Both the position numbers and the translations under genes were made by a program. Of a stretch of DNA of 64,000 nucleotides, positions 1 through 64,000 are shown piece after piece (the stretch's first letter is position 1; every line of letters starts with the position of its first letter). The notes beneath the pieces were generated by a model. That model did no database searches, was not told the DNA's origin, and was given only the letters and a program-made list of their open reading frames with translations. The stretch is from Candidatus Avelusimicrobium intestinale (GTDB lineage: Bacteria > Elusimicrobiota > Elusimicrobia > Elusimicrobiales > Elusimicrobiaceae): positions 190,697 to 254,696 of the forward strand of contig CACWYV010000002.1 of NCBI GenBank assembly GCA_902765225.1, in the 5' to 3' direction.

Positions 1-281
1 GGCCGGCTAAAATAGGGCCAAAAAAATAAGCAACAACAATCAAGTTGCCTGGGCTAACGCTTAGTCCACGGTGCCTTTGGTGTTTTCCATGCGCTAAAGG
101 AGCACCGTCAAACCATGGAATGCTGCCAAGTAGGCGCGGTTCGTCCGCCTTGGCTTAAGACAAACGAACTAAACCGCCGTCGTGCTGTCTTGCGCTTAGA
201 CGGCGGTAACCAGCAAGACTAAACTTGTAGCGTCCGGGAGGAAAAGATGTTCGGACGGGGGTGCGAATCCCCCCACCTCCA
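1..281 (+). ncRNA. ssrA: tmRNA (3' part; 5' end outside window)
   Basis: Transfer-messenger RNA that rescues stalled ribosomes. The 3' end shows the tRNA-like domain: a G5/C5 T-stem around the loop TGCGAAT (about 256-275), then CACCTCC of the acceptor and discriminator A281; CCA is not encoded. An upstream reading frame ending in TAG at 62-64 reads A-K-K-I-S-N-N-N-Q-V-A-W-A-N-A if the resume codon is GCC at 17-19, following the UAG of the usual upstream determinant. The pseudoknot-rich middle fits 65-240. The T-loop has G where U55 is normal. The tag frame and resume codon are inferred; the 5' half is missing. Confidence 0.85.
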
Positions 282-354
282 CTTTCTATAATAAAGCAGG
301 GCTATCCATACAGAAATTAGTGAAATAGATTTACCTAACTTACAGGGAGAATAT

Positions 355-1764
355 ATGGCATCGGAAATTAAATTTGGTACCGACGGTTGGAGAGGCATTA
401 TCGCCTGGGATTTTACCTTTGAAAACGTGCGCCGCGCCGCACAGGCCCTGGCCGATTACATCAACGAAAACGCCCCCGCGGAGGAAAAAGGAAAATCCCC
501 CAAAATTTTCGTCGGTTTTGACCGCCGCTTTATGTCCGACATGTTCGCAGCGGAAATTGCCCGTATTTTCCGTTCCAATAAATTGGATGTCACCTTGTCC
601 GACAAACCGGTTACCAGCCCCGTGGCCGCGTGTTTAAGTTTACATAAATTTTGGATGAGCATAATGGTAACGGCTTCCCATAATCCGGCCCAATACAACG
701 GCATCAAAATTAAATTGGCCGGGGGATCGGCACCGGAACGCGTCACACGGGACGTAGAGGAACTGCTAGGCAAAAGCCCCGTGTTGTCACTATATGGCCA
801 ACAAGCCGAACAAAAAGATTTAACGGATATCTATTTAAAATATGTATCCGGGCACGTCAATCTTAAAAAGATTAAAACATTTAAAGGCAAAGTGGCGGTA
901 GATTATATGTACGGGGCCGCCGCAGGATATATGGAAAAAATCCTCGGAGCCAAGCAAATAATTGCTTTGCACGATACACGCGACATTACTTTTGGCGGCG
1001 GACAACCGGAACCGGTAGAAAAAAACTTAAGCGAACTGAAAAAAACAGTCACCGCTAAAAAAGCCGCCTTGGGAGTGGCTTTTGACGGCGACGGAGACCG
1101 CTTGGCTTTGGTGGATGAAAAAGGAAATTATTTAACTCCCTGCTTAATTGCCGCAGTGCTGTGTCATTATTTCATCCGCAATAAAAAACTCAAGGGTAAA
1201 ATCGTACAAACCGTATCTATGGGATATCTACTCAAGCGTATTGCCCGCAAATACGGCCTGTTGTTTGAAGAAGTCAGCGTGGGCTTTAAACACGTTGCCG
1301 AACTGATGGCCTTGGAAGACATTGCTTTTGGGGTGGAAGAATCCGGTGGGTTTGCCTGGAAGGGCAACCTGCCCGACCGCGATGGTCTGATTGTGGCGTT
1401 GGCCTTCCTGGAAGTAATGGCCGCCACCGGCAAAAAAGCCAGCGAGTTATGCGCCCAAATTGCCCAAGAGTACGGCTCGTCCGTCTATCTGCGGCGGGAT
1501 GTGGCGTTAAACAAACCGCTCGTTAAAGAAACGTTTACCGACAAAATCCGCAAAAAATTACCCAAAAAAATCGGTACGCACAAAGTAGCCGAGATCCTAA
1601 CATTGGACGGATTGAAAATTTTGTTTGATAATGATGAATGGTTATTGTTACGTCCGTCAGGCACGGAACCGGTTTTGCGCATTTATGCGGAAACCAGCAC
1701 CAAAAAAGAAACCTTGGCACTCTTGGATTTTGGAGCCAAGTTGGCCGCACCGTTTTTGAAATAA
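355..1764 (+). CDS. Phosphoglucomutase/phosphomannomutase family (alpha-D-phosphohexomutase)
   Basis: Cytoplasmic phosphohexomutase that interconverts hexose 1- and 6-phosphates to feed sugar-nucleotide synthesis. At 469 residues it has the usual family length. All four hallmarks are present: catalytic phosphoserine loop TASHNP with Ser108, metal loop DGDGDR at 244-249, sugar-binding EESGG at 328-332 and phosphate-binding RPSGTEP at 433-439. An AGGGAGA ribosome site precedes the ATG. The next gene starts 3 nt after the stop, so the two are probably cotranscribed. Substrate preference (glucose, mannose or glucosamine) cannot be told from sequence alone, although the DGDGDR loop fits glucose/mannose mutases. 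Confidence 0.9.
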   Translation: MASEIKFGTDGWRGIIAWDFTFENVRRAAQALADYINENAPAEEKGKSPKIFVGFDRRFMSDMFAAEIARIFRSNKLDVTLSDKPVTSPVAACLSLHKFWMSIMVTASHNPAQYNGIKIKLAGGSAPERVTRDVEELLGKSPVLSLYGQQAEQKDLTDIYLKYVSGHVNLKKIKTFKGKVAVDYMYGAAAGYMEKILGAKQIIALHDTRDITFGGGQPEPVEKNLSELKKTVTAKKAALGVAFDGDGDRLALVDEKGNYLTPCLIAAVLCHYFIRNKKLKGKIVQTVSMGYLLKRIARKYGLLFEEVSVGFKHVAELMALEDIAFGVEESGGFAWKGNLPDRDGLIVALAFLEVMAATGKKASELCAQIAQEYGSSVYLRRDVALNKPLVKETFTDKIRKKLPKKIGTHKVAEILTLDGLKILFDNDEWLLLRPSGTEPVLRIYAETSTKKETLALLDFGAKLAAPFLK

Positions 1765-1767
1765 GCT

Positions 1768-2124
1768 ATGTTGACATTGGCCTTGGTAGATGATTCCGGC
1801 ATTTTGCGTTCTGCCCTGAAGAATGTATTAGAAGCAGACGGTTACCGTGTAGCGGTAGAGGCGGAAAATTCGCAAGAACTTTTTGAACGGTTGGAAAAAA
1901 CGTCCGTAGATGCGGTGCTGTTAGATGTATTTTTCCCCGGAGAGAGCGGCTTGGATATTTTGACACGCCTCAAACAGCGCTATCCGCACATCAAAGTGCT
2001 GATGGTAACGGGCATGCAACAAAATAAAGTATTGGAAGAAGCCCAAAAACGCGGGGCGGACGGAGTGCTTTACAAACCGTTTGATTCCGGCGATTTACTT
2101 TCAGCCGTGGAGCGGCTGCGCTAG
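1768..2124 (+). CDS. Single-domain response regulator (CheY-like receiver)
   Basis: A 118-residue receiver domain with no output domain. The acidic pair Asp8-Asp9, phosphoacceptor Asp53 (LLDVFFPG), switch Thr81 (MVTG) and Lys103 (YKPF) are all present, so it should be phosphorylatable by a histidine kinase. It follows the phosphohexomutase by 3 nt and is probably translated from the same message. No cognate histidine kinase lies in the window. It could act as a phosphorelay intermediate or CheY-type effector, for instance on twitching motility, but nothing here shows the partner. Confidence 0.88.
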   Translation: MLTLALVDDSGILRSALKNVLEADGYRVAVEAENSQELFERLEKTSVDAVLLDVFFPGESGLDILTRLKQRYPHIKVLMVTGMQQNKVLEEAQKRGADGVLYKPFDSGDLLSAVERLR

Positions 2125-2175
2125 AGGATTACTTATTAACCTCAAGCCTTACCCGTCTCGATACATGATATCCGC

Positions 2176-2757
2176 TTATTTTTTATCCAACGATTTGGTT
2201 TTCGGAAATTGTTTCTCAATTACCGGATGTTGCTTACGTTGCGAGTTAAACGACCACTCGGCCGCGGCCTTCACTATCGGGTTTTTGCCCTGTTGAGCCG
2301 TGGTAGCAACCACTTGGACAAAACGCGTATCTCCCGTAGCGGAAAAAGCCCCCCACATCAAATCCAACATTTCGGCATTGTTAACCGTTTGGTTAGGATT
2401 AGCCAAAAATTTCTCAAGTATCGGCTTTTGGTAAGGCACAGAAAATACTAAATCATTCAGCTCATCTACTGTGTCAAACCGCCCCTTTTGAATTATTTTC
2501 CAATCTTCCGGCCGCTCCAATGCTAACGCAGAAAAAAAGCCCATCAGCGGCGCACGCATTTCTTTGCGATATACCTCTGGCGTATCCAAAGCCGATAAGG
2601 CACGAAGCAACCGATTCACATCGGGTTGTTGATAATAAAATTCTATTACTTGTTCGGCCTCTTCTAATTCAAGCGGCTCTATGGGCTCCCATACAGGCTC
2701 ACATGCCATGGCTAAAACAGCCAAACAACTTACGACAATTGCTTTAATCGTCCTCAT
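2176..2757 (-). CDS. Putative lipoprotein, function unknown
   Basis: A 193-residue protein with a lipoprotein signal: positively charged start, hydrophobic stretch and lipobox A-M-A-C with the lipidated Cys at 19. The mature part is mostly helical and acidic (WEPIEPLELEEAEQ near its start), and no known domain is recognised. An AAAGGTG ribosome site lies before the ATG. It sits just downstream of the CorA-type gene on the same strand with a 10-nt gap, so it is probably cotranscribed with it. It may be outer- or inner-membrane anchored; residue +2 is Glu, not the Asp retention signal. Confidence 0.7.
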   Translation of the reverse strand: MRTIKAIVVSCLAVLAMACEPVWEPIEPLELEEAEQVIEFYYQQPDVNRLLRALSALDTPEVYRKEMRAPLMGFFSALALERPEDWKIIQKGRFDTVDELNDLVFSVPYQKPILEKFLANPNQTVNNAEMLDLMWGAFSATGDTRFVQVVATTAQQGKNPIVKAAAEWSFNSQRKQHPVIEKQFPKTKSLDKK

Positions 2758-2767
2758 TATTTCACCT

Positions 2768-3682
2768 TTACCAATTTTTGTGCCGCCAATATATCATCAC
2801 TAACCACACCAAAATCAAACACACACCCATCAACATCCAAAATGCATCCGGATGTCCGGCCAACGGCAAGGCCACGTTCATTCCGTAAGCACTTACCACA
2901 AGCGTCGGCACCATCATCCAAATGGTAATAACGTTTAACTTTTTAATCAGCAGGTTTAAATTGTTACTGACAATAGAGGCGCGGGCTCCCAACAGTTGGG
3001 CTAAAATATTAGAGTGAATATCGGCTTGTGTTTTGCACTGCAAATTTTCCACAATCATATCATCCAACATTTCTTCGTCCTTTTCTTCAAAGCCGATGCG
3101 CGCCGACAAGTTGCGCATTTTTTCAAACACAAATCCGTTAGAAGTTATAGCCTCGGCATAATACACCAGACTTTTTTCCAAACTAAACAAATTGAGCAGG
3201 TACGTATTATCCATAGATTCCGTCATTTTGTCTTCAATTTCTTCGGATATCATATGGATAATGCGCAAGTGTTCCACATAGTGGGAAATCGCGTTGTAAA
3301 TCAGTTTTAAAAACACTTCTTTAATGGAACGGACGCTTTGGAACCGTTTGCCCACAAACAACGGAATATCGTCGGCCAGCACTACTACCAATTTATCCTC
3401 AAACAAAAACATTCCCACAGAAGCCACTTTAAATTCCAACTGGTCTTTGCCGGAATAATTTTTGGGGCGTTTGTAAATCATGACAATATGTTCCGGCTCA
3501 AATTCCAGCCGCGGCAGTTCATCAGGATCCAAGGCAGAAGAAAGCGTATGTTCATCAATGGTGTATGTATCCACCAAAAAACGTTGTTCATCCACCGTGG
3601 GATTGGTATAAACGTAGATCTGGGCGTTCTGTTCCCCGGCTTCTACCAGTTTTTTCCCTTCAATGTTGTACTTTTTCAACAT
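2768..3682 (-). CDS. CorA-family divalent metal ion transporter
   Basis: Inner-membrane Mg2+/Co2+ channel of the CorA/MIT superfamily, 304 residues. A long cytoplasmic, largely helical domain is followed by two C-terminal membrane helices. Helix 1 ends in the signature Y-G-M-N that forms the selectivity loop, and helix 2 covers FWMLMGVCLILVWLVMIYW. The ATG at 3682 is preferred over a TTG eight codons upstream because AGAGG lies at the right distance before it. The C-terminal tail after helix 2 is short and basic (RHKNW), as in the family. The lipoprotein gene follows directly. Confidence 0.88.
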   Translation of the reverse strand: MLKKYNIEGKKLVEAGEQNAQIYVYTNPTVDEQRFLVDTYTIDEHTLSSALDPDELPRLEFEPEHIVMIYKRPKNYSGKDQLEFKVASVGMFLFEDKLVVVLADDIPLFVGKRFQSVRSIKEVFLKLIYNAISHYVEHLRIIHMISEEIEDKMTESMDNTYLLNLFSLEKSLVYYAEAITSNGFVFEKMRNLSARIGFEEKDEEMLDDMIVENLQCKTQADIHSNILAQLLGARASIVSNNLNLLIKKLNVITIWMMVPTLVVSAYGMNVALPLAGHPDAFWMLMGVCLILVWLVMIYWRHKNW

Positions 3683-3727
3683 ACTGACTTTTCCTCTAAA
3701 CGGCACACGCCACCGGCGTGCACCGCC

Positions 3728-5203
3728 TTAAAAATGGGTCTTTTCTTCCGTTTCATCCAACGGTTCAATCGCTTTCATCCGGTTCCAGAAATCTTCAATA
3801 GATTGTACCCGTTCTTTGGGGTCTTCTTTCAACGCATCTTCCAACAACTGATCCACTTGCGGCGGGATATGTGGCGCTAGGGAAGACACCGGTACGATTT
3901 TCTTTTGAGCGATATTAAATCCTTTCACCGTCCACGGAACCTGCCCCACCAACGCTTCATACACGCATAACGCCAGTGAATATACGTCCGATTGTTTGCG
4001 CATAAATCCTTTTTGCTGTTCCGGAGCCATATAAGCCGGTGTTCCGGCCACGGTACGCGCACCGGTATCCCGGTCAATAGATTTTTTGGCTACGCCGAAA
4101 TCCATTACCTTGGCTTTATCGTCGCCATAGATCATGATATTGCCCGGTTTCAAATCACAATGGATAATATCTTGCGCATGTGCGTATTGCAACCCGCGGC
4201 ACACATATTCAAAAATCTGTTTCACCTTGGAAAACGGCAACCGACCGTCAATATCCAACCGGGTTTCCAACGTTTGTCCGTCCACATATTCAAACACCAA
4301 ATAGAGAGAACTTTCCGATTCAATTACGGTATAAATTTCCACGATGCACGGATGACGCAGTAACGCCACCATACGGGCTTCGGCCAAAAATTGCTCCCGT
4401 ACATACGCGCTGCGCACTAACTCCGGGCGGACACGTTTAATAGCCACTTTACGCTTGAGCACTTTATCATAGGCCTCGTACACTTTCCCCATACCGCCTT
4501 CACCGATTTGGCGGATAAAATCGTACTGCTCTTTAATTTCCACTTCCCGGCGGGCAAAAGCATTTTTAGGACGGCGCAATACATCTTCGTATCTCCAATA
4601 GAAATACAACACCGCCGCCACCCCCACCAACACAAAATAGATAATAGCTTCCCGCGAAAGAGGCACGCGGTTCTCCTTTTCTTTGGGATCCCCGGATTTA
4701 GTAATTTTTTCATCCAGTTGGCTTTGCAATTTGGGAGCCAACACCGAGTCCGGATTGAGTTGTTTGGCCGTATCTAAATCCAGTTGGCTGCGTTTATATT
4801 GGCCCTGGTGCAAATACGCGTTGGCACGCAACAGATACGCGCGCGAATCCTGTGGCGAAACAGCAATGGCGCGACCGGCGTTATAAATGACTTCTTCATC
4901 TTGGCCTAAACCGTCGTAGGCAATGGCCAATAACCGGTAGAAACGGTTATCCAAAAAATTACGGGCCGTCAAATCGTTAATACGCGCGATGACCTCGGTA
5001 TATTGCCGTTGTTGCAACTGCCGGTTGAGTGCCGCCACTTCCGCGTCACGCGCTTCTTGGTCAAATACCGCTTCCGCGGTTGGGGTAGCGTGCGAAGAAA
5101 AACTCCCCTCTATCAAAAGCGGAGCCGTATCGGCAGCCGTCCCTGCTTGGAAGGCAAGTCCCGTCAGCACCAGACCTATCAAAATTTGCGAAAACCGTTT
5201 CAT
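3728..5203 (-). CDS. Membrane Ser/Thr protein kinase with N-terminal TPR region
   Basis: A 491-residue protein with, in order: signal peptide (1-24), a TPR-like helical region (about 50-165; one repeat contains SRAYLLRANAYLHQGQYKRSQLDLDTA across its helices), one membrane helix (about 186-204) and a Hanks-type kinase domain (about 228-480). Kinase motifs are the glycine loop GEGGMG, Lys in VAIKR, catalytic loop HCDLKPGN, DFG and the GTPAYMAPE activation segment. The Arg of HRD is Cys, so activation-loop control should differ from RD kinases. By topology the TPR domain is periplasmic and the kinase cytoplasmic, which suggests a sensor. There are no PASTA repeats. The -10 box TAGAAT lies 6 nt before the ATG. 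Confidence 0.87.
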   Translation of the reverse strand: MKRFSQILIGLVLTGLAFQAGTAADTAPLLIEGSFSSHATPTAEAVFDQEARDAEVAALNRQLQQRQYTEVIARINDLTARNFLDNRFYRLLAIAYDGLGQDEEVIYNAGRAIAVSPQDSRAYLLRANAYLHQGQYKRSQLDLDTAKQLNPDSVLAPKLQSQLDEKITKSGDPKEKENRVPLSREAIIYFVLVGVAAVLYFYWRYEDVLRRPKNAFARREVEIKEQYDFIRQIGEGGMGKVYEAYDKVLKRKVAIKRVRPELVRSAYVREQFLAEARMVALLRHPCIVEIYTVIESESSLYLVFEYVDGQTLETRLDIDGRLPFSKVKQIFEYVCRGLQYAHAQDIIHCDLKPGNIMIYGDDKAKVMDFGVAKKSIDRDTGARTVAGTPAYMAPEQQKGFMRKQSDVYSLALCVYEALVGQVPWTVKGFNIAQKKIVPVSSLAPHIPPQVDQLLEDALKEDPKERVQSIEDFWNRMKAIEPLDETEEKTHF

Positions 5204-5209
5204 ATAGAT

Positions 5210-5215
5210 ATTCTA
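5210..5215 (-). promoter_or_regulatory. -10 box of kinase gene, leaderless arrangement
   Basis: On the minus strand TGC precedes TAGAAT (extended -10), and the hexamer ends 6 nt before the ATG of the kinase gene. Transcription would start at or next to the start codon. No Shine-Dalgarno motif fits in the gap. This is a position-based inference. Confidence 0.5.
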
Positions 5216-5273
5216 GCACAAAGCGGGCCTGCGCGGAAAATCTTTTTCGCACGCGCGGGGCGTAAATAATTCA

Positions 5274-5279
5274 TATAAT
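5274..5279 (+). promoter_or_regulatory. -10 box of murI, leaderless arrangement
   Basis: A perfect TATAAT ends 6 nt before the murI ATG at 5286. No good -35 hexamer is seen at 16-18 nt. With the opposite box at 5210-5215, it makes a compact divergent promoter region of about 80 bp. Confidence 0.5.
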
Positions 5280-5285
5280 AAAAGT

Positions 5286-6086
5286 ATGAACAAAAACGCC
5301 ATCGGTATTTTTGATTCCGGACTGGGCGGGCTGACTATTTTACAAGCCCTGCGCCGCACGCTCCCGCACGAAGATTTAATTTATTTCGGCGATAGCGCCA
5401 ACGTACCTTACGGTTCCAAATCCAAACAAACGGTAACTCGTTTTTCGTTGGCCATTGCTCACTTTTTAGAAAGCCAACACGTAAAAATGATTATCGTGGC
5501 GTGTAATACGGCCTCGGCTCTGGCTCTGCCGGAATTACGCCGCCAATGCCGCGTACCGGTATTGGGCGTCATAGAACCGGGAGCCCAATGTGCCGCGCAA
5601 TCTACTCACAACAACAAAATTGCTGTGCTGGGAACAGAAGCCACGGTTAAGAGTAACGCTTATGCCAAGGCCATCCGCAAACGGTTGCCACAAGCACGCA
5701 TTACGCAACAGGCCTGTCCTTTATTTGTGCCGCTTGTGGAAGAAAATTGGGCCCATGCTCCGGCCACCCGGCTAATTGCTCAAACCTATTTAGCCCCTGT
5801 TTTACGCAGTAAGGCCGATACCCTTATTTTAGGATGTACCCATTATCCTGTACTGAAAAGCGTGATTGCCGGCATCGTCGGTCCGCGGGTAAAATTGGTG
5901 GACTCGGCCGAAACAGTAGCCCAAGCTACCCGTTGCTTTTTAACCCAACATCACCAAGCCGAAACTGCCGGACGTGGCAAACTGACCGTGTACGCCAGTG
6001 ACGATCCCGCCCGTTTTAAACGGTTGGCTGGTTGTTTGTTGGCGGATAGAATCGGCACGGTACATTTAAAGAAACTAAACGTATGA
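5286..6086 (+). CDS. murI: Glutamate racemase
   Basis: Converts L-glutamate to D-glutamate for peptidoglycan. The 266-residue protein has the family length and both catalytic cysteines: Cys73 in VACNTASA and Cys184 in LGCTHYP. The N-terminal GIFDSGLGGLT and YFGDSANVPYGSK motifs are intact. The stop overlaps the next start by ATGA, so it is translationally coupled to pgeF; the two products both act on peptidoglycan precursors. A TATAAT 6 nt before the ATG suggests a leaderless message. Confidence 0.95.
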   Translation: MNKNAIGIFDSGLGGLTILQALRRTLPHEDLIYFGDSANVPYGSKSKQTVTRFSLAIAHFLESQHVKMIIVACNTASALALPELRRQCRVPVLGVIEPGAQCAAQSTHNNKIAVLGTEATVKSNAYAKAIRKRLPQARITQQACPLFVPLVEENWAHAPATRLIAQTYLAPVLRSKADTLILGCTHYPVLKSVIAGIVGPRVKLVDSAETVAQATRCFLTQHHQAETAGRGKLTVYASDDPARFKRLAGCLLADRIGTVHLKKLNV

Positions 6087-6772
6087 TTTATACCGACCCA
6101 CGCTTACTTTCTGCCGGGCTGATTGGCGGCACTGTCTCGCGCCAGGTGGGCAATATGCGGGAAACGGCTGCCCAAACCCCGGTATATACCCAACTGGGTA
6201 TCCCTCCGGAAAAAATCCTACACTTCCACCAAGTGCATAGCGATATACTGCTGCACGTTTGCACAGAAGCGGACGCATACCGTATCCAAACTTCCGCAAC
6301 GGCAGATGCCGACGGGTGGCTGAGCACCGTACCCGGTTGGGGTTGTGCTATTTTAACGGCCGATTGCGTACCTTTGTTTTTATGGGAAGAAACAGGCACG
6401 GCGTTTGCCCTGGCCCATTGCGGGTGGCGCGGGGTAGTCAAACAACTACCGTTTAAAGCGGCCCAATCTTTGCGAAACGCCGGTGTGAACGGACGGATTT
6501 GCGGCTGGGTAGGACCGCATATTCAAGTATGCTGTTTTGAAGTACAAGAAGATGTAGCCGCCCAATTTTCGCCCGGCAGTTTACACCGCAAAAACGGGAA
6601 AATTTTTGTCAACTTAAACTTGGAAATTTTGCAACAACTTCAAGAAGCAGGGCTTCACCCCACGGACATCAAAACCCCCTACTATTGCACGTGCGGTGAC
6701 GAAAAAAACTTTTTCTCCTGGCGGCGCGACCACACCAAAGACAGTTTGCTTTCTTTTATTTATAAGCCGTAA
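6083..6772 (+). CDS. pgeF: Laccase-domain protein PgeF (peptidoglycan editing factor)
   Basis: Member of the YfiH/LACC1 family, 229 residues. In E. coli this family removes wrongly incorporated L-Ser from UDP-MurNAc; related proteins have purine nucleoside phosphorylase activity. The zinc and catalytic residues are visible in HQVHSD, TADCVPLF and AHCGWRG, with a further Cys-His region near GPHIQVCCFEV. It overlaps murI by 4 nt, which supports a role in peptidoglycan precursor quality control. Confidence 0.9.
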   Translation: MIYTDPRLLSAGLIGGTVSRQVGNMRETAAQTPVYTQLGIPPEKILHFHQVHSDILLHVCTEADAYRIQTSATADADGWLSTVPGWGCAILTADCVPLFLWEETGTAFALAHCGWRGVVKQLPFKAAQSLRNAGVNGRICGWVGPHIQVCCFEVQEDVAAQFSPGSLHRKNGKIFVNLNLEILQQLQEAGLHPTDIKTPYYCTCGDEKNFFSWRRDHTKDSLLSFIYKP

Positions 6773-6783
6773 CTATAATTTTT

Positions 6784-6792
6784 TGTTATAAT
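6784..6792 (+). promoter_or_regulatory. Extended -10 promoter of pilin gene
   Basis: TGT followed by TATAAT gives an extended -10 element about 70 nt before the pilin ATG at 6862, which has a good ribosome site (AAAGGA). A second TATAAT lies at 6774-6779. No convincing -35 is seen, as is common with extended -10 promoters. Confidence 0.45.
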
Positions 6793-6861
6793 GAATTGTA
6801 AGAAAGGTGTATCATCCACACGTGAGTTATTTAGACAAAACTGTTACAAAAGGATAATAAC

Positions 6862-7524
6862 ATGCAAGTAAAAAACGGGACCGTTCAAAAGGAAAACTTT
6901 ATTCATACCCCCCCCCCCCGTCGGTGGTGGATTCCTTCCGTCGTAAATAATAAAAAAAATGTCATTCCGTGCTTGACACGGAATCTCTCCGGTTTTACAT
7001 TAATTGAATTGTTGGTCGTCGTTCTTATCATTGGCATTTTGGCAAGTATTGCCGTGCCGCAATACCAAAAAGCCGTGGAAAAATCCCGCGCTACCCAAGC
7101 CTGGACGGTATTGGCGTCACTCATCCAAGCGCAGAAATCCTATCACCTGGCCACCAATAATTATGCTGCCCACTTTGACGAACTTACTCTGGAACTCCCT
7201 TGGACCGGGCAAGAAATGTGGGCCAATACAAATGTTACTGATACCCGTTCTAACGGTAGGTGGTCTTTGCAACTTTGGAACGGATCAACCACCCAAGGTA
7301 ACAATGGCCTCTATATAGGACAGATTATCGGTCGGTATAAAGGAACCGGCTTCACTTATTATTTTCAAAACAATATTTCTATCCCGAACGATCGGATTCT
7401 TTGTGCAGAACGTACCGGCAGGGGGGTTTTATTTGACCAAACCCCCGGGGATTATTGCCAACGGATTTTCAAAGGCACGTCGGTGTTCAGTGATTCAAAC
7501 ACCCGCCTCTACGCCATACCTTAA
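6862..7524 (+). CDS. Type IV pilin-like protein with long leader containing a C12 tract
   Basis: A 220-residue prepilin. The processing site is G44|F45 in [12 protein letters not shown], with Glu at position +5, followed by the usual hydrophobic helix and the QYQKAVEKSRA segment. The globular part has two Cys. The leader is 44 residues, far longer than the usual 6-15. It includes HTPPPRRWW encoded over a run of 12 C (6908-6919) and VIPCLTRNL encoded by an inverted repeat (6964-6984). The ATG at 6862 has a strong ribosome site (AAAGGATAATAAC). A TTG at residue 38 would give a 6-residue leader but has no ribosome site. It could be a major or minor pilin or a pseudopilin. Confidence 0.85.
   Translation: MQVKNGTVQKENFIHTPPPRRWWIPSVVNNKKNVIPCLTRNLSGFTLIELLVVVLIIGILASIAVPQYQKAVEKSRATQAWTVLASLIQAQKSYHLATNNYAAHFDELTLELPWTGQEMWANTNVTDTRSNGRWSLQLWNGSTTQGNNGLYIGQIIGRYKGTGFTYYFQNNISIPNDRILCAERTGRGVLFDQTPGDYCQRIFKGTSVFSDSNTRLYAIP
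6908..6919 (+). repeat. Homopolymeric C12 tract in pilin leader
   Basis: Twelve consecutive C lie inside the open reading frame, 46 nt after the ATG. Gain or loss of one base would shift the frame before the conserved prepilin signature. Such tracts are classic slipped-strand switches in surface-protein genes. Confidence 0.85.
6964..6984. repeat. Inverted repeat inside pilin leader
   Basis: ATTCCGTG and CACGGAAT form perfect 8-bp arms around CTTGA. The element encodes part of VIPCLTRNL in frame. Similar short palindromes, yielding the same peptide, occur as dispersed repeats in many bacterial genomes; other copies are not seen in this window. Confidence 0.7.
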
Positions 7525-7532
7525 ATTAGTTC

Positions 7533-7561
7533 TTGCACGGCGGCTCCTTTTTAACTACAAT
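7533..7561 (+). promoter_or_regulatory. Sigma-70-type promoter, leaderless, of GGDEF gene
   Basis: TTGCAC (7533-7538), a 17-nt spacer and TACAAT (7556-7561). The ATG at 7569 lies 7 nt after the -10 box, so the message would start at or within a base or two of the start codon. No ribosome site is present. Confidence 0.65.
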
Positions 7562-7568
7562 ATACGCT

Positions 7569-8498
7569 ATGGAAACGAGCGCAAAAATTTTACTGGCGGA
7601 TGATTCACACGCTATCCGGTTTTTGGTATCTGAAATTTTAACCCGGGCCGGGTTCCGCGTTATTACGGCACAGGACGGGCAAGAAGCCATTGAAAAAACT
7701 TACAAAGAAAGCCCGGACTTGCTCATCCTGGATTACGAAATGCCTAAAAAAACGGGCTTTGAGGTGGTGCAGGAAGTCCGCAGCCGTACGGGTTATTTGC
7801 ATACCCCCATCATCATCTTCACCGCCAATACCGAAAAAAACACCAAACTGGAAGGGTTGGGTATGGATATTGACGACTACCTTACCAAACCCGCAGATGA
7901 GGATGAAATTGTTGCCCGCGTCAAACTCTTACTCAAACGCAATAAACAAAAAATGGATTGTAACCCACTGACCCGTTTGCCGGGTAATCCGTCCATACAA
8001 GCCCGTGTAGAAACGGAAATTGCCAGCGGCAAACCATTTGCTGTCTTGTATTGCGATTTAAACAATTTTAAATCTTTTAACGATAAATACGGTTTTGAAG
8101 CCGGGGACCGCGTACTCAAACAGGAGGCCGATATCCTCGTCCAAGCCGCCCGCCAAGACCCTAACTCTTTTGTAGGACATATCGGCGGGGATGATTTTAT
8201 TATCGTAACGACTTTTGATAAAGCGGAGAGTATCGCCCGGGAAATTATCCGCCGCACCGACGAAGCCGCTCCCTCCTTCTATAACGAGCAGGACCGTGCC
8301 CAAGGTTTTATGTTGGCCCATAACCGCAAAGGGGAATTGGAGAAATTTAATTTCCTGGCCATGGGTATCGGTATTGTGCACAACACCCGTCGGCCCCTGC
8401 AATCATTTGCGATGGTCAGCCATATTGGTGCGGAACTGAAGTGCCTGGCTAAACAACACGAAAACGGCAGTTACTATGTACTGGACCGGCGCTGCTAA
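7569..8498 (+). CDS. Response regulator with GGDEF diguanylate cyclase domain
   Basis: A 309-residue protein made of a receiver domain (1-120) and a GGDEF domain (about 135-305). Receiver residues are Asp11-Asp12, phosphoacceptor Asp55 (LILDYEMP), Thr in FTAN and Lys in TKPAD. The signature loop is GGDDF at 206-210, an allowed active form, so it should make cyclic di-GMP upon phosphorylation (PleD/WspR type). The usual RxxD inhibitory site before the signature is not seen. The start at 7569 is chosen because a TTGCAC-17-TACAAT promoter ends 7 nt before it. It lies downstream of a pilin gene, which may hint at control of surface behaviour. Confidence 0.85.
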   Translation: METSAKILLADDSHAIRFLVSEILTRAGFRVITAQDGQEAIEKTYKESPDLLILDYEMPKKTGFEVVQEVRSRTGYLHTPIIIFTANTEKNTKLEGLGMDIDDYLTKPADEDEIVARVKLLLKRNKQKMDCNPLTRLPGNPSIQARVETEIASGKPFAVLYCDLNNFKSFNDKYGFEAGDRVLKQEADILVQAARQDPNSFVGHIGGDDFIIVTTFDKAESIAREIIRRTDEAAPSFYNEQDRAQGFMLAHNRKGELEKFNFLAMGIGIVHNTRRPLQSFAMVSHIGAELKCLAKQHENGSYYVLDRRC

Positions 8499-8639
8499 CC
8501 TCCCCTTTTTCTCCTTCCGGCTGTTCTAACACAAATTTGCCTTTTATTTTTACTTGCTTTTTGGTACTATATAGTAGAGGAGTTCCCGGCTCAACGCTGG
8601 GGTCTTTCGTTTTGTATTTTTAAATGAAGAGGAATCATT

Positions 8640-9395
8640 ATGACTAAAAGAACACCCATTATTGCCGGAAACTGGAAAATGCACAATACCATTACTGAGG
8701 CCGCTGCCCTTATCACAGCGTTGACGAAAGCGGAAAATAAAAACAATGCGGAAATTATCGTCGCTCCTTCTTATACAGCTTTGCATATCGTGACCCGTTT
8801 AACCAAAGATTCCCCCATTCAAGTAGCCGCCCAAGACGTTCACTGGGAAGATAAAGGGGCTTTTACCTCTGCCGTTTCTCCCGTCCAAGCCAAAGATGCC
8901 GGCGCCACACTCACGTTAATCGGTCACAGCGAACGCCGCAGTGTATTTGGCGACACCGATGAAATTTTAAATAAAAAAGTGGCCGCGGCTATGCGCCACG
9001 GGTTAAAGGTTATTTTTTGCGTCGGGGAAACATTGCAACAACGCGAAGCCGGCCAAACCATGCAAGTTATTGAAAACCAACTCAAAAACGGCTTAGCCCA
9101 CTTTACCGCCGACCAATTAAACGGCATCATTATTGCTTATGAACCCGTCTGGGCCATTGGTACCGGCAAAACCGCTACGCCCGATCAAGCGCAAGAAGTC
9201 CATGCCGCCATCCGCGCTTATTTGGCCAAAACGTATGGCGACAAATTCGCCCAAGCCACCCGTATTTTGTACGGCGGAAGTGTAAAAGATTCCAACGTGG
9301 ATGAAATTATGGCACAACCGGATGTGGACGGTGCGCTTGTGGGTGGGCAGTCGCTCATTGCGGAAAAATTTGCCCGCATTATTAACTTTAATTAA
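8640..9395 (+). CDS. tpiA: Triosephosphate isomerase
   Basis: Interconverts dihydroxyacetone phosphate and glyceraldehyde 3-phosphate in glycolysis. The 251-residue protein shows GNWKM with the substrate Lys, IGHSERR with the catalytic His, AYEPVWAIGTG with the catalytic Glu and loop 6, and YGGSVKDSN for phosphate binding. GAGGAATCATT before the ATG is a good ribosome site. A GC-rich hairpin (about 8587-8605) lies in the 5' untranslated region. It starts the long forward gene run and is followed after 3 nt by deoC, whose product also yields glyceraldehyde 3-phosphate. Confidence 0.96.
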   Translation: MTKRTPIIAGNWKMHNTITEAAALITALTKAENKNNAEIIVAPSYTALHIVTRLTKDSPIQVAAQDVHWEDKGAFTSAVSPVQAKDAGATLTLIGHSERRSVFGDTDEILNKKVAAAMRHGLKVIFCVGETLQQREAGQTMQVIENQLKNGLAHFTADQLNGIIIAYEPVWAIGTGKTATPDQAQEVHAAIRAYLAKTYGDKFAQATRILYGGSVKDSNVDEIMAQPDVDGALVGGQSLIAEKFARIINFN

Positions 9396-9398
9396 TTT

Positions 9399-10043
9399 AT
9401 GAACCCAGCCAAACTGATTGACCATACCCTCTTAAAATCCGCCGCTACCCGGCAGGATATCCGTCGTTTGTGCGCCGAAGCCAAGCAATATGGTTTTTGT
9501 AGCGTATGCGTCAATCCGTTTTGGGTAACTTTCGCAAAGGAAGAATTGCGCGGCAGCGATGTAAAAGTGTGCACCGTAATCGGGTTTCCGTTGGGGGCCA
9601 CTACCACCGCTACGAAAGTATATGAAACCACGGATGCCGTGAATAACGGGGCAGATGAAATTGACATGGTACTCAATATCGGCGCTCTGCGCGCGGGGGA
9701 GTACGAAGTTGTGTTAACCGATATTCAATCCGTGCGCCGAGCTTGTTTAGGCAAGGTATTAAAAGTAATTGTAGAAACTTCGCAATTAACCGAAGAAGAA
9801 AAAATAAAAGCCTGCGAATTAGCCACCCGTGCCCAAGCCGATTTTGTTAAAACCTCTACGGGGTTTGTCGGCGGCGGGGCTACCGCAGCGGATGTAGCGT
9901 TGCTGCGCCGCTCTATTGCGCCGCAAATGCACGTAAAAGCATCCGGCGGGATTCGCACGCGAACCGATTTTGATACGATGACGGCCGCCGGAGCAGATCG
10001 CATCGGCGCCAGTAACGGAGTAGCCATTGTGGAGGGAAGATGA
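9399..10043 (+). CDS. deoC: Deoxyribose-phosphate aldolase
   Basis: Cleaves 2-deoxyribose 5-phosphate to glyceraldehyde 3-phosphate and acetaldehyde. The 214-residue TIM barrel has the Schiff-base Lys in VKTSTGF and the second active-site Lys in VKASGGIRT, plus IDHTLLK and VIGFPLGA. It starts 3 nt after tpiA and ends inside the next gene (ATGA overlap). The pairing with tpiA suggests salvage of deoxynucleosides into glycolysis; tdk lies further along the same strand. Confidence 0.94.
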
Positions 10044-12721
10044 TCAGCAATTGGGATATCCTTTCGCTGGCAACATCCGCCCAAGGCAAACGGTTGTTTA
10101 CGTTGGTGATAGACGGTACGGAACAGGATGCCCGCATCATAGCCAAAAAATTAGCCGGTTATGTACAGGCCCCGATTACTGCCCAGGCGCCGTTTACATT
10201 TGCGTTTCAGTTGCCGGATAATTTAGACGAAGATACGCTGGGCCAAATCCGCATTGCCGTGCAAGAAGGAACGGCCCAAGCCAACAAGGTGGATCAGTTT
10301 GCCCCCGGTGCACGTGTGGGAAATCCTTTGTTTGATGTTCCCCCGGTTCCTACCCAAAAAGGAGCCAAAGCACCCGCAGCGCCGCAAGTGGATCCGGCAC
10401 TGCAAGACAGTTTTTTACGGACGCCGCAGGCGGCACCCGGCAGGGTCAATCCCCCCACCGTGGAAAATATACCGCCCCGGCCTGCTCCTTCGGCGGAAGT
10501 AACACCTCCGCCGGACGCCAGCCCGGAAAAACCGGACGACCGTACGGAAGATATTTCTTTGCTCAAGATGCCGCTGGAAGATATCTTCTCGGCTGAAACG
10601 AAGTATGATATGTTCTTGGATGTGGACGGAAACGAAAAACTGATTCCGCCACCCCAAGAAGAGTCACACGAACAAAATTTACAAAAACTGGCTGATGGTA
10701 CCAGCAGTTTAGAGGATGATGTACAAGAATTGGTCCCTCAACAAAATAACGGAACGAACATGACAAACTTATCAAATAATAATCCGGGTTCCAACGCACC
10801 CCGGGATGAAAAATCTGCCCATAAGGCAAAACCCGCTGCAGGCCAAACACCTGCCGCTGCACCACAGACACATGCGGCGTCTTCCAATCCGAAGCCCGCT
10901 CATCCGGCTGCCGGCACTCCCCCGAAAAACAACGGGGATGCACTTGTTTCGTTGCCGGAAGAAATGTCCTTAGGGGATACTATGCCCCCCGCTGCAAAAG
11001 CCGACTCGCAAGGCGGCGTAAAGGATTTGGTCCGCGGACAATCCGAACAAACGTTGGAAAAAACTTTTAATTTAGAAGCCACCGTCAGCACCGAAGTCAT
11101 GCGCTCCCAGTACCAAAAATCGTTCCGAATGGAAGAGCAACCGGTTGCCCGCGTGCGTGCTAAAAATCCGTCGCAACCCGCCTCGGAAGGGACTACCGAA
11201 ATATTGGGGAAAACACAACTGCGGCTACGCCGGAAATCCTCTACCTTGAACACTTCTTTAAAAGATCAAGCCCCCGGTAAAACATTTTTACGTTTGCGGC
11301 GTAAACAGGTGGACCCTTCGGCTCCATCTTCGCCGCAGCAACCGGCCCCTGCAACGCCCAAGCCGGCGGCTTTTTCTAAACCGGCCCCGGCCCCTCAACC
11401 CAAACCGACACCTAAACCGGCGCCGGCCCCCCATCAAGTTCCGGTACCCGAACGTACCACCAGTTTTGAAAAAACCCGAACGATTGACCATTCTATTGAG
11501 TTGCCTCTTTCGGAACTGAAAAAACACAACTGGCCGTTGGAAATTCCGCTTCTTCCCACGTATACGTTGGAGAATTTGGTACTTTCCGTCAACCGTTTTG
11601 CTCACGCGACGGCTATTTCCGTGCTGGACAACCCGGGCAAACTGTACAACCCGCTCGTTTTCCACGGAGCCACCGGAACGGGTAAAACACACTTTTTGAA
11701 CGCCATGGCTTACGGTTTCTTCAAAAAATACGGCCAGGAAAATGTCTTCATGACCAACGGCGTACGCCTCTCGCGCGGGATCCAACGCTACGTAATTGAA
11801 GGCAATATTGAAAAGTTTGAAAAATTTATGGATAGCGTTAAAGTGCTCCTGATTGATGACATTCACCTGTTAGCCATCAACGAGCAAAACCGCCTTCATA
11901 TTTCCAAACTGCTCAATAAATTTTTGAAAGAACAAAAACAAATTGTGATTACTTCCAAGTATCCGCCGGAAAGCTTGGAAAAATTGGAAGACTTAATCCA
12001 ATTCCACTTGGACTCCGGTTGGATATCGGAATTGAAAACCACCTCCGGGGCTGCGCACTTTAAAATTGTTAAGACCATGCTCATCGGCAACGGAGTGGAT
12101 TTAACAGATGCGCAGATTTCCCAATTTTTTGACGGACCGCACATGACGTTAAGCACGATTGTGCGCAGCATCCGCCGGCTGAAAGTGTTGGAAAATTTGG
12201 TGTTTCCCAACCTGCCCGAAAACGAACGTTCCCAGGCCAATATGTTTGAAAAATTACTGGCCACCAACGGGGAAGACACCAACAGCGAAATCTTGGATAA
12301 AGACCCGAGCACTGTTACGTCCATTACCCCAGTAGGAAACGGGGAATGGGGCCGCTTGGGGTTCTTCTATCCCAGCAACAGTTCCAACACCATGAACTGG
12401 ATGGTTTATGCCCTGCAACAGCGGGCCAAAGAACTGGGGCTAACGGGCGGTTTTGAAATTGCCGTACGGTCCTCATACTCAACGGAAAATATCATTTCCT
12501 CGGCGTTTAAAATTGCCAACTTATGTGACAATAAAAAACTGCGTGGGGCCGTTATTTTAGGACCGGCCGCGACTGTATGCGAGCCGTCCATCCGGGAGAA
12601 TTTCTACGATATTCTTACGCACATGCTGGAAATCATGCTCATCCGCTGCGGCATCATCAACACCGAAGCGTTGCGCTTACCCAGCACGTATGTGAAAGTA
12701 CTTTCCGAATTATTGAGGTAA
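10040..12721 (+). CDS. DnaA-like AAA+ ATPase with long proline-rich linker, role unknown
   Basis: An 893-residue protein. Residues 1-90 form an unrecognised N-terminal domain. Residues 90-480 are a low-complexity Pro/Ala-rich linker containing two similar LRLRRK segments. About 490-740 is a AAA+ domain close to DnaA: a [16 protein letters not shown] entry segment, Walker [10 protein letters not shown] near 543 and Walker B VLLIDDIH near 603. About 755-893 is an unrecognised C-terminal domain. DnaA domain IV, the DNA-binding helix-turn-helix, is not visible, so it is unlikely to be the replication initiator. It overlaps deoC by 4 nt and precedes two lipoprotein genes. An Hda-like or machinery-organising ATPase is possible. 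Confidence 0.7.
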
Positions 12722-12723
12722 TT

Positions 12724-13173
12724 ATGAAAAAGTGGATATCTGCTCTTACAGTCATGTGTTGTTTGTGTGCTTGCACGCCGGCCTTGAAATCGGCGGTAAA
12801 GAACGGGGCAATCGCTCCTTCTTTTAATGATACTCTCTTGACGGACGACTACTTGTGGGTACGTGGTCTGGGCGCCGCCAACCCGGCCCACACGACCGAC
12901 TCCCAACGCCGCATTATGAGCCGCGAAGCCGCCATTGCACACGCTTACCAACGCGCCACCGAAATCTTGTACGGGGCCCAGCTAGAAAGCCACGTCCAGG
13001 TAGTGGATGCATTATCCGTGGGCAGTACGATTGATTCTTCTGCAGAAGGCATTGTCCACCAAATGGAACTGGTGTCCACCGAATATCTGGAAGACGGCGG
13101 TTGCACGGTAATTATGCGTTTATCGCGCCAACGGCTTAAACAAGCCGGCTTAGACCCGGAGGCAGCCCAATGA
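12724..13173 (+). CDS. Small lipoprotein, LPP20-like
   Basis: A 149-residue lipoprotein with lipobox L-C-A-C (Cys17). The mature part has WVRGLGAANP followed by a helix rich in Ala (SREAAIAHAYQRATEIL) and a beta segment; this layout resembles the LPP20/FlgT-N group of envelope proteins. The start at 12724 is 2 nt after the previous stop; longer in-frame starts lie inside the upstream gene. It overlaps the next lipoprotein gene by ATGA, so the two products probably act together at the envelope. Confidence 0.65.
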   Translation: MKKWISALTVMCCLCACTPALKSAVKNGAIAPSFNDTLLTDDYLWVRGLGAANPAHTTDSQRRIMSREAAIAHAYQRATEILYGAQLESHVQVVDALSVGSTIDSSAEGIVHQMELVSTEYLEDGGCTVIMRLSRQRLKQAGLDPEAAQ

Positions 13174-14279
13174 AAAAAACTTTATTTATACTTTTAGCCG
13201 CTACACTGGTACTAAACGCCTGTCACTCATTACGCCTTGGCCCCAAAGGAGAAGGGGAATACGTCATTGCGGAATCACTCGTGCCGTATGACGAGAACAA
13301 CATCCGCCAGATGAAAAAAGACGGTATTTTAGCCGCCCAACGCGCGGCGGTAGAAAAGGTAGCGGGCGTATTTATTTCCTCTGCCACCACGGTGGACCAA
13401 GCCCAACTCGTGGAAGATAAAATTGTATCCAAATCGGCCGGGTTTATCCGTCACAGCCATGTCCAAAAGGCCTATCGCAAAGGGGATGAGTTTTACACCA
13501 AACTTAAAGCCATGGTACTCGTAAAAGATATTGGCGAAATTATCAAACAATCGGAAGCCGATACCTTTGCCAAAAAAACGACTCTTTTGGTGGCCTCCCA
13601 TGAAACAGTGGGCGAAGATATCTCGCTGCGGCAAGATTGCAAACAAGCCATTTACCGGGCGTTGAAAAACCAGCCGTTTGCCCTAGTCAACGGGGATAAT
13701 TTGAGCCACAACAACATTGAAAATCCCAACTCTTCCATTGATAAAGCCCGCAGTGAAGGCGCCCGCTTTATTATCATCGCGGACGTAGCCACCAATCCGC
13801 TAGAGACATTAAATACGGCGGCCATGTCCCCCTTTACTACCTACCGCGCCCGCGCCAATATACGTGTATATGCTGTCAATAACTATTCCGTAGTGGCAGA
13901 AGGAGCCCAACAACAAAGCGGTTTGGACCCTTTGCCGGAAATTGCGGCGCAAAAATCCATTTCCGCCGCTTGCGAAGCCGCTGCTAAACAATTGGCCGAA
14001 CCGGTAAATGCGGCCATTAACTCGGCCAAGATTTTTGAATTAACGGTTAAAGACGTCAATACCATTGAACGCCTCAAACAAATTCAAACTATTTTCAAAG
14101 ACTTGCGCGAAATTGAAGACTTCAATTTGGTGCGTTATGCCAACTCCAGTGCTCAGTTTGAAGTCGCGGCGAACATTGCCACTCCGGAAGAATTGGCCGC
14201 CAAGATTATCCGTAAATATAATGTAAACTTCACGGTGGTAGCCATTACGCCAACTGCTATTGTACTTAGTTTTAACTGA
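13170..14279 (+). CDS. Lipoprotein with FlgT/LPP20-like N-terminal region
   Basis: A 369-residue lipoprotein with lipobox L-N-A-C (Cys18). Residues about 50-130 (AAQRAAVEKVAGVFISS followed by a VxDKIVSKSAGFI-type strand) resemble the N-terminal domain of flagellar assembly protein FlgT. A second alpha/beta region (about 130-270) and a C-terminal domain follow. No flagellar gene is in the window, so the relationship is structural only. It is coupled by overlap to the smaller LPP20-like lipoprotein and is followed after 2 nt by comM. Confidence 0.6.
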   Translation: MKKTLFILLAATLVLNACHSLRLGPKGEGEYVIAESLVPYDENNIRQMKKDGILAAQRAAVEKVAGVFISSATTVDQAQLVEDKIVSKSAGFIRHSHVQKAYRKGDEFYTKLKAMVLVKDIGEIIKQSEADTFAKKTTLLVASHETVGEDISLRQDCKQAIYRALKNQPFALVNGDNLSHNNIENPNSSIDKARSEGARFIIIADVATNPLETLNTAAMSPFTTYRARANIRVYAVNNYSVVAEGAQQQSGLDPLPEIAAQKSISAACEAAAKQLAEPVNAAINSAKIFELTVKDVNTIERLKQIQTIFKDLREIEDFNLVRYANSSAQFEVAANIATPEELAAKIIRKYNVNFTVVAITPTAIVLSFN

Positions 14280-14281
14280 TT

Positions 14282-15817
14282 ATGTTAGCCAACGTTTGCA
14301 CCGGTGCCATTAAAGGCATTGAAGGTTTTTCCGTATCGGTAGAGGTGGACATTGCCCCAGGCATGCCCACCTTGTCCGTTGTGGGCCTACCGGATATAGA
14401 GGTGCGCGAAAGTAAAGACCGCGTGGTGGCCGCCATACGCAATAGCGGATTTGATTTTCCATCTAAACGTATTACTGTAAACTTGAGTCCGGCAGAACTA
14501 CGAAAAAGCGGTACCCATTTTGATTTGCCAATTGCATTGGGAATTTTGGCAGCCAGCGGTCAGCTCTCCGCCACGGCCAGTGGTAAATTACCCTCGTTAC
14601 TTGTTTTAGGAGAACTGGCTCTGGACGGTTCCTTGCGGCCGTGTGCCGGCGTATTACCCATGTTAATTGCTTGCCAGAAACTAGGGAAAACAGCCATCAT
14701 CCCCCCGCAAAACGTGTTGGAAGGGCAAGTGTCTTCGGCTTCGTTTTTAACGCCCCACACCCTGCGAGAACTGGTAGAATATCTGGAAAACCGCGCGGAT
14801 GAATCCACCGTTAAAATAAGTTTTGTGCCAACAGAACCCAATGAGCCGGAAACCGAGTTGGATTTTAGCGACGTCAAAGGCCAGGCACTCGCCAAACGCG
14901 CTTTGGAAATTGCCGCCGCAGGCGGGCATAACGTCCTGCTGATTGGACTGCCCGGTACCGGTAAAAGTATGTTGGCCAAACGCTTCCCGGGCATTCTTCC
15001 GCCTTTGACGCACGAAGAAGCGCTGGAAATTACAAAAATTTATTCTATTTGCAATCTCATTGGTAAAAGCAGACTCCTTACCCAGCGGCCGTTTCGCGAC
15101 CCGCACCATACTATTTCCGACGTGGCTCTTATCGGGGGCGGTTCCAGTCCGCGGCCCGGGGAAGTATCTTTGGCCCATAACGGAGTTTTGTTTTTGGATG
15201 AATTTGCCGAATTTTCCCGTTCTTCGTTAGAAGTGCTACGGGAACCGTTGGAAAACGGCCAAGTCACCATTTCCCGCGCGAAAGAAACTGTTTCGTATCC
15301 GGCCCGGTTCACACTGATAGCAGCCATGAATCCCTGCCCGTGTGGAAATTTGGGCAATCCTCTTAAGCCGTGCACCTGTACTCCCATGCAAATCAACCGC
15401 TATAAATCGCGCATATCGGGCCCGCTTTTGGACCGCATTGATCTGACCGTTAATTTAAACCCCGTGAAATACACGGACTGGAACCAATCCAGCGAAGGCG
15501 AAACATCCGCCCAAATCCGCGAGCGCGTCTTAAAAGCGCGGGACATCCAACGTAAACGCTTTGCGGGAACGGCTACCACCGCCAATGCTTTTATGTCGGC
15601 CAAACAGATTAAACAATTTTGTCCGTTGCCTGCCGGAGCAGATGCTATTTTGGAAGCTGCCATGCGCAAATTTGGTTTGAGTGCGCGTAGTTTGGATAAA
15701 ATTCTCAAGACAGCCCGTACGATTGCCGATTTGGAAGGAACCGAAACGATAGAGACCAAACATCTGGTGGAAGTCATGCAATACCGTCCGCTAGACCGCA
15801 AGGGGGTAGCTGACTGA
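14282..15817 (+). CDS. comM: ComM/YifB family Mg-chelatase-like AAA ATPase
   Basis: A 511-residue protein with an N-terminal Lon-protease-like fold (SVEVDIAPGMPTLSVVGLPD) and a Mg-chelatase-type AAA+ domain: Walker A GLPGTGKS near 222, Walker B LFLDEFAEF, and a C-terminal Mg_chelatase_C region. In competent bacteria ComM is a hexameric helicase that extends branch migration of incoming DNA during transformation. dprA follows with a 1-nt overlap (TGATG), as expected of a transformation module. Four zinc-like Cys occur in NPCPCGNLGNPLKPCTC. Confidence 0.92.
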   Translation: MLANVCTGAIKGIEGFSVSVEVDIAPGMPTLSVVGLPDIEVRESKDRVVAAIRNSGFDFPSKRITVNLSPAELRKSGTHFDLPIALGILAASGQLSATASGKLPSLLVLGELALDGSLRPCAGVLPMLIACQKLGKTAIIPPQNVLEGQVSSASFLTPHTLRELVEYLENRADESTVKISFVPTEPNEPETELDFSDVKGQALAKRALEIAAAGGHNVLLIGLPGTGKSMLAKRFPGILPPLTHEEALEITKIYSICNLIGKSRLLTQRPFRDPHHTISDVALIGGGSSPRPGEVSLAHNGVLFLDEFAEFSRSSLEVLREPLENGQVTISRAKETVSYPARFTLIAAMNPCPCGNLGNPLKPCTCTPMQINRYKSRISGPLLDRIDLTVNLNPVKYTDWNQSSEGETSAQIRERVLKARDIQRKRFAGTATTANAFMSAKQIKQFCPLPAGADAILEAAMRKFGLSARSLDKILKTARTIADLEGTETIETKHLVEVMQYRPLDRKGVAD

Positions 15818-16953
15818 TGAACACTTCCGTCTCTACACAAGAACGCTTGGCGCGCATCCAACTCAATGCCTTTTTGTATTTTCGGGCCGATTGGTTGGAA
15901 CGGTTAATTGAAATTTTCGGTTCCGCACAAGAAATTTTACGTCAGGATGCACCTACACTGGCGCGGGAAGCAAACCTTAATCCGGATACGGCTGCCAAAT
16001 TATTACAAGCGGCCCACGCCATCAATCCGCAAGAAGAATGGGATAAAACAGCCGCCCTGGGCGGACATATTTATCTGCCGGAAGATGAAGAATACCCCCA
16101 ATCCTTACGCAACTGCAAAGAAGCCCCTTTGGCCATTTACGTATTGGGACATTTGCCAACAGACGGGCGGGCGTGTGTAGCAGTGGTAGGAACACGCAAA
16201 ATCACCCCTTACGGCAGACGCGTTACCCATAAACTCGGGGAAGAGTTGGCCCAATGTGGCGTAACGATTGTCAGCGGATTGGCCCGGGGGATTGACAGTG
16301 AAGCCCACGCCGCCGCCGTCCGGCAAAAGAAACCCACTGTTGCCGTTATAGGAACGGGCATTGGCCGATGTTACCCGGCCGAAAACCGCGCGTTGGAAAA
16401 ATCCTTATTGGAACACGCCGGAGCCGTGGTATCCGAATTACCGTTTAACAGTCCGCCAAACGCTTTTCATTTTCCGCGGCGCAACCGTATCATTGCCGCG
16501 TTATCCCAACCCGTCGTCGTAGTAGAAGGGGAAACGAAATCCGGCGCCTTAATTACAGCCAAGTTGGCTTTGGAAATGGGCAAAGACGTTTTGGCCGTTC
16601 CCGGCCCGATAGACAGCCCCCAGTCTGGTGGGCCTAATTCTCTCATACGGCAGGGGGCGGGGGTTGTAACTTCCGTCGCAGATATACTAGACTATATACC
16701 ACAGCAGTCTCGTTTCGGGTTGGATACGCGTTTCTTTGAACATACCGATATCACCCCGGATAAACCGCTGGAAAAATTATCTCCGCGCCAGCAGCAAGTG
16801 ATGCAGGTTATCGGTACGGGATCGTGCAGTTTGGACCACGTGGCGGAGGAACTCCACGCCACCGTGCCGGAAGTCGCCGGGTTGTTATTTGAACTGGAAG
16901 TACAAGGATTTTTGGCCTGTGAGAACGGGCTGTATAGTAAAAGCAAATTTTAG
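15817..16953 (+). CDS. dprA: DNA-processing protein DprA
   Basis: Loads RecA on single-stranded DNA taken up in transformation. The 378-residue protein has an N-terminal SAM-like helical region, the Rossmann fold core with VGTRKITPYGRR, SGLARGIDSEAH and FPRRNRIIAALS, and a C-terminal winged helix (about 315-378). It overlaps comM by 1 nt and precedes topA by 17 nt; the dprA-topA order is common in bacteria. With comM and the type IV pilin genes it suggests natural competence. Confidence 0.94.
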   Translation: MNTSVSTQERLARIQLNAFLYFRADWLERLIEIFGSAQEILRQDAPTLAREANLNPDTAAKLLQAAHAINPQEEWDKTAALGGHIYLPEDEEYPQSLRNCKEAPLAIYVLGHLPTDGRACVAVVGTRKITPYGRRVTHKLGEELAQCGVTIVSGLARGIDSEAHAAAVRQKKPTVAVIGTGIGRCYPAENRALEKSLLEHAGAVVSELPFNSPPNAFHFPRRNRIIAALSQPVVVVEGETKSGALITAKLALEMGKDVLAVPGPIDSPQSGGPNSLIRQGAGVVTSVADILDYIPQQSRFGLDTRFFEHTDITPDKPLEKLSPRQQQVMQVIGTGSCSLDHVAEELHATVPEVAGLLFELEVQGFLACENGLYSKSKF

Positions 16954-16970
16954 GCAGAAGGAAGTGAATT

Positions 16971-19244
16971 ATGGCAACAAACATAAAAGGGAAAAAATTG
17001 GTCATCGTGGAGTCTCCTACGAAACAAAAGACCATTAGCAAAATTTTAGGCAGCGAATATATCGTGCGCAGTTCGTTTGGCCACGTGCGGGATTTACCTT
17101 CCAAAGATATAGGGGTGGATATTGAACACGATTTTACCCCCACCTATCAACCAGTGGACCGTGCCAAAAAAATGTTAAAAGAATTGACTGCTTTGGCTAA
17201 AGCCGCGCCGGAAATCTACCTCGCTACCGACCCTGACCGCGAAGGAGAAGCCATTGCCTGGCATTTGGTGGAACTTCTTAAGTTGCCGCAAGAACGCTAC
17301 CAACGCATCTACTTTCACGAGATTACTCCCTCGGCCATTAAAGAATCGTTCGCCCATGCGCGCAAAATTGACGATAATCTCGTCAATGCGCAACAGGCAC
17401 GGCGCATTTTAGACCGTATCGTCGGCTATAAATTATCTCCGCTTTTGTGGCGGAAAATTACTTCCGGCTTATCGGCCGGGCGGGTGCAATCGGTAGCGGT
17501 GCGGCTACTGGCCGAACGTGCCAAAGAAATTGCCGATTTCAAAGAACAGGAATATTGGACCATCGGTGCCCGGTTTGAAAAACCGCAAACGGCCCCCCAG
17601 TTTTGGGCCCGCCTCATCAAATGGCAAGATAAAAATGTAGAACAAACAACCACATATCATTTGTTTGCGGAAGATTACAAAGTCAAAAATACCGTCTTTG
17701 ATACCGAGGCTAAACTGGCCCCCGTATCGCAACTTTTGCGTCAAGGCCCTAACCGAGTAATCAAGGTAGAAAAGAAAGAGGTCAAACAAAAACCCAAACC
17801 TCCGTTTATTACCAGCTCCATGCAACAGGATGCTTACAACAAACTGGGGTTTTCTTCCCAAAAAACCATGATGACGGCCCAACACCTCTACGAAGGTATT
17901 GAAGTGGAAGGCCAAACCGTTGGTTTGATTACCTATATGCGTACAGACTCTTTCAATGTATCTAAGTTGTTACAAGAACAGACTAAAAAATTTATCGGTG
18001 AAAAATACGGATCGCAGTTTGTCCCGGCTAAACAACCCGTTTATAAAAGTAAGGTAATGGGTGCCCAAGAAGCCCACGAAGCCATCCATCCCACGGATGT
18101 TCGCCGTACTCCCCAGAACATGAAACCGTTTTTAACGGCGGACCAATATAAGTTGTACGAACTCATTTGGTTACGTTTTGTGGCCAGCCAAATGGCAGAT
18201 GCCGTTTTTAATACGGTAAGCATAGATATTTCCGCCGGAGAGGATAAATCTTGTCTTTTACGTGCCACCGGACGGACCGTCAAATTCCCGGGATACTTAT
18301 CTATTTACAAAGACCAGGAAGAAGAGGAAAATTCGGAAGAAAATACTTCCGCCCTGCTGCCTATTTTGGCGGAAGGAGACGTATTAAATTTAGTAGACAT
18401 CAGTACCAAGGCACATAAAACCACCCCGCCTCCGTGTTACAACGAAGCCAGTTTAATTAAAACGCTGGAAAAACACGGCATTGGACGGCCTTCCACGTAC
18501 GCTCCGACTATTAAAACAATTTTGGACCGCAAATACATCGCCCGACAACCCAAGACCAGTAAATTAGTCGCCACGGATTTGGGCATTACGGTTACGAACA
18601 GTCTAAAGGATTTCTTTAAAGAAATTATGGACCTGTCTTATACCGCCGGCGTAGAAGAAAAATTAGACCAAGTGGCCGAAGGCGCCCAACCGTGGGTCGC
18701 CCTACTGAGCGACTTTTACACCAACTTCAAACGTGAACTGGACGAAGCCGACAAAGGAATGCAACGTCCGGCCCCCCAGGAAACGGAAGAAAAATGTCCC
18801 ATCTGCGGTAAATTTATGCTCAAAAAACGCAGCCGTTTCGGTGAGTATCTGGTGTGCAGTGATAAGACGTGCAAAGGAAAGATTAACCTCTCCAGCTCCG
18901 GCGAAAAAGTAGCCCCACAACCCACTAACGAGGTCTGCGATAAATGCGGCGCTCCCATGGTCATACGCACAGGAAGACGCGGCAAATTTATGGCGTGTTC
19001 GGCTTATCCTAAATGCAAGAATACCTTTTCGGTAGATGAAGCCGGTAACAAAATAGCCGCCACCGGCCCTATTGTAACGGACCGTTTGTGCGAAAAATGC
19101 GGCAAACCGTTTGTATTACGCTCTTCCAAACGAGGCGAATTTTTGGGTTGTTCGGGTTACCCCAAATGCAAAACGATTGTAACCGTCACGCCGGAAGAAA
19201 TCGCCCAAATTAAAGCCGCACACGCAGCTAAGACAAAACAATAA
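16971..19244 (+). CDS. topA: DNA topoisomerase I
   Basis: Type IA topoisomerase that relaxes negative supercoils. The 757-residue protein has a TOPRIM domain (LVIVESPTKQKTI with the catalytic Glu; ATDPDREGEAIAWH acidic triad), the active-site Tyr in GLITYMRTDS, and three C-terminal Cys4 zinc modules (from about residue 605), each ending near YPKC or DKTC. AAGGAAGTGAATT is the ribosome site. It lies between dprA and xerC, the same neighbourhood as in Firmicutes. Confidence 0.96.
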   Translation: MATNIKGKKLVIVESPTKQKTISKILGSEYIVRSSFGHVRDLPSKDIGVDIEHDFTPTYQPVDRAKKMLKELTALAKAAPEIYLATDPDREGEAIAWHLVELLKLPQERYQRIYFHEITPSAIKESFAHARKIDDNLVNAQQARRILDRIVGYKLSPLLWRKITSGLSAGRVQSVAVRLLAERAKEIADFKEQEYWTIGARFEKPQTAPQFWARLIKWQDKNVEQTTTYHLFAEDYKVKNTVFDTEAKLAPVSQLLRQGPNRVIKVEKKEVKQKPKPPFITSSMQQDAYNKLGFSSQKTMMTAQHLYEGIEVEGQTVGLITYMRTDSFNVSKLLQEQTKKFIGEKYGSQFVPAKQPVYKSKVMGAQEAHEAIHPTDVRRTPQNMKPFLTADQYKLYELIWLRFVASQMADAVFNTVSIDISAGEDKSCLLRATGRTVKFPGYLSIYKDQEEEENSEENTSALLPILAEGDVLNLVDISTKAHKTTPPPCYNEASLIKTLEKHGIGRPSTYAPTIKTILDRKYIARQPKTSKLVATDLGITVTNSLKDFFKEIMDLSYTAGVEEKLDQVAEGAQPWVALLSDFYTNFKRELDEADKGMQRPAPQETEEKCPICGKFMLKKRSRFGEYLVCSDKTCKGKINLSSSGEKVAPQPTNEVCDKCGAPMVIRTGRRGKFMACSAYPKCKNTFSVDEAGNKIAATGPIVTDRLCEKCGKPFVLRSSKRGEFLGCSGYPKCKTIVTVTPEEIAQIKAAHAAKTKQ

Positions 19245-19260
19245 GTGAGGAGTTTCTACC

Positions 19261-20139
19261 GTGGACGAATGGGTTGACGCGTTTTTGTTGCAATTGCAAA
19301 ATAAAAATTTTTCCCCTTTAACCGTTAAAAGTTACCGGGAAGATTTGACGGAGTTTTTACATTTTTGCAATGCACGCGGCCAAAACAAATTGCGGAATTT
19401 CACCTCTTCCACGTTGCGTGCTTTTTTGGCCACCGTACAAACCCAGCGTAATCCGTCCCGTAATACGCTACTACGTAAAATTGCTTCTTTGCGCAGTTTT
19501 GCATCTTATTTGCTGGAACAAGGGGAACTCTTGCGCAATCCGTTTAAATTGCTCCCCGCGCCCAAACGTCAACGCATATTACCTAAGTTTTTGACCGTAC
19601 CGGAAACAGAAAAACTGTTAGAAACAGCCACGCATACGCGTATGGCTCCGCGGGACCGCGCGTTATTTGAACTCCTTTATTCCAGCGGACTGCGGCGCAG
19701 TGAAATTACCGGTCTTAAAATTCAGGATGTAGATTTTTTCAACGGCTTAGTAAAAGTATTCGGAAAAGGATCCAAAGAACGTTTTGTACCTGTTACCGAT
19801 GAGGCCCTGGCCGCTATCAAAGATTATTTGGCCTGCCGGCAAAACCCACAACCGCAAGACCCCCTCTTTTTAAACAGCCGGGGGAAGGCTTTGACGGGAG
19901 ACGGCTTGGCTTATATTTTCAAAAATACGGCTATTGCGGCCCACTTGGCACGCAAGGTAACCCCGCACAGTTTGCGCCACTCGTTTGCAACGCACCTACT
20001 TAACAACGGGTGCGACCTGCGCAGTTTGCAGGAAATGCTCGGGCATAAAAGTTTAGCTGCCACGCAAGTATATACGCATGTATCCGTAGAAAAACTGAAA
20101 AGTGTATATAAGCAAGCACATCCTAAATGTAAGGAGTAA
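19261..20139 (+). CDS. xerC: Tyrosine recombinase XerC
   Basis: Resolves chromosome dimers together with XerD. The 292-residue protein has an N-terminal SAM-like core-binding domain and the catalytic domain with Arg in SGLRRSE, Lys in GKGSKER, HSLRHSFATHLL, and GHKSLAATQVYTHVS carrying the nucleophilic Tyr. GTG start with GAGGAG ahead of it. Housekeeping status is inferred from its place after topA and from the absence of any mobile element; a second Xer protein lies at 58972-59865. Confidence 0.88.
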   Translation: MDEWVDAFLLQLQNKNFSPLTVKSYREDLTEFLHFCNARGQNKLRNFTSSTLRAFLATVQTQRNPSRNTLLRKIASLRSFASYLLEQGELLRNPFKLLPAPKRQRILPKFLTVPETEKLLETATHTRMAPRDRALFELLYSSGLRRSEITGLKIQDVDFFNGLVKVFGKGSKERFVPVTDEALAAIKDYLACRQNPQPQDPLFLNSRGKALTGDGLAYIFKNTAIAAHLARKVTPHSLRHSFATHLLNNGCDLRSLQEMLGHKSLAATQVYTHVSVEKLKSVYKQAHPKCKE

Positions 20140-20142
20140 GTT

Positions 20143-21102
20143 ATGATAGGCATCGGCATTGATATCGGCGGAACTTTTGTAAAATTTTTTGTGTTAAACG
20201 ACCGGGGCAATATCCTGCATACCGAAAAAATGGAAACCGATTACCAAAAAGGCGCAGACGGTTTTATTGAACAACTGAGTGATTTTATCAACCGCATGAA
20301 GATCCAACATACCGGTCAACCGATAGCGGTTTGCGTGGGAGCTCCCGGTGCGGTAGATAACCAAAACGGCGTCTTACGCTATAACCCGAATTTAAAATTC
20401 ACGGACGTCACCAATTGGCCTATCGCCCAACTGCTTTACGATAGAACCGGCATTTTGCCCCGGGTCGTGAACGACGCCACGCTGGCAGCGTGGGGGGTTT
20501 ACGAAACCGATTTACATCGGCAAGGCACCAACGTGCTGGTAGTCACATTAGGAACCGGGGTAGGCGGAGGGCTTATTCTCCAAAGGGAGTTGTATCAAGG
20601 CTCCAACGGTACCGCCGGAGAAATCGGCCATATGAAAATTGCTGACCCGCAAACCGGCCCGTTGTGCGGATGTGGTGCGCGCGGCTGTCTGGAAGCATTC
20701 GTAGGCAGTATCGGTCTAAAAAGGCGGGCGTTGCAAGCCGCGGCCGAAAACCCCGATTCGCTCTTAGCCCAGTTACTCCCGGCGGATGATAATTTTAAAA
20801 TAGAAATCGTTTTTCGCGCAGCGGAGCAAGGTTGCCCGGCAGCCTTACGCGTATGGGAAGATACCGGTTATTATTTGGGAATCGGTATTGCCAACGCCGT
20901 TTTAACCTTGGATTTGGATACGGTCGTCCTAACAGGCGGCGTCTCCGGAGCAGCCACCTATTTCATGCCTGCCTTAGAACGTGTCCTAAAGGCGCAAACT
21001 TTTAAAGTACCGTTTGAACGGTTAAAATTATTGATTTCCAAAAACCCGGATGTGGGAGGAGTAGGAGCTGCTTTGTATGCTATGCACGCTTCTTCCAAAT
21101 AA
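20143..21102 (+). CDS. ROK-family sugar kinase (glucokinase-like)
   Basis: Cytoplasmic ATP-dependent sugar kinase, 319 residues. Visible motifs are the ATP loop DIGGTFVKFF, NDATLAAWG with the catalytic Asp, GTGVGGGLI, GEIGHMKI and the zinc site CGCGARGCLEAF, all typical of ROK glucokinase, fructokinase and N-acetylglucosamine kinase. GGAGTAAGTT precedes the ATG; the gene begins 3 nt after xerC. Substrate cannot be fixed from sequence; glucose is most likely. No helix-turn-helix is fused, so it is an enzyme and not a ROK repressor. Confidence 0.9.
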   Translation: MIGIGIDIGGTFVKFFVLNDRGNILHTEKMETDYQKGADGFIEQLSDFINRMKIQHTGQPIAVCVGAPGAVDNQNGVLRYNPNLKFTDVTNWPIAQLLYDRTGILPRVVNDATLAAWGVYETDLHRQGTNVLVVTLGTGVGGGLILQRELYQGSNGTAGEIGHMKIADPQTGPLCGCGARGCLEAFVGSIGLKRRALQAAAENPDSLLAQLLPADDNFKIEIVFRAAEQGCPAALRVWEDTGYYLGIGIANAVLTLDLDTVVLTGGVSGAATYFMPALERVLKAQTFKVPFERLKLLISKNPDVGGVGAALYAMHASSK

Positions 21103-21110
21103 CGATAGTT

Positions 21111-23306
21111 ATGTCTAAATTACGCGCAACGGTATTATTTATACTTCTGGCAACAACAACCCCCTTAAATGCGGCCGAACGGACTTTGCCACCTCCGGCG
21201 GAAACGGGCTTTGTCTATTTCACCGCAGACAACGCTATAGTTGAACCGCAAGAAGAAAAAGTAAACCTGACCGGGCACGTAACCGTTATTCAAAAAACCA
21301 GTGACGGGAAAACCCGTACCTTAACCGGTGAAAATATTACATACGACCAAAAAAATACAACCGTCTCCTCTGTGGGAGCCGTGACCCTCACGGACGGACA
21401 AGGCGGCGTTATGCACGGGAACAACGTTTCGGTTAACTACACTACGCACGATTTTAAAGCCGATACTTTATCTACGCAATATCCCCCCTTGCGGGTATTG
21501 CGCGCCAAAGAGATCTCCGCCAAGCACGGCAAATACCGCTTGCGCAAAGCGGAAGTTACTTGCTGTGATTGTGAAGATCCCCATTACACGCTTTCGGTAG
21601 GGAAGTTAACACTTTCCCCGCAAAAGCGCGTTTTTGGTACAAACGCTATTTTACGCTTGGACGGCGTGCCGGTGCTATATCTTCCGGTATTTTGGCGATC
21701 GCTCGATTCCCAAAAACCGTGGACAACGTATGTAGATTTCACACAAAGCAATAAAGTAGGGTTTGGGGTATTAACTTCTACCGTCTTTAAACCGATATTC
21801 GGCCTACGCCCCGTCTTGAATGCGGATTACTATACCAAATCCGGCATTGGATTAGGAGCCGGCCTAAAAGCTATTACTTCCCCCACCTTACGCGGCAGTG
21901 CCGAATATTACTACATCAACGATCACGCCGCCGACAAACTGAAACTGGCCGATACCAAACGTTGGGGCTTGCAGGGCGGATACTGGTGGGAAATTTACGA
22001 TTCTTCCAACCATTTTTCCAACGAAACCGGATCTCTGTATCAAGCGCAGACAGAGTTTCGCAAAGTGTCCGACCCGTATTTTAACGACTCGTTCTTCCGC
22101 AGCAATCCGTATATTTTTATGCCGGACCAAGAAACGAACGTTTCCGTTTCCCGCCAGACCCGCCGTTCCACGCTGCGCGTGAGTTACCAGGAAAAAGAAA
22201 TTTTTGCTTGGAACAAAAAAGAATTTATGGCCGCAAAACGCACACTGCCGGAAATTAAATATTTAGTGTTACCTTCTAACGACCCGTTACTTAAATTCTC
22301 TCACCGTTTTGAGACCGATTTCAATAATACCTCGTCTTTGGTATACCAGAGCGACCGCCCCTATGAAGAAGGTCCTTATAAGCGCCAGGCCCACGCCCGT
22401 TGGACGACGGAAAAATCTTTTCGTTTGGGCCGGCGGCTGACCTTTATGCCCAGTGCATTCTATGACCAATCCGTTACCTTTGCAGATGATGCCCACCAAG
22501 ATAAAGACGCTTGGGTAGGACGTTTGGGTACGGATGCTAATTTGCAAACCCGTTCCGTACTCGGCACCACCAATTTCGGCCATCAATTTACTAAACGCCT
22601 TTCCACCAATACGCTCCATTCCGATCATCTTTCCCCGGATAAGGGCTTGGAACGCAACCGCCTATACGTTAATCACTATTACCGTCCGACGCTAAAAACC
22701 CACATCCGTTTGGGAGCCGGATTTAATTTATCCGACTATGCGTACGACATACACACCGGACTGGGACATGAAATTACGTGGGATCATTTGAAAGAGCGGG
22801 TGGAACCCTTTTTGATAGAATGGGGATACCACAATACAGACGGAACTGTCAATTTCCTCTTGCAAGACCGGTACGATTTAACGACTAAAAATATTTATTT
22901 TCTTGCCCAATCTAATTTCAAAATTAAAGGTCAGTTACTGGGATTGGGATTCAATAACTTTGCCGATTATACCGACCCCAGTTCCCACTACCAAACCAAT
23001 GCCGACCGCTACACCGTTACCACCACTTGGGGACTCCGCCCCCATAGTAACAAATGGAAAATTGATTTAGGTATAGACGCTTCCTTTTTCCGCGGCCACA
23101 CGGTTAGTTTTAACAAAATGGTGCGTGTGGTGCGGGAATTCCACGATGCCTGGTTGGATTTCACGTTGCGCCACCGCAACCAAAATTTTTCGGCTGCGCT
23201 ACGGTTTAATATCCGTTGCGGTAAACCGGCCCCCCGTACGGCAGAATACCAACAAGAGGATACCTATATCTATCCTTGGTATCAGCCCGGCGGATTTAGA
23301 AATTAG
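21111..23306 (+). CDS. lptD: LPS-assembly protein LptD (OstA)
   Basis: Outer-membrane barrel that inserts lipopolysaccharide, 731 residues. A signal peptide (1-21, ending LNAA) leads to an N-terminal OstA/LptA-like jellyroll region (about 35-150: GENITYDQKNTTVSSVGAV, MHGNNVSVNY). About 165-190 matches the typical segment VPVLYLPVFW at the barrel junction, and the rest is aromatic-rich beta-barrel. Cys-Cys-Asp-Cys near residue 150 may form the disulfides that guide barrel assembly. No LptE gene is adjacent. Confidence 0.85.
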   Translation: MSKLRATVLFILLATTTPLNAAERTLPPPAETGFVYFTADNAIVEPQEEKVNLTGHVTVIQKTSDGKTRTLTGENITYDQKNTTVSSVGAVTLTDGQGGVMHGNNVSVNYTTHDFKADTLSTQYPPLRVLRAKEISAKHGKYRLRKAEVTCCDCEDPHYTLSVGKLTLSPQKRVFGTNAILRLDGVPVLYLPVFWRSLDSQKPWTTYVDFTQSNKVGFGVLTSTVFKPIFGLRPVLNADYYTKSGIGLGAGLKAITSPTLRGSAEYYYINDHAADKLKLADTKRWGLQGGYWWEIYDSSNHFSNETGSLYQAQTEFRKVSDPYFNDSFFRSNPYIFMPDQETNVSVSRQTRRSTLRVSYQEKEIFAWNKKEFMAAKRTLPEIKYLVLPSNDPLLKFSHRFETDFNNTSSLVYQSDRPYEEGPYKRQAHARWTTEKSFRLGRRLTFMPSAFYDQSVTFADDAHQDKDAWVGRLGTDANLQTRSVLGTTNFGHQFTKRLSTNTLHSDHLSPDKGLERNRLYVNHYYRPTLKTHIRLGAGFNLSDYAYDIHTGLGHEITWDHLKERVEPFLIEWGYHNTDGTVNFLLQDRYDLTTKNIYFLAQSNFKIKGQLLGLGFNNFADYTDPSSHYQTNADRYTVTTTWGLRPHSNKWKIDLGIDASFFRGHTVSFNKMVRVVREFHDAWLDFTLRHRNQNFSAALRFNIRCGKPAPRTAEYQQEDTYIYPWYQPGGFRN

Positions 23307-23315
23307 GAGTCAAAT

Positions 23316-23885
23316 ATGGTTCGTCCCCTCATGTTACACAGGCAAGGATGGATAGAAGTCATTTGCGGGTGTATGTTTTCAGGCAAGACGGAAGAACTCA
23401 TCCGCCGCGTACGCACGGCCTTGATTGCCAAGCAAAAGGTCCAACTGTTTAATTCCAAAATAGATACCCGCTACGGGCTGGACAGTATTACCAGCCACAA
23501 CCAAACGAAGGTGGCGGCGTTGTGCGTCAAATCGTCCGGTGAAATTTTACCGCTGGTGGAAAAAGATACACAAGTGGTAGCCATTGACGAGATTAACTTT
23601 TTTGACAAAGGCATTGTGGACGTATGTACCACATTGGCCAATAACGGTAAACGCGTGATTGTGGCAGGGCTGGATTTAGACTACCGCGCCGAACCGTTTG
23701 AAGTCACCGCCGCTTTACTGGCCAAGGCAGAATATATTACCAAAAACCAAGCCGTATGTACCCGTTGCGGCAACCCGGCCAGTTTTACCCAACGCATCAG
23801 CAAAGACAAAAAGCGTATCGTGGTAGGCACCACGGATGCCTACCAAGCCCGTTGCCGCCGTTGTTTTAAAAAACCGCGTACCTAA
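23316..23885 (+). CDS. tdk: Thymidine kinase (type II)
   Basis: Salvages thymidine to dTMP. The 189-residue protein has the P-loop GCMFSGKTEELIRR, IDEINFF (Walker B with the catalytic Glu), a lasso region and four zinc cysteines in CTRCG and CRRC. AGGAG before the ATG at 23316 fixes the start. It is the last gene of the run before a separate promoter. Confidence 0.94.
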   Translation: MVRPLMLHRQGWIEVICGCMFSGKTEELIRRVRTALIAKQKVQLFNSKIDTRYGLDSITSHNQTKVAALCVKSSGEILPLVEKDTQVVAIDEINFFDKGIVDVCTTLANNGKRVIVAGLDLDYRAEPFEVTAALLAKAEYITKNQAVCTRCGNPASFTQRISKDKKRIVVGTTDAYQARCRRCFKKPRT

Positions 23886-23890
23886 ACCGC

Positions 23891-23919
23891 TTGCTTGGTA
23901 TTCGGTAATAAAGTAGAAT
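23891..23919 (+). promoter_or_regulatory. Promoter of the RDD gene pair
   Basis: TTGCTT (23891-23896), 17-nt spacer, TAGAAT (23914-23919). It is followed by ACAGGAG and the ATG at 23946, so the RDD pair probably has its own promoter besides read-through from tdk. Confidence 0.55.
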
Positions 23920-23945
23920 AAGGAAAATAATTAACAGGAGAATAT

Positions 23946-24644
23946 ATGCATAACAAAATTTACCCTTATGCCGGATTTTGGAAGCGCGTAGCCGCGGCTT
24001 TAATAGATGGTCTTATTGTGGCTGTTCCCAATTTAATTGTAATGGTGTTGATAATGGTTTTGCTAATCTCCCAGGTCGCCCAGGGACTTTCTCTGGCAGA
24101 CCCGGCAGCATTCGCACGGCTCCAACTGATTTGGCTATTGATGTTCCTAAGCACCACTGCGATTTATTGGCTCTATTTTGCGTGTATGGAAAGTGGTCCC
24201 CGGCAAGCCACTTGGGGCAAACGCGCGCTGGGAATTAAAGTGGTCGGTGCGGATGGCAATCGCATTAGTTTTGCCCGGGCTACCGGTCGCCGTTTTGCTT
24301 CTTATATTTCCAACTTCTCTCTTTATTTTGGTTTTTACATGGCTGGGTTTACCCAAAAACGCCAAGCCTTGCACGATTTAATGGCCGATACATACGTCGT
24401 AGAAAAAGAGTACCAACCTACAGAACCGCTACCGGCTCTTCCCTTTAGCAAAGGCGGTTGTATTACCGGCGTTTTGGTGGCAGTCAGCCCGTTTATATTG
24501 TGGTTTTTGATGATGTTGGTTGCGATTGGATTAATCGCAACCGGTTCCCTACAACCAACCGCCCGGCCACCGCAAACTGTTCAAACGTCCAACGGGGCAA
24601 CAACCCAACCTAATTTGTTAACAAATCAAGTAGAAAAGGAGTAA
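23946..24644 (+). CDS. RDD-family membrane protein (first of tandem pair)
   Basis: A 232-residue inner-membrane protein. It opens with YPYAGFWKRVAAALIDGLI, the RDD signature with conserved Arg and Asp in the first helix, and has about four membrane helices (about 20-45, 65-85, 120-145 and 180-205) and a Gln/Thr-rich cytoplasmic or periplasmic tail. RDD proteins are linked with ion (Na+/H+) transport in some bacteria; the function here is unknown. The next gene is a clear paralogue starting 2 nt later. Confidence 0.82.
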   Translation: MHNKIYPYAGFWKRVAAALIDGLIVAVPNLIVMVLIMVLLISQVAQGLSLADPAAFARLQLIWLLMFLSTTAIYWLYFACMESGPRQATWGKRALGIKVVGADGNRISFARATGRRFASYISNFSLYFGFYMAGFTQKRQALHDLMADTYVVEKEYQPTEPLPALPFSKGGCITGVLVAVSPFILWFLMMLVAIGLIATGSLQPTARPPQTVQTSNGATTQPNLLTNQVEKE

Positions 24645-24646
24645 TT

Positions 24647-25336
24647 ATGAAAAATATTTATCCGTATGCCGGATTTTGGAAACGCGTAGGCGCGGCAGTC
24701 ATAGACAGTATAATACTTTCGATAGTAGGACAAATCGGGAACCAGTTTTTGGCTCTGTTCTTCACAATACCACAACCGACGCCGCAAATGTCCCCCTTGC
24801 AATTTCTATCCGAATACTGGCCGTTTTATGTTCTGCTCATGGGTTTTGGGATAATAGTCAGTATTCTTTATTTTGCCATCATGGAAAGCAGTTCCCTTCA
24901 GGCCACCGTAGGGAAAATGGCCTTGCAAATCAAAGTAGTGGACTACAACGGTCAACGTCTTTCTTTCTGGCACGCTTTTGGCCGCCGGATGGCCAAAATT
25001 TTGACCGGTTGGACATTTTATATCGGATATATCATGGCCGGGGCTACCCGAAAAAAACAAGCCCTGCACGATAAAATCGCTCATACATATGTGGTAGTAA
25101 AAGATTTCCAACCGGGGGCGGAACTGCCGGAAGTGGAACCGCGCTGGGGCGTATTTTGGAGCGTTACCGGGATACTGGCTTTATTCTGGGTGCTTCTTGT
25201 AATGTCTTTTGTGGCATTATTCGCTGTAGCAAGCCGGGCAATACAAGCCTCCCAGCAAACACAAGTACAACAACAAGGCGCGACACCTACGCCTGTGTTC
25301 CCGGGTGATGTACCTAACCCGATGAATGGGAATTAA
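24647..25336 (+). CDS. RDD-family membrane protein (second of tandem pair)
   Basis: A 229-residue paralogue of the preceding protein with the same opening (YPYAGFWKRVGAAVIDSII), the same QATVGK(M/R)AL segment and KKQALHDK. The tails differ in sequence but are both rich in Gln, Thr and Pro. The tandem arrangement, with a 2-nt gap, points to gene duplication and perhaps a heteromer. GGAGTAATT at the end of the first gene is its ribosome site. A strong terminator follows. Confidence 0.82.
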   Translation: MKNIYPYAGFWKRVGAAVIDSIILSIVGQIGNQFLALFFTIPQPTPQMSPLQFLSEYWPFYVLLMGFGIIVSILYFAIMESSSLQATVGKMALQIKVVDYNGQRLSFWHAFGRRMAKILTGWTFYIGYIMAGATRKKQALHDKIAHTYVVVKDFQPGAELPEVEPRWGVFWSVTGILALFWVLLVMSFVALFAVASRAIQASQQTQVQQQGATPTPVFPGDVPNPMNGN

Positions 25337-25371
25337 CCTTCCGTTCGGAATTTACACAACCTAAAAACTAA

Positions 25372-25395
25372 CCCCCGGCTCCGCCGGGGGTTTTT
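25372..25395. terminator. Bidirectional rho-independent terminator
   Basis: CCCCCGGC and GCCGGGGG form an 8-bp stem around TCC, followed by TTTTT on the plus strand and a T-rich stretch on the minus strand. It lies between the convergent RDD and gatB genes and can serve both. Confidence 0.85.
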
Positions 25396-25423
25396 AAATA
25401 CAACCGGATGATTTTCTCTGCCC

Positions 25424-26869
25424 TTATCCCAACAACTTCGTCAGGATTTGGCTAATGGCACGGGGGTTGGCTTTACCTTTACTCATCTTCATCACCCCGC
25501 CGACAAGCGCCCCGATAGCGGCCTTGTTGCCTTTTTGGTAATCGGCCACCGCTTTGGGATTAGCGGCCATCGCTTCTTTGGCCCACTGTTCCAATTGGCC
25601 TTCATCACTGACTTGCACCATACCGCGTTGGGCAATAATATCGGCTGCTTTACCGCCGTGTGCATAAATTTCATCAAATACTTCCCGTGCTTGTTTGCGG
25701 TTGATTTGTCCGTTTTCCGCAAAGGTCAGCAGTTCTGCCAATTGCGCGGCGGAAATGGGAGAGTTTTCTATTTCCTTCTTCTCCGCGTGGAGCATACCCA
25801 ACAAATCCGTTTGAATCCAGTTGGAAGCCGTTTTGAGCGACACCTTTCCCCCGCGTGTAACTTCTTCAAAATAATCCGCAATTTCGCGCGAACTGGTCAG
25901 CACCCCGGCATCATAGGCAGACAATCCTGCCTTGATAAACCGAGCTTCCTTGCTAGATGGCATTTCCGGCATAGCAGCTTTTACTTTTGCCAACCAATCA
26001 TTGGCCAGTACAACCGGAGGTAAATCCGGCTCCGGGCAATAGCGGTAATCCAAGGCATCCTCTTTGGAACGCATCGGGCGGGACACCCCCTCCACTTTAT
26101 CCCATAACCGCGTTTCCTGCTTAACGGTACCGCCTGCGTTTAAAATCTCCGTTTGCCGGTTGATTTCATAAACCAGGGCATCCTTCACCGCTTTGAACGA
26201 ATTAAGATTTTTCAGCTCCGTACGCGTACCGAATTTTTCCTGTCCCATGGGACGGAGCGACACGTTCACGTCCACGCGCAGTTCGCCTTTTTCCATATCA
26301 CAGTTAGATGCACCCACCCAACGCATGAGCCGTTTGATTTCGGTCAAATAGGCGTACGCCTCATCCGGCGAGCGCAAATCCGGCATGGAAACAATTTCCA
26401 ACAACGGACTTCCGGAACGGTTATAATCCACCAGAGAATGATCGGCCAAGTGGGTAGATTTGGCCGCATCTTCTTCCAAATGTGCGTGGTGAATACCGAT
26501 TTTTTTCTTCTGTAAATGATCCTTGGGACCGAAGGTAATTTCCACATACCCCGCCCCGTTAATCGGTTCGTCGTATTGGGTAATTTGGTATCCTTTGGGC
26601 AAATCCGGGTAGAAATAATGTTTCCGCGAAAATGAAGAACGCGCGTTGGTTTGACAGTTTAAACTTAATCCGGCGCGTACCGCCAATTCCAAGGCTCCCT
26701 CCGTCAATACCGGCAGGACTCCCGGGTGGCCCATACAAACCGGGCAAACGGCGGTGTTGGGCCGAGTGTCGTCCCCCACCCCGTTGGGGCATGCACAAAA
26801 CAATTTTGTTTTGCTAGCCAATTGGACGTGGATTTCCAGTCCGATAACAGGTTCCCATGAAATAGTCAC
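25424..26869 (-). CDS. gatB: Asp-tRNA(Asn)/Glu-tRNA(Gln) amidotransferase subunit B
   Basis: 481 residues, the full family length. The kinase-like catalytic domain begins WEPVIGLEIHVQL and carries the zinc site LFCACPNG plus VCPVCMG, with the YFYPDLPKGYQITQYD motif. The C-terminal YqeY-like helical domain covers about 330-480. It amidates misacylated Glu-tRNA(Gln) or Asp-tRNA(Asn). GatA and GatC are not in this window. GTG start with GGAGAG 7 nt ahead. Confidence 0.95.
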   Translation of the reverse strand: MTISWEPVIGLEIHVQLASKTKLFCACPNGVGDDTRPNTAVCPVCMGHPGVLPVLTEGALELAVRAGLSLNCQTNARSSFSRKHYFYPDLPKGYQITQYDEPINGAGYVEITFGPKDHLQKKKIGIHHAHLEEDAAKSTHLADHSLVDYNRSGSPLLEIVSMPDLRSPDEAYAYLTEIKRLMRWVGASNCDMEKGELRVDVNVSLRPMGQEKFGTRTELKNLNSFKAVKDALVYEINRQTEILNAGGTVKQETRLWDKVEGVSRPMRSKEDALDYRYCPEPDLPPVVLANDWLAKVKAAMPEMPSSKEARFIKAGLSAYDAGVLTSSREIADYFEEVTRGGKVSLKTASNWIQTDLLGMLHAEKKEIENSPISAAQLAELLTFAENGQINRKQAREVFDEIYAHGGKAADIIAQRGMVQVSDEGQLEQWAKEAMAANPKAVADYQKGNKAAIGALVGGVMKMSKGKANPRAISQILTKLLG

Positions 26870-26890
26870 AATAAAACTCTCCTAAATTAT

Positions 26891-26896
26891 TATAAT
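26891..26896 (+). promoter_or_regulatory. -10 box of MurJ-like gene, leaderless arrangement
   Basis: A perfect TATAAT ends 7 nt before the ATG at 26904 and no ribosome site is present. No clear -35 element is visible. Confidence 0.45.
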
Positions 26897-26903
26897 ACTA
26901 AAT

Positions 26904-28418
26904 ATGGTTAATCTTTTTAAGCCCACTTCCTACCGTACGGGGGCTGTTTTGGCGGTCGGTGCGACGGCAGTGTGGAAGACAATCTCCTTTATCAATGCGT
27001 TGTTACTAGCCGCTTATTTCGGGGCAGACAAAGCGACTGACTTGTATTTTTATCTTATTTTAGCTATCGGACTGGGAAGTTATTTTTTACAACGGCTCAA
27101 CGCCGCCGTGATTATCCCGCAAGCCATGGCCCTGGAAATGCAACAACCGCAACGCGCACGCGCTTTATTAAACGGCTATTTATATCTTTATGCGCTGATA
27201 GCCCTAGGACTTATTGTGTGCGGGGGCCTGTTTCCCATTACGCCGGTGCGGTGGTTTTCGCGGTTTAGTCCAGTATATTTGGATACCCAACGGGCGCTCA
27301 TTTTTTCGTCGTTTATTTTCTTTGCCTTGCAGATTTTAGCCACTTATTTACTGGCTATTTTGGAAATGCACAAACGTTTCGCCACCACTTTGTTTACGCC
27401 CCTAAATGCCCTCCTGCCGTTTGCTTTTTTGCTTATTTGGGGCCGTTCGTACGGAATTATCAGCATGTTGTGGGGATTTATTGCCTCGTACGGTGTGCAA
27501 ACACTGGCCTTTACTCGTATGCTTAAAAAAGAATTGCAGTGGCAATTTATCCGCGGCGAAATTATCCATTCTCGTTCTTTCGTTCAAAATTTACTGAGCA
27601 ACCAATGTTTGGAAATGGGAAACATTATCAGCGGACTATTGCCGCTCTACTTACTAAGCGGCCTAAACACCGGCACGGTCAGTGCGCTTAATTACGCCCG
27701 CCAATTATCCGACTCCACCAACGAAGTTTTTACCTTGCGCGTAACAAATGTTTCTAAAATCCAATTAACGGAATATAGCACCCGTCACGATTGGAACGCC
27801 TTGAATACGGCTTATCATTCAACCCATTATATGTTGTGGTTCCTGCTCACACCGCTGGTGGTATTTTCTATCGGGTACGCGCCGCACATCATTACCTTGT
27901 TTTTTAAGCGCGGTGCATTTTCGGGGAAAAACGTATGGGAAACGGCGGCGTTTTTGCGTCCGCTTTTAGCGCTCATGTGGCTCATGGTGCCGATTCTCAT
28001 GCAGAACAACGTCGCCATAGCGGTACGGAAATTAAAAGAATTCTTGCCGTATGCCTTAAGCGGCATTGTTTTATTTATCTTGGCCGTTCCGTTTGCGGTA
28101 ACGCATTTCGGCGCGGTGGCTTATGCATATACGCAAGTTATTTCCTGCGTGATAGGACTAACCATCAACGCGCTATTCTTCCGCAAACATATTCCGCAAT
28201 TACGATTACGCCCGTCTATACAAGACGGCTTGCGGCTTTTATCGTGTAGTATTCTTGCGTTTGTTCCGGCGGCGGTGTACGACTGGTACTGGGCCGGCAG
28301 CAACGTATGGCTGACGGTAGGAATAGGTGGAACGATTTTCGTAGTCACTTTAGCCGCGTTAACCTATTTTAGCGGCGACTTCAGACGCTTTTTGCGTGCG
28401 GTGCATCAAACGGTGTAA
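26904..28418 (+). CDS. MurJ/MviN-family flippase
   Basis: A 504-residue polytopic inner-membrane protein of the MOP superfamily with about 14 hydrophobic helices. The N-terminal ATAVWKTISFINALLLAAYFGADKATD pattern and internal repeats resemble MviN/MurJ. It may flip lipid II, or an undecaprenyl-linked O-antigen or exopolysaccharide unit, given the three glycosyltransferase genes facing it. Basic residues typical of the MurJ cavity cannot be checked without an alignment. Its last 60 nt overlap the convergent glycosyltransferase gene. Confidence 0.8.
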   Translation: MVNLFKPTSYRTGAVLAVGATAVWKTISFINALLLAAYFGADKATDLYFYLILAIGLGSYFLQRLNAAVIIPQAMALEMQQPQRARALLNGYLYLYALIALGLIVCGGLFPITPVRWFSRFSPVYLDTQRALIFSSFIFFALQILATYLLAILEMHKRFATTLFTPLNALLPFAFLLIWGRSYGIISMLWGFIASYGVQTLAFTRMLKKELQWQFIRGEIIHSRSFVQNLLSNQCLEMGNIISGLLPLYLLSGLNTGTVSALNYARQLSDSTNEVFTLRVTNVSKIQLTEYSTRHDWNALNTAYHSTHYMLWFLLTPLVVFSIGYAPHIITLFFKRGAFSGKNVWETAAFLRPLLALMWLMVPILMQNNVAIAVRKLKEFLPYALSGIVLFILAVPFAVTHFGAVAYAYTQVISCVIGLTINALFFRKHIPQLRLRPSIQDGLRLLSCSILAFVPAAVYDWYWAGSNVWLTVGIGGTIFVVTLAALTYFSGDFRRFLRAVHQTV

Positions 28419-29381
28419 ACCGTGCATCAAACAGCTATACGAAAAATATCCTTTTAAACTTTTTTCAAATAACCATTGGCGCACACGAAACTTAAACGGC
28501 CGCAAAGCAAATAGTTCCGGCGGTACCTGTAAGTCGGCCCGGTGGGTACGCAAAAAATTTTCTTCCTCCGGGCTGATTCCGTATTTCTCCATAAAACTAC
28601 ATACGGCCACACGAAAGATGTATTCAAATCCCGAAGAAAAATCAGCATACATTCCGTTGTCTTTTAATGCAATACGTGCTTGTAAAAATCCTTGCACTAA
28701 ATCGATAAAGCGTTTATCGCCGCTATGGCTTTGTGACGTTTCACGCTGACGATAAAAATAGTGCGCGTTGGGAGAAAAAGCAATTTTTTCAACCCGCGAA
28801 ATAAGTTGTACAGCCATCGCGATATCTTCCCCGTTGTGCAAGGAGCTCGCTCCCCACGCCAATTTCTGGGCCAATTCGCGTGAAAAAAGTTTTCCGCACA
28901 GAGCCATTGCGGCAGAAGCGTCTTCAAAAATTGTTACACGGGTTTTCCCGGATAACGTGCCTGTTTCAAAAAGCGGCGCGACGCAAACAGGTACCGGTAA
29001 TTCCCGTACAAACCGGATAAGCGGGGCTACCGCAAGTGATGCGCCAGTCGCTTGTACGGTTTGCCACAACGCTTCCATATAATTGGGTGACAACACATCA
29101 TCGCCGTCTAGAAAGGTAATATATTTCCCACGTGCTTGGGCAACACCCAACGCCCTAGCCGCCGCTAATCCGGCGTGCATTTGACTCAACACCCGCGCGA
29201 ATGAATGAGTAGCGGCAAAAGCAGATAGGATTTTTTTGCTATCGTCCGTAGAACCGTCATTGACGGCAATCACTTCAAAGGAAGAAAACGTTTGCGCAGC
29301 CAAACTATCCAGACAGGCCGGCAAGTAGGCAGCTACGTTATAGACAGGAATGACAATACTTACATGAGGGCTTGGCGGCAT
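28359..29381 (-). CDS. Glycosyltransferase family 2
   Basis: A 340-residue GT-A enzyme using a nucleotide sugar. It opens VSIVIPVYNVAAYLPACLDS, has VNDGSTDDS for nucleotide binding and FLDGDD as the DXD metal site. The C-terminal part is basic and may lie at the membrane. It overlaps the upstream glycosyltransferase gene by 22 nt at its start and the convergent flippase gene by 60 nt at its end. Likely role: surface polysaccharide or LPS core extension. Confidence 0.88.
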   Translation of the reverse strand: MPPSPHVSIVIPVYNVAAYLPACLDSLAAQTFSSFEVIAVNDGSTDDSKKILSAFAATHSFARVLSQMHAGLAAARALGVAQARGKYITFLDGDDVLSPNYMEALWQTVQATGASLAVAPLIRFVRELPVPVCVAPLFETGTLSGKTRVTIFEDASAAMALCGKLFSRELAQKLAWGASSLHNGEDIAMAVQLISRVEKIAFSPNAHYFYRQRETSQSHSGDKRFIDLVQGFLQARIALKDNGMYADFSSGFEYIFRVAVCSFMEKYGISPEEENFLRTHRADLQVPPELFALRPFKFRVRQWLFEKSLKGYFSYSCLMHGLHRLMHRTQKASEVAAKIG

Positions 29382-30442
29382 AGATTTTCGTAAGTGTCCA
29401 AGTAATCTTGGAGCGAAAAACGCGTGATTACTTCCCGCGCCCGTTTTCCAAACTGCCGCCGCAAATTCTCGTCATCCATCAGGGTTTCCAGTTTACGGGC
29501 AAACAAATCCGTTTGATGTTGCGGTACTAAAAATCCGTCCACATCGTCCCGAATAATCACATCCGGTCCCGTGCAAGCGAAACTAACGGCAGGCAACCCG
29601 ACAGACATGGCTTCCAACAGAACAAGCGGAAATCCTTCTGCGCGGGAAGACATAGCAAAAACAGAAGCATGTGCGTACACCGCCGCCAATTCTTTTTGCG
29701 GCGGAATAAAATCTACGCTGTACTGTACATCCAATGTTTCCGCCAACGCTTTTAGTTCCGCTTCGTCCGGACCGCTACCGACAATAGCGAGCCGCCAATC
29801 TTCGTGCGTATCGCACACCCGCCGCCAAGCTTCCAATAAACGGTCAAACCCCTTTTGTTGCGTCAACCGGCCGACAGCCAATACATACTTCTTCCCCGGT
29901 TTGAAAAAAGTGGGACGTTCGTTGGTTTTGCCTTTGCACGGCAGCGCCGGATTATACACAAGTACCGGTTTCCATTTGGGGAAAAAACGGGTTAAGTATT
30001 TCAAATCCCGTTTGGAAAGCACCGTAACTGCCCGGGCACGACGCAGCAAAATACTCCGGGCGATACGCCACTTAGTAGACGGGGTACGCCGTACATCTAA
30101 GTGGTCAGCGTAGATATACGGGATACCCAATAATAAACACGAGGCTAATACGTTAAGCGTAATAAAACTGATCACCACCTGAGGGCGGGTAGCCCGCAGC
30201 GCCCAAGTCAGTTTCCACACGCGCGCAATCCCCCCAAACACGCCGGCCATCCGCAACGGGGGCAAATGTAAACACACCCGTTTAACCGCTTCCGGCACCG
30301 TGTAAAAATCAGGGATTTCGTGGTCGTATAAAGTCAGTAGGGTAACTTCGTGCCCACGGGTAGCCAGCCCCCCGCACAGGTAGAGCATAGCACGCTCGGC
30401 ACCACCGCCGCCCAACGAACCGATCACACACGTAATACGCAT
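29360..30442 (-). CDS. Glycosyltransferase family 4
   Basis: A 360-residue GT-B enzyme. It starts with SLGGGGAERAMLYL, a typical N-terminal glycine loop. The C-terminal Rossmann domain has VGRLTQQKGFDRLLEA, VGSGPDE and the nucleotide-sugar motif EGFPLVLLEAMSVGLP. It is the middle of three reverse-strand glycosyltransferase genes, overlapping the next by 22 nt, and likely acts in LPS or exopolysaccharide assembly. Confidence 0.9.
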   Translation of the reverse strand: MRITCVIGSLGGGGAERAMLYLCGGLATRGHEVTLLTLYDHEIPDFYTVPEAVKRVCLHLPPLRMAGVFGGIARVWKLTWALRATRPQVVISFITLNVLASCLLLGIPYIYADHLDVRRTPSTKWRIARSILLRRARAVTVLSKRDLKYLTRFFPKWKPVLVYNPALPCKGKTNERPTFFKPGKKYVLAVGRLTQQKGFDRLLEAWRRVCDTHEDWRLAIVGSGPDEAELKALAETLDVQYSVDFIPPQKELAAVYAHASVFAMSSRAEGFPLVLLEAMSVGLPAVSFACTGPDVIIRDDVDGFLVPQHQTDLFARKLETLMDDENLRRQFGKRAREVITRFSLQDYLDTYENLCRQALM

Positions 30443-30468
30443 AGATTCGCTTGCCCCCCGTTGCTTGC

Positions 30469-31476
30469 CTAGTTCAAAATTTCCGCTACAGCACGCAAGA
30501 AGGGTTCAAACGGATACCGGTCTTTAAGTTTGCTGGCTTCCACCGCCATACCTACCCGGCGTCCCCAGTTGACCATCATTTCATCCAAGGCTACCGTTAA
30601 CGGTTCTTCTTCCCCGGCGTTGACAATCACCCCATTGACTCCGTTAGTGATTAGGGAAGTAACCGATTCGGCCTCGCTGGCGACACACGGTAACTTACTG
30701 GCCATGGCGTCCAACAATACATCCGCCGGTTGCTCACCCACCGCCGGATAAACAAACACATCCGCATTGCGTAATAAACTATACACGTCGCTTTGGGCCG
30801 GAACAATTTCGGTACTGCCTTCCAATTGATTTTTAGTAATGAATCGTTTATAGGCCGTTTTTTGCAATCCGTCACCCACAATCGTTAAATGCCAGGTAGT
30901 ATGTGCCGGTGCCAGCCGCGCCCACGTTTTGAGCAACGTATCAAACCCGCTGGATTTAGCAAGCGGCCCGACGGCCAAAACATTGTTTTCCTTTTTGAAG
31001 CAAGCCGGTTTACTGTAGTTGTAATGTTCCACCCAAATAGCCGGCGGCGTCACACGTACGGCATTGGCTCCGTATATTTTTTTGTTAAGAGGTTTATCGC
31101 TTTCGCCGAGTACCACTACACGCACCGCTTTTTGTAACAGTGCTTTTTTGGTGGGCACCGGTTTATCTTCTTTGAAATTTTCATACTCCACATACACAAA
31201 CGGAATCCCCGCCATAACAGCAGCTTCACAGGCACGCAAATTCATTACGGCAAAGACGACTTCCGGATTGGACTTAGTGAACATACCCGCCATCCGTTTG
31301 GTGGTAGTGAGTGGTGTATATTCTTGCAACGGCACCGCAGAAAAGACTTTCCCCTTTCCTTTGGCGGCCAAAACGTTTACTTCGTGTCCTTGCGTCTTCA
31401 ACGCCTCGGCCAGTTTGACACCTAAGCGTGCGCCGGACTGGGTTTTATTACCCCCAACACAAACAATTATTTTCAT
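30469..31476 (-). CDS. Glycosyltransferase family 4-like protein
   Basis: A 335-residue GT-B protein. Signs are KIIVCVGGNKTQSGAR at the start, VLAVGPLAKSSGFDTLLKTW, VGDGLQKTAY and a variant donor loop GEQPADVLLDAMASKLPCVAS, in which the usual E-G-x-P is E-Q-P. The ATG at 31476 has AAGGAGAG at the right distance, so it is preferred over a TTG two codons upstream. First gene of the three-gene glycosyltransferase operon. Confidence 0.85.
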   Translation of the reverse strand: MKIIVCVGGNKTQSGARLGVKLAEALKTQGHEVNVLAAKGKGKVFSAVPLQEYTPLTTTKRMAGMFTKSNPEVVFAVMNLRACEAAVMAGIPFVYVEYENFKEDKPVPTKKALLQKAVRVVVLGESDKPLNKKIYGANAVRVTPPAIWVEHYNYSKPACFKKENNVLAVGPLAKSSGFDTLLKTWARLAPAHTTWHLTIVGDGLQKTAYKRFITKNQLEGSTEIVPAQSDVYSLLRNADVFVYPAVGEQPADVLLDAMASKLPCVASEAESVTSLITNGVNGVIVNAGEEEPLTVALDEMMVNWGRRVGMAVEASKLKDRYPFEPFLRAVAEILN

Positions 31477-31548
31477 GACCAACTCTCCTTTGGTGGATTA
31501 AAGACCTCTCTTGTATTGTACATAAAAAGACGCCTCTGTGGCTAAAAA

Positions 31549-31575
31549 TTAAAAAACCGTCCCAAAAGGACGGTT
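31549..31575 (-). terminator. Terminator of initiator tRNA gene
   Basis: On the minus strand AACCGTCC and GGACGGTT form an 8-bp stem with a 5-nt loop, followed by a T-rich run. It begins 8 nt past the tRNA 3' end and separates the tRNA from the glycosyltransferase genes. Confidence 0.8.
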
Positions 31576-31583
31576 AAAAAATC

Positions 31584-31657
31584 TTGCGGGGACTGGATTT
31601 GAACCAGTGATCTCAAGGTTATGGGCCTTGCGAGATACCAGGCTTCTCTACCCCGCA
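31584..31657 (-). tRNA. tRNA-Met (CAT), initiator type
   Basis: A full cloverleaf: acceptor TGCGGGG/CCCCGCA, D-stem GAGA/TCTC with AGCCTGGTA loop, anticodon stem CAAGG/CCTTG with loop CCCATAA (anticodon CAT), T-stem ACTGG/CCAGT with TTCAAAT, discriminator A, no encoded CCA. A purine-pyrimidine 11:24 pair (A11:U24) and the D-loop mark an initiator. It departs from the bacterial norm by U1:A72 instead of a C1/A72 mismatch, A29:U41 instead of the third G:C pair, and C33 instead of U33. Initiator versus elongator is inferred mainly from 11:24. Confidence 0.82.
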
Positions 31658-31662
31658 ACACT

Positions 31663-31691
31663 ATTATAGCAAATTGTTTTTACCGATGCAA
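31663..31691 (-). promoter_or_regulatory. Promoter of initiator tRNA, abutting its 5' end
   Basis: On the minus strand TTGCAT, a 17-nt spacer ending in TGC, then TATAAT. Only 5 nt separate the -10 box from the mature 5' end, so transcription should begin at nucleotide 1 or 2 of the tRNA. Confidence 0.7.
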
Positions 31692-31727
31692 ATACGACGG
31701 CAGAAACACCTGAATTCCGCCCAGATA

Positions 31728-32273
31728 CTAGAACTCAGGATGGTGGATCCGGTACCACTGCAACGACAAAATGGTTTTAGCGTCCGTAATTTTTCCCGTT
31801 TTAATCATTTGATAGGCCTGCTTAAGCGGGATTTTCTTGACGTTGATAAATTCATCCGCATCCAAATCTGTCTTCCCGCATGAAAGCCCCGTAGCCACAT
31901 ATAAGTGTTGGACTTCATTGGAAAATGCATTACACGGATGAAATACTAAAATTTCTTTAAGCGACCGTGCCGTCAGTCCCGTTTCTTGTTTCAGTTCTGC
32001 CCGCGCACAAGCCACAAAACTCTGCCCCGGCTCACGCTTACCGGCCGGGATTTCCAACGTAGCTTGCCCGATAGGATAGCGGAACTGTTCTACTAAATAA
32101 ATGTGTCCGTCCTGCACGGGCAAAATACCGCTCGCTCCGCGGTGTTTCAAATAAACGCGCACCCCTTTTTTCCGGTTCGGTAATTGCACTTCATCTAACT
32201 TTACATCTAATACACCCTTGTATAAGGTTTGGGAAGAAATTTTTGTCTCTTTTAATTTACTATAATGTTTCAT
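31728..32273 (-). CDS. Nudix hydrolase, ADP-ribose pyrophosphatase-like
   Basis: A 181-residue protein with the ADPRase-type layout: an N-terminal beta region (YKGVLDVKLDEVQLP), then QFRYPIGQATLEIPAGKREPGQ and the Nudix box ending AELKQETGL. Compared with the consensus REUxEExGU, the Arg is Ala and one of the paired Glu is Gln, so the box is degenerate while two Glu and the Gly remain. It probably hydrolyses ADP-ribose or a sugar nucleotide; activity is uncertain. TAAAAT ends 6 nt before the ATG. Confidence 0.8.
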   Translation of the reverse strand: MKHYSKLKETKISSQTLYKGVLDVKLDEVQLPNRKKGVRVYLKHRGASGILPVQDGHIYLVEQFRYPIGQATLEIPAGKREPGQSFVACARAELKQETGLTARSLKEILVFHPCNAFSNEVQHLYVATGLSCGKTDLDADEFINVKKIPLKQAYQMIKTGKITDAKTILSLQWYRIHHPEF

Positions 32274-32279
32274 AGATAT

Positions 32280-32285
32280 ATTTTA
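32280..32285 (-). promoter_or_regulatory. -10 box of Nudix gene, leaderless arrangement
   Basis: TAAAAT on the minus strand ends 6 nt before the ATG of the Nudix gene. No ribosome site is visible. Confidence 0.35.
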
Positions 32286-32345
32286 CCTTTTTTGACCTGC
32301 TTGCGGACAGGTGGCTTCCCGCCACCCCCGCTAACAAGGAACACC

Positions 32346-35300
32346 ATGGCTGAATTTGTACAACTGCATAATCATACCGAATATTCGCTTTTGGACGGAA
32401 TGTTGCGCGTTTCGGAAGATCACAAACCCTCCCAATTCTTGCGCGGCTTGGCCCAACAAGGTATCCCCGCCATGGCCATTACCGATCACGGAAACCTTTA
32501 CGGCGCGTTGGATTTTTTTGCCTCCGCCCGAGAAGCGGGTTTAAAACCTATCGTCGGTTGTGAATTCTACATTACCGAAGGGAACTATAAAGAAAAAGAC
32601 AAATCCCGTACCGGTCATTTAACGCTGCTAGCACGCAATTACGAAGGATACGTTAATTTGATGAAGTTAAATTCCATGGCTTGGGTAGATGGATTTTACT
32701 ATCATCCGCGCATTGATAAACACATCCTGTCCCAGCACAGCGGCGGGTTACTCTGCCTGTCAGGCTGTTTAAAGGGATTTTTATCACAATATGTGCGGGA
32801 ACCAAACGGCTTTGAAAAGGCCTGCGAATTAGCCAAAGAATATGAAACGATCTTCGGCGCAGGTAATTATTACATTGAACTCATGGACCACGGCATCCGC
32901 GAGGAAATAGAATCCTTGCCGCTACTCAAGGACGTCGCCAAGCGCACAGGCATTCCCCTCGTAGCTACCAACGATTGCCACTACGAAAAAAAGGAAGACT
33001 GGGAAGCACACGACGTGCACGTCTGCATCGCTACGGGGAAAACCTTAAATGACCCGCACCGCCTGAAAATGTCCCATGAGTTGTATTTTAAATCGCCCGA
33101 AGAAATGTGCGCCCTGTTTGACCACACCCCCGAAGCGTGCCAAAACACCTTGCAAATTGCCGAAAAATGCAATTTGGAATTTCCGAAACATGGGTTTATC
33201 CTGCCCAATTTTGATATTCCGCCACAATATCCCAACTCGGCCGAATATTTCAAAGACCTGTGCCGCAAAGGGCTTACCGCCAAAATGAACGGCCACGTGC
33301 CGGATAATTATTGGAAACAACTGGAATTTGAATTTAACGTCATTATTACGATGGGATTTGATTGTTATTTTCTTATCGTGCAGGATTTTATCCATTGGGC
33401 ACGGCAACATGATATTCCCATCGGGCCCGGCCGCGGCTCGGGGGCGGGTTCGCTCGTGGCATATAGTTTGGATATTACCCGTATTGACCCGATTCAAAAC
33501 AAGCTGTTGTTTGAACGCTTTTTAAACCCGGACCGCATCAGCATGCCGGATTTAGATATTGACATGTCCGATGCAGGACGGGAACGGGTCATCAACTACG
33601 TACGCGAAAAATACGGTCACGATAAAGTTTCTCAAATTATCACGTTTGGAACCATGAAAGCAAAATTGGCCCTCAAAGACGTCGCTCGCGTCATGGAAGT
33701 ACCATTAGCCGATGCCAACCGTATTGCCAAAATGATTCCCAACGATCCCAAGATGACGTTGGAAAAGGCTTTGGAAATCAACGAGCTGCGTAACGAGATT
33801 ACCAATAACCCGCAAAGTAAACGTCTCTTTGAAATGGCGCGAAAAATTGAAGGGCTCAAACGCCATACCGGCATCCACGCCGCCGGCGTACTGATCACCA
33901 AAGAAGCCGTATCCGAATATGTTCCTTTGGCACGCGGAGCCAAGGATATTATTACTACCCAGTTTGAAGGAGAACCGTGTTCCAATTTGGGCTTGTTAAA
34001 GATGGACTTCTTGGGGCTACGTACGCTGACCGTCATTGACAATGCCGAAAAAATGATCCGTGCCCGCCACAATCCGGATTTTGATATTAACAAAATTCCC
34101 CTGGATGATAAAAAAACGTACGAAATGCTTTCGGCTTGCCAGACCCTCGGTATTTTTCAGTTGGAAGGCGGCGGTATGCGTGATTTAATTAAGCAAATTC
34201 AACCTTCCGAATTTAGCGATTTATCCGCGTTGGTGGCTCTTTACCGCCCCGGTCCTATGCAATCGGGCATGATGGATACCTATGTACGGCGTAAAAACGG
34301 CCAAGAAAAAATTGTGTACGAAACACCGCTGTTGGAAGAAGTATTAAAAGACACCTATGGGTGCATGCTCTACCAGGAACAAATCATGCAAATTTCCAAA
34401 CGCTTGGGGGGGTTCACCCCCGGGGAGGCCGACTCCCTGCGCAAAGCTATGGGGAAAAAGAAAATAGATATGATGGAAAAATTCGGTCACAAATTTGTGG
34501 AAGGGTGTAAAAATAACCACATCCCCGAAAAAACAGCCTCTCATATCTACGAACAAATGAAGGCCTTCGCCGGATACGGATTTAATAAATCCCACTCGTA
34601 TGCTTACGCCCTGGTTTCGTATCAAACGGCCTACTTAAAAGCCAACTATCCGGTTGAATTTATGTGTGCCGCTCTCACCAACGAAATCGGTCACAATGCA
34701 ATCGGTTCCGACGATAAAGAAAACAAAATTGTTACCTACCTGGCCGAAGCACGCAAATTGGGTTTTGAAATTTTACCGCCGGACGTAAATGCTTCGGAAC
34801 CAGATTTTTCCGTGGAAGAAAAAGATGGCAAAGAATGTATCCGCTATGCTTTAAATGCCGTTAAAAACGCTGGAGAAGAGGCCTGCATTGCCATTGCGCG
34901 GGAACATAAAAAAGGGAAATTCTCCTCGCCGGAAGATCTGTGCAACCGGCCGGGCGTAGGAGAGCTGATTGGCAAAAAAACATTGGAAAGTTTAACCAAG
35001 GCCGGCGCGTTGGATAGCACGTGCCCCGGCCAGGACCCGCGCATTACCCGCGCACACGTTTTAGGGAATTTGGACCCCTTGCTGGAAGCCTCCCATCTGA
35101 TCGCCCGCGAACGTCAAAAAGACACCGGCAATTTATTCGGGGATGATTTTTCTTCCGTGGTCAGCGTGAAAAAAGCCAACTTAGTCCCCACTACACCGCT
35201 GACGCGCAACGAATTGTTGGGCTTTGAAAAAGAAGTATTGGGGCTATTCTTCAGCGGACATCCCATTGAAAAATATCAACCGCACCTGGCCCAATTACAC

Positions 35301-35840
35301 GTGACCCCGATTGTGGACATTTTGGAAGGCCGGGCTGCCGGACGGCTAAATGTACTGGGCATTATTACTTTATACAAACGGCGGCAAAACAAGAAAACTA
35401 AAAAGGATTGGGCCCAACTGGTCATTGAAGATTGCACCGGGTCATTACCGGTCAATGTATTTTCACGCACATTTGAAAATATCGGGGCTTTGCTTACCCC
35501 TAATGCTATTTTAAATTTCACGGGGGATGTCCGCACCGATGACGATAGTGCCCGGATTGAACTTAATTTGCAAGACGTAAGCAACATTACCGATTTGATA
35601 GCCGGAATTGCTAAAGAATTTACGGTGCGGCTGCCCGCCGATTATACTCCCCAACAACTGCAAAAACTGAAAAGCTATTTGGATATGACGCGCGGAACAA
35701 CGGCTGTTTATTTGGAAATTCCCTCCAAGGCGGATCCGACCAAATATCACCGTATCCGTACGCAAAAGAATATCCTACTCCACAAGGCACTACTGGAATA
35801 CATTGAAAATACGTGGAACAACGCTTGGACGTTCAAATAA
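32346..35840 (+). CDS. dnaE: DNA polymerase III subunit alpha
   Basis: Replicative polymerase, 1164 residues from the ATG at 32346, which has AAGGA ahead of it and starts at the PHP motif HNHTEYSLLDG. PHP metal residues are retained (DHGNLYGA, ATNDCHYE). The polymerase active site has PDLDID and KMDFLGLRTL, then the fingers (GIFQLEGGGM, CMLYQEQIM), helix-hairpin-helix and OB-fold (GIITLYKRRQNKKTKKDWAQ) regions. The intact PHP site suggests metal binding and perhaps proofreading; this is inference. Upstream inverted repeats are noted separately. Confidence 0.95.
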   Translation: MAEFVQLHNHTEYSLLDGMLRVSEDHKPSQFLRGLAQQGIPAMAITDHGNLYGALDFFASAREAGLKPIVGCEFYITEGNYKEKDKSRTGHLTLLARNYEGYVNLMKLNSMAWVDGFYYHPRIDKHILSQHSGGLLCLSGCLKGFLSQYVREPNGFEKACELAKEYETIFGAGNYYIELMDHGIREEIESLPLLKDVAKRTGIPLVATNDCHYEKKEDWEAHDVHVCIATGKTLNDPHRLKMSHELYFKSPEEMCALFDHTPEACQNTLQIAEKCNLEFPKHGFILPNFDIPPQYPNSAEYFKDLCRKGLTAKMNGHVPDNYWKQLEFEFNVIITMGFDCYFLIVQDFIHWARQHDIPIGPGRGSGAGSLVAYSLDITRIDPIQNKLLFERFLNPDRISMPDLDIDMSDAGRERVINYVREKYGHDKVSQIITFGTMKAKLALKDVARVMEVPLADANRIAKMIPNDPKMTLEKALEINELRNEITNNPQSKRLFEMARKIEGLKRHTGIHAAGVLITKEAVSEYVPLARGAKDIITTQFEGEPCSNLGLLKMDFLGLRTLTVIDNAEKMIRARHNPDFDINKIPLDDKKTYEMLSACQTLGIFQLEGGGMRDLIKQIQPSEFSDLSALVALYRPGPMQSGMMDTYVRRKNGQEKIVYETPLLEEVLKDTYGCMLYQEQIMQISKRLGGFTPGEADSLRKAMGKKKIDMMEKFGHKFVEGCKNNHIPEKTASHIYEQMKAFAGYGFNKSHSYAYALVSYQTAYLKANYPVEFMCAALTNEIGHNAIGSDDKENKIVTYLAEARKLGFEILPPDVNASEPDFSVEEKDGKECIRYALNAVKNAGEEACIAIAREHKKGKFSSPEDLCNRPGVGELIGKKTLESLTKAGALDSTCPGQDPRITRAHVLGNLDPLLEASHLIARERQKDTGNLFGDDFSSVVSVKKANLVPTTPLTRNELLGFEKEVLGLFFSGHPIEKYQPHLAQLHVTPIVDILEGRAAGRLNVLGIITLYKRRQNKKTKKDWAQLVIEDCTGSLPVNVFSRTFENIGALLTPNAILNFTGDVRTDDDSARIELNLQDVSNITDLIAGIAKEFTVRLPADYTPQQLQKLKSYLDMTRGTTAVYLEIPSKADPTKYHRIRTQKNILLHKALLEYIENTWNNAWTFK

Positions 35841-35860
35841 GAAGCTTATTGTGGTATTGT

Positions 35861-36370
35861 TCATCCAGGCAACGCATAGTACTCTAACCCGCTACTAATA
35901 GTCATTTTATAGACTCCGCCCAGACTTTTACACACTTTCTTAGCAATTTCCGTTTCGGCTCCGCAATAATTATGCACCGCATGGTACATAAGTCCCCCAC
36001 CCCTGCAGTACATTGTCAAACTCCGTCCTTGGCTTGCCCCATCTTGTAGAAAACACCGAGTCTGCCTATCCTGCGAATAAATGGCTCTTCCCTCGCTCAC
36101 CACCGTCCAGCCGTTGGGAAGATCTATATCCAACTCCAAAAAATCAAACGTGTAGCTCCCATTGGCCATGCGATAGCGCTCTTCTGCCTGCATGTATGTT
36201 TTAGCCAGTGTCACCAGCTGTACATAGCGGCTTTTTGCTACTGCCACCTGGTACTGCGGTATAGCCACTGCCGCCAAAATACCAATAATGAGCACGACGA
36301 CTAAAAGTTCAATCAGCGTAAAGCCTTTGTTATTACCCTTCACGCTATCATTTTTTAATTGGATCTTCAT
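35861..36370 (-). CDS. Type IV pilin-like protein with homopolymer-bearing promoter
   Basis: A 169-residue prepilin with a 15-residue leader, processing site [12 protein letters not shown] and Glu at +5. The segment [17 protein letters not shown] is nearly the same as in the pilin at 6862. Several Cys in the C-terminal half (CFLQDG, MYCRGG, YCGAE, VCKSLGG) may form disulfides. ATG at 36370 has GGAGAGG just upstream. It is probably monocistronic. The promoter 35-63 nt upstream contains a run of 12 T. Confidence 0.88.
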
Positions 36371-36404
36371 ACCTCTCCCCACCCACAAAACACCCTACGG
36401 CAGT

Positions 36405-36433
36405 ATCCTAAAAAAAAAAAAGCCGAATGTCAA
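36405..36433 (-). promoter_or_regulatory. Pilin promoter with T12 tract in the spacer
   Basis: On the minus strand: TTGACA (36433-36428), a 17-nt spacer consisting of TTCGGC plus 11 of the 12 T, then TAGGAT (36410-36405), whose first base is the last T of the run (36421-36410). A change in tract length would move the -35 relative to the -10. Confidence 0.6.
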
Positions 36434-36492
36434 GCTTTTTGCGGGGAAAAATCCCGTGCATCCAAAAACAGATAAAACGAGAAAAACTAGTA

Positions 36493-36520
36493 TAAAATTC
36501 AAACAATTGTTTGAATTTTA
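36493..36520. promoter_or_regulatory. Palindromic operator of the TetR regulator
   Basis: A perfect 28-bp palindrome with half-site TAAAATTCAAACAA. It covers the -35 element of the tetR-efflux promoter. Autoregulation by the adjacent TetR protein is the simplest reading; this is inference from position and symmetry. Confidence 0.8.
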
Positions 36521-36540
36521 CTTCGTTTATTTTGTATAAT
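36511..36540 (+). promoter_or_regulatory. Promoter of the efflux operon
   Basis: TTGAAT (36511-36516), 18-nt spacer, TATAAT (36535-36540). The -35 lies within the palindrome. The GTG start of tetR is 6 nt past the -10 box, so the message is likely leaderless. Confidence 0.65.
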
Positions 36541-36546
36541 CTATAT

Positions 36547-37197
36547 GTGAAAGACACTCGTCAAAAAATTATTCGTTCTGCGGCCCGTTTGTTTGCTCAA
36601 AAAGGGTTTTCCGGTACATCCGTGCGGGACATTGTATCCGCCGCACACGTCAATGTGTCGGCCATACGATATTACTTTGGCGACAAACGCAAACTATACC
36701 AAGCAACACTAACCCATTTAGTACAACAACACAGTGCCCATGTATGGGGAACCCAAACGTCTCTCCCCTCATTAGACGAGGTTCGCGCGTACTCGCGCAT
36801 GCAAACTTTGGATTTATTACACCGAATGTTGGATTGTCTATTAGAATATGGGCTAAACCGCAAAGAACTTCCCCTGGAGCGTATTTTTACGCAGGCAGAA
36901 TTAGAATCGGCCCCGATGCGCAAAATGCTTTTCTCTTATATGGCTCCCTTTCGCGAACTTCCTTATAAAATACTGGCGCGCCTAACGGGACTTAAAGAAC
37001 AATCACCCGAACTGTTGGTGGTGGCTCATAGTATTTTTGGACAGATCATGCTTTCGGAATGTCACCGCTTTGTGATTTTAGATCAACTGGGCGTAAAAAC
37101 CATTTCGCCCGCGCTTTGCCAACGAATTAAAAAAGTAGTGTGGAAAAACACGTTGGCCATTTTAAATTCGTATCAAAAAGGAACACAAAAATTATGA
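36547..37197 (+). CDS. TetR-family transcriptional repressor
   Basis: 216 residues. The N-terminal helix-turn-helix reads RQKIIRSAARLFAQKGF followed by TSVRDIVSAAHVNVSAIRYYFGDK, a standard TetR DNA-binding domain, and the C-terminal ligand domain is helical (CerR/AcrR-like). GTG at 36547 is chosen because the family consensus begins right there; a TTG twelve codons earlier would lie inside the promoter. It overlaps the tolC-like gene by ATGA. It likely represses the efflux operon through the palindrome at 36493-36520 and is released by an efflux substrate. Confidence 0.88.
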   Translation: MKDTRQKIIRSAARLFAQKGFSGTSVRDIVSAAHVNVSAIRYYFGDKRKLYQATLTHLVQQHSAHVWGTQTSLPSLDEVRAYSRMQTLDLLHRMLDCLLEYGLNRKELPLERIFTQAELESAPMRKMLFSYMAPFRELPYKILARLTGLKEQSPELLVVAHSIFGQIMLSECHRFVILDQLGVKTISPALCQRIKKVVWKNTLAILNSYQKGTQKL

Positions 37198-38528
37198 AAA
37201 AATACGTCTTATTAGCCGCTTTGTGTAGCGTGGTGCTGCCCGCCGCGGCCTTGGATCCGTTGGGGGCCTACCAAGTGCGCCCGCCGGAAGGGTGTGTGGA
37301 TAAAGATGTCACCACCCAAATGCTCACGTTGGATGATGTACTGCAAATCAGTTTGTGTACCAATCCGGCTTTAGCGGCCCAATATATGAGCGTCAAAGCA
37401 CAAGAGGCCGCCCTGGGCGCCTCGCGTGCGGTCTATCTGCCGTCGGTTACCTTAACGGGAACCGGGCAAATCACAGGGGAGAAAATAGAACACGGTAATT
37501 ATCAACAAAATGAGCCCCTCACCGGCAAAGCAGAAGCCGCTTGGCTATTATTTGATTTCGGCGGACGGGAAGCCCGGCAAAGCAGTGCACGGTCGTACGT
37601 CCGCGCGGCCTCGGCCCAATACCGTGCCACGATGCAAGATTTATTATTATCTGTCCAGACAGCCTATCTTAATTTGCTGGCCGCACAGGAATCTTTGACC
37701 AGTGCCAAAGCCAGTTTGGAAACGTACCAACGCTCTTACGAAGAAGCCCAGAAACGCTATAAACTGGGAATGGTTTCGTTAAGTGATAAATTGCAAGCCC
37801 GAACCCGTTACGAACAATCGTTATTAACGGTTGTCCAGCAAGAAAACCAAGTGGAGCAAACCCGCGGAAACCTGGCTATGCTACTCAATTTGCAACCGGG
37901 AACTCCCCTCATGTTGGAAGCCCCTGTTTTTGACGACAACCTGACCCGCTTACCAACCGAAGACGTACAAACTTTGATGAACCAAGCCCTTGCCAACCGC
38001 CCGGAACTATTGGCCCAGGAGTACAACCAAGATGCCGCCAAAGCCAACCTCCACGCAGCCCGAACGCGCATGATGCCCACAATCAGCGCCGCGGCCTCGG
38101 CCGCGTTGGGAGATAATTGGAAGCACCACCAACTGTACGGTGTACAAAATGCAGCGGGACTGGTGTTATCATGGCCGATTTTTTCGGGCTTTTCCAATAT
38201 GTATGCGGCCCAACAAGCATCCTATTCCTATAAACAAGCACAAAACCAAACCCAACAAGTTAAACGCCAGGTAGAAAATGAAGTATGGCGCGCTTACCAG
38301 AATTACAAAACAGCCGTCAGCTCTTACTTAATCAGCCAAACGGTTTTGGAAAGTGCCGAAGAAAACCACCGGGTCGCGTTTAAATATTACGAAGTAGGTA
38401 AGACCGACATCCTTAATCTGCTGACGGCTGTTGCCCAACTGGCTGATGCCCGGCAAAACAAAATTACCGCTTTTTATAATTTACTGTTAAGTAAAGCAAA
38501 TCTGTATAGAAGCATTGGGGAAAACTAA
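37194..38528 (+). CDS. TolC-like outer-membrane efflux protein
   Basis: A 444-residue outer-membrane channel. Signal peptide 1-18 (ending LPAAA), then two OEP repeats with long coiled-coil helices ([45 protein letters not shown]). The spacing of the paired helical hairpins and the aromatic-rich barrel strands fits the TolC/OprM family. It is coupled to tetR by a 4-nt overlap and followed after 2 nt by the adaptor gene. Confidence 0.92.
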
Positions 38529-38530
38529 TT

Positions 38531-39688
38531 ATGAATAAAAGAAATGTAAAACGATATCTTATTTACGTCGCTATATTTATTGTTGGCGCGTTGCTCGGCG
38601 GGTACATCACCCCGAAATTATTCGGTGGGAAGCCGGCAGGCATGATGCCCGGAGGAGCCGGCATCAATAGCGTGCGTGTCATGCCGCTTGTCAAAACGCC
38701 GATATTGCTGGGCAAAACGTTTATCGCCAAGGTGGAAGCCATCAATGCCGCCAACATCACACCGGAAGTATCGGGTTATATTGACGAAGTCCGTTTTAAA
38801 GACGGTTCCTTTGTCAAAGAGGGAGATGTTTTATTCGTCATTGACCAAGCCCGCTACCGCAATGCCGTTGCCGTAGCGGAAGCCGCCCTGGAAAAAGCCA
38901 AAGCCAGTCTTAAGCAGATTCAAAGCAACTACAACCGCGAACAAGCTTTGTTCAAAGACAGCATGCTCTCCAAAGCCGATTTGGAAATGGCCGAAAGTAA
39001 TTTAGCCACTGCCAAAGCCAATGTCAAAGCGGCTCAAGCCAGCCTGGATTTAGCCAAATTGGATATGGACCGCACCGAAGTCCGTTCCCCGATTAACGGC
39101 TATATCGGCAAGGCTTTCAAAACAAAAGGAAACCAAACCGCCGCCGGAGACCCTCTGGCCCGCGTGATTCAAATGGACCCGATCCGCGTCGTGTTTTCCA
39201 TGACAGATAAAGAACGCTTGTCCGGGTTGGATCAATTGACAACCGGCACGCCCGATTTGCAAATTGCACTCCCCAACGGAGAAACCATAGAGATGCCACA
39301 TGCGACGGTTTTTGCGGATAACGAAATTAACGCTCAAACCGCTACCATCGCCGTTTACGCCCAGACCGATAACGCCGCCAACAAACTCATTCCCGGCAAC
39401 TACGTCAACGTAAAAGTCAGTTTGGATAAATTGCGCCCGGTACTGCTCATTCCGCAAACAGCTGTTTCCCAGGATGCTATCGGCCAATATGTTATGACAG
39501 TCAACGCCGATAATGTGGTCGTACAAAAATATGTAACGCTCGGTGATGTAATTGACGGGAAATACATCGTGGTCAACGGGTTGGAAGAAGGCGATTGTAT
39601 TGTTCCTATCGGACAACAGAAAATACAAAACGGCCAGAAAGTTACCCCCAACGTTATGAACACCCCACAAACGGCGGAGGAAAAATAA
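38531..39688 (+). CDS. RND efflux periplasmic adaptor (MFP)
   Basis: AcrA/MexA-type membrane-fusion protein, 385 residues. An N-terminal membrane anchor ([20 protein letters not shown]), a barrel-sandwich hybrid ([35 protein letters not shown]) flanking a coiled-coil hairpin (about 115-165), then beta-barrel and membrane-proximal domains. No lipobox Cys, so it is held by an uncleaved anchor. Its stop overlaps the permease start by 1 nt. Confidence 0.93.
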
Positions 39689-42600
39689 TGTTTGCTAAAT
39701 TTTTCATCAAACGGCCCCGTTTTGCGGTAGTTATTTCACTTATCTTGTGTTTAGCCGGAGCCATTGCGCTTAAAATGCTGCCGGTGGCCCTATATCCGGA
39801 GATTACACCGCCTGAAGTAATGGTTCGGGCGGTCTATCCCGGAGCCAGTGCCGAAGTAATTGCAAAAACCGTCGGTATTCCCATAGAAAATAGCGTCAAC
39901 GGTGTGGAAGACATGTTATATATGTCCTCCAACTCGGCGGATGGTTCCTATATGCTGACTGTTACTTTTCAGCCCGGCGTAGACCCCGATATTGCCCAAG
40001 TAAAAGTACAAAACCGCGTGTCACAAGCCTCGCCTTTACTTCCGCCGGCCGTTACCGCCCAAGGGCTCACCGTATTCCGCCGTTCGTCCAATATGTTAGG
40101 ATTGGTGGCATTCAGTGACCCTACCGGGAAAATGAGCACGCTAGAAATCAGCGATTACCTTAATAACAACGTCCAAAAGAACTTAAGCCGCATCACCGGT
40201 ATCGGCGAAGCACAAGTATTCGGTGCAGCCAAAAGTATGCGTGTGTGGCTAGATGCGGACAAAATGGCCGCCATGAATATTTCCGCCGCAGATGTCAAAA
40301 CGGCTATTGCTACCCAAAACTACCAACCGTCTCTGGGGAAAATCGGCTCACGCCCTAACGACGGAACATCCCTCGTTGTATATGCCTTACAAACGGAAGG
40401 ACGGCTTAACTCGGCCGAAGAGTTTGAAAAAATCATCGTCCGCACGGATGCCCAAGGCGGGCTTGTACGTTTATCCGATATTGCGCGGGTGGAAGAAGGG
40501 CAAGAAAGTTATTCCCACGCAGCCGCTATCAACGGCCACGCCACTATACCGATTTTGCTCAACCTCTCTTCAGGAGCTAATGCATTAGCTACTATTAAAG
40601 AAGTCCGTGCCGAACTCAAACGGTTGGAAGAGTTTTTCCCTAAAGGACTCACCTACGAATTTGCCTTTGACACGACCGATTTCATTAACGCTTCCGTACA
40701 TGAAGTAATTATCACCTTGCTTATTACCTTTATCTTGGTGGTAATCGTCTGTTACGTATTCTTGCAAGATTGGCGTGCGACACTCGTACCGGCGGCGACA
40801 ATTCCCGTATCGTTACTGGGTACATTTGCCGTGATGATGGCCTTGGGGTACTCCATCAATATGTTTACGCTGTTCGCCCTTGTACTGGCCATTGGGTTAG
40901 TGGTGGACGACGCTATCTGTGTGGTAGAGCGCGTAATTGTGCTAATGAACCGCGAAAATAAAACTCCCGTAGAGGCCGCCACACAAGCCATGGAAGAACT
41001 CTCCGGCGCGCTAATTGCCACAACGCTAGTGCTGTTGGCTATTTTCGTGCCGATTACGTTTATGGGCGGCATCACCGGTAAAATTTATACTCAGTTTGCC
41101 GTAACCATTTCCGTGGCGGTATGTTTCTCTACGTTAAATGCTCTCTCGCTCTCGCCGGCGATTTGTTCCACCATGCTACGCAAAATCCCGGAAACGAAAA
41201 TCTTTGTGTTGCGGTGGTTTAACGTGGCTGTACAACGCGGGGCCCGGGCCTACCGCGGTTGGGTACGCCGTTTGGCACGCAAAACGGTTATCGTCGTGTT
41301 GTTCTTGGGTATTGTGATTGTGGACGTATTTCTGTTAAATGTCTTAAAAACCTCGTTTATCCCTCAAGAGGACCAAGGCGTTGTACTTATGAACGTACAA
41401 CTTCCGGAAGGGGCAACGTTTAACCGTACCGAACAAGTCATCAAACAGGTGGAAGAGGTCATTAAAGAAACCCCCGGAGTGAAGCGGTTTACACACATTA
41501 TCGGGTTCAGTTTGATGAGTGGCGCGGGAGAAAACGTTGGGTTGGTATTCGTCGCGTTAGACCCGTGGGACCAACGTAAACAGGAAAACTTCCTAGTCAG
41601 AGGTTGGAAAAAATTACGTAGGAAACCGGTTACGGATAAATCACAAACAGGTATTGTCAATCGCTTAAATGCACAGTTTGCCTCGTTCGCCGATGCATCC
41701 ATTATGGCTATAGAAATTCCGGCCATTCCCGGTTTGGGCACTTCCGGCGGCTTGGAAATGTTAGTACAATCGCTCAATGATTTTGACTACCAAAAGTTAG
41801 CCAATGTGACTAACATGATGAGTTTCAAAATGATGAGCGACCCCTCTGTGGCTTTGGCCTTTACTACCTTTCAAGCCAACACGCCCAATTTGTTTTTGGA
41901 TGTTAACCGCACGAAAGCAGAATCCATGAAAGTGCCCGTTTCCAGTATTTTTTCCATTTTGGAAAATTACCTGGGATCTTCGTACGTAGGGGATGTAAAC
42001 TTCGGCACGCAAATCAACAAAGTAATTATCCAATCCGAAGGGAAATTCCGCATGACGCCGGAAAACATTAACAAAATGTATGTTACCAGTGCAACCGGCG
42101 AACTTGTCCCGCTCATGGCATTAGTGGACATAAAAAACATTCTCTCTCCGCGGCAAATTACGCGCTACAACCAATATCCGGCCGCATCTGTTCGCGCCAA
42201 TGCCGCCCCTAATGCCAGTACCGGCCAAGCCATGAAAAAAACCGAAGAAATCATGAAACAACTCCCCCCCGGATATTCGTACGAATGGACCGGTATGAGT
42301 TATCAGGAAAAACAAAACCAAGGCCAAATCAATACCTTGATTTTGCTGGCGGTTGTGTTTGCGTACTTATTCTTGGTAGCGCAATACGAAAGTTGGACCA
42401 TCCCGATACCGGTGCTGATGTCTGTAGTAGCCGCGGTGGGAGGCGGATTATTCGGGCTATGGCTAACCAGTTTATGGATGCCGGGTTTCTCTTTGAGTAT
42501 TTATGCGCAACTCGGGCTGGTGTTACTGGTTGGATTGGCGGCCAAAAACGCTATTTTGATTGTAGAGTTTGCCAAGGACGAGCACAAATCCGGTACGTCT

Positions 42601-42873
42601 ATTTTCCTATCCGCTTTAGACGGACTGACCCAACGGTTCCGCCCCGTACTCATGACGGCATTTACGTTCATCTTGGGTATGGTTCCTATGGTACTAGCTA
42701 CCGGAGCCGGAGCAGCCAGCCGCCGCGCACTCGGAGTGCCGGTGTTCTACGGGATGCTCATTGGTACGCTAGCCGGGTTACTGTTGATTCCGCTATTCTA
42801 CTTATTGGTACAAACGTATGTGGAAAAATGGAGCCGGCGTAAAACCCGTTTACACCAACCAATCAACCGTTAA
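39688..42873 (+). CDS. RND multidrug efflux permease (HAE1 type)
   Basis: AcrB/MexB-like proton-driven transporter, 1061 residues with 12 membrane helices and two large periplasmic loops. It begins FFIKRPRFAVVISLILCLAG; helix 4 has LVLAIGLVVDDAICVVE with the Asp-Asp proton relay, and helix 10 has the GLAAKNAILIVEFAKD Lys region. Together with the preceding adaptor and channel it makes a complete tripartite pump under TetR control. Substrates unknown. A terminator follows. Confidence 0.95.
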   Translation: MFAKFFIKRPRFAVVISLILCLAGAIALKMLPVALYPEITPPEVMVRAVYPGASAEVIAKTVGIPIENSVNGVEDMLYMSSNSADGSYMLTVTFQPGVDPDIAQVKVQNRVSQASPLLPPAVTAQGLTVFRRSSNMLGLVAFSDPTGKMSTLEISDYLNNNVQKNLSRITGIGEAQVFGAAKSMRVWLDADKMAAMNISAADVKTAIATQNYQPSLGKIGSRPNDGTSLVVYALQTEGRLNSAEEFEKIIVRTDAQGGLVRLSDIARVEEGQESYSHAAAINGHATIPILLNLSSGANALATIKEVRAELKRLEEFFPKGLTYEFAFDTTDFINASVHEVIITLLITFILVVIVCYVFLQDWRATLVPAATIPVSLLGTFAVMMALGYSINMFTLFALVLAIGLVVDDAICVVERVIVLMNRENKTPVEAATQAMEELSGALIATTLVLLAIFVPITFMGGITGKIYTQFAVTISVAVCFSTLNALSLSPAICSTMLRKIPETKIFVLRWFNVAVQRGARAYRGWVRRLARKTVIVVLFLGIVIVDVFLLNVLKTSFIPQEDQGVVLMNVQLPEGATFNRTEQVIKQVEEVIKETPGVKRFTHIIGFSLMSGAGENVGLVFVALDPWDQRKQENFLVRGWKKLRRKPVTDKSQTGIVNRLNAQFASFADASIMAIEIPAIPGLGTSGGLEMLVQSLNDFDYQKLANVTNMMSFKMMSDPSVALAFTTFQANTPNLFLDVNRTKAESMKVPVSSIFSILENYLGSSYVGDVNFGTQINKVIIQSEGKFRMTPENINKMYVTSATGELVPLMALVDIKNILSPRQITRYNQYPAASVRANAAPNASTGQAMKKTEEIMKQLPPGYSYEWTGMSYQEKQNQGQINTLILLAVVFAYLFLVAQYESWTIPIPVLMSVVAAVGGGLFGLWLTSLWMPGFSLSIYAQLGLVLLVGLAAKNAILIVEFAKDEHKSGTSIFLSALDGLTQRFRPVLMTAFTFILGMVPMVLATGAGAASRRALGVPVFYGMLIGTLAGLLLIPLFYLLVQTYVEKWSRRKTRLHQPINR

Positions 42874-42898
42874 GTGGACACGAACCAGATAATTACCA

Positions 42899-42937
42899 TA
42901 ATAATCCCCCGGCTTTTACCGGGGGATTATTATTTCT
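42899..42937. terminator. Terminator between efflux operon and large pilin-like gene
   Basis: A 14-bp perfect stem (TAATAATCCCCCGG with its complement) around CTTTTA, followed by TTTCT on the plus strand and AT-rich sequence on the minus strand. It can serve the two convergent genes. Confidence 0.85.
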
Positions 42938-42953
42938 AATAAAAGTTTTTATA

Positions 42954-44240
42954 CTAATGAGGCCCTCCGTGGGATCCCCAATAACACCCGCAACGAACCG
43001 GATATTTCTGAGAACAGGGTACCGGCCTCCATTCTCCGTTGTTTTCACAAATAAAACGGTCCCCTATTAAGACGGCATCCCCATCTTCACATTCGGGAGC
43101 AGTACTCAGCAGACCGGTGAGACAAGTTTCTATACATTCACCTGTATAATAGAACGAAAAAAATGAATTTCCACCCGGTACAGCAACATGGGCTGAATTA
43201 TCATCATCTCCCGGATTATCTCCCGGCAAATCCGGAGCGACCCATGCCTGACACTCATAACAATAGGCACTTAATCCAGTAGTATTTTTGGTGGACTCAT
43301 CACAACAACTATTGGAACGGGCACAACGGCTCCACGCGCTCCAGTGCCCGTCCCTACAAAACCGCTCTCGCTCGCCACAAGGAGGATGGTGCAAACCTCC
43401 GTAATCCCAGGAAGCCGTACACGATTCAACTTCCCGAGTACCTTCTTGCGAACACGCCTCCCCACAGGACGATGACGCATTACAATCCCCCCAGTCACCC
43501 CACTGCCACTGTCCGGTATATTCATTACACGTTTGACTACGTGACTGCGTACCGCAGGCCGTATTATATCCATCCGGTGTGCAGGATTGAGTTTGCGGAT
43601 TGGCTGGCGTTCCTTCACAATTTTGGCAGTCCGGTACGGAACAAGCACTCCAGCCACCCCATTGACCGGTGGCCGTATTGCAGGCACGCGTTTGCGTTCC
43701 CGTATCATGACAACCACAAGATCGCGTGCTACTCCCCTCGCAATTATGCTGAACATTTTCCCCAGTACATTCTTGCGGAGCTGCTTCATAATCCGCCCGG
43801 GCGATTAACGTCTCACAGGCGATATAGTCCTTATTAAGCGCGTTACACCCGTCTCCCGTACAGCAAATACGTCCGTCCGCATAGGACGGCATTTGCAACG
43901 TATAAACCGTGTCCTGGGTTGTTACCTGTTGGGCACTTACGCCTCCCTCTTGCAAGGTATAGGTATATTTGTCGGTTTCACGGCTGGCTTGACTTCCTCC
44001 GTGTTCGGGCAAAGAAGCTACTTGCGTCAAGTGGGCAAAATTCGTTGTATATGGCTTACTAAGAGCGCAACGCGCTTCCTGTTCCGTGCGGATGGCCGTC
44101 ATAATTTCTTCCGCTTCCGTCGTATTGCGCGTTTCCATAACACGGGTAAACTTGGGTAGCACGAGCGCCGCCAATACCCCTATCACAATTACCACAATTA
44201 ACAACTCTGTTAATGTAAATGCTTTTTTCTTGTTTTTCAT
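42954..44240 (-). CDS. Large pilin-like protein with cysteine-rich thrombospondin-1-like modules
   Basis: A 428-residue protein. The N-terminus is a type III signal: KKKA|FTLTELLIVVIVIGVLAALVLP with Glu at +5, then a pilin-like stretch to about 130. From there to the end it is rich in Cys (more than thirty). It has at least three modules with spaced Trp and paired Cys: GQWGGWSACSVPDC, GQWQWGDWGDCNAS and GHWSAWSRCARSN. This pattern recalls thrombospondin type 1 repeats (WxxWxxC). The end is CGCYWGSHGGPH. ATG at 44240 follows GGGAG; the GTG one codon earlier is less likely. It may be a minor pilin or tip adhesin. Confidence 0.75.
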   Translation of the reverse strand: MKNKKKAFTLTELLIVVIVIGVLAALVLPKFTRVMETRNTTEAEEIMTAIRTEQEARCALSKPYTTNFAHLTQVASLPEHGGSQASRETDKYTYTLQEGGVSAQQVTTQDTVYTLQMPSYADGRICCTGDGCNALNKDYIACETLIARADYEAAPQECTGENVQHNCEGSSTRSCGCHDTGTQTRACNTATGQWGGWSACSVPDCQNCEGTPANPQTQSCTPDGYNTACGTQSRSQTCNEYTGQWQWGDWGDCNASSSCGEACSQEGTREVESCTASWDYGGLHHPPCGERERFCRDGHWSAWSRCARSNSCCDESTKNTTGLSAYCYECQAWVAPDLPGDNPGDDDNSAHVAVPGGNSFFSFYYTGECIETCLTGLLSTAPECEDGDAVLIGDRFICENNGEWRPVPCSQKYPVRCGCYWGSHGGPH

Positions 44241-44291
44241 CACACATCTCCCGGGGAATAGAAAACTTCATTCATTCCCCTTAGTAGAATA

Positions 44292-44320
44292 AGTCTAGCA
44301 AAACAATACCACCCTGTCAA
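44292..44320 (-). promoter_or_regulatory. Promoter of large pilin-like gene
   Basis: On the minus strand TTGACA (44320-44315), a 17-nt spacer ending in TGC, and TAGACT (44297-44292). The untranslated leader is about 45 nt. Confidence 0.6.
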
Positions 44321-44335
44321 AGATTTTTTTCTCCA

Positions 44336-44375
44336 AAAAGCCCCACAAAAACGTATTTTTGCGGGGCTTTTTACA
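44336..44375. terminator. Terminator of the def-aspartokinase gene group
   Basis: GCCCCRCAAAAA-type arms around ACGTAT form a long stem flanked by AAAAA and TTTTT, so it can work both ways. It lies just after the stop of the 144-residue protein gene on the minus strand. Confidence 0.8.
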
Positions 44376-44394
44376 CACTATAAACTTGAGCCGT

Positions 44395-44829
44395 TTACTT
44401 TTCTTGCAATTCCGCCACCTTCATATTTTCCAGTTCTTCAATCAAACTCATTAGCGTGGGTTGCAATTTATTGACGTATTCCTGTTCAAAAGTTGCTACG
44501 CGCTCCTCCAAACGGGCCAACTGCTGGACCAGTTCATCGTTGGCTTTTTCACAGCGGATTTTCATTTCTTCCAGTTGGTATTGCAATTCTTTCATTTTTT
44601 CTTTTACGTCTGCCATTTCCAAGGTGGAAGTTCCCTGGGCAGATTGCAATACCGCCGCCCGTGATTTGAAAGACGCTTCCGCCGCGCCGGGCGTTACCGT
44701 CATTTCTTCCACGGAACTGTCAAAATCCGTCTCACGCGCAAGCGCCGCGCGGTACTTGGCCGTAAATACGAACAAGAGGATAAAACCTACTACAAAACCA
44801 CTGGCTTCTAAGAAAAGTGTAGTCTCCAT
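44395..44829 (-). CDS. Membrane-anchored coiled-coil protein, function unknown
   Basis: 144 residues: a membrane helix at 7-26 (LEASGFVVGFILLFVFTAKY), an acidic linker and a coiled coil at about 70-140 with repeated LxxxLxx spacing (KMKELQYQLEEMKIRCEKANDELVQQLARLEERVATFE). No family is recognised. TGG-TATGAT lies 7 nt before the ATG, suggesting its own leaderless promoter. It could be an envelope scaffold or a regulator of cell shape; this is speculative. Confidence 0.7.
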   Translation of the reverse strand: METTLFLEASGFVVGFILLFVFTAKYRAALARETDFDSSVEEMTVTPGAAEASFKSRAAVLQSAQGTSTLEMADVKEKMKELQYQLEEMKIRCEKANDELVQQLARLEERVATFEQEYVNKLQPTLMSLIEELENMKVAELQEK

Positions 44830-44869
44830 AATTCACATCATACCATATTTCAGCGTGATTCACACATTT

Positions 44870-45034
44870 TTATTTGCGTCCGACCGCCACAAAACACACC
44901 GCAAAAACTACGGCGCACAAGGCCAACGTCACACACGTGCGTCCCACAGAGCCGAAACCCGGCCCCCATACGTAGATAGCCGCGCCGAATATCGCCGACG
45001 CAATAAAACCTGTGATGTTCCATTTTACATACAT
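44870..45034 (-). CDS. Small two-helix membrane protein
   Basis: 54 residues, starting 1 nt after the aspartokinase stop (TAA-T-ATG), so probably cotranslated. Two hydrophobic stretches are seen: ITGFIASAIFGAAIYVW and TCVTLALCAVVFAVCFVAVG, with a short Gly-rich loop. No family is recognised. The longer in-frame extension lies within the aspartokinase gene and is not supported. Confidence 0.55.
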   Translation of the reverse strand: MYVKWNITGFIASAIFGAAIYVWGPGFGSVGRTCVTLALCAVVFAVCFVAVGRK

Positions 45035-45035
45035 A

Positions 45036-45761
45036 TTATTTAATGACCGTTCCGGTCTGCCCCGTTTGATAATACACAATGCGGATTTCAATGCCCTTTT
45101 CTTTGGCCAAACGTACCGCATCCGGGTGCAAGACACTCGCTCCGTTCAGGGCCAATTTGTACATTTCGTCAAAATCAAGCACTTCGTATCTTTGGGCTTT
45201 TTCGTCCTTGTTGGGATCGGCGGAGTAAACGCCGTCCACGTCTTTAATCATTTCCACGTGGCTGGCCCCCAACTGAAACGCCAAAAATACTGCGGATACG
45301 TCAGACCCGCCCCGTTTCAAGGTGGTAATTTCTTTATTTTCGCCAATCCCTTGGAAACCCGCCACAACCGGCACATGCCCGGCAGAAATTTCTTTTTTTA
45401 AACGGTCCCCTTTCAAGGTTAAAATATCGGCCCCCGTATGAGAAGATGTGGTAATAAGCCCGATTTGTGACCCGGTAAGCGAAACCGACGGCACCCCCAC
45501 CGCCCGGAGCGCAATAGACAAAAGAGCCACACTGACGCGTTCACCGGTGGTAATGAGCATATCTAACTCGCGTTTGTCGGGCTCGCGCGCAATGCTATAG
45601 GCATGGTCCAACAAGACATCCGTCAAATTTCCGTTGGCAGAGGCCACCACCACCGGGATAAACCCGGCTTCATAACGGCTTTTAATCAGCTGGGCCGCCA
45701 GCAGCAATTTTTGTTTGTTGGCCAGCGTATTACCGCCGAATTTCATCACGCAAACTTTCAT
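45036..45761 (-). CDS. Aspartate kinase, catalytic domain only
   Basis: Phosphorylates L-aspartate, the first step to lysine, threonine and methionine. 241 residues cover only the amino-acid kinase domain: MKFGGN (normally KFGGT), LDMLITTGERVSVALLS, GADIL, LKRGGSDVSAV and DVDGVYSADP. The C-terminal ACT domains that make usual aspartokinases about 400 residues long are absent, so lysine/threonine feedback must be missing or supplied in trans. It follows def by 1 nt. Confidence 0.85.
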   Translation of the reverse strand: MKVCVMKFGGNTLANKQKLLLAAQLIKSRYEAGFIPVVVASANGNLTDVLLDHAYSIAREPDKRELDMLITTGERVSVALLSIALRAVGVPSVSLTGSQIGLITTSSHTGADILTLKGDRLKKEISAGHVPVVAGFQGIGENKEITTLKRGGSDVSAVFLAFQLGASHVEMIKDVDGVYSADPNKDEKAQRYEVLDFDEMYKLALNGASVLHPDAVRLAKEKGIEIRIVYYQTGQTGTVIK

Positions 45762-45762
45762 A

Positions 45763-46284
45763 TCAGTTCCAATTCTCCCGCAATTTCTTGATGGCTTTTT
45801 TGACTTCGGGCTTTAATTTGGGATCTACTAAATCAATAAACAATTTGCCGTCCAAATGGTCCACCTCGTGTTGGAACGCCTTGGCCAACAGCCCGCGTGC
45901 CCGCTTGGTGTGCGGTTGTCCGTTTTCGTCCAAGTATTGGATAGTTACATCCGTAAAGCGTTTAACATCCGCCCATAGACCGGGCAACGAAAGGCATCCT
46001 TCTTCTTCCGTTTTTTCGCCGCGTTTGGAAATAATTTCCGGGTTGATAATCACATACTTGGTGGGTGGGTCTTCCTCTTTTTCGCCAGGCAGCAGAATAA
46101 CCGCTAACCGCAACGGCAGGCCGATTTGGTTAGCCGCCAACCCTACTCCGCGCACAGCCAGACACGTCTCCTCCATGTCTTTGAGGAGCGCAGGTAACTG
46201 CGGAGCGATTTGGTGATAATCTACCGGCTTTAACTTTTGGCGCAAGATCGGTTCGCCGTATTTGGTAATGCGTAAAATAGACAT
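45763..46284 (-). CDS. def: Peptide deformylase
   Basis: Removes the formyl group from new proteins. 173 residues with the three motifs GVGLAANQIG, EEGCLSLPG and QHEVDHLDG, giving the metal ligands Cys and two His and the catalytic Glu. It heads a reverse-strand group with aspartokinase and two small membrane proteins. A TGATATAAT extended -10 ends 6 nt before the ATG. Confidence 0.95.
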   Translation of the reverse strand: MSILRITKYGEPILRQKLKPVDYHQIAPQLPALLKDMEETCLAVRGVGLAANQIGLPLRLAVILLPGEKEEDPPTKYVIINPEIISKRGEKTEEEGCLSLPGLWADVKRFTDVTIQYLDENGQPHTKRARGLLAKAFQHEVDHLDGKLFIDLVDPKLKPEVKKAIKKLRENWN

Positions 46285-46290
46285 AATTTT

Positions 46291-46299
46291 ATTATATCA
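46291..46299 (-). promoter_or_regulatory. Extended -10 promoter of def, leaderless
   Basis: TGA followed by TATAAT on the minus strand, ending 6 nt before the def ATG, with no room for a ribosome site. The same nonamer is used at terC (59938-59946). Confidence 0.6.
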
Positions 46300-46391
46300 T
46301 TTGCCGGCCAAATCGTGCCGGTTTCTGTTCCTCACCTGACTACGGACAAAGTCCCCGGCGAAAAAAGTTTCCTTTTCCGCGTAAAAAAAGA

Positions 46392-46397
46392 TACAAT
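46392..46397 (+). promoter_or_regulatory. -10 box of nuclease gene, leaderless arrangement
   Basis: TACAAT ends 8 nt before the ATG at 46406. TTCCTT at 46369-46374 is a weak -35 candidate with 17-nt spacing. No ribosome site is seen. Confidence 0.45.
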
Positions 46398-46405
46398 ACT
46401 TGTAG

Positions 46406-47896
46406 ATGACCGATAGCGATTTTCAACAATTATTCCTCACTTTTTCAGCCGGACGTACCCCGGCCCGGACCGATTTTAATGCTTCGCGTATGTTTTCTTT
46501 GCTGGAAGATCCCTTTGGGGTGTGGTGTTCTTTCCACGCTCCGCAAGAAGAAGCCGTGCCGGAACCCAACCGCTACGAAAGCCTAAAAATCCGCACCGAC
46601 CGCCGAAGCCGTGACGAGTGGATTAAAGAAGAATTTCCCGAAGTTGTCTTCATATCCGGCGAAACGGAAACCGACCGCTTTAAAAATACCTTACGCGCGA
46701 TGGCCGACGGAGCCCGTGCTATTGCCAATGCTACGTTATGGAATTTGCCGCAATCTGTATACGGAAGCGTCAATCTGCTCGTTAAAAAAGAGGAGAACAC
46801 CAGCCGGTTTGGCCCGTTTTACTACGAAATTTTTCAATTTAAACGTGCCCACGATTTGAAAGAACATTATGCCTTACAGGTAAGTCTTTTGGGGCAAATA
46901 TTGGGTGAAATCCAACAATTTTCTTCCCCCACCGCACGCATTTATTTAAAAGGGCATCTGGCGGAAATTCACTACGATAAACACCGCGAACGGCTGGAAA
47001 ACGAACTGGCCTTTTGGCGGGCCATTCGCGACGGGAAAGCGAAGCCCGAAGCCCACAAACCGCCCAAGGCCGCAGCCGCACCGTGGCGGGTATATGCCAA
47101 TAAATACGTCACCCAAAATAAGGATTTACTCTTGCTCCCCGGCCTCAATACAGAAATGCGCCAGTGTTTAAAAATTAACGGGATGTTTAACACCGACGAC
47201 GTAGCCCGGGCCGGACTGGCCAAATTGCAGGAAATTTTGGAAGAACCCCACGCAACCGACTCTTTTTACAACGCCCAGGCCTACTTGCACCAACAACCTG
47301 TTTTGCACGAAAAGGGACATTTCCCGCCGCCGACCAAAAAATATAATTTGTATTTTGATTTTGAAGCCACCGAAACCTTTACCAAGGATAACGTATCGTT
47401 TGTGTACTTGATTGGACTTTGGGACAAAGAGAAGGACAAGTACGTCAGTTTTGTAGCCAGAACACCCGAAGAAGAACTACAAATCTTTGACCAATTTTAT
47501 AACTACGTTCAAGATTTCAGCCAAACCGCTTTGTACCATTGGACGGATTATGAAGTGCGCAAAATGAAAAAACTGGCCGACAAACACCCCGAAGCGGCCG
47601 ATAAATTAAAATCCCTTTGCTCCATTTGCTATGATTTAAAGGTAGCCGTACAAAAATCATTTTACTTACCAGCCCCCAGTTTTTCGCTCAAAGCGGCTGC
47701 GCCGGCGTTTGGGTTTCACTGGCGGCAGGACGATTGCGGCGCCATGGACAGCATGGTTTATTTTACCAATTGGCTTAAAACCGGTAACGAAGATCTATTA
47801 AAAAAAGTACTGATGTACAACGAGGACGATTGCAAGGCCATGTTAGATTTGGAAACACGGCTCCAAGCCGCAGATGTATTGGAGATTTTGCCATGA
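46406..47896 (+). CDS. TM0106-family RecB-like putative nuclease
   Basis: 496 residues. The N-terminal half (1-200) fits the Cas4/RecB-like region of the TM0106 family (YGSVNLLVKKEEN, YEIFQFKRAHDLKEHYALQV), in which the PD-(D/E)xK site would be expected. The C-terminal half (about 310-490) is an RNase H-like domain: YFDFEATETFT, HWTDYEVRKMKKL and YNEDDCKAMLDL supply the acidic residues. The iron-sulfur Cys cluster of many relatives is not obvious. Likely a DNA repair or processing nuclease; no CRISPR genes are near. It overlaps the next gene by ATGA. Confidence 0.75.
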   Translation: MTDSDFQQLFLTFSAGRTPARTDFNASRMFSLLEDPFGVWCSFHAPQEEAVPEPNRYESLKIRTDRRSRDEWIKEEFPEVVFISGETETDRFKNTLRAMADGARAIANATLWNLPQSVYGSVNLLVKKEENTSRFGPFYYEIFQFKRAHDLKEHYALQVSLLGQILGEIQQFSSPTARIYLKGHLAEIHYDKHRERLENELAFWRAIRDGKAKPEAHKPPKAAAAPWRVYANKYVTQNKDLLLLPGLNTEMRQCLKINGMFNTDDVARAGLAKLQEILEEPHATDSFYNAQAYLHQQPVLHEKGHFPPPTKKYNLYFDFEATETFTKDNVSFVYLIGLWDKEKDKYVSFVARTPEEELQIFDQFYNYVQDFSQTALYHWTDYEVRKMKKLADKHPEAADKLKSLCSICYDLKVAVQKSFYLPAPSFSLKAAAPAFGFHWRQDDCGAMDSMVYFTNWLKTGNEDLLKKVLMYNEDDCKAMLDLETRLQAADVLEILP

Positions 47897-48717
47897 AAAA
47901 AGAATTTACCGTCTTACAGCAAGCGCTGCAAAAGGCCGCCGAAGCGGTACGCCGTAAATTTGGCAAAGTGGGATATGAATTAAAAGGCAAAGCCAATCTG
48001 GTTACTGCGGCCGACCTGGCCAGCCAACGGGCCATTTTGGCGCTTATCAAAAAGCACTTTCCGCAACATGACTACTTGGCTGAGGAAGGCGCCGTCAAAA
48101 GCACCCATGCTGCCTACACGTGGGTTATTGACCCGCTGGACGGAACCACCAATTTTGCTCATACCTTCCCGCAATACAGTATTTCCGTGGCTTTGTTCCA
48201 CGGGAACACACCGGTGTTGGCCGGAGTCAGCAACCCGTTTAGCGGTGAGACGTTTTTAGCCCAAAAAGGCAAAGGAGCCACGTTAAACGGGGAAAAAATC
48301 CACGTATCCCAAACCGGCACGCTCTCCCAAGCGTTACTGGTAACGGGCTTTCCGTACAACCGTTTCTATCACATGCCCGAACTAATTAACCGCTTTGGGC
48401 TTTTTTTAGATGCTTGCCACGACGTACGCCGATTAGGTTCTGCCGCGTTGGATTTATGCTGGGTAGCCGCCGGACGGCTGGACGGATATTGGGAAGAGAG
48501 TTTGCAACCGTGGGACGTGGCAGCCGGTACGCTTATCTTGCAAGAGGCAGGAGGACGGGTAACGTCCTTTTCCGCCAAACCTTTTGGTAAAATAAATGAG
48601 TACGGCCAAACGCTGGTGGCCAGTAACGGAGCGATTCACGCACCGATGTTGCGTATTATCCGCCAAAGCCAACGCATCAACCGCTACGGGGGGCCGTCTC
48701 TCAAAAGAGCACATTAA
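47893..48717 (+). CDS. suhB: Inositol monophosphatase family protein
   Basis: 274 residues. Metal-dependent phosphatase with AEEG, IDPLDGTTNFAH and WDVAAGTLILQEAGG, all three core motifs. Homologues act on inositol 1-phosphate, fructose 1,6-bisphosphate or, as SuhB, also in rRNA antitermination. The ATG at 47893 overlaps the nuclease stop by 4 nt. The specific substrate is not clear; the gene symbol follows the closest general family. Confidence 0.88.
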   Translation: MKKEFTVLQQALQKAAEAVRRKFGKVGYELKGKANLVTAADLASQRAILALIKKHFPQHDYLAEEGAVKSTHAAYTWVIDPLDGTTNFAHTFPQYSISVALFHGNTPVLAGVSNPFSGETFLAQKGKGATLNGEKIHVSQTGTLSQALLVTGFPYNRFYHMPELINRFGLFLDACHDVRRLGSAALDLCWVAAGRLDGYWEESLQPWDVAAGTLILQEAGGRVTSFSAKPFGKINEYGQTLVASNGAIHAPMLRIIRQSQRINRYGGPSLKRAH

Positions 48718-48733
48718 AAACAGAGGTCTTTTT

Positions 48734-49144
48734 ATGCCACTTAGTGTAGTCAAGCAATACAGTGTGTTTCTAGTCAACGAACCGGGTACACTCAAAAGTG
48801 TAGCCGAGATTTTGCTACGCGAAAAAGTGAATATTATTGCTATGTCGCAAGGGGTTCATTACGATGCCGCTACGTTCCGCCTGGCCATCACGCATGAACA
48901 GGAAATCAGCCACATTTTAACGCGGGCCGGTTTTACCAGCGTCAAGACCGAGGCTATCTGTATTGAAACAAAAGACCGCCCCGGACTCGTCTATGATATC
49001 AGTTCTGTGCTCACCAAACACGGTATTAACATTTCCACAATCTACGGTGCTGTTACGTCCGATGGGCAAAGCCGGTGGATTGCTATCGTCAACAACATCA
49101 CCAAAGCCCTCAACGCCTTAGAACAGTCGGACTTATTCAACTAA
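48734..49144 (+). CDS. Tandem ACT-domain protein
   Basis: 136 residues containing two ACT domains: VVKQYSVFLVNEPGTLKSVAE (1-66) and ICIETKDRPGLVYDISSVL (72-136). Stand-alone tandem ACT proteins of this length are common and bind amino acids as regulators. It lies 3 kb from an aspartokinase that lacks ACT domains, but the sequence looks more like the generic stand-alone family than aspartokinase ACT. AGAGG precedes the ATG at 48734; a terminator follows. Confidence 0.85.
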   Translation: MPLSVVKQYSVFLVNEPGTLKSVAEILLREKVNIIAMSQGVHYDAATFRLAITHEQEISHILTRAGFTSVKTEAICIETKDRPGLVYDISSVLTKHGINISTIYGAVTSDGQSRWIAIVNNITKALNALEQSDLFN

Positions 49145-49159
49145 TCATTCTTTAGGGGC

Positions 49160-49189
49160 CAAAAGACCTAGTACCCACTAGGTCTTTTG
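49160..49189 (+). terminator. Terminator after ACT gene
   Basis: A perfect 13-bp stem, CAAAAGACCTAGT and its complement, around ACCC, followed by ACCCTTGTTTC. The U-run is weak, so termination may be partial. Confidence 0.65.
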
Positions 49190-49257
49190 ACCCTTGTTTC
49201 GCCGTTCCGTAAATTTTTATACTACTTGTAATACAGAACGTTGATAACGCAAACCTT

Positions 49258-49851
49258 ATGAAAAAGATAACTCTGTTTTTACTGGCAATCAGTCTCTACT
49301 CTGCCGGGTTGGCACAAGCCCCCCGGTATGACTTTGGGCCGATAACCCATAAGGGTCTTTCCCTTATTTCCCCGGCTGCGGAAACGGTTGACTCTGGCAT
49401 TTCTTTGGATACTTATCTTCGGCGTCGCATTCAACAGGATTTACAACGTTATCGCATGGACCAACTGCGCCAACATCCTTCTTGGGAGCTCATACAAACT
49501 TTACGGCCGCATTATAAACGAGATATTACTTATGTTGAAATTTACCACAGTCCCACACACCCGGATATTGTATTCTTAATTGCGTATTTGGAAAGGCCGG
49601 ACAAAAAACAAATTCAAATAGAAGCCGTGGGACTCATTGCGCAAGGGCTTATCCAATTTATGAAAGAAGTTTGTCCGTTGGAAAAGTCTTCCTTCGGCTT
49701 GGGTTCTATCACATCAAAGCCAACGAAATCCGGTCAAATTTTCAACCAGGTACGGAGCCACTTGTACCGCACCATGATGCACCAATACCAAATAGCCGAA
49801 GAGGATATTGTACATCAATATATCAACCGGCCTTTAAAGATTTCTTTGTAA
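49258..49851 (+). CDS. Exported protein of unknown function
   Basis: 197 residues with a signal peptide (1-20: KKITLFLLAISLYSAGLAQA). The mature region begins PRYDFGPI and is helical with conserved-looking polar stretches (YLRRRIQQDLQRYRMDQLRQHPSWELI; VGLIAQGLIQFMKEVCPL). One Cys near 140. No domain is recognised. The reading frame and codon use look like its neighbours. No clear ribosome site precedes the ATG. Confidence 0.6.
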   Translation: MKKITLFLLAISLYSAGLAQAPRYDFGPITHKGLSLISPAAETVDSGISLDTYLRRRIQQDLQRYRMDQLRQHPSWELIQTLRPHYKRDITYVEIYHSPTHPDIVFLIAYLERPDKKQIQIEAVGLIAQGLIQFMKEVCPLEKSSFGLGSITSKPTKSGQIFNQVRSHLYRTMMHQYQIAEEDIVHQYINRPLKISL

Positions 49852-49888
49852 TTGGCGAGACTGCTTACCAACGAGTTTATTTCTGGAA

Positions 49889-50995
49889 TTATAGGTTCTT
49901 TTGGTAAATACGATAGCGTTTACTGAAGTGACATCCACATTCTTCAATACCGCGTATCATCCCGGCGTTATCTTCTAGCACCCAAGACAATTCCGCTTCA
50001 TTCCACACGCTTACCCCGTGTGTAACAATGTGTTTAATTAAAATCAAATCAAGCCCACGTTTGCGAAATTCGGGACGAACCCCCAACATAATGAGCCGCG
50101 CGTCTTTGATCCGCTTCCAAGCCCACAAGGCCCGGAGCACCCGCCACGGATTTTTAAACGAACCGTTTAAAATTTTCAATACATGGTTCATGTTCGGGAT
50201 ACAGATATAAAAACCAGCCGCTACGCCGTTCTCTTCAATAACACATGTGCCTTCGGCGCGCAAAACCGGTTTAAGTCCGCTTACGATATCGGCCATCGCC
50301 GATTGGGTTAACGGAACAAACCCCCAGTTTTCGGCCCAAGCCTCGTTATAAATTTGCCGGATGAGTTCGGCTTCTTCGTCTATTTTTTGTAGATTAAGAC
50401 GGCGCAGTTTAATTCCCGGTGCACGCTCACAGCGGGAACAAATCCGCCAAAACCGGTCCGAAAATTTATCATCCTTGGTGCGGTGAAAAGCCAGCAAATC
50501 TTTGGCTTTAGTAAACCCGGCTTCTTCCAATAAATCCGGATAATAAGCAAAGTTATACGGCATCATAATAGCCGGCATCCGGTCAAAACTATCTATTAGC
50601 AAGCCATAAACATGGTTACTGGACGGATTGGCCGGACCGCGTACCGCCGTGACCCCTTGCGCTTTGAGCCAATTCTCAGCGGCAGAAAAAAGAGCGGCAG
50701 AAACACTCCGGCTATTGATACAATCAAAAAAGCCAAAAAAACCGATATTTTCGTTATGATAGGTATTGTGCGCCCGGTTAACCAGAGCCATAATCCGCCC
50801 TACGGGTTTTCCCTCATCATACGCCATAAATAACGCCCGCGAAACATCTGCCCAAAACGGATTTTTTTCATCCAACAGGTGTTTCGTATCGGCTTGTAAT
50901 TCTCCTACCCAATACGGATTTTCTTTATATAAGGTAAAGGGGAAACGGATGAAGGCCTCTATATCTGCCTCTGTACAAACGGTTTTGATTTCCAT
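49889..50995 (-). CDS. GNAT-superfamily acyltransferase, YghO/bacterial ceramide synthase-like
   Basis: 368 residues. The N-terminal part has YKENPYWVGELQ, LLDEKNPFW, GRIMALVNRAHN and IGFFGFFDCINS, then RGPANPSSNHVYGLLID and MMPYNFAYYPDLLEEAGF, a layout typical of the YghO group. The C-terminal part carries a GNAT-like segment (GVRPEFRKRGLDLILIKHIV). In Caulobacter a protein of this group, bCerS, N-acylates sphinganine. It follows a serine palmitoyltransferase gene by 46 nt, which supports such a role. ATG at 50995 has GGGAG upstream and is preferred to the ATG five codons earlier. Confidence 0.7.
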   Translation of the reverse strand: MEIKTVCTEADIEAFIRFPFTLYKENPYWVGELQADTKHLLDEKNPFWADVSRALFMAYDEGKPVGRIMALVNRAHNTYHNENIGFFGFFDCINSRSVSAALFSAAENWLKAQGVTAVRGPANPSSNHVYGLLIDSFDRMPAIMMPYNFAYYPDLLEEAGFTKAKDLLAFHRTKDDKFSDRFWRICSRCERAPGIKLRRLNLQKIDEEAELIRQIYNEAWAENWGFVPLTQSAMADIVSGLKPVLRAEGTCVIEENGVAAGFYICIPNMNHVLKILNGSFKNPWRVLRALWAWKRIKDARLIMLGVRPEFRKRGLDLILIKHIVTHGVSVWNEAELSWVLEDNAGMIRGIEECGCHFSKRYRIYQKNL

Positions 50996-51010
50996 ACAAC
51001 TCCCATACAA

Positions 51011-51030
51011 AACCCCGCCGAAGCGGGGTT
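51011..51030 (-). terminator. Hairpin between spt and acyltransferase genes
   Basis: On the minus strand AACCCCGC and GCGGGGTT pair around TTCG, then TTGT. The U-run is short, and the next start codon lies about 15 nt further, so it may be a partial terminator or attenuator or may protect the upstream message. Confidence 0.55.
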
Positions 51031-51040
51031 CAATCGTTTC

Positions 51041-52231
51041 TTATTTAATAATTCCCAATGCACGACCTGCTTGCGCAAAGGCATCCACAATCTTCCGGAC
51101 GTGTTCGTCCGTGTGGGTAGCCATCAGCGTCAGGCGCATAAGTGCATGGCCGGGCGGTACCGCCGGACTCACCACCGGATTGGCAAAAATACCCATTTCG
51201 TGCAAGGCACGCCACATTTTAAAACAGTTCTCGTTACTGCCCACATGTACGGGCAAAATCGGCGTTGTGCTGGTACCCAAATCGTACCCTAAATCCTCTA
51301 ATCCTTTTTTCAACTTCGCCGTCAACCGAAACAAATTATCGCGGCGAGAAGTATCCTTTTCTATAAGGTCCAACGCCTTTGTGATAGACGCAATACAAGA
51401 AGGCGGCATGGATGCGGAAAAAATTTGGCTGCGTGCGTTGTGACGCATATAATGGATGACGTCTTTATCTCCCACTACAAATCCGCCCACCGTAGCAAAC
51501 GTTTTGGAGCACGTTCCCACAATCAAATCTACTTCTCCGTTTTCCAATCCGAAATACTCACACGTACCGCGGCCCGTTTTGCCAATAATTCCCGTAGCAT
51601 GTGCATCGTCCACCATAATACGTGCGCCGTATTTCTTACCGATTTTTACAATTTCCGGCAACGGGCAGATATCCCCTTCCATACTAAATACACCGTCTAC
51701 AATAATCAACTTACCTGCTTCGGCCGGTAATTTGGCCAACACCCGTTCTAAATCGGCCATGTCGTTGTGTTTGAAACGAACCATCTCCCCATCGGACATT
51801 TTGACGCCGTCCAAAATACTGGCATGGTCCAACTTATCTACAATGGCATAGTCGCCCTTTTTAATCAGACAGGATACCACTCCCAAATTCATTTGATACC
51901 CGGTAGCAAACAATAACCCGGCTTCTTTGCGTTTGAAAGCAGCTAATTTGGCTTCCAAGGTATCAGCCAACTGCGTATTTCCGTTAAGTAAGCGGGAACC
52001 GGCCACCCCTGTACCGTATTTATCCACGGCTTCACGGGCAGCTTTTTTCATTTCCGGATCGTTGGCTAGTCCCAAATAATTGTTGGATCCGGCCATGATG
52101 TACGTCTTTCCGTTCAAAATTACTTCCGGTCCCTGTGCAGATTCAATCGGTTGGAAATAGCCATAAATGCCCATCCGCATTGCGATTTTTGCATCTTGAT
52201 AGTTCCGGCACTTCTCAAAAATATCAGCCAT
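51041..52231 (-). CDS. spt: Serine palmitoyltransferase (alpha-oxoamine synthase family)
   Basis: PLP enzyme condensing serine with an acyl-CoA, the first step of sphingolipid synthesis. 396 residues. The N-terminus GIYGYFQPIES with EVILNGKTYIMAGSNNYLGL, then YGTGVAGSRLLNG and TGYQMNLGVVS, matches bacterial SPT better than BioF or Kbl. Stacking His136 (LDHAS), Asp208 in VDDAHATG and Schiff-base Lys243 in TCSKTFA are present, as is VDGVFSMEGD. AGAGG precedes the ATG. The product was not distinguished from other oxoamine synthases by a search, but neighbours fit lipid synthesis. Confidence 0.78.
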   Translation of the reverse strand: MADIFEKCRNYQDAKIAMRMGIYGYFQPIESAQGPEVILNGKTYIMAGSNNYLGLANDPEMKKAAREAVDKYGTGVAGSRLLNGNTQLADTLEAKLAAFKRKEAGLLFATGYQMNLGVVSCLIKKGDYAIVDKLDHASILDGVKMSDGEMVRFKHNDMADLERVLAKLPAEAGKLIIVDGVFSMEGDICPLPEIVKIGKKYGARIMVDDAHATGIIGKTGRGTCEYFGLENGEVDLIVGTCSKTFATVGGFVVGDKDVIHYMRHNARSQIFSASMPPSCIASITKALDLIEKDTSRRDNLFRLTAKLKKGLEDLGYDLGTSTTPILPVHVGSNENCFKMWRALHEMGIFANPVVSPAVPPGHALMRLTLMATHTDEHVRKIVDAFAQAGRALGIIK

Positions 52232-52275
52232 AATTTATCCTCTTCAACGACCGCCGTAAGTTCGGTTTCGGACGT

Positions 52276-52740
52276 TTACTTACTTACTTTTTTAATAATG
52301 TTCGTGGTAGAGCGCCCTTTTAATAGCGCAAAGCGAACCACTTTTTTTGCAAATTCACGACCGACGATTTCCGACGGTTTGTAATCGCCCCCCTTGACCA
52401 GTACATCCGGGCAAACCCGCTTAATCAAGTTGAACGGCGTATCTTCGGTAAAGATACATACGGCCGATACGCTTTCCAGCGCCGCCAGTACAAGCGCACG
52501 ATCCGCTTGCGTATTGACCGGGCGGGACGGCCCTTTCAAACGACGTACGGAAGCATCGCTGTTGAGACCCACTACCAGTTCGTCCCCTTGCCTGCGCGCA
52601 AACTCCAATATGCTCACATGGCCGGCGTGTAAAATATCAAAACAACCGTTGGTAAATACTATTTTCTTTCCCGCCGCCCGGGCTTCTTTTACCCATTGGG
52701 CCAAAGCACGCGGACTTTTAATTTTATTTTTGGCTTTCAT
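52276..52740 (-). CDS. Heptose 1-phosphate adenylyltransferase (HldE C-domain type)
   Basis: 154-residue nucleotidyltransferase with [15 protein letters not shown] (HxGH site), [14 protein letters not shown] and [10 protein letters not shown], as in RfaE2/HldE. It activates D-glycero-beta-D-manno-heptose 1-phosphate with ATP to make ADP-heptose for LPS core. The separate kinase domain is not adjacent. The ATG at 52740 lies inside the end of accC with AAAGGA ahead of it; a 45-nt gap separates it from spt. Confidence 0.88.
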
Positions 52741-54124
52741 CCGTTTTTCCTTTCGGAGAAGAATTTTGCGCAGCAATTATACGCTCAATAAGTCCCGTGT
52801 CTGTATTTCCGGCCACAAAATCAGGATTATTGACAATCTGTTGATGAAAGGGAATTGTTGTTTTAATACCCCCCACCCAAAATTCACCCAAGCAACGGCG
52901 GCTACGCGCCAACAATTGTTTACGGTCCGGGGCCGTTACAATCAGTTTGGCTAGCAAACTATCGTAATAACTGGGTACCGTATACCCGGTGTAAACGTGG
53001 CTGTCCACCCGTACCCCTAACCCCCCCGCGGGAATCCATTCCTCTACCGTACCGGGGCACGGAGCAAACTGATGCTCGCTATCCTCGGCATTGATACGGT
53101 GTTCTATAGCGTGGCAACGAATTGCGGCAGCTTGTTGTTGGGTAAGCGGCAATTCTTCACCTTGGGCAATTTGAATTTGTAATTTGACCAAATCATATCC
53201 GCAAACAGCTTCCGTCACCGGATGTTCCACTTGCAGGCGCGTATTCACTTCCATAAAATAAAATGTTTTGTCCGGCGCCATTAAAAATTCCACCGTTCCT
53301 ACTCCGCGGTAACCGGCCGCCAGTACAATTTTACGCGCGGCGGCTTGCAATTGGGCGCGGGTTTTTTCATCCACAAACGGGCTGGGCGATTCTTCCAGTA
53401 ATTTTTGGTGACGGCGCTGCAACGAACAATCCCTTTCGGCAAACGCCACCGCGTTTCCGTAATTATCAGCCGCTACTTGCACTTCAATATGACGCGGATT
53501 CAATACCAGCTTTTCAAAATACATCCGTTCGTCGCCGAAGTTCGCACGCGCTTCGGCTTTGGCCGTAGCCAACATACGGTCTAATTCCGATTCACGCCAA
53601 CAGGCGCGCATGCCTTTACCGCCACCGCCGAGAGCCGCTTTAATCATAATCGGAAACCCGATTTGACGTGCAACCGATCGGTAATCTTTCCCGATTACTC
53701 CGTTAGAACCCGGCGTAACGGGTACCCCGGCTTTGACGGCCATTTCACGTGCCGTGGATTTCACCCCCAACGCGGAAATTGTTTCGGCAGTCGGCCCGAT
53801 AAACACACATCCGGCCTGGGAAACAGCCCGGGCGAAATCGGCATTTTCGGACAAAAATCCATACCCGGGGTGGATGGCATCCGCCCCTGTAATTTGAGCT
53901 GCGGTGATAATAGCATCTATGTTTAAATAACTTTGATTGGACGGAGCCGGCCCGATACAAACAGCCTCATCGGCCAAGCGTACCGCCAAACTGTTACGGT
54001 CGGCCTGCGAATACACCACCACGGAGGGAATACGCATTTCTCTGAGCGTACGGATGACACGCAGCGCAATTTCGCCGCGGTTGGCTACCAAAACTTTGTG
54101 CAAAGGAGATACACGAACGGTCAT
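52724..54124 (-). CDS. accC: Biotin carboxylase, acetyl-CoA carboxylase subunit
   Basis: 466 residues. ATP-grasp enzyme that carboxylates biotin on BCCP. Motifs: [32 protein letters not shown], the glycine-rich loop [12 protein letters not shown] and [16 protein letters not shown]. It overlaps accB by 4 nt and the heptose transferase gene by 17 nt. The carboxyltransferase subunits are not in the window. Confidence 0.95.
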
Positions 54125-54510
54125 GCTACCGGTTCCGCCTTTTCAATAAAAAATAACGGCTGACCGTATTCAACGGCTGTACCGTCTTCGGCCGCCGCTA
54201 CATGCAGTTTCCCCGCGTGGGGAGCCGTGATAAAATGTGTTTTAGAAGCCGTTTCCACCAACCCGAGCGGAGCGCCTTCGGCAATTTTTTGTCCGTCAGC
54301 AAACGGACCGTTCTTCCCTTTTTCTGCCACGTGATAAATACCTATCGCCGGGGAACAAACCGGAGTTAACGAACAAGGAAACCGGGCCGGTTCGGGCAAG
54401 GCTTCGCGTGTCTTAATCTCCAGACTATCACCGTTTTTTTCGTAACAAAATTCGGCCAAATCGGTAGTTCGCAACCAATCGGTAACTTCTTGAATCAGTT
54501 TGGTATCCAT
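54121..54510 (-). CDS. accB: Biotin carboxyl carrier protein-like, unusual attachment site
   Basis: 129 residues. N-terminal helical part, linker, and C-terminal biotinyl/lipoyl-like domain (about 55-129: PAIGIYHVAEKG, GQKIAEGAPLGLVE, ITAPHAGKLHVAAAEDGTAVEYGQPLFFIE). The attachment loop normally reads E-A-M-K-M/L. Here it reads E86-T-A-S-K90-T-H, lacking both Met and placing Lys one residue further from Glu. It is coupled to accC by overlap, so its role as carrier is expected from context, but biotinylation is uncertain. AAGAGG precedes the ATG. Confidence 0.8.
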   Translation of the reverse strand: MDTKLIQEVTDWLRTTDLAEFCYEKNGDSLEIKTREALPEPARFPCSLTPVCSPAIGIYHVAEKGKNGPFADGQKIAEGAPLGLVETASKTHFITAPHAGKLHVAAAEDGTAVEYGQPLFFIEKAEPVA

Positions 54511-54631
54511 AAAAACCTCTTATGTGCGTAAACGGCACGTAGTATTATTTTACCATTTTTTCGCTTGGGCCGGCAGTTTCTAATCTTTTTTAAAACTTTA
54601 CGGGCCGCGCAAAATCCGGTAGCATGAGCGT

Positions 54632-55093
54632 ATGAAACTGATTACTTTATTCCAATGGATTGTTTGGGTAGCCATTGCCCAACTGCCCGGCATACTGGGC
54701 GTGCAGTTTGTGTACCCCAATATGACGTGGTACAACTCGTTGATTCAGCCGCGGTTTACCCCGCCGGATGCCGTCTTTGGTATCGTGTGGGCCGTGTTGT
54801 ATGTATTGTTGGGGACCGGAGCTTTTTGGGCTTTTCGCGAAAAGCTGCATAGCCGGGCTATGATGTTATTTATCGGTCAGTTGGCGCTAAACGCGTGCTG
54901 GACGCCGATATTTTTCGGCGCGCACAGCTTAACGGGCGGGCTGATTTTAATTGTGGCGATGTTGGTGGAGTTTATCTTTTTGCTACGCGCATTTGGGAAA
55001 ATTAACACGGCGAGTGCCTGGTTGTTAACGCCATACGGGGCGTGGCTAGCCTTTGCCACCTATTTAACCGCCGCGACGTGGTGGCTCAATTGA
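54632..55093 (+). CDS. tspO: TspO/MBR family membrane protein
   Basis: 153 residues with five membrane helices. It has the conserved stretch QPRFTPPDAVFGIVWAVLYVLLGTGAFW and C-terminal WLTPYGAWLAFATYLTA, typical of TspO, a tryptophan-rich sensory or porphyrin-binding protein. Function in bacteria includes tetrapyrrole degradation and stress adaptation. It stands alone on the plus strand between reverse genes. Confidence 0.9.
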   Translation: MKLITLFQWIVWVAIAQLPGILGVQFVYPNMTWYNSLIQPRFTPPDAVFGIVWAVLYVLLGTGAFWAFREKLHSRAMMLFIGQLALNACWTPIFFGAHSLTGGLILIVAMLVEFIFLLRAFGKINTASAWLLTPYGAWLAFATYLTAATWWLN

Positions 55094-55230
55094 TCTCCGG
55101 CTTGTGACCAGCCGGGATTACGGAAACACCCGAATCCAACGAGCAGAAACCCACGAAAATTCTTTTTCCATACTATACGGAACAGGTAATGTGCCGGGTA
55201 CCCTTGCGATTGTGTCAATCACACAAACAA

Positions 55231-55491
55231 TTATTTATCTTTGCGGAAATGTTTGACTAACTCCGCCCCCGCTTTGGCAACCCGAAACAGTCCCGAGTCC
55301 AAAAAAGACGACACATTATCCAGTAACGTAAATGTACTTTCGGTTTTGTCCACCTTTTCCGCAGCCGATAGGGCCAAATACTCCACGGCCTCGGCTGTGC
55401 GGAAAATTTGAAGTAGCGTCCGCACCGCAAACACTACCAGCACCAAAAATGCTATTACTGCCGCCAACACACATCCCTGGTAAAGATCCAT
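55231..55491 (-). CDS. Small membrane protein, DUF948-like
   Basis: 86 residues. One membrane helix (8-28: VLAAVIAFLVLVVFAVRTLL) followed by an amphipathic helix (IFRTAEAVEYLALSAAEKVDKTESTF), resembling DUF948 general-stress-type small proteins. AAGGAGGGG is a very strong ribosome site 5 nt before the ATG. Function unknown. Confidence 0.65.
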   Translation of the reverse strand: MDLYQGCVLAAVIAFLVLVVFAVRTLLQIFRTAEAVEYLALSAAEKVDKTESTFTLLDNVSSFLDSGLFRVAKAGAELVKHFRKDK

Positions 55492-55850
55492 AACACCCCT
55501 CCTTAAATTAAAACGTATTTTCTAAATTAAACCAGTTTGCACCGTGCGCGTCAAGTCCTGCCAGTTAATTACTCCCCCAACAAGGGAAAACCGGTTTTAC
55601 TTATTTTTTCACGGTTATGTGAAATAAGTTTGACAACAAAAGTGCTTATTAGTAATAATTATTATTAAGAAAAGGGCACTTTAGCCGCCCCTAAACCGCC
55701 AAAAAGGGAAATTTTACCGACGAGAAGAACTTTTTTTGGCCAAAACCGAAATTTTGGATGTCGTCGTAATTTGCATTTTTGGTCCGTTTTTGTCAGAATT
55801 TTAAAAGCCGCTACTTTTCAGCGGACATTTTTACCCAGGATAAAATAATT
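55492..55850 (+). other. 359-nt non-coding region upstream of nrdD
   Basis: Holds no gene. It contains a 12-bp perfect palindrome AAAACCGGTTTT (about 55590-55601), an interrupted inverted repeat with arms close to ACTTATTT...TCAC and GTGAAATAAGT (about 55602-55631), the promoter at 55630-55658, and a hairpin CCGCT/AGCGG (about 55807-55823) followed by ATTTTT just before the nrdD ribosome site AGGA. No NrdR box pair was recognised. Confidence 0.6.
55630..55658 (+). promoter_or_regulatory. Candidate nrdD promoter
   Basis: TTGACA (55630-55635), 17-nt spacer, TAATAA (55653-55658) within a very AT-rich stretch. The transcript leader would be about 185 nt and would contain the hairpin near 55807-55823. 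Confidence 0.5.
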
Positions 55851-57911
55851 ATGGAAAACTCGGAAGTAATCAATCACATCGTCAAACGGGATGGGAGCAC
55901 CCAGCTTTTTGACTCCAAAAAAATTACAAAGGCCATCTGCAAAGCCGCCGAAGTCACCGGAGAATTTAACCAAGATACCGCTAAAAAATTAACCATTCGC
56001 GTTATCAACATTATCCAACAGTTGTACTCAAATTCTGTGCCCAACGTGGAAAATGTGCAGGATATTGTGGAAGACGTATTATTGACTTCCAACTATCATA
56101 AAACGGCCAAGGCCTATATCTTGTACCGCGACCAGCACGCCCGCATGCGTGAAATTTCTTCCAAATTCAACGTAGATTTGGTGGACCAGTATCTCCAACA
56201 AATTGACTGGCAAGTCAACGAAAACAGCAACATGGGTTATTCGTTGCAGGGATTAAACAACTATATTTCTTCCGAAATCAGCAAAGTGTATTGGCTCAAT
56301 AAAATTTATCCGGCCAACGTCAAGCGGATGCACACGGAAGGCGATTTTCACTTGCACGATTTGGGCTTGTTGGGCGCGTACTGCGTCGGATGGGATTTGC
56401 AAGATTTACTGCTCAGCGGTTTTACGGGCGTGGTGGGCAAAGCGGAGAGTAAACCGGCCAAACACTTACGCACGGCTCTGGGCCAGGTGGTCAATTTCTT
56501 CTACACCTTACAGGGCGAAAGTGCCGGCGCGCAAGCGTTTAGCAACTTTGACACGCTTTTGGCTCCCTTTATCTACTACGATAAACTAACCTATGATGAA
56601 GTTAAACAGGCCCTGCAGGAATTTTTGTTCAACGTCAACGTGCCTACCCGCGTAGGTTTCCAAACGCCGTTTACAAACTTAACGCTGGATTTGACCGTTC
56701 CTTCTTATTATAAGGACCAGCCGGTCATCATTGGCGGGAAATTACAGGATAAAACGTACGGCGAATTCCAAAACGAAATGGATATGCTCAACCGCGCTTT
56801 CTGCGAAGTCATGCTCGCGGGAGATGCCAAAGGCCGCGTGTTTACGTTCCCGATTCCTACCTATAACATCACGCGCGACTTTGATTGGGATAATCCCAAG
56901 CTGACCCCTCTGTGGGAAATGACCGCAAAATACGGTATCCCGTATTTTGCCAACTTCATTAACTCGGATATGAACCCGGAAGATGCCCGTTCCATGTGTT
57001 GCCGGTTGCGCATTGACAACCGCGAACTGCGCAAACGCGGCGGCGGCTTATTCGGTTCGGCCCCGCTGACGGGTTCTATCGGCGTGGTAACCATTAACCT
57101 GCCGCGTCTAGGGTATTTGTCCAAGAACGAAGATGAATTTTTTGCTAACTTAAAAGACCGCATGGAAGTGGCTAAAACCAGTTTGGAAATTAAACGCAAA
57201 GTGATTGAACGCTTTACCAAAGGTAACCTCTATCCGTATATGAGTTTCTACTTACGCTCGGTGCGCCAACGCTTTAACGAATACTGGAAAAATCACTTCT
57301 CTACTATCGGGTTGGTGGGTTTAAACGAAGCCGCTCTCAATTTGATTGGGGAAGATATCGGTTCCGAAAAAGGCCGCGCTTTTGCCGAAAAAGTGCTTAC
57401 GTTTATGCGTGAAACCTTGGTAAAATTCCAAGAAGAAACCGGTAACAACTATAACCTGGAAGCCACCCCGGCCGAGGGCACTTCGTACCGCTTGGCCAAA
57501 CTGGATAAAGAGCGTTACCCCGATATCATTTGCGCAAACGAAGAAATGTATAAGCAAGGCCACCAACCTTTCTATACCAATTCTTCGCAATTACCCGTTA
57601 ACTATACCGACGACGTATTTGAAATGTTGGACTTGCAAAGCACCATCCAATCCAAATACACCGGCGGAACCGTGCAGCACATTTTCACCGGGGAACGCAT
57701 TAAAAATTTAGAAGCGATGAAGAAATTTATCCGCACCGTATGCGAAAAATATACGTTGCCGTATTTCTCCATCACGCCTACATTCAGCGTTTGCCCCAAG
57801 TGCGGCTATATTGAAGGGGAACATTTTGAATGTCCCAAATGCAAAGCCGAACGGATGCAGGAATTGGACCGCAAGGTCAAAATGTTGGAAGAACAGCTTT
57901 ACAGTAAATAA
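55851..57911 (+). CDS. nrdD: Anaerobic ribonucleoside-triphosphate reductase, large part lacking the glycyl-radical segment
   Basis: 686 residues. N-terminal ATP-cone (VINHIVKRDGSTQLFDSKKI, about 1-100), then the ten-stranded barrel with FHLHDLG, SMCCRL (Cys383-Cys384), TGSIGVVTINLPRLG and the C-terminal zinc site Cys648, 651, 661 and 664 (CPKCGY, CPKC). Family members continue with a segment ending RVxGYxxP that carries the radical Gly. Here the protein instead ends in a charged helix, MQELDRKVKMLEEQLYSK. The missing segment is encoded by the next gene. ATG at 55851 with AGGA upstream. Likely the oxygen-independent source of deoxynucleotides. Confidence 0.92.
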   Translation: MENSEVINHIVKRDGSTQLFDSKKITKAICKAAEVTGEFNQDTAKKLTIRVINIIQQLYSNSVPNVENVQDIVEDVLLTSNYHKTAKAYILYRDQHARMREISSKFNVDLVDQYLQQIDWQVNENSNMGYSLQGLNNYISSEISKVYWLNKIYPANVKRMHTEGDFHLHDLGLLGAYCVGWDLQDLLLSGFTGVVGKAESKPAKHLRTALGQVVNFFYTLQGESAGAQAFSNFDTLLAPFIYYDKLTYDEVKQALQEFLFNVNVPTRVGFQTPFTNLTLDLTVPSYYKDQPVIIGGKLQDKTYGEFQNEMDMLNRAFCEVMLAGDAKGRVFTFPIPTYNITRDFDWDNPKLTPLWEMTAKYGIPYFANFINSDMNPEDARSMCCRLRIDNRELRKRGGGLFGSAPLTGSIGVVTINLPRLGYLSKNEDEFFANLKDRMEVAKTSLEIKRKVIERFTKGNLYPYMSFYLRSVRQRFNEYWKNHFSTIGLVGLNEAALNLIGEDIGSEKGRAFAEKVLTFMRETLVKFQEETGNNYNLEATPAEGTSYRLAKLDKERYPDIICANEEMYKQGHQPFYTNSSQLPVNYTDDVFEMLDLQSTIQSKYTGGTVQHIFTGERIKNLEAMKKFIRTVCEKYTLPYFSITPTFSVCPKCGYIEGEHFECPKCKAERMQELDRKVKMLEEQLYSK

Positions 57912-57919
57912 TTTTCCTT

Positions 57920-57948
57920 TTGGGATTATTTGGGATAGGAGGGATAAT
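57920..57948 (+). promoter_or_regulatory. Candidate promoter of the small radical subunit
   Basis: TTGGGA, a 17-nt spacer, GATAAT (57943-57948), just after the nrdD stop. An 8-bp stem with one G-U pair (about 57921-57950) overlaps it. It would give the small gene its own transcript with a leader of about 100 nt. Confidence 0.4.
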
Positions 57949-58051
57949 TCCAAGAGGCAGCGGCGGCAGGGATAAAGACCGAGGGTATTTCACGGTCCCC
58001 CGGTTGGGATGTATACCTGTTGCACCGAGAGATAATTAGGAGAAATACTAC

Positions 58052-58279
58052 ATGACAGCACAAGAAAAACAAGCCGTAGAGAATCAAATTTCGGAACTCA
58101 AACAAGAGATGAACGATGTTCACGGTTCCAAGTGCGAGGTTTATTCGCGCGTAGTGGGTTATTTGCGCCCGGTACAAAACTGGAACAAAGGTAAGAAAGA
58201 AGAATTTGGAATGCGCAAAAACATGAACGTCAACAACTGCAATTGCGGTTGCGGATGTGAATGCCAAAGCGATAAATAA
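58052..58279 (+). CDS. Separate glycyl-radical subunit of anaerobic ribonucleotide reductase
   Basis: 75 residues. Residues 29-53 are the C-terminal glycyl-radical segment of NrdD (EVYSRVVGYLRPVQNWN, then GKKEEFGMRK), with Gly36 as the expected radical site. Residues 3-23 form a charged helix with heptad-like spacing (AVENQISELKQEM), facing the similar helix at the end of the large subunit. The tail is Cys-rich (NNCNCGCGCECQ). The ORF has its own strong ribosome site (TTAGGAGAAAT), lies 140 nt from the large gene in a different frame, and is followed by nrdG. This is best read as a two-part NrdD. Confidence 0.85.
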   Translation: MTAQEKQAVENQISELKQEMNDVHGSKCEVYSRVVGYLRPVQNWNKGKKEEFGMRKNMNVNNCNCGCGCECQSDK

Positions 58280-58305
58280 TTTTCACACTAGGGGCGACGG
58301 GAACG

Positions 58306-58929
58306 ATGAAAATCGGCGGACTGATTAAATTTACACTGATTGACTTCCCGGGCCGGCCGGCGGCGGTGATTTTTACCCAAGGGTGTAATTTCCGTTGTCG
58401 TTATTGCCACAACCCGGAGTTGGTCTATCCGCACCTATTCACCGAACCCGTTCCCCAAGAGGAAATTTTTTCATTTTTACAGCGCCGCCAGGGCACCCTG
58501 GAAGGCGTTGTTATTTCTGGGGGAGAACCGACCCTGCAAGAGGGGTTGATTCCTTTTACGGCCGATATTAAAAAAATGGGCTACGCCGTCAAGCTGGATA
58601 CCAACGGGGCCCGGCCCGATGTATTGGCAGAACTGTTAGATAAAAAACTGTTGGACTACATTGCCATGGACTTAAAAGCTCCGTTGGATAAATACAGTCT
58701 GATCACGAGCGTGGATACCCCGCCGGAAATTTTAATGAAGTCCATGCAACTCATCCGCCAAAGCGGTGTCGCGTATGAATTTCGCACCACCTATGATAAA
58801 GAAGTTTTAACGGATGCGGACATTCAAGCTCTTGAAAAACTCACCGATAAAGAACACTACCGCGTGCAAGAGTGTCTGCCGGTAGCCAAAGAAAAAGCCG
58901 CCCTCAAAGTGCTGCATAAAGAAATTTAA
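58306..58929 (+). CDS. nrdG: Anaerobic ribonucleotide reductase activating protein
   Basis: 207-residue radical SAM enzyme that installs the glycyl radical on NrdD. The cluster motif is C-N-F-R-C-R-Y-C (CxxxCxxC). It also has VISGGEPTLQ for SAM binding, KLDTNGARPD and YIAMDLKAP. It is 26 nt downstream of the small radical subunit, consistent with action on that Gly. Length and motifs fit the NrdG2/pyruvate formate-lyase-activase-like type seen with this class of NrdD. Confidence 0.93.
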   Translation: MKIGGLIKFTLIDFPGRPAAVIFTQGCNFRCRYCHNPELVYPHLFTEPVPQEEIFSFLQRRQGTLEGVVISGGEPTLQEGLIPFTADIKKMGYAVKLDTNGARPDVLAELLDKKLLDYIAMDLKAPLDKYSLITSVDTPPEILMKSMQLIRQSGVAYEFRTTYDKEVLTDADIQALEKLTDKEHYRVQECLPVAKEKAALKVLHKEI

Positions 58930-58931
58930 CG

Positions 58932-58958
58932 GGATATAAACCCGTCATATCCTTTTTT
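58932..58958 (+). terminator. Terminator of nrdG
   Basis: GGATAT and ATATCC form a stem with a 9-nt loop, followed by six T. A second hairpin, ATCACCC/GGGTGAT at about 58971-58988 with a following T-run, overlaps the 3' end of xerD and may back it up. Confidence 0.7.
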
Positions 58959-58971
58959 ACTGCCCGGAAGA

Positions 58972-59865
58972 TCACCCCCGCGGGTGATATTTTTTGTGTT
59001 TGTTTTTCAGATCTTTTACATCCAAGTGGGTGTAAATCTGCGTCGTTGTTAAATTGGCGTGGCCCAGCATTTCCTGCAAACTGCGCAGGTCTGCCCCCCC
59101 TTGCAATAAGTGTGAGGCAAACGTGTGCCGGAACAAATGCGGGTGCAGAGGCTGAGACAAATTGGCTTTGCGCCCGAGTACAGCCAAATCTTTCCATACG
59201 GTAACCCGGCTTAATTTCTTACCGCGATTATTCAAAAACACTTCCGAATCCACTTCCTTCCCTTCAAAATGGGCCGAGCGCACCGCCAAGTATCTCTTCA
59301 GTCGCTCACAACAGGCCGGATGTATGGGAACCAAACGCTGTTTGCCCCCTTTACCAAACGCCAACACCCATCCTTCTTCCGTATTGATGTTTTCCAGGCG
59401 CAGGCCAAGCATTTCACTCACCCGCAGCCCCGCCGCATACAACAGTTCCACCATGGTTACGGTGCGGATTTCGTCAAATTTTTCCGCCGGGAAAGAAAGC
59501 AACCGCTCTATGTCTTGGCGGGTGAGTTGCGCGGGCAGCGGCTGCGCCAATTTGGGAGATTTTAGAAAGCGGGTGGGATCGTCCTGAATCCGTTCTTCAA
59601 TCATCAAAAATTTATAAAAACTTTTCACGGCCTCCATTTTGCGGAACACACTCACCGCTTTCAGTCCCTCTATTTGTTTTAACTGGTAATTATACTGGTC
59701 CAAAAACCGCGGGCCGACGTCCTGCGGCAACGTTTCGTTAGCGGCGCAATATTCCAAATAGTGTGCTACGTCGCTTGTGTACGACGCTATCGTATTTTTG
59801 GACAGCTGCCGTTCAAACGATAAGTGATTGGCAAAATCTTCTAGTAACAGGCGGTCTGTATCCAT
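58972..59865 (-). CDS. xerD: Tyrosine recombinase XerD
   Basis: 297 residues with an N-terminal core-binding domain and a catalytic domain: AAGLRVSEMLGL (Arg), FGKGGKQR (Lys), HPHLFRHTFASHLLQGGADL and GHANLTTTQIYTHLD (Tyr). The HLLQGGADLR pattern is nearer XerD than XerC, and it partners the Xer protein at 19261. Chromosome dimer resolution is likely. TATAAT ends 6 nt before the ATG. Confidence 0.88.
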   Translation of the reverse strand: MDTDRLLLEDFANHLSFERQLSKNTIASYTSDVAHYLEYCAANETLPQDVGPRFLDQYNYQLKQIEGLKAVSVFRKMEAVKSFYKFLMIEERIQDDPTRFLKSPKLAQPLPAQLTRQDIERLLSFPAEKFDEIRTVTMVELLYAAGLRVSEMLGLRLENINTEEGWVLAFGKGGKQRLVPIHPACCERLKRYLAVRSAHFEGKEVDSEVFLNNRGKKLSRVTVWKDLAVLGRKANLSQPLHPHLFRHTFASHLLQGGADLRSLQEMLGHANLTTTQIYTHLDVKDLKNKHKKYHPRG

Positions 59866-59871
59866 ATCGGT

Positions 59872-59877
59872 ATTATA
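59872..59877 (-). promoter_or_regulatory. -10 box of xerD, leaderless arrangement
   Basis: TATAAT on the minus strand ends 6 nt before the xerD ATG. It faces the terC promoter across an 89-bp intergenic region. Confidence 0.5.
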
Positions 59878-59937
59878 GAAAATTTACCTTTCCCGTGTTT
59901 CTAACACCTTTTCATTTCCCCGGTAAAAAACTCAAAA

Positions 59938-59946
59938 TGATATAAT
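59938..59946 (+). promoter_or_regulatory. Extended -10 promoter of terC
   Basis: TGA followed by TATAAT; the terC ATG at 59955 lies 8 nt after the hexamer. An out-of-frame ATG lies at 59951. The untranslated leader is at most about 2-3 nt. Confidence 0.55.
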
Positions 59947-59954
59947 AACTATGT

Positions 59955-60890
59955 ATGGAACCTGTTTCTACTACCGTTTCTGTAGCCCTGTGGGTGGCTT
60001 TTTGGCTAGTGGTATTGATTGCATTGTTTGTGGATTTAACCGTACTGAACAAACATCACGGCAAGGTCAGCCTCAAAGAAGCCGGCGGCATGGTGTGCGC
60101 GTGGATTACGCTGGCATTACTTTTCGGCGGCGCCATTTGGCTGGCGGAAGGGCCGCAACACGCGCTGGAATTTTATACGGGCTACGTGTTGGAATATTCG
60201 CTCTCCGTGGATAATATGTTTGTGTTTATCCTCATCTTCGGCTATTTTGCTATCCCCCACGAGTTGCAACCCAAAGCCCTGTTATGGGGCGTATTGGGGG
60301 CTGTTATTTTACGGTTTTTATTTATCTTCCTGGGCGTTAAACTGATTTCGCTTTTTTCCTGGACGATTTACGTGTTCGGCGCACTCCTTATCTTTACCGC
60401 ACTTAAAATGCTCTTGCAAAAAGAGGACGATAAGTTTGACCCGCAAAATTCCGCGGCCCTTAAATTACTGCAAAAATTCTTCCCTTTAAAGACCGATTAT
60501 CACGGTGAAAATTTCTTTGTGGTGGAAAACGCCAAACGCTTTGCGACTCCCTTGCTGGCAGCCGTGGTAGTTATTGAAATGTCCGACCTGATTTTTGCGG
60601 TAGATTCCATTCCGGCGGTTCTCTCCGTAACCCAGGATACGTTTTTGGTTTATTCTTCCAACATCTTTGCGATTATCGGGCTACGCTCTTTATACTTTTT
60701 GCTATCCGGCATGGCAGGCAAATTCCCTTACCTCAAATACGGCATTTCGGTCATTCTGTTCTTTGTGGGAGTAAAAATGCTACTCTCCCACCTGTTCCAT
60801 GTGCCGGTAGTTGTTTCGCTGGGGGTCATTGTCAGCATCCTGGCCCTGTCCGTACTGGCCAGCCGGGTTTTCCCGCCCAAACAGGCCTAA
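59955..60890 (+). CDS. terC: TerC/Alx-family integral membrane protein
   Basis: 311 residues with about nine membrane helices. Signature segments are GYVLEYSLSVDNMFVFILIFGYF and VVIEMSDLIFAVDSIPAVLSV, with the paired acidic residues. The family is linked to metal (Mn2+) export and to metalation of exported proteins, and historically to tellurite resistance. No ter gene cluster is present. The acidic loop KEDDKFDPQNS between helices is typical. Confidence 0.9.
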   Translation: MEPVSTTVSVALWVAFWLVVLIALFVDLTVLNKHHGKVSLKEAGGMVCAWITLALLFGGAIWLAEGPQHALEFYTGYVLEYSLSVDNMFVFILIFGYFAIPHELQPKALLWGVLGAVILRFLFIFLGVKLISLFSWTIYVFGALLIFTALKMLLQKEDDKFDPQNSAALKLLQKFFPLKTDYHGENFFVVENAKRFATPLLAAVVVIEMSDLIFAVDSIPAVLSVTQDTFLVYSSNIFAIIGLRSLYFLLSGMAGKFPYLKYGISVILFFVGVKMLLSHLFHVPVVVSLGVIVSILALSVLASRVFPPKQA

Positions 60891-60959
60891 AACTGGACAG
60901 TCTCCCCATTATTTACTACAATATAAGGAGCAAATTTATTTCAGATAAGGAAGGATATT

Positions 60960-61154
60960 ATGGCGTATAAATGTGCAGTATGTGGCAAAGCCCCGGTTTC
61001 CGGCGGTTCGTATAGCCACTCTAACTTAAGAACCAAACGGACGTTTAAACCGAACTTGCAAAAACAGAAAGTCGTTTTAGACGGCAAAACCCAAACGGCA
61101 TATGTTTGTGCCAACTGCATCAAAAGCGGTAAAGCACAACGGCCGGCCAAATAG
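60960..61154 (+). CDS. rpmB: 50S ribosomal protein L28, zinc form
   Basis: 64 residues with CAVCGKAP and CANC, the C+ (zinc-binding) form of L28, and SHSNLRTKRTFKPNLQK. AAGGAAGG precedes the ATG. A terminator follows before bamA. Confidence 0.95.
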   Translation: MAYKCAVCGKAPVSGGSYSHSNLRTKRTFKPNLQKQKVVLDGKTQTAYVCANCIKSGKAQRPAK

Positions 61155-61172
61155 TTTATCTTTCAGCAATTC

Positions 61173-61203
61173 GCCCGCGCTTATGTATCAGTGCGGGCTT
61201 TTT
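61173..61203 (+). terminator. Terminator of rpmB
   Basis: GCCCGCGC pairs with GTGCGGGC (one G-U) around a 10-nt loop, then TTTTT. It ends 2 nt before the bamA ribosome site. Confidence 0.8.
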
Positions 61204-61218
61204 GCAAGGAGTACGATT

Positions 61219-63576
61219 TTGTTTTGTAAAAAAATGGCCGTTACGGCCGCAGGCCTTTTGGCCTTTTTCTCTTACGCGCGCGCGGGCGAACCAACCCCCG
61301 CCGAAATGGACCCCAACGGTCCTTGGATGATTTGTCAGGTTTCCGTGGACGGTCTTAAAAACATCCGTAAAAAAACCGTTACCAAGGCCGGCTCGGCCAA
61401 AAAAGGCCAATTTTACGACCGTTTTCAAGTATCCGAGGACGTACAATCTATTTCCGCTTTGGGCAATTTTGACTCCGTGGAAATTGATATTTCCCCGGTA
61501 ACGGGAGCGCGCTCCGATTCAAACGGCGCGCAAGCCCCGTGCCATCGCTTGACGTATATCGTGCGAGAAAAACCGATTTTTGACCACCTCTCTTACGAAG
61601 GCCGCAAACACTTGGGCAAAGGAGCTATCACCCAAGCGATGACGTTAAAAATCAAAGACCCCTTTAACGAACTGAAACTCCAGGGCGATTTAGAACGTAT
61701 CAAAGCCAAGTATGCCGAAAAGGGATATGTCAACGCCGCAATTTCTTATGACCTAACCCGCGACGAAAAACAGAACGTAGTATATGTAAAATTACTCATT
61801 AACGAGGGCGAACGTGTACGCGTGGGAAACGTAACTATCAGCGGAACCGCCCAACTGCCCGCCGACAAAATTATCAAACGTTCCGCCAACCGGCCCGGGA
61901 AAGTATTTAAACCGCAAAAATTACAACGCGACTGGGTCAAAATGATGCTCTACGGCCGCAACAAAGGATATAGCGAATTTAATTTGACCCAACCTCAACT
62001 GGCCTTTGATAATACGCAAACCCTCGTGGATTTATCGTACCAGGTCACCGAGGGAGAGAAAGTAGATTTTGGCACCGTGCAATTTGAAGGTAACAATGTA
62101 TTCACCCCGGAAGAACTGCAAAAACAGGTTTTCTTCCGCGAGGGACATCTTTACAATCAAAAAGATTTTGACGACACGCTTGCCGCCATCCACGAGCAAT
62201 ATGCCGAAAAAGGCTACCTGCAAGCCCGTATTGAACCCGTTAAAAACATTGAAAACGGGAAATTAAATTTAACCTTTGATATTTCCGAAGGACGTATTTT
62301 CTACATAGATAACGTGGATGTTTCCGGCTACCATGACACTAAAAAATTTGTCTTCACGCGGGAATTGGCCATTCACCCCGGGGACCTGTATGACAGTGCC
62401 AAAATCCGCCGTAGCCAAACCAAGATCATGAACTTGGGTTTCATCAACGACGTGCAAATTGATCTGCAACCCACCGCCGACCCGCAAAAAGTAGATGTCA
62501 ACTTCAACGTAGTGGAAGGCCGGCCCGGTATGTTTACTGCCGGTGTAGCCATGAGTTCCATGGACGGTTTATACGGGGAATTGTCCGTCAATCATATGAA
62601 TTTATTCGGCCGGGCGCAACGCTTATCGTTACGCACCTTATTCGGGAAGGAAATTTTAGATTATACCGTTAGTTGGTACACCCCGTGGATCTACAGCAAC
62701 CCGACCTCGCTGGGGGTAGATGCTTTCAATACCCGCCGGTACCGTTCCTTTGCTACCGATAATCAGGCCTATACCGAAAAACGCATCGGGGGACGCGTCA
62801 AAGTAGGACCGCGGTTTAAAGATGATATTTATTTGTTGTCTTTGGGTTATTCTTTTGAAAATATTGATATTTACGATGTGGATAATACGTATCGTTGCGC
62901 CCCCGGGCAAGACCCGACTACGTGTATTGCCGAAGGTGACACCAACTTATCCACCTTTAGTGTAGATTTTGCTATTGACACGCGCGACAACATGTGGGAT
63001 CCCACCACCGGATGGCGTAATTCGTTGGGGCTTGCGTTAGCCGGCGGGCCGATTGGCGGAGATTTGGATTTGTGGTATTTAACAGCGCGTTCTATTTTCA
63101 ATTACACGGTGCTGAATATTGGTGGGAACTACCCCGTTGTATTTGTATTTTCCAATAAATTCGGTTCTGTAAAATCCTACGGACGGACAAAAGACGTGCC
63201 GCCCTTTGAAAAATTCTTTTTAGGCGGTGCCGATACCGTACGCGGTTACGAACGCGCCGGAGAGATCGGCCCCAAATACGGCGGAGATTTGTATTATGTC
63301 ATGAACGCGGAATTGCGTTTCCCGCTGGCCCGTGAGGGACGGCGCAATATGGCGCAATTCGCTTTCTTCTTTGATGTAGGAAATTCGTGGAATCACGCGA
63401 GCGATTTGAAATTTTCGCTGGGGCCGGACCCCGAACAATTTAAGGCCGGCGTCGGGGTGGGATTGCGGTTTACAACTCCGTCTCTACCCATTCGCATTGA
63501 TTGGGGTTACGGGTTGAACCATGCTCCCAATCAAGACCATTCCCATTTCTACTTCAACATCTCCAACATGATGTAG
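61219..63576 (+). CDS. bamA: Outer membrane protein assembly factor BamA
   Basis: 785 residues. A TTG start at 61219 is chosen: AAGGAG lies 7 nt upstream and a signal peptide follows (KKMAVTAAGLLAFFSYARA). About five POTRA repeats cover 30-440 (for example VQFEGNNVFTPEELQKQVFF, VDVSGYHDTKKFVFTREL), then the 16-strand barrel with GGADTVRGYERAG. The C-terminal end (FYFNISNMM) lacks the usual terminal Phe. The adjacent ompH-like gene is the normal neighbour. Confidence 0.93.
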   Translation: MFCKKMAVTAAGLLAFFSYARAGEPTPAEMDPNGPWMICQVSVDGLKNIRKKTVTKAGSAKKGQFYDRFQVSEDVQSISALGNFDSVEIDISPVTGARSDSNGAQAPCHRLTYIVREKPIFDHLSYEGRKHLGKGAITQAMTLKIKDPFNELKLQGDLERIKAKYAEKGYVNAAISYDLTRDEKQNVVYVKLLINEGERVRVGNVTISGTAQLPADKIIKRSANRPGKVFKPQKLQRDWVKMMLYGRNKGYSEFNLTQPQLAFDNTQTLVDLSYQVTEGEKVDFGTVQFEGNNVFTPEELQKQVFFREGHLYNQKDFDDTLAAIHEQYAEKGYLQARIEPVKNIENGKLNLTFDISEGRIFYIDNVDVSGYHDTKKFVFTRELAIHPGDLYDSAKIRRSQTKIMNLGFINDVQIDLQPTADPQKVDVNFNVVEGRPGMFTAGVAMSSMDGLYGELSVNHMNLFGRAQRLSLRTLFGKEILDYTVSWYTPWIYSNPTSLGVDAFNTRRYRSFATDNQAYTEKRIGGRVKVGPRFKDDIYLLSLGYSFENIDIYDVDNTYRCAPGQDPTTCIAEGDTNLSTFSVDFAIDTRDNMWDPTTGWRNSLGLALAGGPIGGDLDLWYLTARSIFNYTVLNIGGNYPVVFVFSNKFGSVKSYGRTKDVPPFEKFFLGGADTVRGYERAGEIGPKYGGDLYYVMNAELRFPLAREGRRNMAQFAFFFDVGNSWNHASDLKFSLGPDPEQFKAGVGVGLRFTTPSLPIRIDWGYGLNHAPNQDHSHFYFNISNMM

Positions 63577-63583
63577 TGTGCGT

Positions 63584-64000
63584 ATGAAAAAAAGTTGGAT
63601 GTATATAGCCGTAGCATTATTTTTAACCAACCCTGCCGGGGCGCAATCGTCCCCGGCAGATGAGTTTTCTCCGGAAGAACAGGCCGCCGTGGCTGCGTTG
63701 CTAGCCAAAACAGCCACCCAAGAAGAAACGGCCTCCCCGGCTCAAAAAGACACCGAACCCGCCAAAGTATCGGAAAAATCTGTACCGACCGTTCCGGCAA
63801 AATCTGTTCCTGCCGAAAAACCAGCCGCGGCCCTCGCACCGGCCATTGCCGCCGACGAAACTCCTTCCCCGGAAGAACAACCAAATCCGCAAGATGCTTC
63901 TTCCTGTCTGCCTGTTGCCTTTATTGACATTGATATGGCTTTTAACGAACACCCGCGTACGGTAGCCGTCAAAGAACAAATCCACCAAAAAATTTTAACC
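63584..64000 (+). CDS. OmpH/Skp-family periplasmic chaperone (5' part; runs off window)
   Basis: 139 codons visible. Signal peptide 1-20 (SWMYIAVALFLTNPAGA), then about 85 residues rich in Ala, Pro, Glu and Lys, then the Skp start VAFIDIDMAFNEHPRTVAVKEQI. Skp usually begins with this segment directly after the signal peptide, so the linker is an insertion. The coiled-coil arms lie beyond the window. Placement directly after bamA supports Skp. Confidence 0.75.
   Translation, partial: MKKSWMYIAVALFLTNPAGAQSSPADEFSPEEQAAVAALLAKTATQEETASPAQKDTEPAKVSEKSVPTVPAKSVPAEKPAAALAPAIAADETPSPEEQPNPQDASSCLPVAFIDIDMAFNEHPRTVAVKEQIHQKILT

Follow-up and report, generated by a model that had tools for sequence, protein, structure and literature searches.

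A 64,000-nt stretch of the Candidatus Avelusimicrobium intestinale genome (hereafter the window; C2:190697-254696 of a 1.41-Mb genome of 1,408,682 bases) contains a run of 12 T residues within the predicted promoter of a type IV pilin-like gene, which raises the question of whether the run is a product of base composition, a fixed structural element, or a mutable spacer whose length could set promoter output. Read directly on the minus strand from 36433 to 36405, the site is TTGACA TTCGGCTTTTTTTTTTT TAGGAT. The -35 hexamer TTGACA (36428..36433), the 17-nt spacer TTCGGC-T11 (36411..36427), the -10 hexamer TAGGAT (36405..36410) and the T12 homopolymer (36410..36421) all lie on the minus strand, and the spacer holds 11 of the 12 T residues, the twelfth being the first base of TAGGAT. 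The homopolymer thus lies between recognizable -35 and -10 boxes, and the initial annotation, which placed the two boxes exactly 17 nt apart with 11 spacer residues drawn from a run of 12, is correct base by base. A promoter scan also recovers TTGACA-17-TAGGAT, with 10/12 consensus matches and a spacer of 17, as well as an alternative -10 box, GATACT, with a spacer of 20 (36402..36407, minus strand). The weakness of the -10 box and the existence of an alternative count against a slippage-tuned promoter at this site.

By themselves, neither the run nor the promoter match is significant, and the site derives its significance from its genome setting. The expected count of T12 is 0.84 per 64 kb in the shuffled window, so base composition gives the run no special status, and we dropped it as a statistically notable feature in its own right. 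Promoter sites of similar score occur four times in the window, versus 2.5 expected from shuffles (i.e., near chance frequency), and the exact pair TTGACA-17-TAGGAT is found once only. A direct TTGACA-T12 pattern without intervening bases has no match, because six bases separate TTGACA from the T run. The run was also considered as a terminator and rejected, since the terminator scan shows none at the site.

The gene downstream (35861..36370, minus strand) encodes 169 amino acids and begins at an ATG at 36370, 35 nt from the predicted promoter; it is preceded by a Shine-Dalgarno-like GGGGAGAGG (36372..36380, minus strand), which is rated good from direct reading. Its product carries the GFTLIE form of the GFxxxE prepilin peptidase/methylation motif followed by a hydrophobic helix (Pfam N_methyl, TIGR02532), which agrees with the earlier assignment of the site as the promoter of a type IV pilin, the promoter itself being a prediction. 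The partial matches to GspG and PilA are both below cut-off, and the protein could instead be a minor pilin or a pseudopilin. The gene is flanked by dnaE and by a divergent TetR-type regulator, beyond which lies a TolC/RND efflux operon. A perfect 26-bp palindrome, AAAATTCAAACAATTGTTTGAATTTT, occupies window positions 36494-36519, in the interval that separates the pilin promoter from the TetR/CecR-like gene, which is divergent and belongs to the RND efflux operon; the pilin -35 box begins approximately 60 bp downstream of this palindrome, which is likely to be an operator.

T or A runs of at least 10 occur only five times in the 1,408,682 bases of the genome (T11, T13, T12, T42 and T14). All five are directly upstream of pilin genes, with T on the coding strand. 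The pilin query search yields 55 pilin-like places for the genome, and the chance that all five runs would fall in their upstream regions (300 bp each) is ∼2e-10. The cut is sharp: T runs of at least 8 number 109 genome-wide, versus five T/A runs of at least 10. The site was originally treated as a single case; the site is real, but the scale was understated, as it is one of five in the genome and of hundreds in the genus. The longest run that we saw, T42 (G000:C4:192191-192232; L043), is situated between a pilin -35 and -10, and represents either a dead tract that has expanded or a feature of the assembly. It gives a spacing of ∼40, so the promoter would surely be OFF if these boxes are the promoter boxes.

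The same genome contains a second class of pilin-associated homopolymer. C runs of at least 9 are found at seven places genome-wide (C9-C12), all inside pilin leader codons, in a leader of the type MxxPKKENFIHTPPP ahead of the pilin motif; the remaining C8 runs of the genome fall outside pilin leaders. For all seven, one class of tract lengths puts the leader in frame with the pilin, as expected of a coding-homopolymer frameshift, and three are at present in frame (ON) and four out of frame (OFF), as read from the sequence with translation started at the ATG with the best ribosome site. One of these is a second pilin gene in the window (MQVKNGTVQKENFIHTPPPRRW...GFTLIE...; 6862..7524, plus strand; start codon 6862..6864, plus strand), whose leader contains a C12 tract (6908..6919, plus strand) that is in frame, whereas C11 or C13 would be out of frame. 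Homopolymers at this second position appear to undergo slippage-type switching in the same genome. As a general class the poly-C leaders were dropped, the pattern being confined to the window genome among 66 genomes of the genus. Pilin leaders (window positions ∼6960-6990; L042, L045, L053 and L057) also carry a dispersed repeat resembling GTCATTCCGTGCTTGACACGGAATCTCTCC that is read as protein, which we regard as a repeat exapted into coding leaders.

For comparison we used Elusimicrobiaceae/Elusimicrobium MAGs from gut and rumen, one of which (G011) has up to 236 candidates in the pilin query search. In the first contig set, 69 of 112 other pilin genes have an upstream run of at least 9 (66 T, 3 A); with further contigs added, there are 169 tract promoters at the relatives' pilins, 136 of the T type and 33 of the A type. 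T tracts are 9-14 long, mostly 12 or 11, and A tracts are 10-12, mostly 11. The usual forms are TTGAYT-TG-T12-GA-TAAATT, TTGACA-TCG-T11-GC-TACATT and TTGACA-AATC-A11-C-GATAAT, each of which yields a 16-nt spacer. Since TG-T12-GA, TCG-T11-GC and AATC-A11-C all add up to 16, it is the spacing that is held constant and not the length of the run, as is expected if the tract serves as a promoter spacer. The spacer is 16 in 122 of 169 promoters (72%) and 15-17 in 151 of 169, counts that are tilted slightly towards 16-17 because hexamers were picked by consensus score with ties broken in that direction; most of the exceptions carry a run that is one or two bases off. It is plausible that the window promoter is near optimal at its present length, as claimed, but relatives most often have a spacer of 16 rather than 17. 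A spacing of 16-17 fits the optimum of sigma-70-type promoters, so that most assembled copies, including that of the window, look ON-capable. The flanks upstream of the tracts in relatives exceed shuffles in structure by only a little (mean z -0.62), which also speaks against a terminator.

Such constancy could also be that of a fixed structural spacer: a rigid or curved A/T tract would determine how strong the promoter is, or attract a DNA-binding protein, and changes in length would be tolerated noise. The relatives' tract lengths are indeed tightly centred on T12 (T11 in G011), with a modal spacer of 16 across many paralogues, and this centring is a counterpoint to switching, as it implies that most copies are in one state. 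However, the same spacer is reached with different run bases (T or A) and different lengths, the C tracts in coding leaders cannot work in this way, and between orthologues no element changes faster than the tract. In the clearest case, contigs of two species-level MAGs (contigs L116 and L118) align over 4.7 kb at 95.2% identity with 225 substitutions and a single gap. This sole indel falls in a pilin promoter whose flanks are identical, where one contig has T9 and the other T12; another T12 tract within the alignment is unchanged. Three further orthologous pairs differ (T11/T12, T12/T13 and T12/T13), so that four of five aligned orthologous tracts are unequal, and the tracts are hypermutable relative to their flanks in this comparison of one genome per species, where homopolymers in MAG assemblies may be off by one. 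Among the tract pairs with the most similar flanks (at least 90% identity), five of seven differ in length. A one-base assembly error is possible for single pairs, but hardly accounts for the three bases of T9/T12. Invariance of the tract, which the initial annotation named as the outcome that would speak against its proposal, is thus not what is seen where flanks are near-identical, and the comparative evidence supports the proposal that slippage changes the promoter spacer. We consider a fixed structural spacer unlikely.

The orientation of the tracts provides a further line of evidence. Taking the G-rich strand by GC skew as leading, strand calls were made with wide skew sampling rather than local 3-kb skew, because pilin genes have a skew of their own. 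In three relatives, G016 (56 tracts), G015 (33) and G024 (26), whole contigs keep their T runs on a single strand; on G016:C1, for example, T is on the plus strand in 27/27 over 560 kb. On G016:C3 and G015:C6 the tract strand flips within the contig, and GC skew flips in the same interval. Over 376 kb of G011, T is on the G-rich strand in 60/60 runs of at least 9, and the tract-bearing pilins are partitioned without crossing, as all 32 on the leading strand have T-type promoters and all 22 on the lagging strand have A-type promoters (chance ∼1e-15 if independent). A quick tree of 63 G011 pilins has ∼19 changes of orientation and ∼18 of tract type, with the tract base changing along with orientation, so the association cannot be traced to a single ancient event. 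The rule holds for four of the five T tracts of the window genome (for C5 on weak skew), the exception being a T tract on the lagging strand at C1:326062. Judged from these assemblies, tract orientation follows replication, not the gene. Promoter structure alone leaves the use of A instead of T at lagging pilins unexplained. A promoter could work without the rule, which points to replication: slippage would be useful in one orientation only, or else long runs would survive in one only. To our knowledge, such a rule, with two promoter designs, is undescribed.

Two other explanations bear on this strand rule. The runs and their bias could be passive products of mutation without function, with long G/T runs building up on the leading strand. 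The seven C tracts of the window genome have G on the G-rich strand, and so do the C8 runs of ordinary genes (7/7), which is what passive accumulation would give. Shorter T runs in the same G011 DNA, however, are even by strand (T5 1035/1022, T6 444/403, T7 132/121, T8 19/19), so the bias is not due to ordinary composition; moreover, runs of at least 10 in the window genome occur at pilins only, and 54 of the 60 G011 runs of at least 9 are upstream of recognized pilins, typically between the promoter boxes. An origin by mutation alone is therefore highly improbable. Alternatively, the tracts could be strand-specific hot spots of recombination or gene conversion for pilin diversification, their promoter position being secondary, a logic comparable to that of the guanine-quartet element upstream of gonococcal pilE. 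The very large pilin families would suit this, as would the locking of tracts to a replication strand and a pilin tree that mixes orientations, yet in which promoter type follows strand. A hot spot would not account for the conservation of a 16-nt spacer between well-formed -35 and -10 boxes, and we regard this explanation as improbable, if slightly less so than passive mutation.

Replication slippage in the promoter spacer is the most economical account, and we think it quite probable that the T12 is a slippage-tuned spacer of a sigma-70-type pilin promoter and belongs to a genus-wide set. The homopolymer would set the spacer length, with T12 as its mutable part. At replication the run would gain or lose bases, each step shifting the -35/-10 spacing by one, and such steps would turn the window pilin up or down in a heritable and reversible manner. 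With many pilin paralogues that have tracts of their own, a population would hold many pilin combinations. Selection would hold most copies at a working spacing of 16-17 nt, with slippage continuing to generate neighbours. T would stay on the leading strand regardless of gene direction, probably because it matters for slippage, or for the survival of the tract, which of the two strands is copied discontinuously.

Runs of at least 10 number 0-205 per genome in the genus and in other genera of its family. In the sister family, which has larger genomes, they are mostly 0-6 (maximum 15), with 2-9 pilin hits. Loss of mismatch repair was considered as a cause and dropped: MutS1 and MutL are present in 27/27 genomes searched, although some fragmented assemblies (a few) have them split or incomplete, so there is no general mutator state.

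Promoter-spacer slippage is textbook, and is known mainly from a few pathogen loci. In Neisseria meningitidis porA, the length of a homopolymer in the -35/-10 spacer sets transcription, and in the vlp genes of Mycoplasma hyorhinis each paralogue has its own poly-A tract next to the -10 box. We know of no strand rule for porA or opc, and of no T/A swap by replication strand for vlp. According to PMC4081817, opc of N. meningitidis is a surface-protein gene with a promoter-spacer homopolymer whose length sets transcription (Sarkari 1994, cited in PMC4081817). The pilin promoters resemble porA and opc (poly-G/poly-C in the spacer) in that a homopolymer forms the spacer of a surface-protein promoter, but porA and opc represent one or two loci with G/C tracts, whereas here each genome has tens to ∼200 pilin paralogues, and the replication strand decides whether their tracts are T or A. 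The same paper describes vlp as paralogous surface-protein genes with poly-A promoter tracts (Yogev 1991, cited in PMC4081817); the pilins are likewise a paralogous surface-protein family with an A/T tract in each promoter, but are spread over the genome, unlike the small cluster of vlp lipoproteins. The paper also cites work on promoter repeats at two fimbrial loci, fim of Bordetella pertussis and hif of Haemophilus influenzae (Willems 1990, van Ham 1993, cited in PMC4081817), which are chaperone-usher systems with poly-C or TA repeats at few loci and not type IV pilin-like genes. In Helicobacter pylori sabA, a T tract of ∼13 tunes the output of an adhesin promoter by its length (PMC4081817), but its place is 5' of the -35 box and its effect is on the alignment of the UP element, whereas the tract here is the -35/-10 spacer itself. 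Finally, the pilus G-tracts of Bifidobacterium breve, a gut commensal whose pili are switched by replication slippage (PMC9187656), are similar to the poly-C coding tracts of the window genome, but represent an intragenic G tract, sortase pili and two loci.

The scale and the replication-strand rule are new, in that we did not find them described in the open-licence literature, where a search for phase variation or pilin genes in Elusimicrobia returned nothing relevant. Throughout a genus of gut bacteria that has received little study, scores of pilin genes at once would have slippage promoters, so that pilus composition would become a combinatorial lottery, which may explain the huge pilin families. 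The strand rule amounts to a natural experiment on whether A/T runs slip differently in leading and in lagging synthesis, and also bears on whether evolution tunes mutation rate locally. We suggest, with somewhat less than even confidence, that Elusimicrobiaceae maintain an exceptionally large repertoire of genes that switch independently by slippage (up to ∼200 pilins per genome), and that T- and A-tract designs of equal 16-nt spacer, by keeping one fork orientation, reflect selection on the direction of mutability.

Several minor features accompany the promoters of the relatives. In many of them (e.g., L103, L157 and L160), a perfect inverted repeat, GATAAATTTTGS-N6-SCAAAATTTATC, is found 3' of the T tract; the ATG is at its centre, and both the -10 box and the first codons are overlapped by it. 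Arms of at least 8 bp are present in 51 of 136 T-type promoters (48 with the ATG in the loop) and in none of the shuffles, the arms covary (GATACATTG/CAATGTATC in L089), and the repeat is missing from A-type promoters; is it an operator, or a start-site hairpin? In L131 (4693-4798), a pilin copy is broken after LIELLVVVL and an intact pilin motif follows 105 bp downstream, which suggests a tandem duplication at a tract promoter. A T10 tract at G011:C28 (L256:17448) has no recognized pilin and lies between divergent genes with signal-peptide-like starts, and is possibly a non-pilin member of the set.

What the first reader, a model, noticed from the sequence alone, without database searches (positions are those of the whole stretch)
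55851..58279. Split class III ribonucleotide reductase: glycyl-radical segment encoded as a separate 75-residue protein
The large NrdD protein ends just after its four-Cys zinc site and lacks the RVxGY segment found at the C-terminus of the family. That segment (RVVGYLRPVQNWN, Gly36) lies on a separate ORF with its own ribosome site, 140 nt downstream in another frame, followed by nrdG. The large protein ends in a charged helix (QELDRKVKMLEEQL) and the small one begins with another (AVENQISELKQEM), so the two may pair as a heterodimeric coiled coil that docks the radical domain. The nearest known precedent is YfiD/GrcA, a spare radical domain of pyruvate formate-lyase; here no intact NrdD copy is visible and the small protein also has a Cys-rich tail. 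A two-part NrdD would permit exchange of oxygen-damaged radical subunits.
Basis: partly seen in the sequence, partly recalled or inferred. Interest (0 to 1): 0.88.

Follow-up and report, generated by a model that had tools for sequence, protein, structure and literature searches.

The report
Two-piece anaerobic ribonucleotide reductase
In this gut bacterium the enzyme that makes DNA building blocks without oxygen is encoded as two proteins, a large body and a tiny piece carrying the oxygen-sensitive radical; the same split occurs in other bacterial groups, and a number of viruses carry the tiny piece alone, which suggests it may be a swappable part.

Summary
The window (Elusimicrobiaceae by its named relatives) encodes a 686-residue class III RNR body ending after its zinc site, a separate 75-residue ORF with the glycyl-radical segment, then nrdG. 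No other NrdD and no class I/II catalytic subunit was found in this assembly. 84 of 90 family genomes have the small ORF. The split recurs in Endomicrobium relatives (including a closed isolate genome), Deferribacterota, plasmid-borne proteobacterial loci and two viral records. In 111 pairs, frames are 40/36/35 and gaps -8 to 519 nt; in one genome the parts are unlinked. Both parts show purifying selection. Single-chain AlphaFold models put the small protein's glycine in register with T4 Gly580, at low local confidence. Extra lone copies sit largely in prophage settings; 48 of 50 viral records searched hold the radical segment without a body. Best reading: a two-chain NrdD assembling in trans, with a potentially exchangeable radical subunit. 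Assembly and exchange are untested. Parts are named in public annotation; I found no paper describing the split.

The parts
55851..57911 (+). NrdD body (686 aa): ATP-cone, catalytic domain, zinc knuckle; no radical segment
   Evidence: Pfam NRDD 1-538/562, ATP-cone; NF006126 and TIGR02487 over cut-off
56997..57002 (+). Cys383-Cys384 of the MCCR finger loop
   Evidence: motif class described in PMC9669993 section 9
57792..57842 (+). four-Cys zinc site (Cys648, 651, 661, 664)
57843..57908 (+). C-terminal heptad tail of the body; the matching stretch is a predicted helix in a same-genus relative
   Evidence: pN/pS 0.21 for the last 20 codons
57912..58051 (+). 140-nt spacer with a hairpin at about 57916-57957 and an AGGAG ribosome site at 58038-58042
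   Evidence: fold z below -2 in 56 of 71 family spacers (first 70 nt)
58052..58279 (+). NrdD radical subunit (75 aa): N-terminal heptad helix, radical segment, Cys-rich tail
   Evidence: Pfam NRDD 531-560/562, E 1.8e-9; pN/pS 0.073 for the radical segment, 0.325 for the helix
58157..58159 (+). Gly36 codon, predicted glycyl-radical site
   Evidence: invariant in the 16-row alignment A1; equivalent glycine of a relative falls in register with T4 Gly580
58306..58929 (+). NrdG activase (radical SAM, 207 aa)
   Evidence: TIGR02495 209.2 bits against cut-off 131.15

Best explanation
A class III ribonucleotide reductase made of two chains. The body folds into the barrel and ends at the zinc knuckle. 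The 75-residue protein supplies the missing radical loop in trans, docking through its conserved segment and, in this family, probably through an antiparallel coiled coil of its N-terminal helix with the body's C-terminal helix, so that the two form a hairpin cut at its tip. NrdG abstracts H from Gly36; the radical passes to Cys383 or Cys384 and nucleotides are reduced as in one-chain NrdD. Because oxygen would cleave only the small chain, the enzyme could be repaired by replacing a 75-residue protein. SHOWN by computation: the split, its conservation, selection, two genes with no frame constraint, no other RNR found in this assembly. INFERRED: assembly, radical on Gly36, coiled-coil docking, exchange.
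For: Separate small ORF in 84 of 90 family genomes (body matches ending early). 111 distinct pairs: relative frame 40/36/35, gap -8 to 519 nt, 111 ATG, 110 with an SD-like motif of four or more bases (the best-scoring start was chosen, so the last two counts are favourable). In G303 body and small ORF lie mid-contig on different contigs. pN/pS 0.073 (radical segment), 0.325 (head helix), 0.214 (body tail) over 71 loci. 74 of 90 family genomes, 44 of 51 good ones, lack PF02867, so split NrdD is usually the only RNR found; G089, without NrdD, has PF02867. The first fusion model matches T. maritima NrdD at Z 30.8 over residues 85-785 and T4 NrdD (1h78, 1h7b) with last residues 767 and 587 paired, an offset that puts Gly760 on Gly580. 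The second model gives 760 on 587 with its glycine at 753, again 580.
Against: No experiment. Only first and last aligned residues are reported, so the register is inferred from the offset (1h7a differs by one). AF2 has seen one-chain NrdD structures, and the chains were folded as a single in-frame read-through, not as a complex. Neither model is of the window's own pair. The coiled coil is not general. Some genomes with the split have another RNR, so there the split could be tolerated rather than needed.
Confidence: 0.88

Rival explanations
1. The two ORFs are joined in translation (stop read-through, frameshift or bypass) into one ordinary NrdD.
For: In L023 and L065 the small ORF follows in the same frame with a single stop; so does the second, different NrdD of G067 (L004, one TAA).
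Against: Relative frame is uniform (40/36/35 of 111), gaps vary from -8 to 519 nt, the spacer is not conserved and often holds several stops, the small ORF has its own SD and ATG, and in G303 the genes are unlinked.
Confidence: 0.02
2. Sequencing error or decaying pseudogene.
For: Most named relatives are metagenome assemblies.
Against: 84 of 90 genomes, closed isolate genome, pN/pS well below 1 in both parts, a cut at about the same profile position in several phyla.
Confidence: 0.01
3. The body is inactive or uses another radical source; the small protein only serves as a spare part or regulator, and the organism salvages deoxynucleosides.
For: No biochemistry exists; salvage was not examined.
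Against: Body motifs (MCCR, zinc site) conserved across 48 rows; body, small ORF and a radical-SAM ORF stand together in 62 of 80 loci by a strict pattern; no other RNR found in most of the family.
Confidence: 0.06
4. For the lone viral copies only: they sabotage rather than help, by titrating host NrdG or displacing the host's radical subunit to stop host DNA synthesis.
For: The segment occurs without a body; in several prophages it lies behind the lysis genes; the segment is under purifying selection, which either reading predicts.
Against: A phage needs dNTPs itself, and conservation of the whole segment around the glycine suggests a working part.
Confidence: 0.25

Closest known systems
One-chain class III ribonucleotide reductase (NrdD; T4, T. 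maritima, P. copri)
   Same: ATP-cone, barrel, finger-loop Cys, zinc knuckle, radical segment and NrdG activase; fold match Z about 30
   Different: radical segment is a separate gene product; extra helices at the cut ends in Elusimicrobiota and Deferribacterota
GrcA/YfiD and T4 Y06I, spare radical domains of pyruvate formate-lyase (PMC8683613, passages seen)
   Same: small stand-alone radical protein that completes a truncated glycyl-radical enzyme; a phage version exists
   Different: belongs to the NrdD family, no PF01228 match; in this genome it is not a spare for an intact enzyme but the only copy found
Split class II RNR NrdJa/NrdJb (PMC4520616, search listing only; PMC9669993, passages)
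   Same: an RNR divided in two chains
   Different: different class and cut; [quoted passage not shown]
Fragmented phage nrdD genes (PMC3653736, passages)
   Same: nrdD in pieces
   Different: the cases in the passages come from introns, inteins, endonuclease inserts or broken frames; none that I saw is a separate radical subunit

Membership tests
class III RNR (NrdD) | NrdD catalytic domain homology | tested here: met
   PF13597 E 3.8e-190, TIGR02487 555.8 bits over cut-off 326.35
class III RNR (NrdD) | finger-loop cysteine motif and four-Cys zinc site | tested here: met
   MCCR 382-385, Cys648/651/661/664 (motif)
class III RNR (NrdD) | C-terminal glycyl-radical segment in the same chain | tested here: not met
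   profile match stops at 538/562; segment is on a separate ORF. Hence filed as a two-chain variant, not as ordinary NrdD
class III RNR (NrdD) | dedicated activase NrdG nearby | tested here: met
   TIGR02495 over cut-off, 58306-58929
class III RNR (NrdD) | glycyl radical and NTP reduction | not testable with these tools
   needs EPR and assay
GrcA/YfiD spare-part proteins | homology to the PFL radical domain (PF01228) | tested here: not met
   small ORF matches only PF13597 positions 531-560 at E up to 1
GrcA/YfiD spare-part proteins | coexists with a full-length enzyme that it repairs | tested here: not met
   no other NrdD found in G000
split class II RNR | class I/II catalytic domain PF02867 | tested here: not met
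   no match in G000
recoded (read-through or frameshift) gene | fixed frame relation and conserved junction | tested here: not met
   frames 40/36/35 of 111, variable spacer

The most novel reading that the evidence does not exclude
NrdD radical subunits form a mobile pool of interchangeable parts: viruses and prophages carry lone NrdD radical segments, some with CxxC pairs of their own, that activate or repair the host's NrdD body in trans. They would be the NrdD counterpart of the PFL spare parts YfiD/GrcA and Y06I, which PMC8683613 calls the only two validated, with spare parts for other glycyl-radical enzymes left as speculation. Separation of radical subunit from body would have evolved several times.
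Probability: 0.45. Interest if true: 0.9.

Novelty: new variant of a known kind. Interest (0 to 1): 0.82.

Why it matters
The radical-bearing domain of NrdD is treated as part of one chain in the papers I saw. A natural two-chain form that is the only RNR found in many gut bacteria means that radical transfer can be studied by mixing subunits, mutating only 75 residues, and asking whether an oxygen-damaged enzyme is rescued by swapping the small chain. The lone viral copies make the open question of spare parts for glycyl-radical enzymes other than PFL directly testable. It also bears on annotation: small radical-segment proteins are deposited as 'nrdD' or 'hypothetical', and bodies without a radical segment as plain reductases.

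Tried and rejected
Read-through, frameshift or bypass: rejected on frame statistics and on unlinked genes in G303; not excluded for the second NrdD of G067, where body and radical ORF share a frame with one TAA between. Pseudogene or assembly error: rejected. A separate promoter for the small gene: TTGAAA-17-CATAAT is the best site in 17 of 71 family spacers, but only 15 of 71 best sites reach p <= 0.05 against shuffles and the window's own best site has p 0.18; left open. A general coiled-coil rule: rejected for the 7 proteobacterial pairs. A single origin of the split: the quick tree of 59 bodies (47 split, 12 intact) needs 5 changes, of which starred branches force 3 (SH-aLRT only, several long branches, some rows of odd composition; L157 and L301 dropped because no body was extracted). 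The second AlphaFold job (Deferribacterota) has pLDDT about 30 over the radical segment, so its agreement in register is weak. A viral structure library search added nothing on the lone segments. One search failed by a script error and was redone as with a wider set (71 loci instead of 42). pN/pS values are all-pairs means with synonymous sites near saturation, pairs not independent; the glycine was part of the search pattern, so its presence there proves nothing. The viral scan used patterns from conserved stretches of the small subunit and is not a census; 50 of its 56 records were searched whole, records may be fragments, and one (G396) has a further weak match below the cut-off. One search listed only part of its matches and one search likewise; 5 of the 30 extra family matches were not read. 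Literature: ten searches in an open-licence library only; none gave a description of an NrdD with a separate radical subunit. Passages of PMC3019208, PMC11226230, PMC9531940, PMC4390871, PMC2864759, PMC12288474, PMC11257099 and of the RNRdb paper PMC2795772 held none either. Subscription papers could not be searched.

Full report
WHAT IS THERE. The window holds a trio of genes on the + strand: NrdD body 55851-57911 (686 aa), a 75-residue ORF 58052-58279, and nrdG 58306-58929. The body matches Pfam NRDD from position 1 to 538 of 562 and carries an ATP-cone; the small ORF matches 531-560 of the same profile. So the cut lies between the last zinc cysteine (Cys664) and the radical loop. The ORFs differ in frame and are 140 nt apart, and AGGAG precedes the small ATG. 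The finger loop reads MCCR, the double-cysteine kind described in PMC9669993 section 9.

SOLE COPY. In the whole assembly (1.41 Mb, 98.94% complete) these are the only NRDD matches, and PF02867, the class I/II catalytic domain, has none. In the family, 74 of 90 genomes lack PF02867 (44 of 51 genomes that are at least 90% complete and at most 5% contaminated). The split enzyme is thus the only RNR found in most of them; 16 of 90 have another.

CONSERVATION IN THE FAMILY. PF13597 hits 87 of 90 family genomes. The small-subunit profile A1 hits 85 of 90; G070 is an intact NrdD, leaving 84 with a separate small ORF (open frame at most 115 aa); G030, G069, G081, G082 and G089 have no A1 match. Named relatives are Elusimicrobiaceae of rumen and gut, Elusimicrobium and Ca. 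Avelusimicrobium (80 loci kept of 195; body, small ORF and a radical-SAM ORF together in 62 of the 80 by a strict pattern, no body in 9). Among Elusimicrobiaceae loci, pN/pS is 0.073 for the radical segment, 0.325 for the 24 codons before it and 0.214 for the last 20 codons of the body (71 loci). In the in-frame alignment the two coding parts align cleanly while the spacer does not.

TWO GENES, NOT ONE RECODED GENE. In 111 distinct pairs the relative frame is 40/36/35, the gap -8 to 519 nt (median 120), all starts are ATG and 110 have an SD-like motif (start chosen by best score, so the last two counts are favourable). In G303 the body lies at C25:6720-8351 of a 39-kb contig and is followed by an unrelated ORF (folC-like by my reading), while the small ORF lies at position 7801 of the 14.9-kb contig C50 behind ORFs that look like PTS genes (my reading). 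Barring misassembly, the two must act in trans there.

BEYOND THE FAMILY. (a) Endomicrobium relatives (family f21): 12 regions show the small ORF with its own helix (L149-L160). G293 has a contig of 1,588,979 bp, exactly the length given for E. proavitum Rsa215 (PMC4505116, whole text); body and small ORF overlap by 4 nt. Other members of f21 have intact NrdD (L161-L165, L167). (b) Deferribacterota: 24 of 50 genomes match A1; G341 is intact, G388 has a lone form, 22 have a short separate frame. Of 18 regions read, 15 show body plus small ORF, L286 the small ORF with the body cut by the contig end, L284 is intact, L285 lone. (c) Proteobacteria on plasmids: Paracoccus, Cereibacter, Shinella, Aquabacterium, Bradyrhizobium, Sulfuricystis; Acidiphilium and Actinomyces are intact. 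Three of these small ORFs carry the name 'nrdD', one is 'hypothetical'. (d) G067, a single contig of 1,643,562 bp (I recall this as the size of E. minutum Pei191; not confirmed by a call), holds besides the split body (L168) a second NrdD of a different subfamily, also cut after the zinc site: L004, 746-aa body, a ribosome site, about 50-aa radical ORF; there the two share a frame with one TAA, so read-through is not excluded. In 16 of 16 f21 and Deferribacterota genomes tested the only NrdD found is split, but all 16 also have PF02867.

ORIGINS. A quick ML tree of 59 bodies, cut before the zinc site (the window row alone was left whole), needs 5 changes between split and intact (3 forced by starred branches). 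Elusimicrobiaceae and Endomicrobium split bodies form one starred group of 23 beside intact Elusimicrobiota NrdDs; Deferribacterota, Proteobacteria and viral split bodies lie elsewhere. Gains and re-fusions cannot be told apart, and several branches are long.

HOW IT PROBABLY WORKS. The small protein brings the radical loop into the barrel. Two single-chain AlphaFold models of natural in-frame read-throughs (Elusimicrobiaceae L023; Deferribacterota L275) predict the tail and head helices. The first superposes on T. maritima NrdD at Z 30.8 (4.2 A, 536 residues) and on T4 NrdD (1h78, 1h7b) with the last aligned residues 767 and 587; by that offset the small protein's glycine (model 760) falls on T4 Gly580 (named in PMC2795772), and P. 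copri comes out within one residue of Gly711; 1h7a is off by one. The second gives 760 on 587 with its glycine at 753, again 580. So the models agree with docking in the usual place; they do not prove it. In Elusimicrobiaceae both cut ends carry heptad-patterned helices (54 of 56 tails, 48 of 56 heads), which would pair antiparallel as a hairpin cut at its tip; in Deferribacterota and Endomicrobium relatives only the heads do so regularly (18 of 19, 9 of 11; tails 5 of 19, 2 of 11), in Proteobacteria neither (0 of 7).

LONE RADICAL SUBUNITS. In the family, 25 of 90 genomes have more than one A1 match, 30 extra matches in all; I read 25 of them, from 21 genomes. No body-like motif occurs in these 25 stretches. 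Most keep a helix-like head before the loop (L178 and L188 do not clearly), with pN/pS 0.17 over 23 distinct segments. Of 8 such loci from which I scanned ORFs, 7 have PHROGs matches, 6 of them to named phage functions (endolysin, integrase, reverse transcriptase, virion protein); L190 had none. L182 and L188 show no phage gene that I recognised within about 3 kb, and several stretches end at a contig end. In IMG/VR a scan kept 56 loci; a body was found within 5 kb in 2 of 56, and of 50 records searched whole, 48 have only radical-segment matches above the cut-off and the same 2 have a body too, of about 1020 residues with a large insert that looks like an intein. Some lone forms have CxxC pairs before the loop, as in ANMV-1 virus (144 aa), whose gene is labelled nrdD in a figure legend of PMC4372165. 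PMC8683613 says that only two spare parts, both for PFL, are validated and that others are a possibility (passages). Whether the viral copies help or sabotage the host enzyme is open.

NOVELTY. None of ten searches gave an NrdD with a separate radical subunit; PMC9669993 (passages, section 9) and PMC4520616 (listing) treat split class II RNR, PMC3653736 (passages) phage nrdD broken by introns, inteins or frame breaks. The evidence here is sequence and prediction only. I file it as a two-chain variant of class III RNR.

Noticed in passing
L004 1489-3897 (- strand; G067:C1): A second NrdD of another subfamily in the same genome, also cut between zinc site and radical loop (same frame, one TAA, own ribosome site); an NrdG-like ORF lies upstream (4424-3909, my reading).
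   Followed up: partly
L169-L193 (25 loci): Extra stand-alone NrdD radical segments in 21 family genomes, several behind prophage lysis genes; 25 of 90 genomes have more than one match to the small-subunit profile.
   Followed up: partly
L214-L269 (IMG/VR): Radical segments in short open frames of viral contigs; 48 of 50 records searched whole lack an NrdD body.
   Followed up: partly
L226 3336-6425 and L251 168-3221: Viral NrdD bodies of about 1020 residues with a large insert (intein-like by size and place, not tested) next to a separate radical ORF.
   Followed up: no
L178, 240-aa ORF (same place as L107 4443-5165): A phage virion-protein-like ORF (phrog_6121) runs in frame into an NrdD radical segment; may be a remnant fusion.
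   Followed up: no
L173 (prophage, about 3 kb before the lone copy): A reverse transcriptase ORF (phrog_1423) in the prophage, possibly of a diversity-generating retroelement.
   Followed up: no
L306 855-2900 and L157 2284-2466 (G303): NrdD body and radical subunit on different contigs, both away from contig ends.
   Followed up: yes
window 57916-57957: Hairpin just after the body's stop codon; similar hairpins in most family spacers, sometimes followed by a promoter-like TTGAAA-17-CATAAT.
   Followed up: partly
L115 2036-4444: Phage NrdD (intact) with a C-terminal extension that reads like a glutaredoxin, followed by a thioredoxin-reductase-like ORF (my reading of the letters).
   Followed up: no
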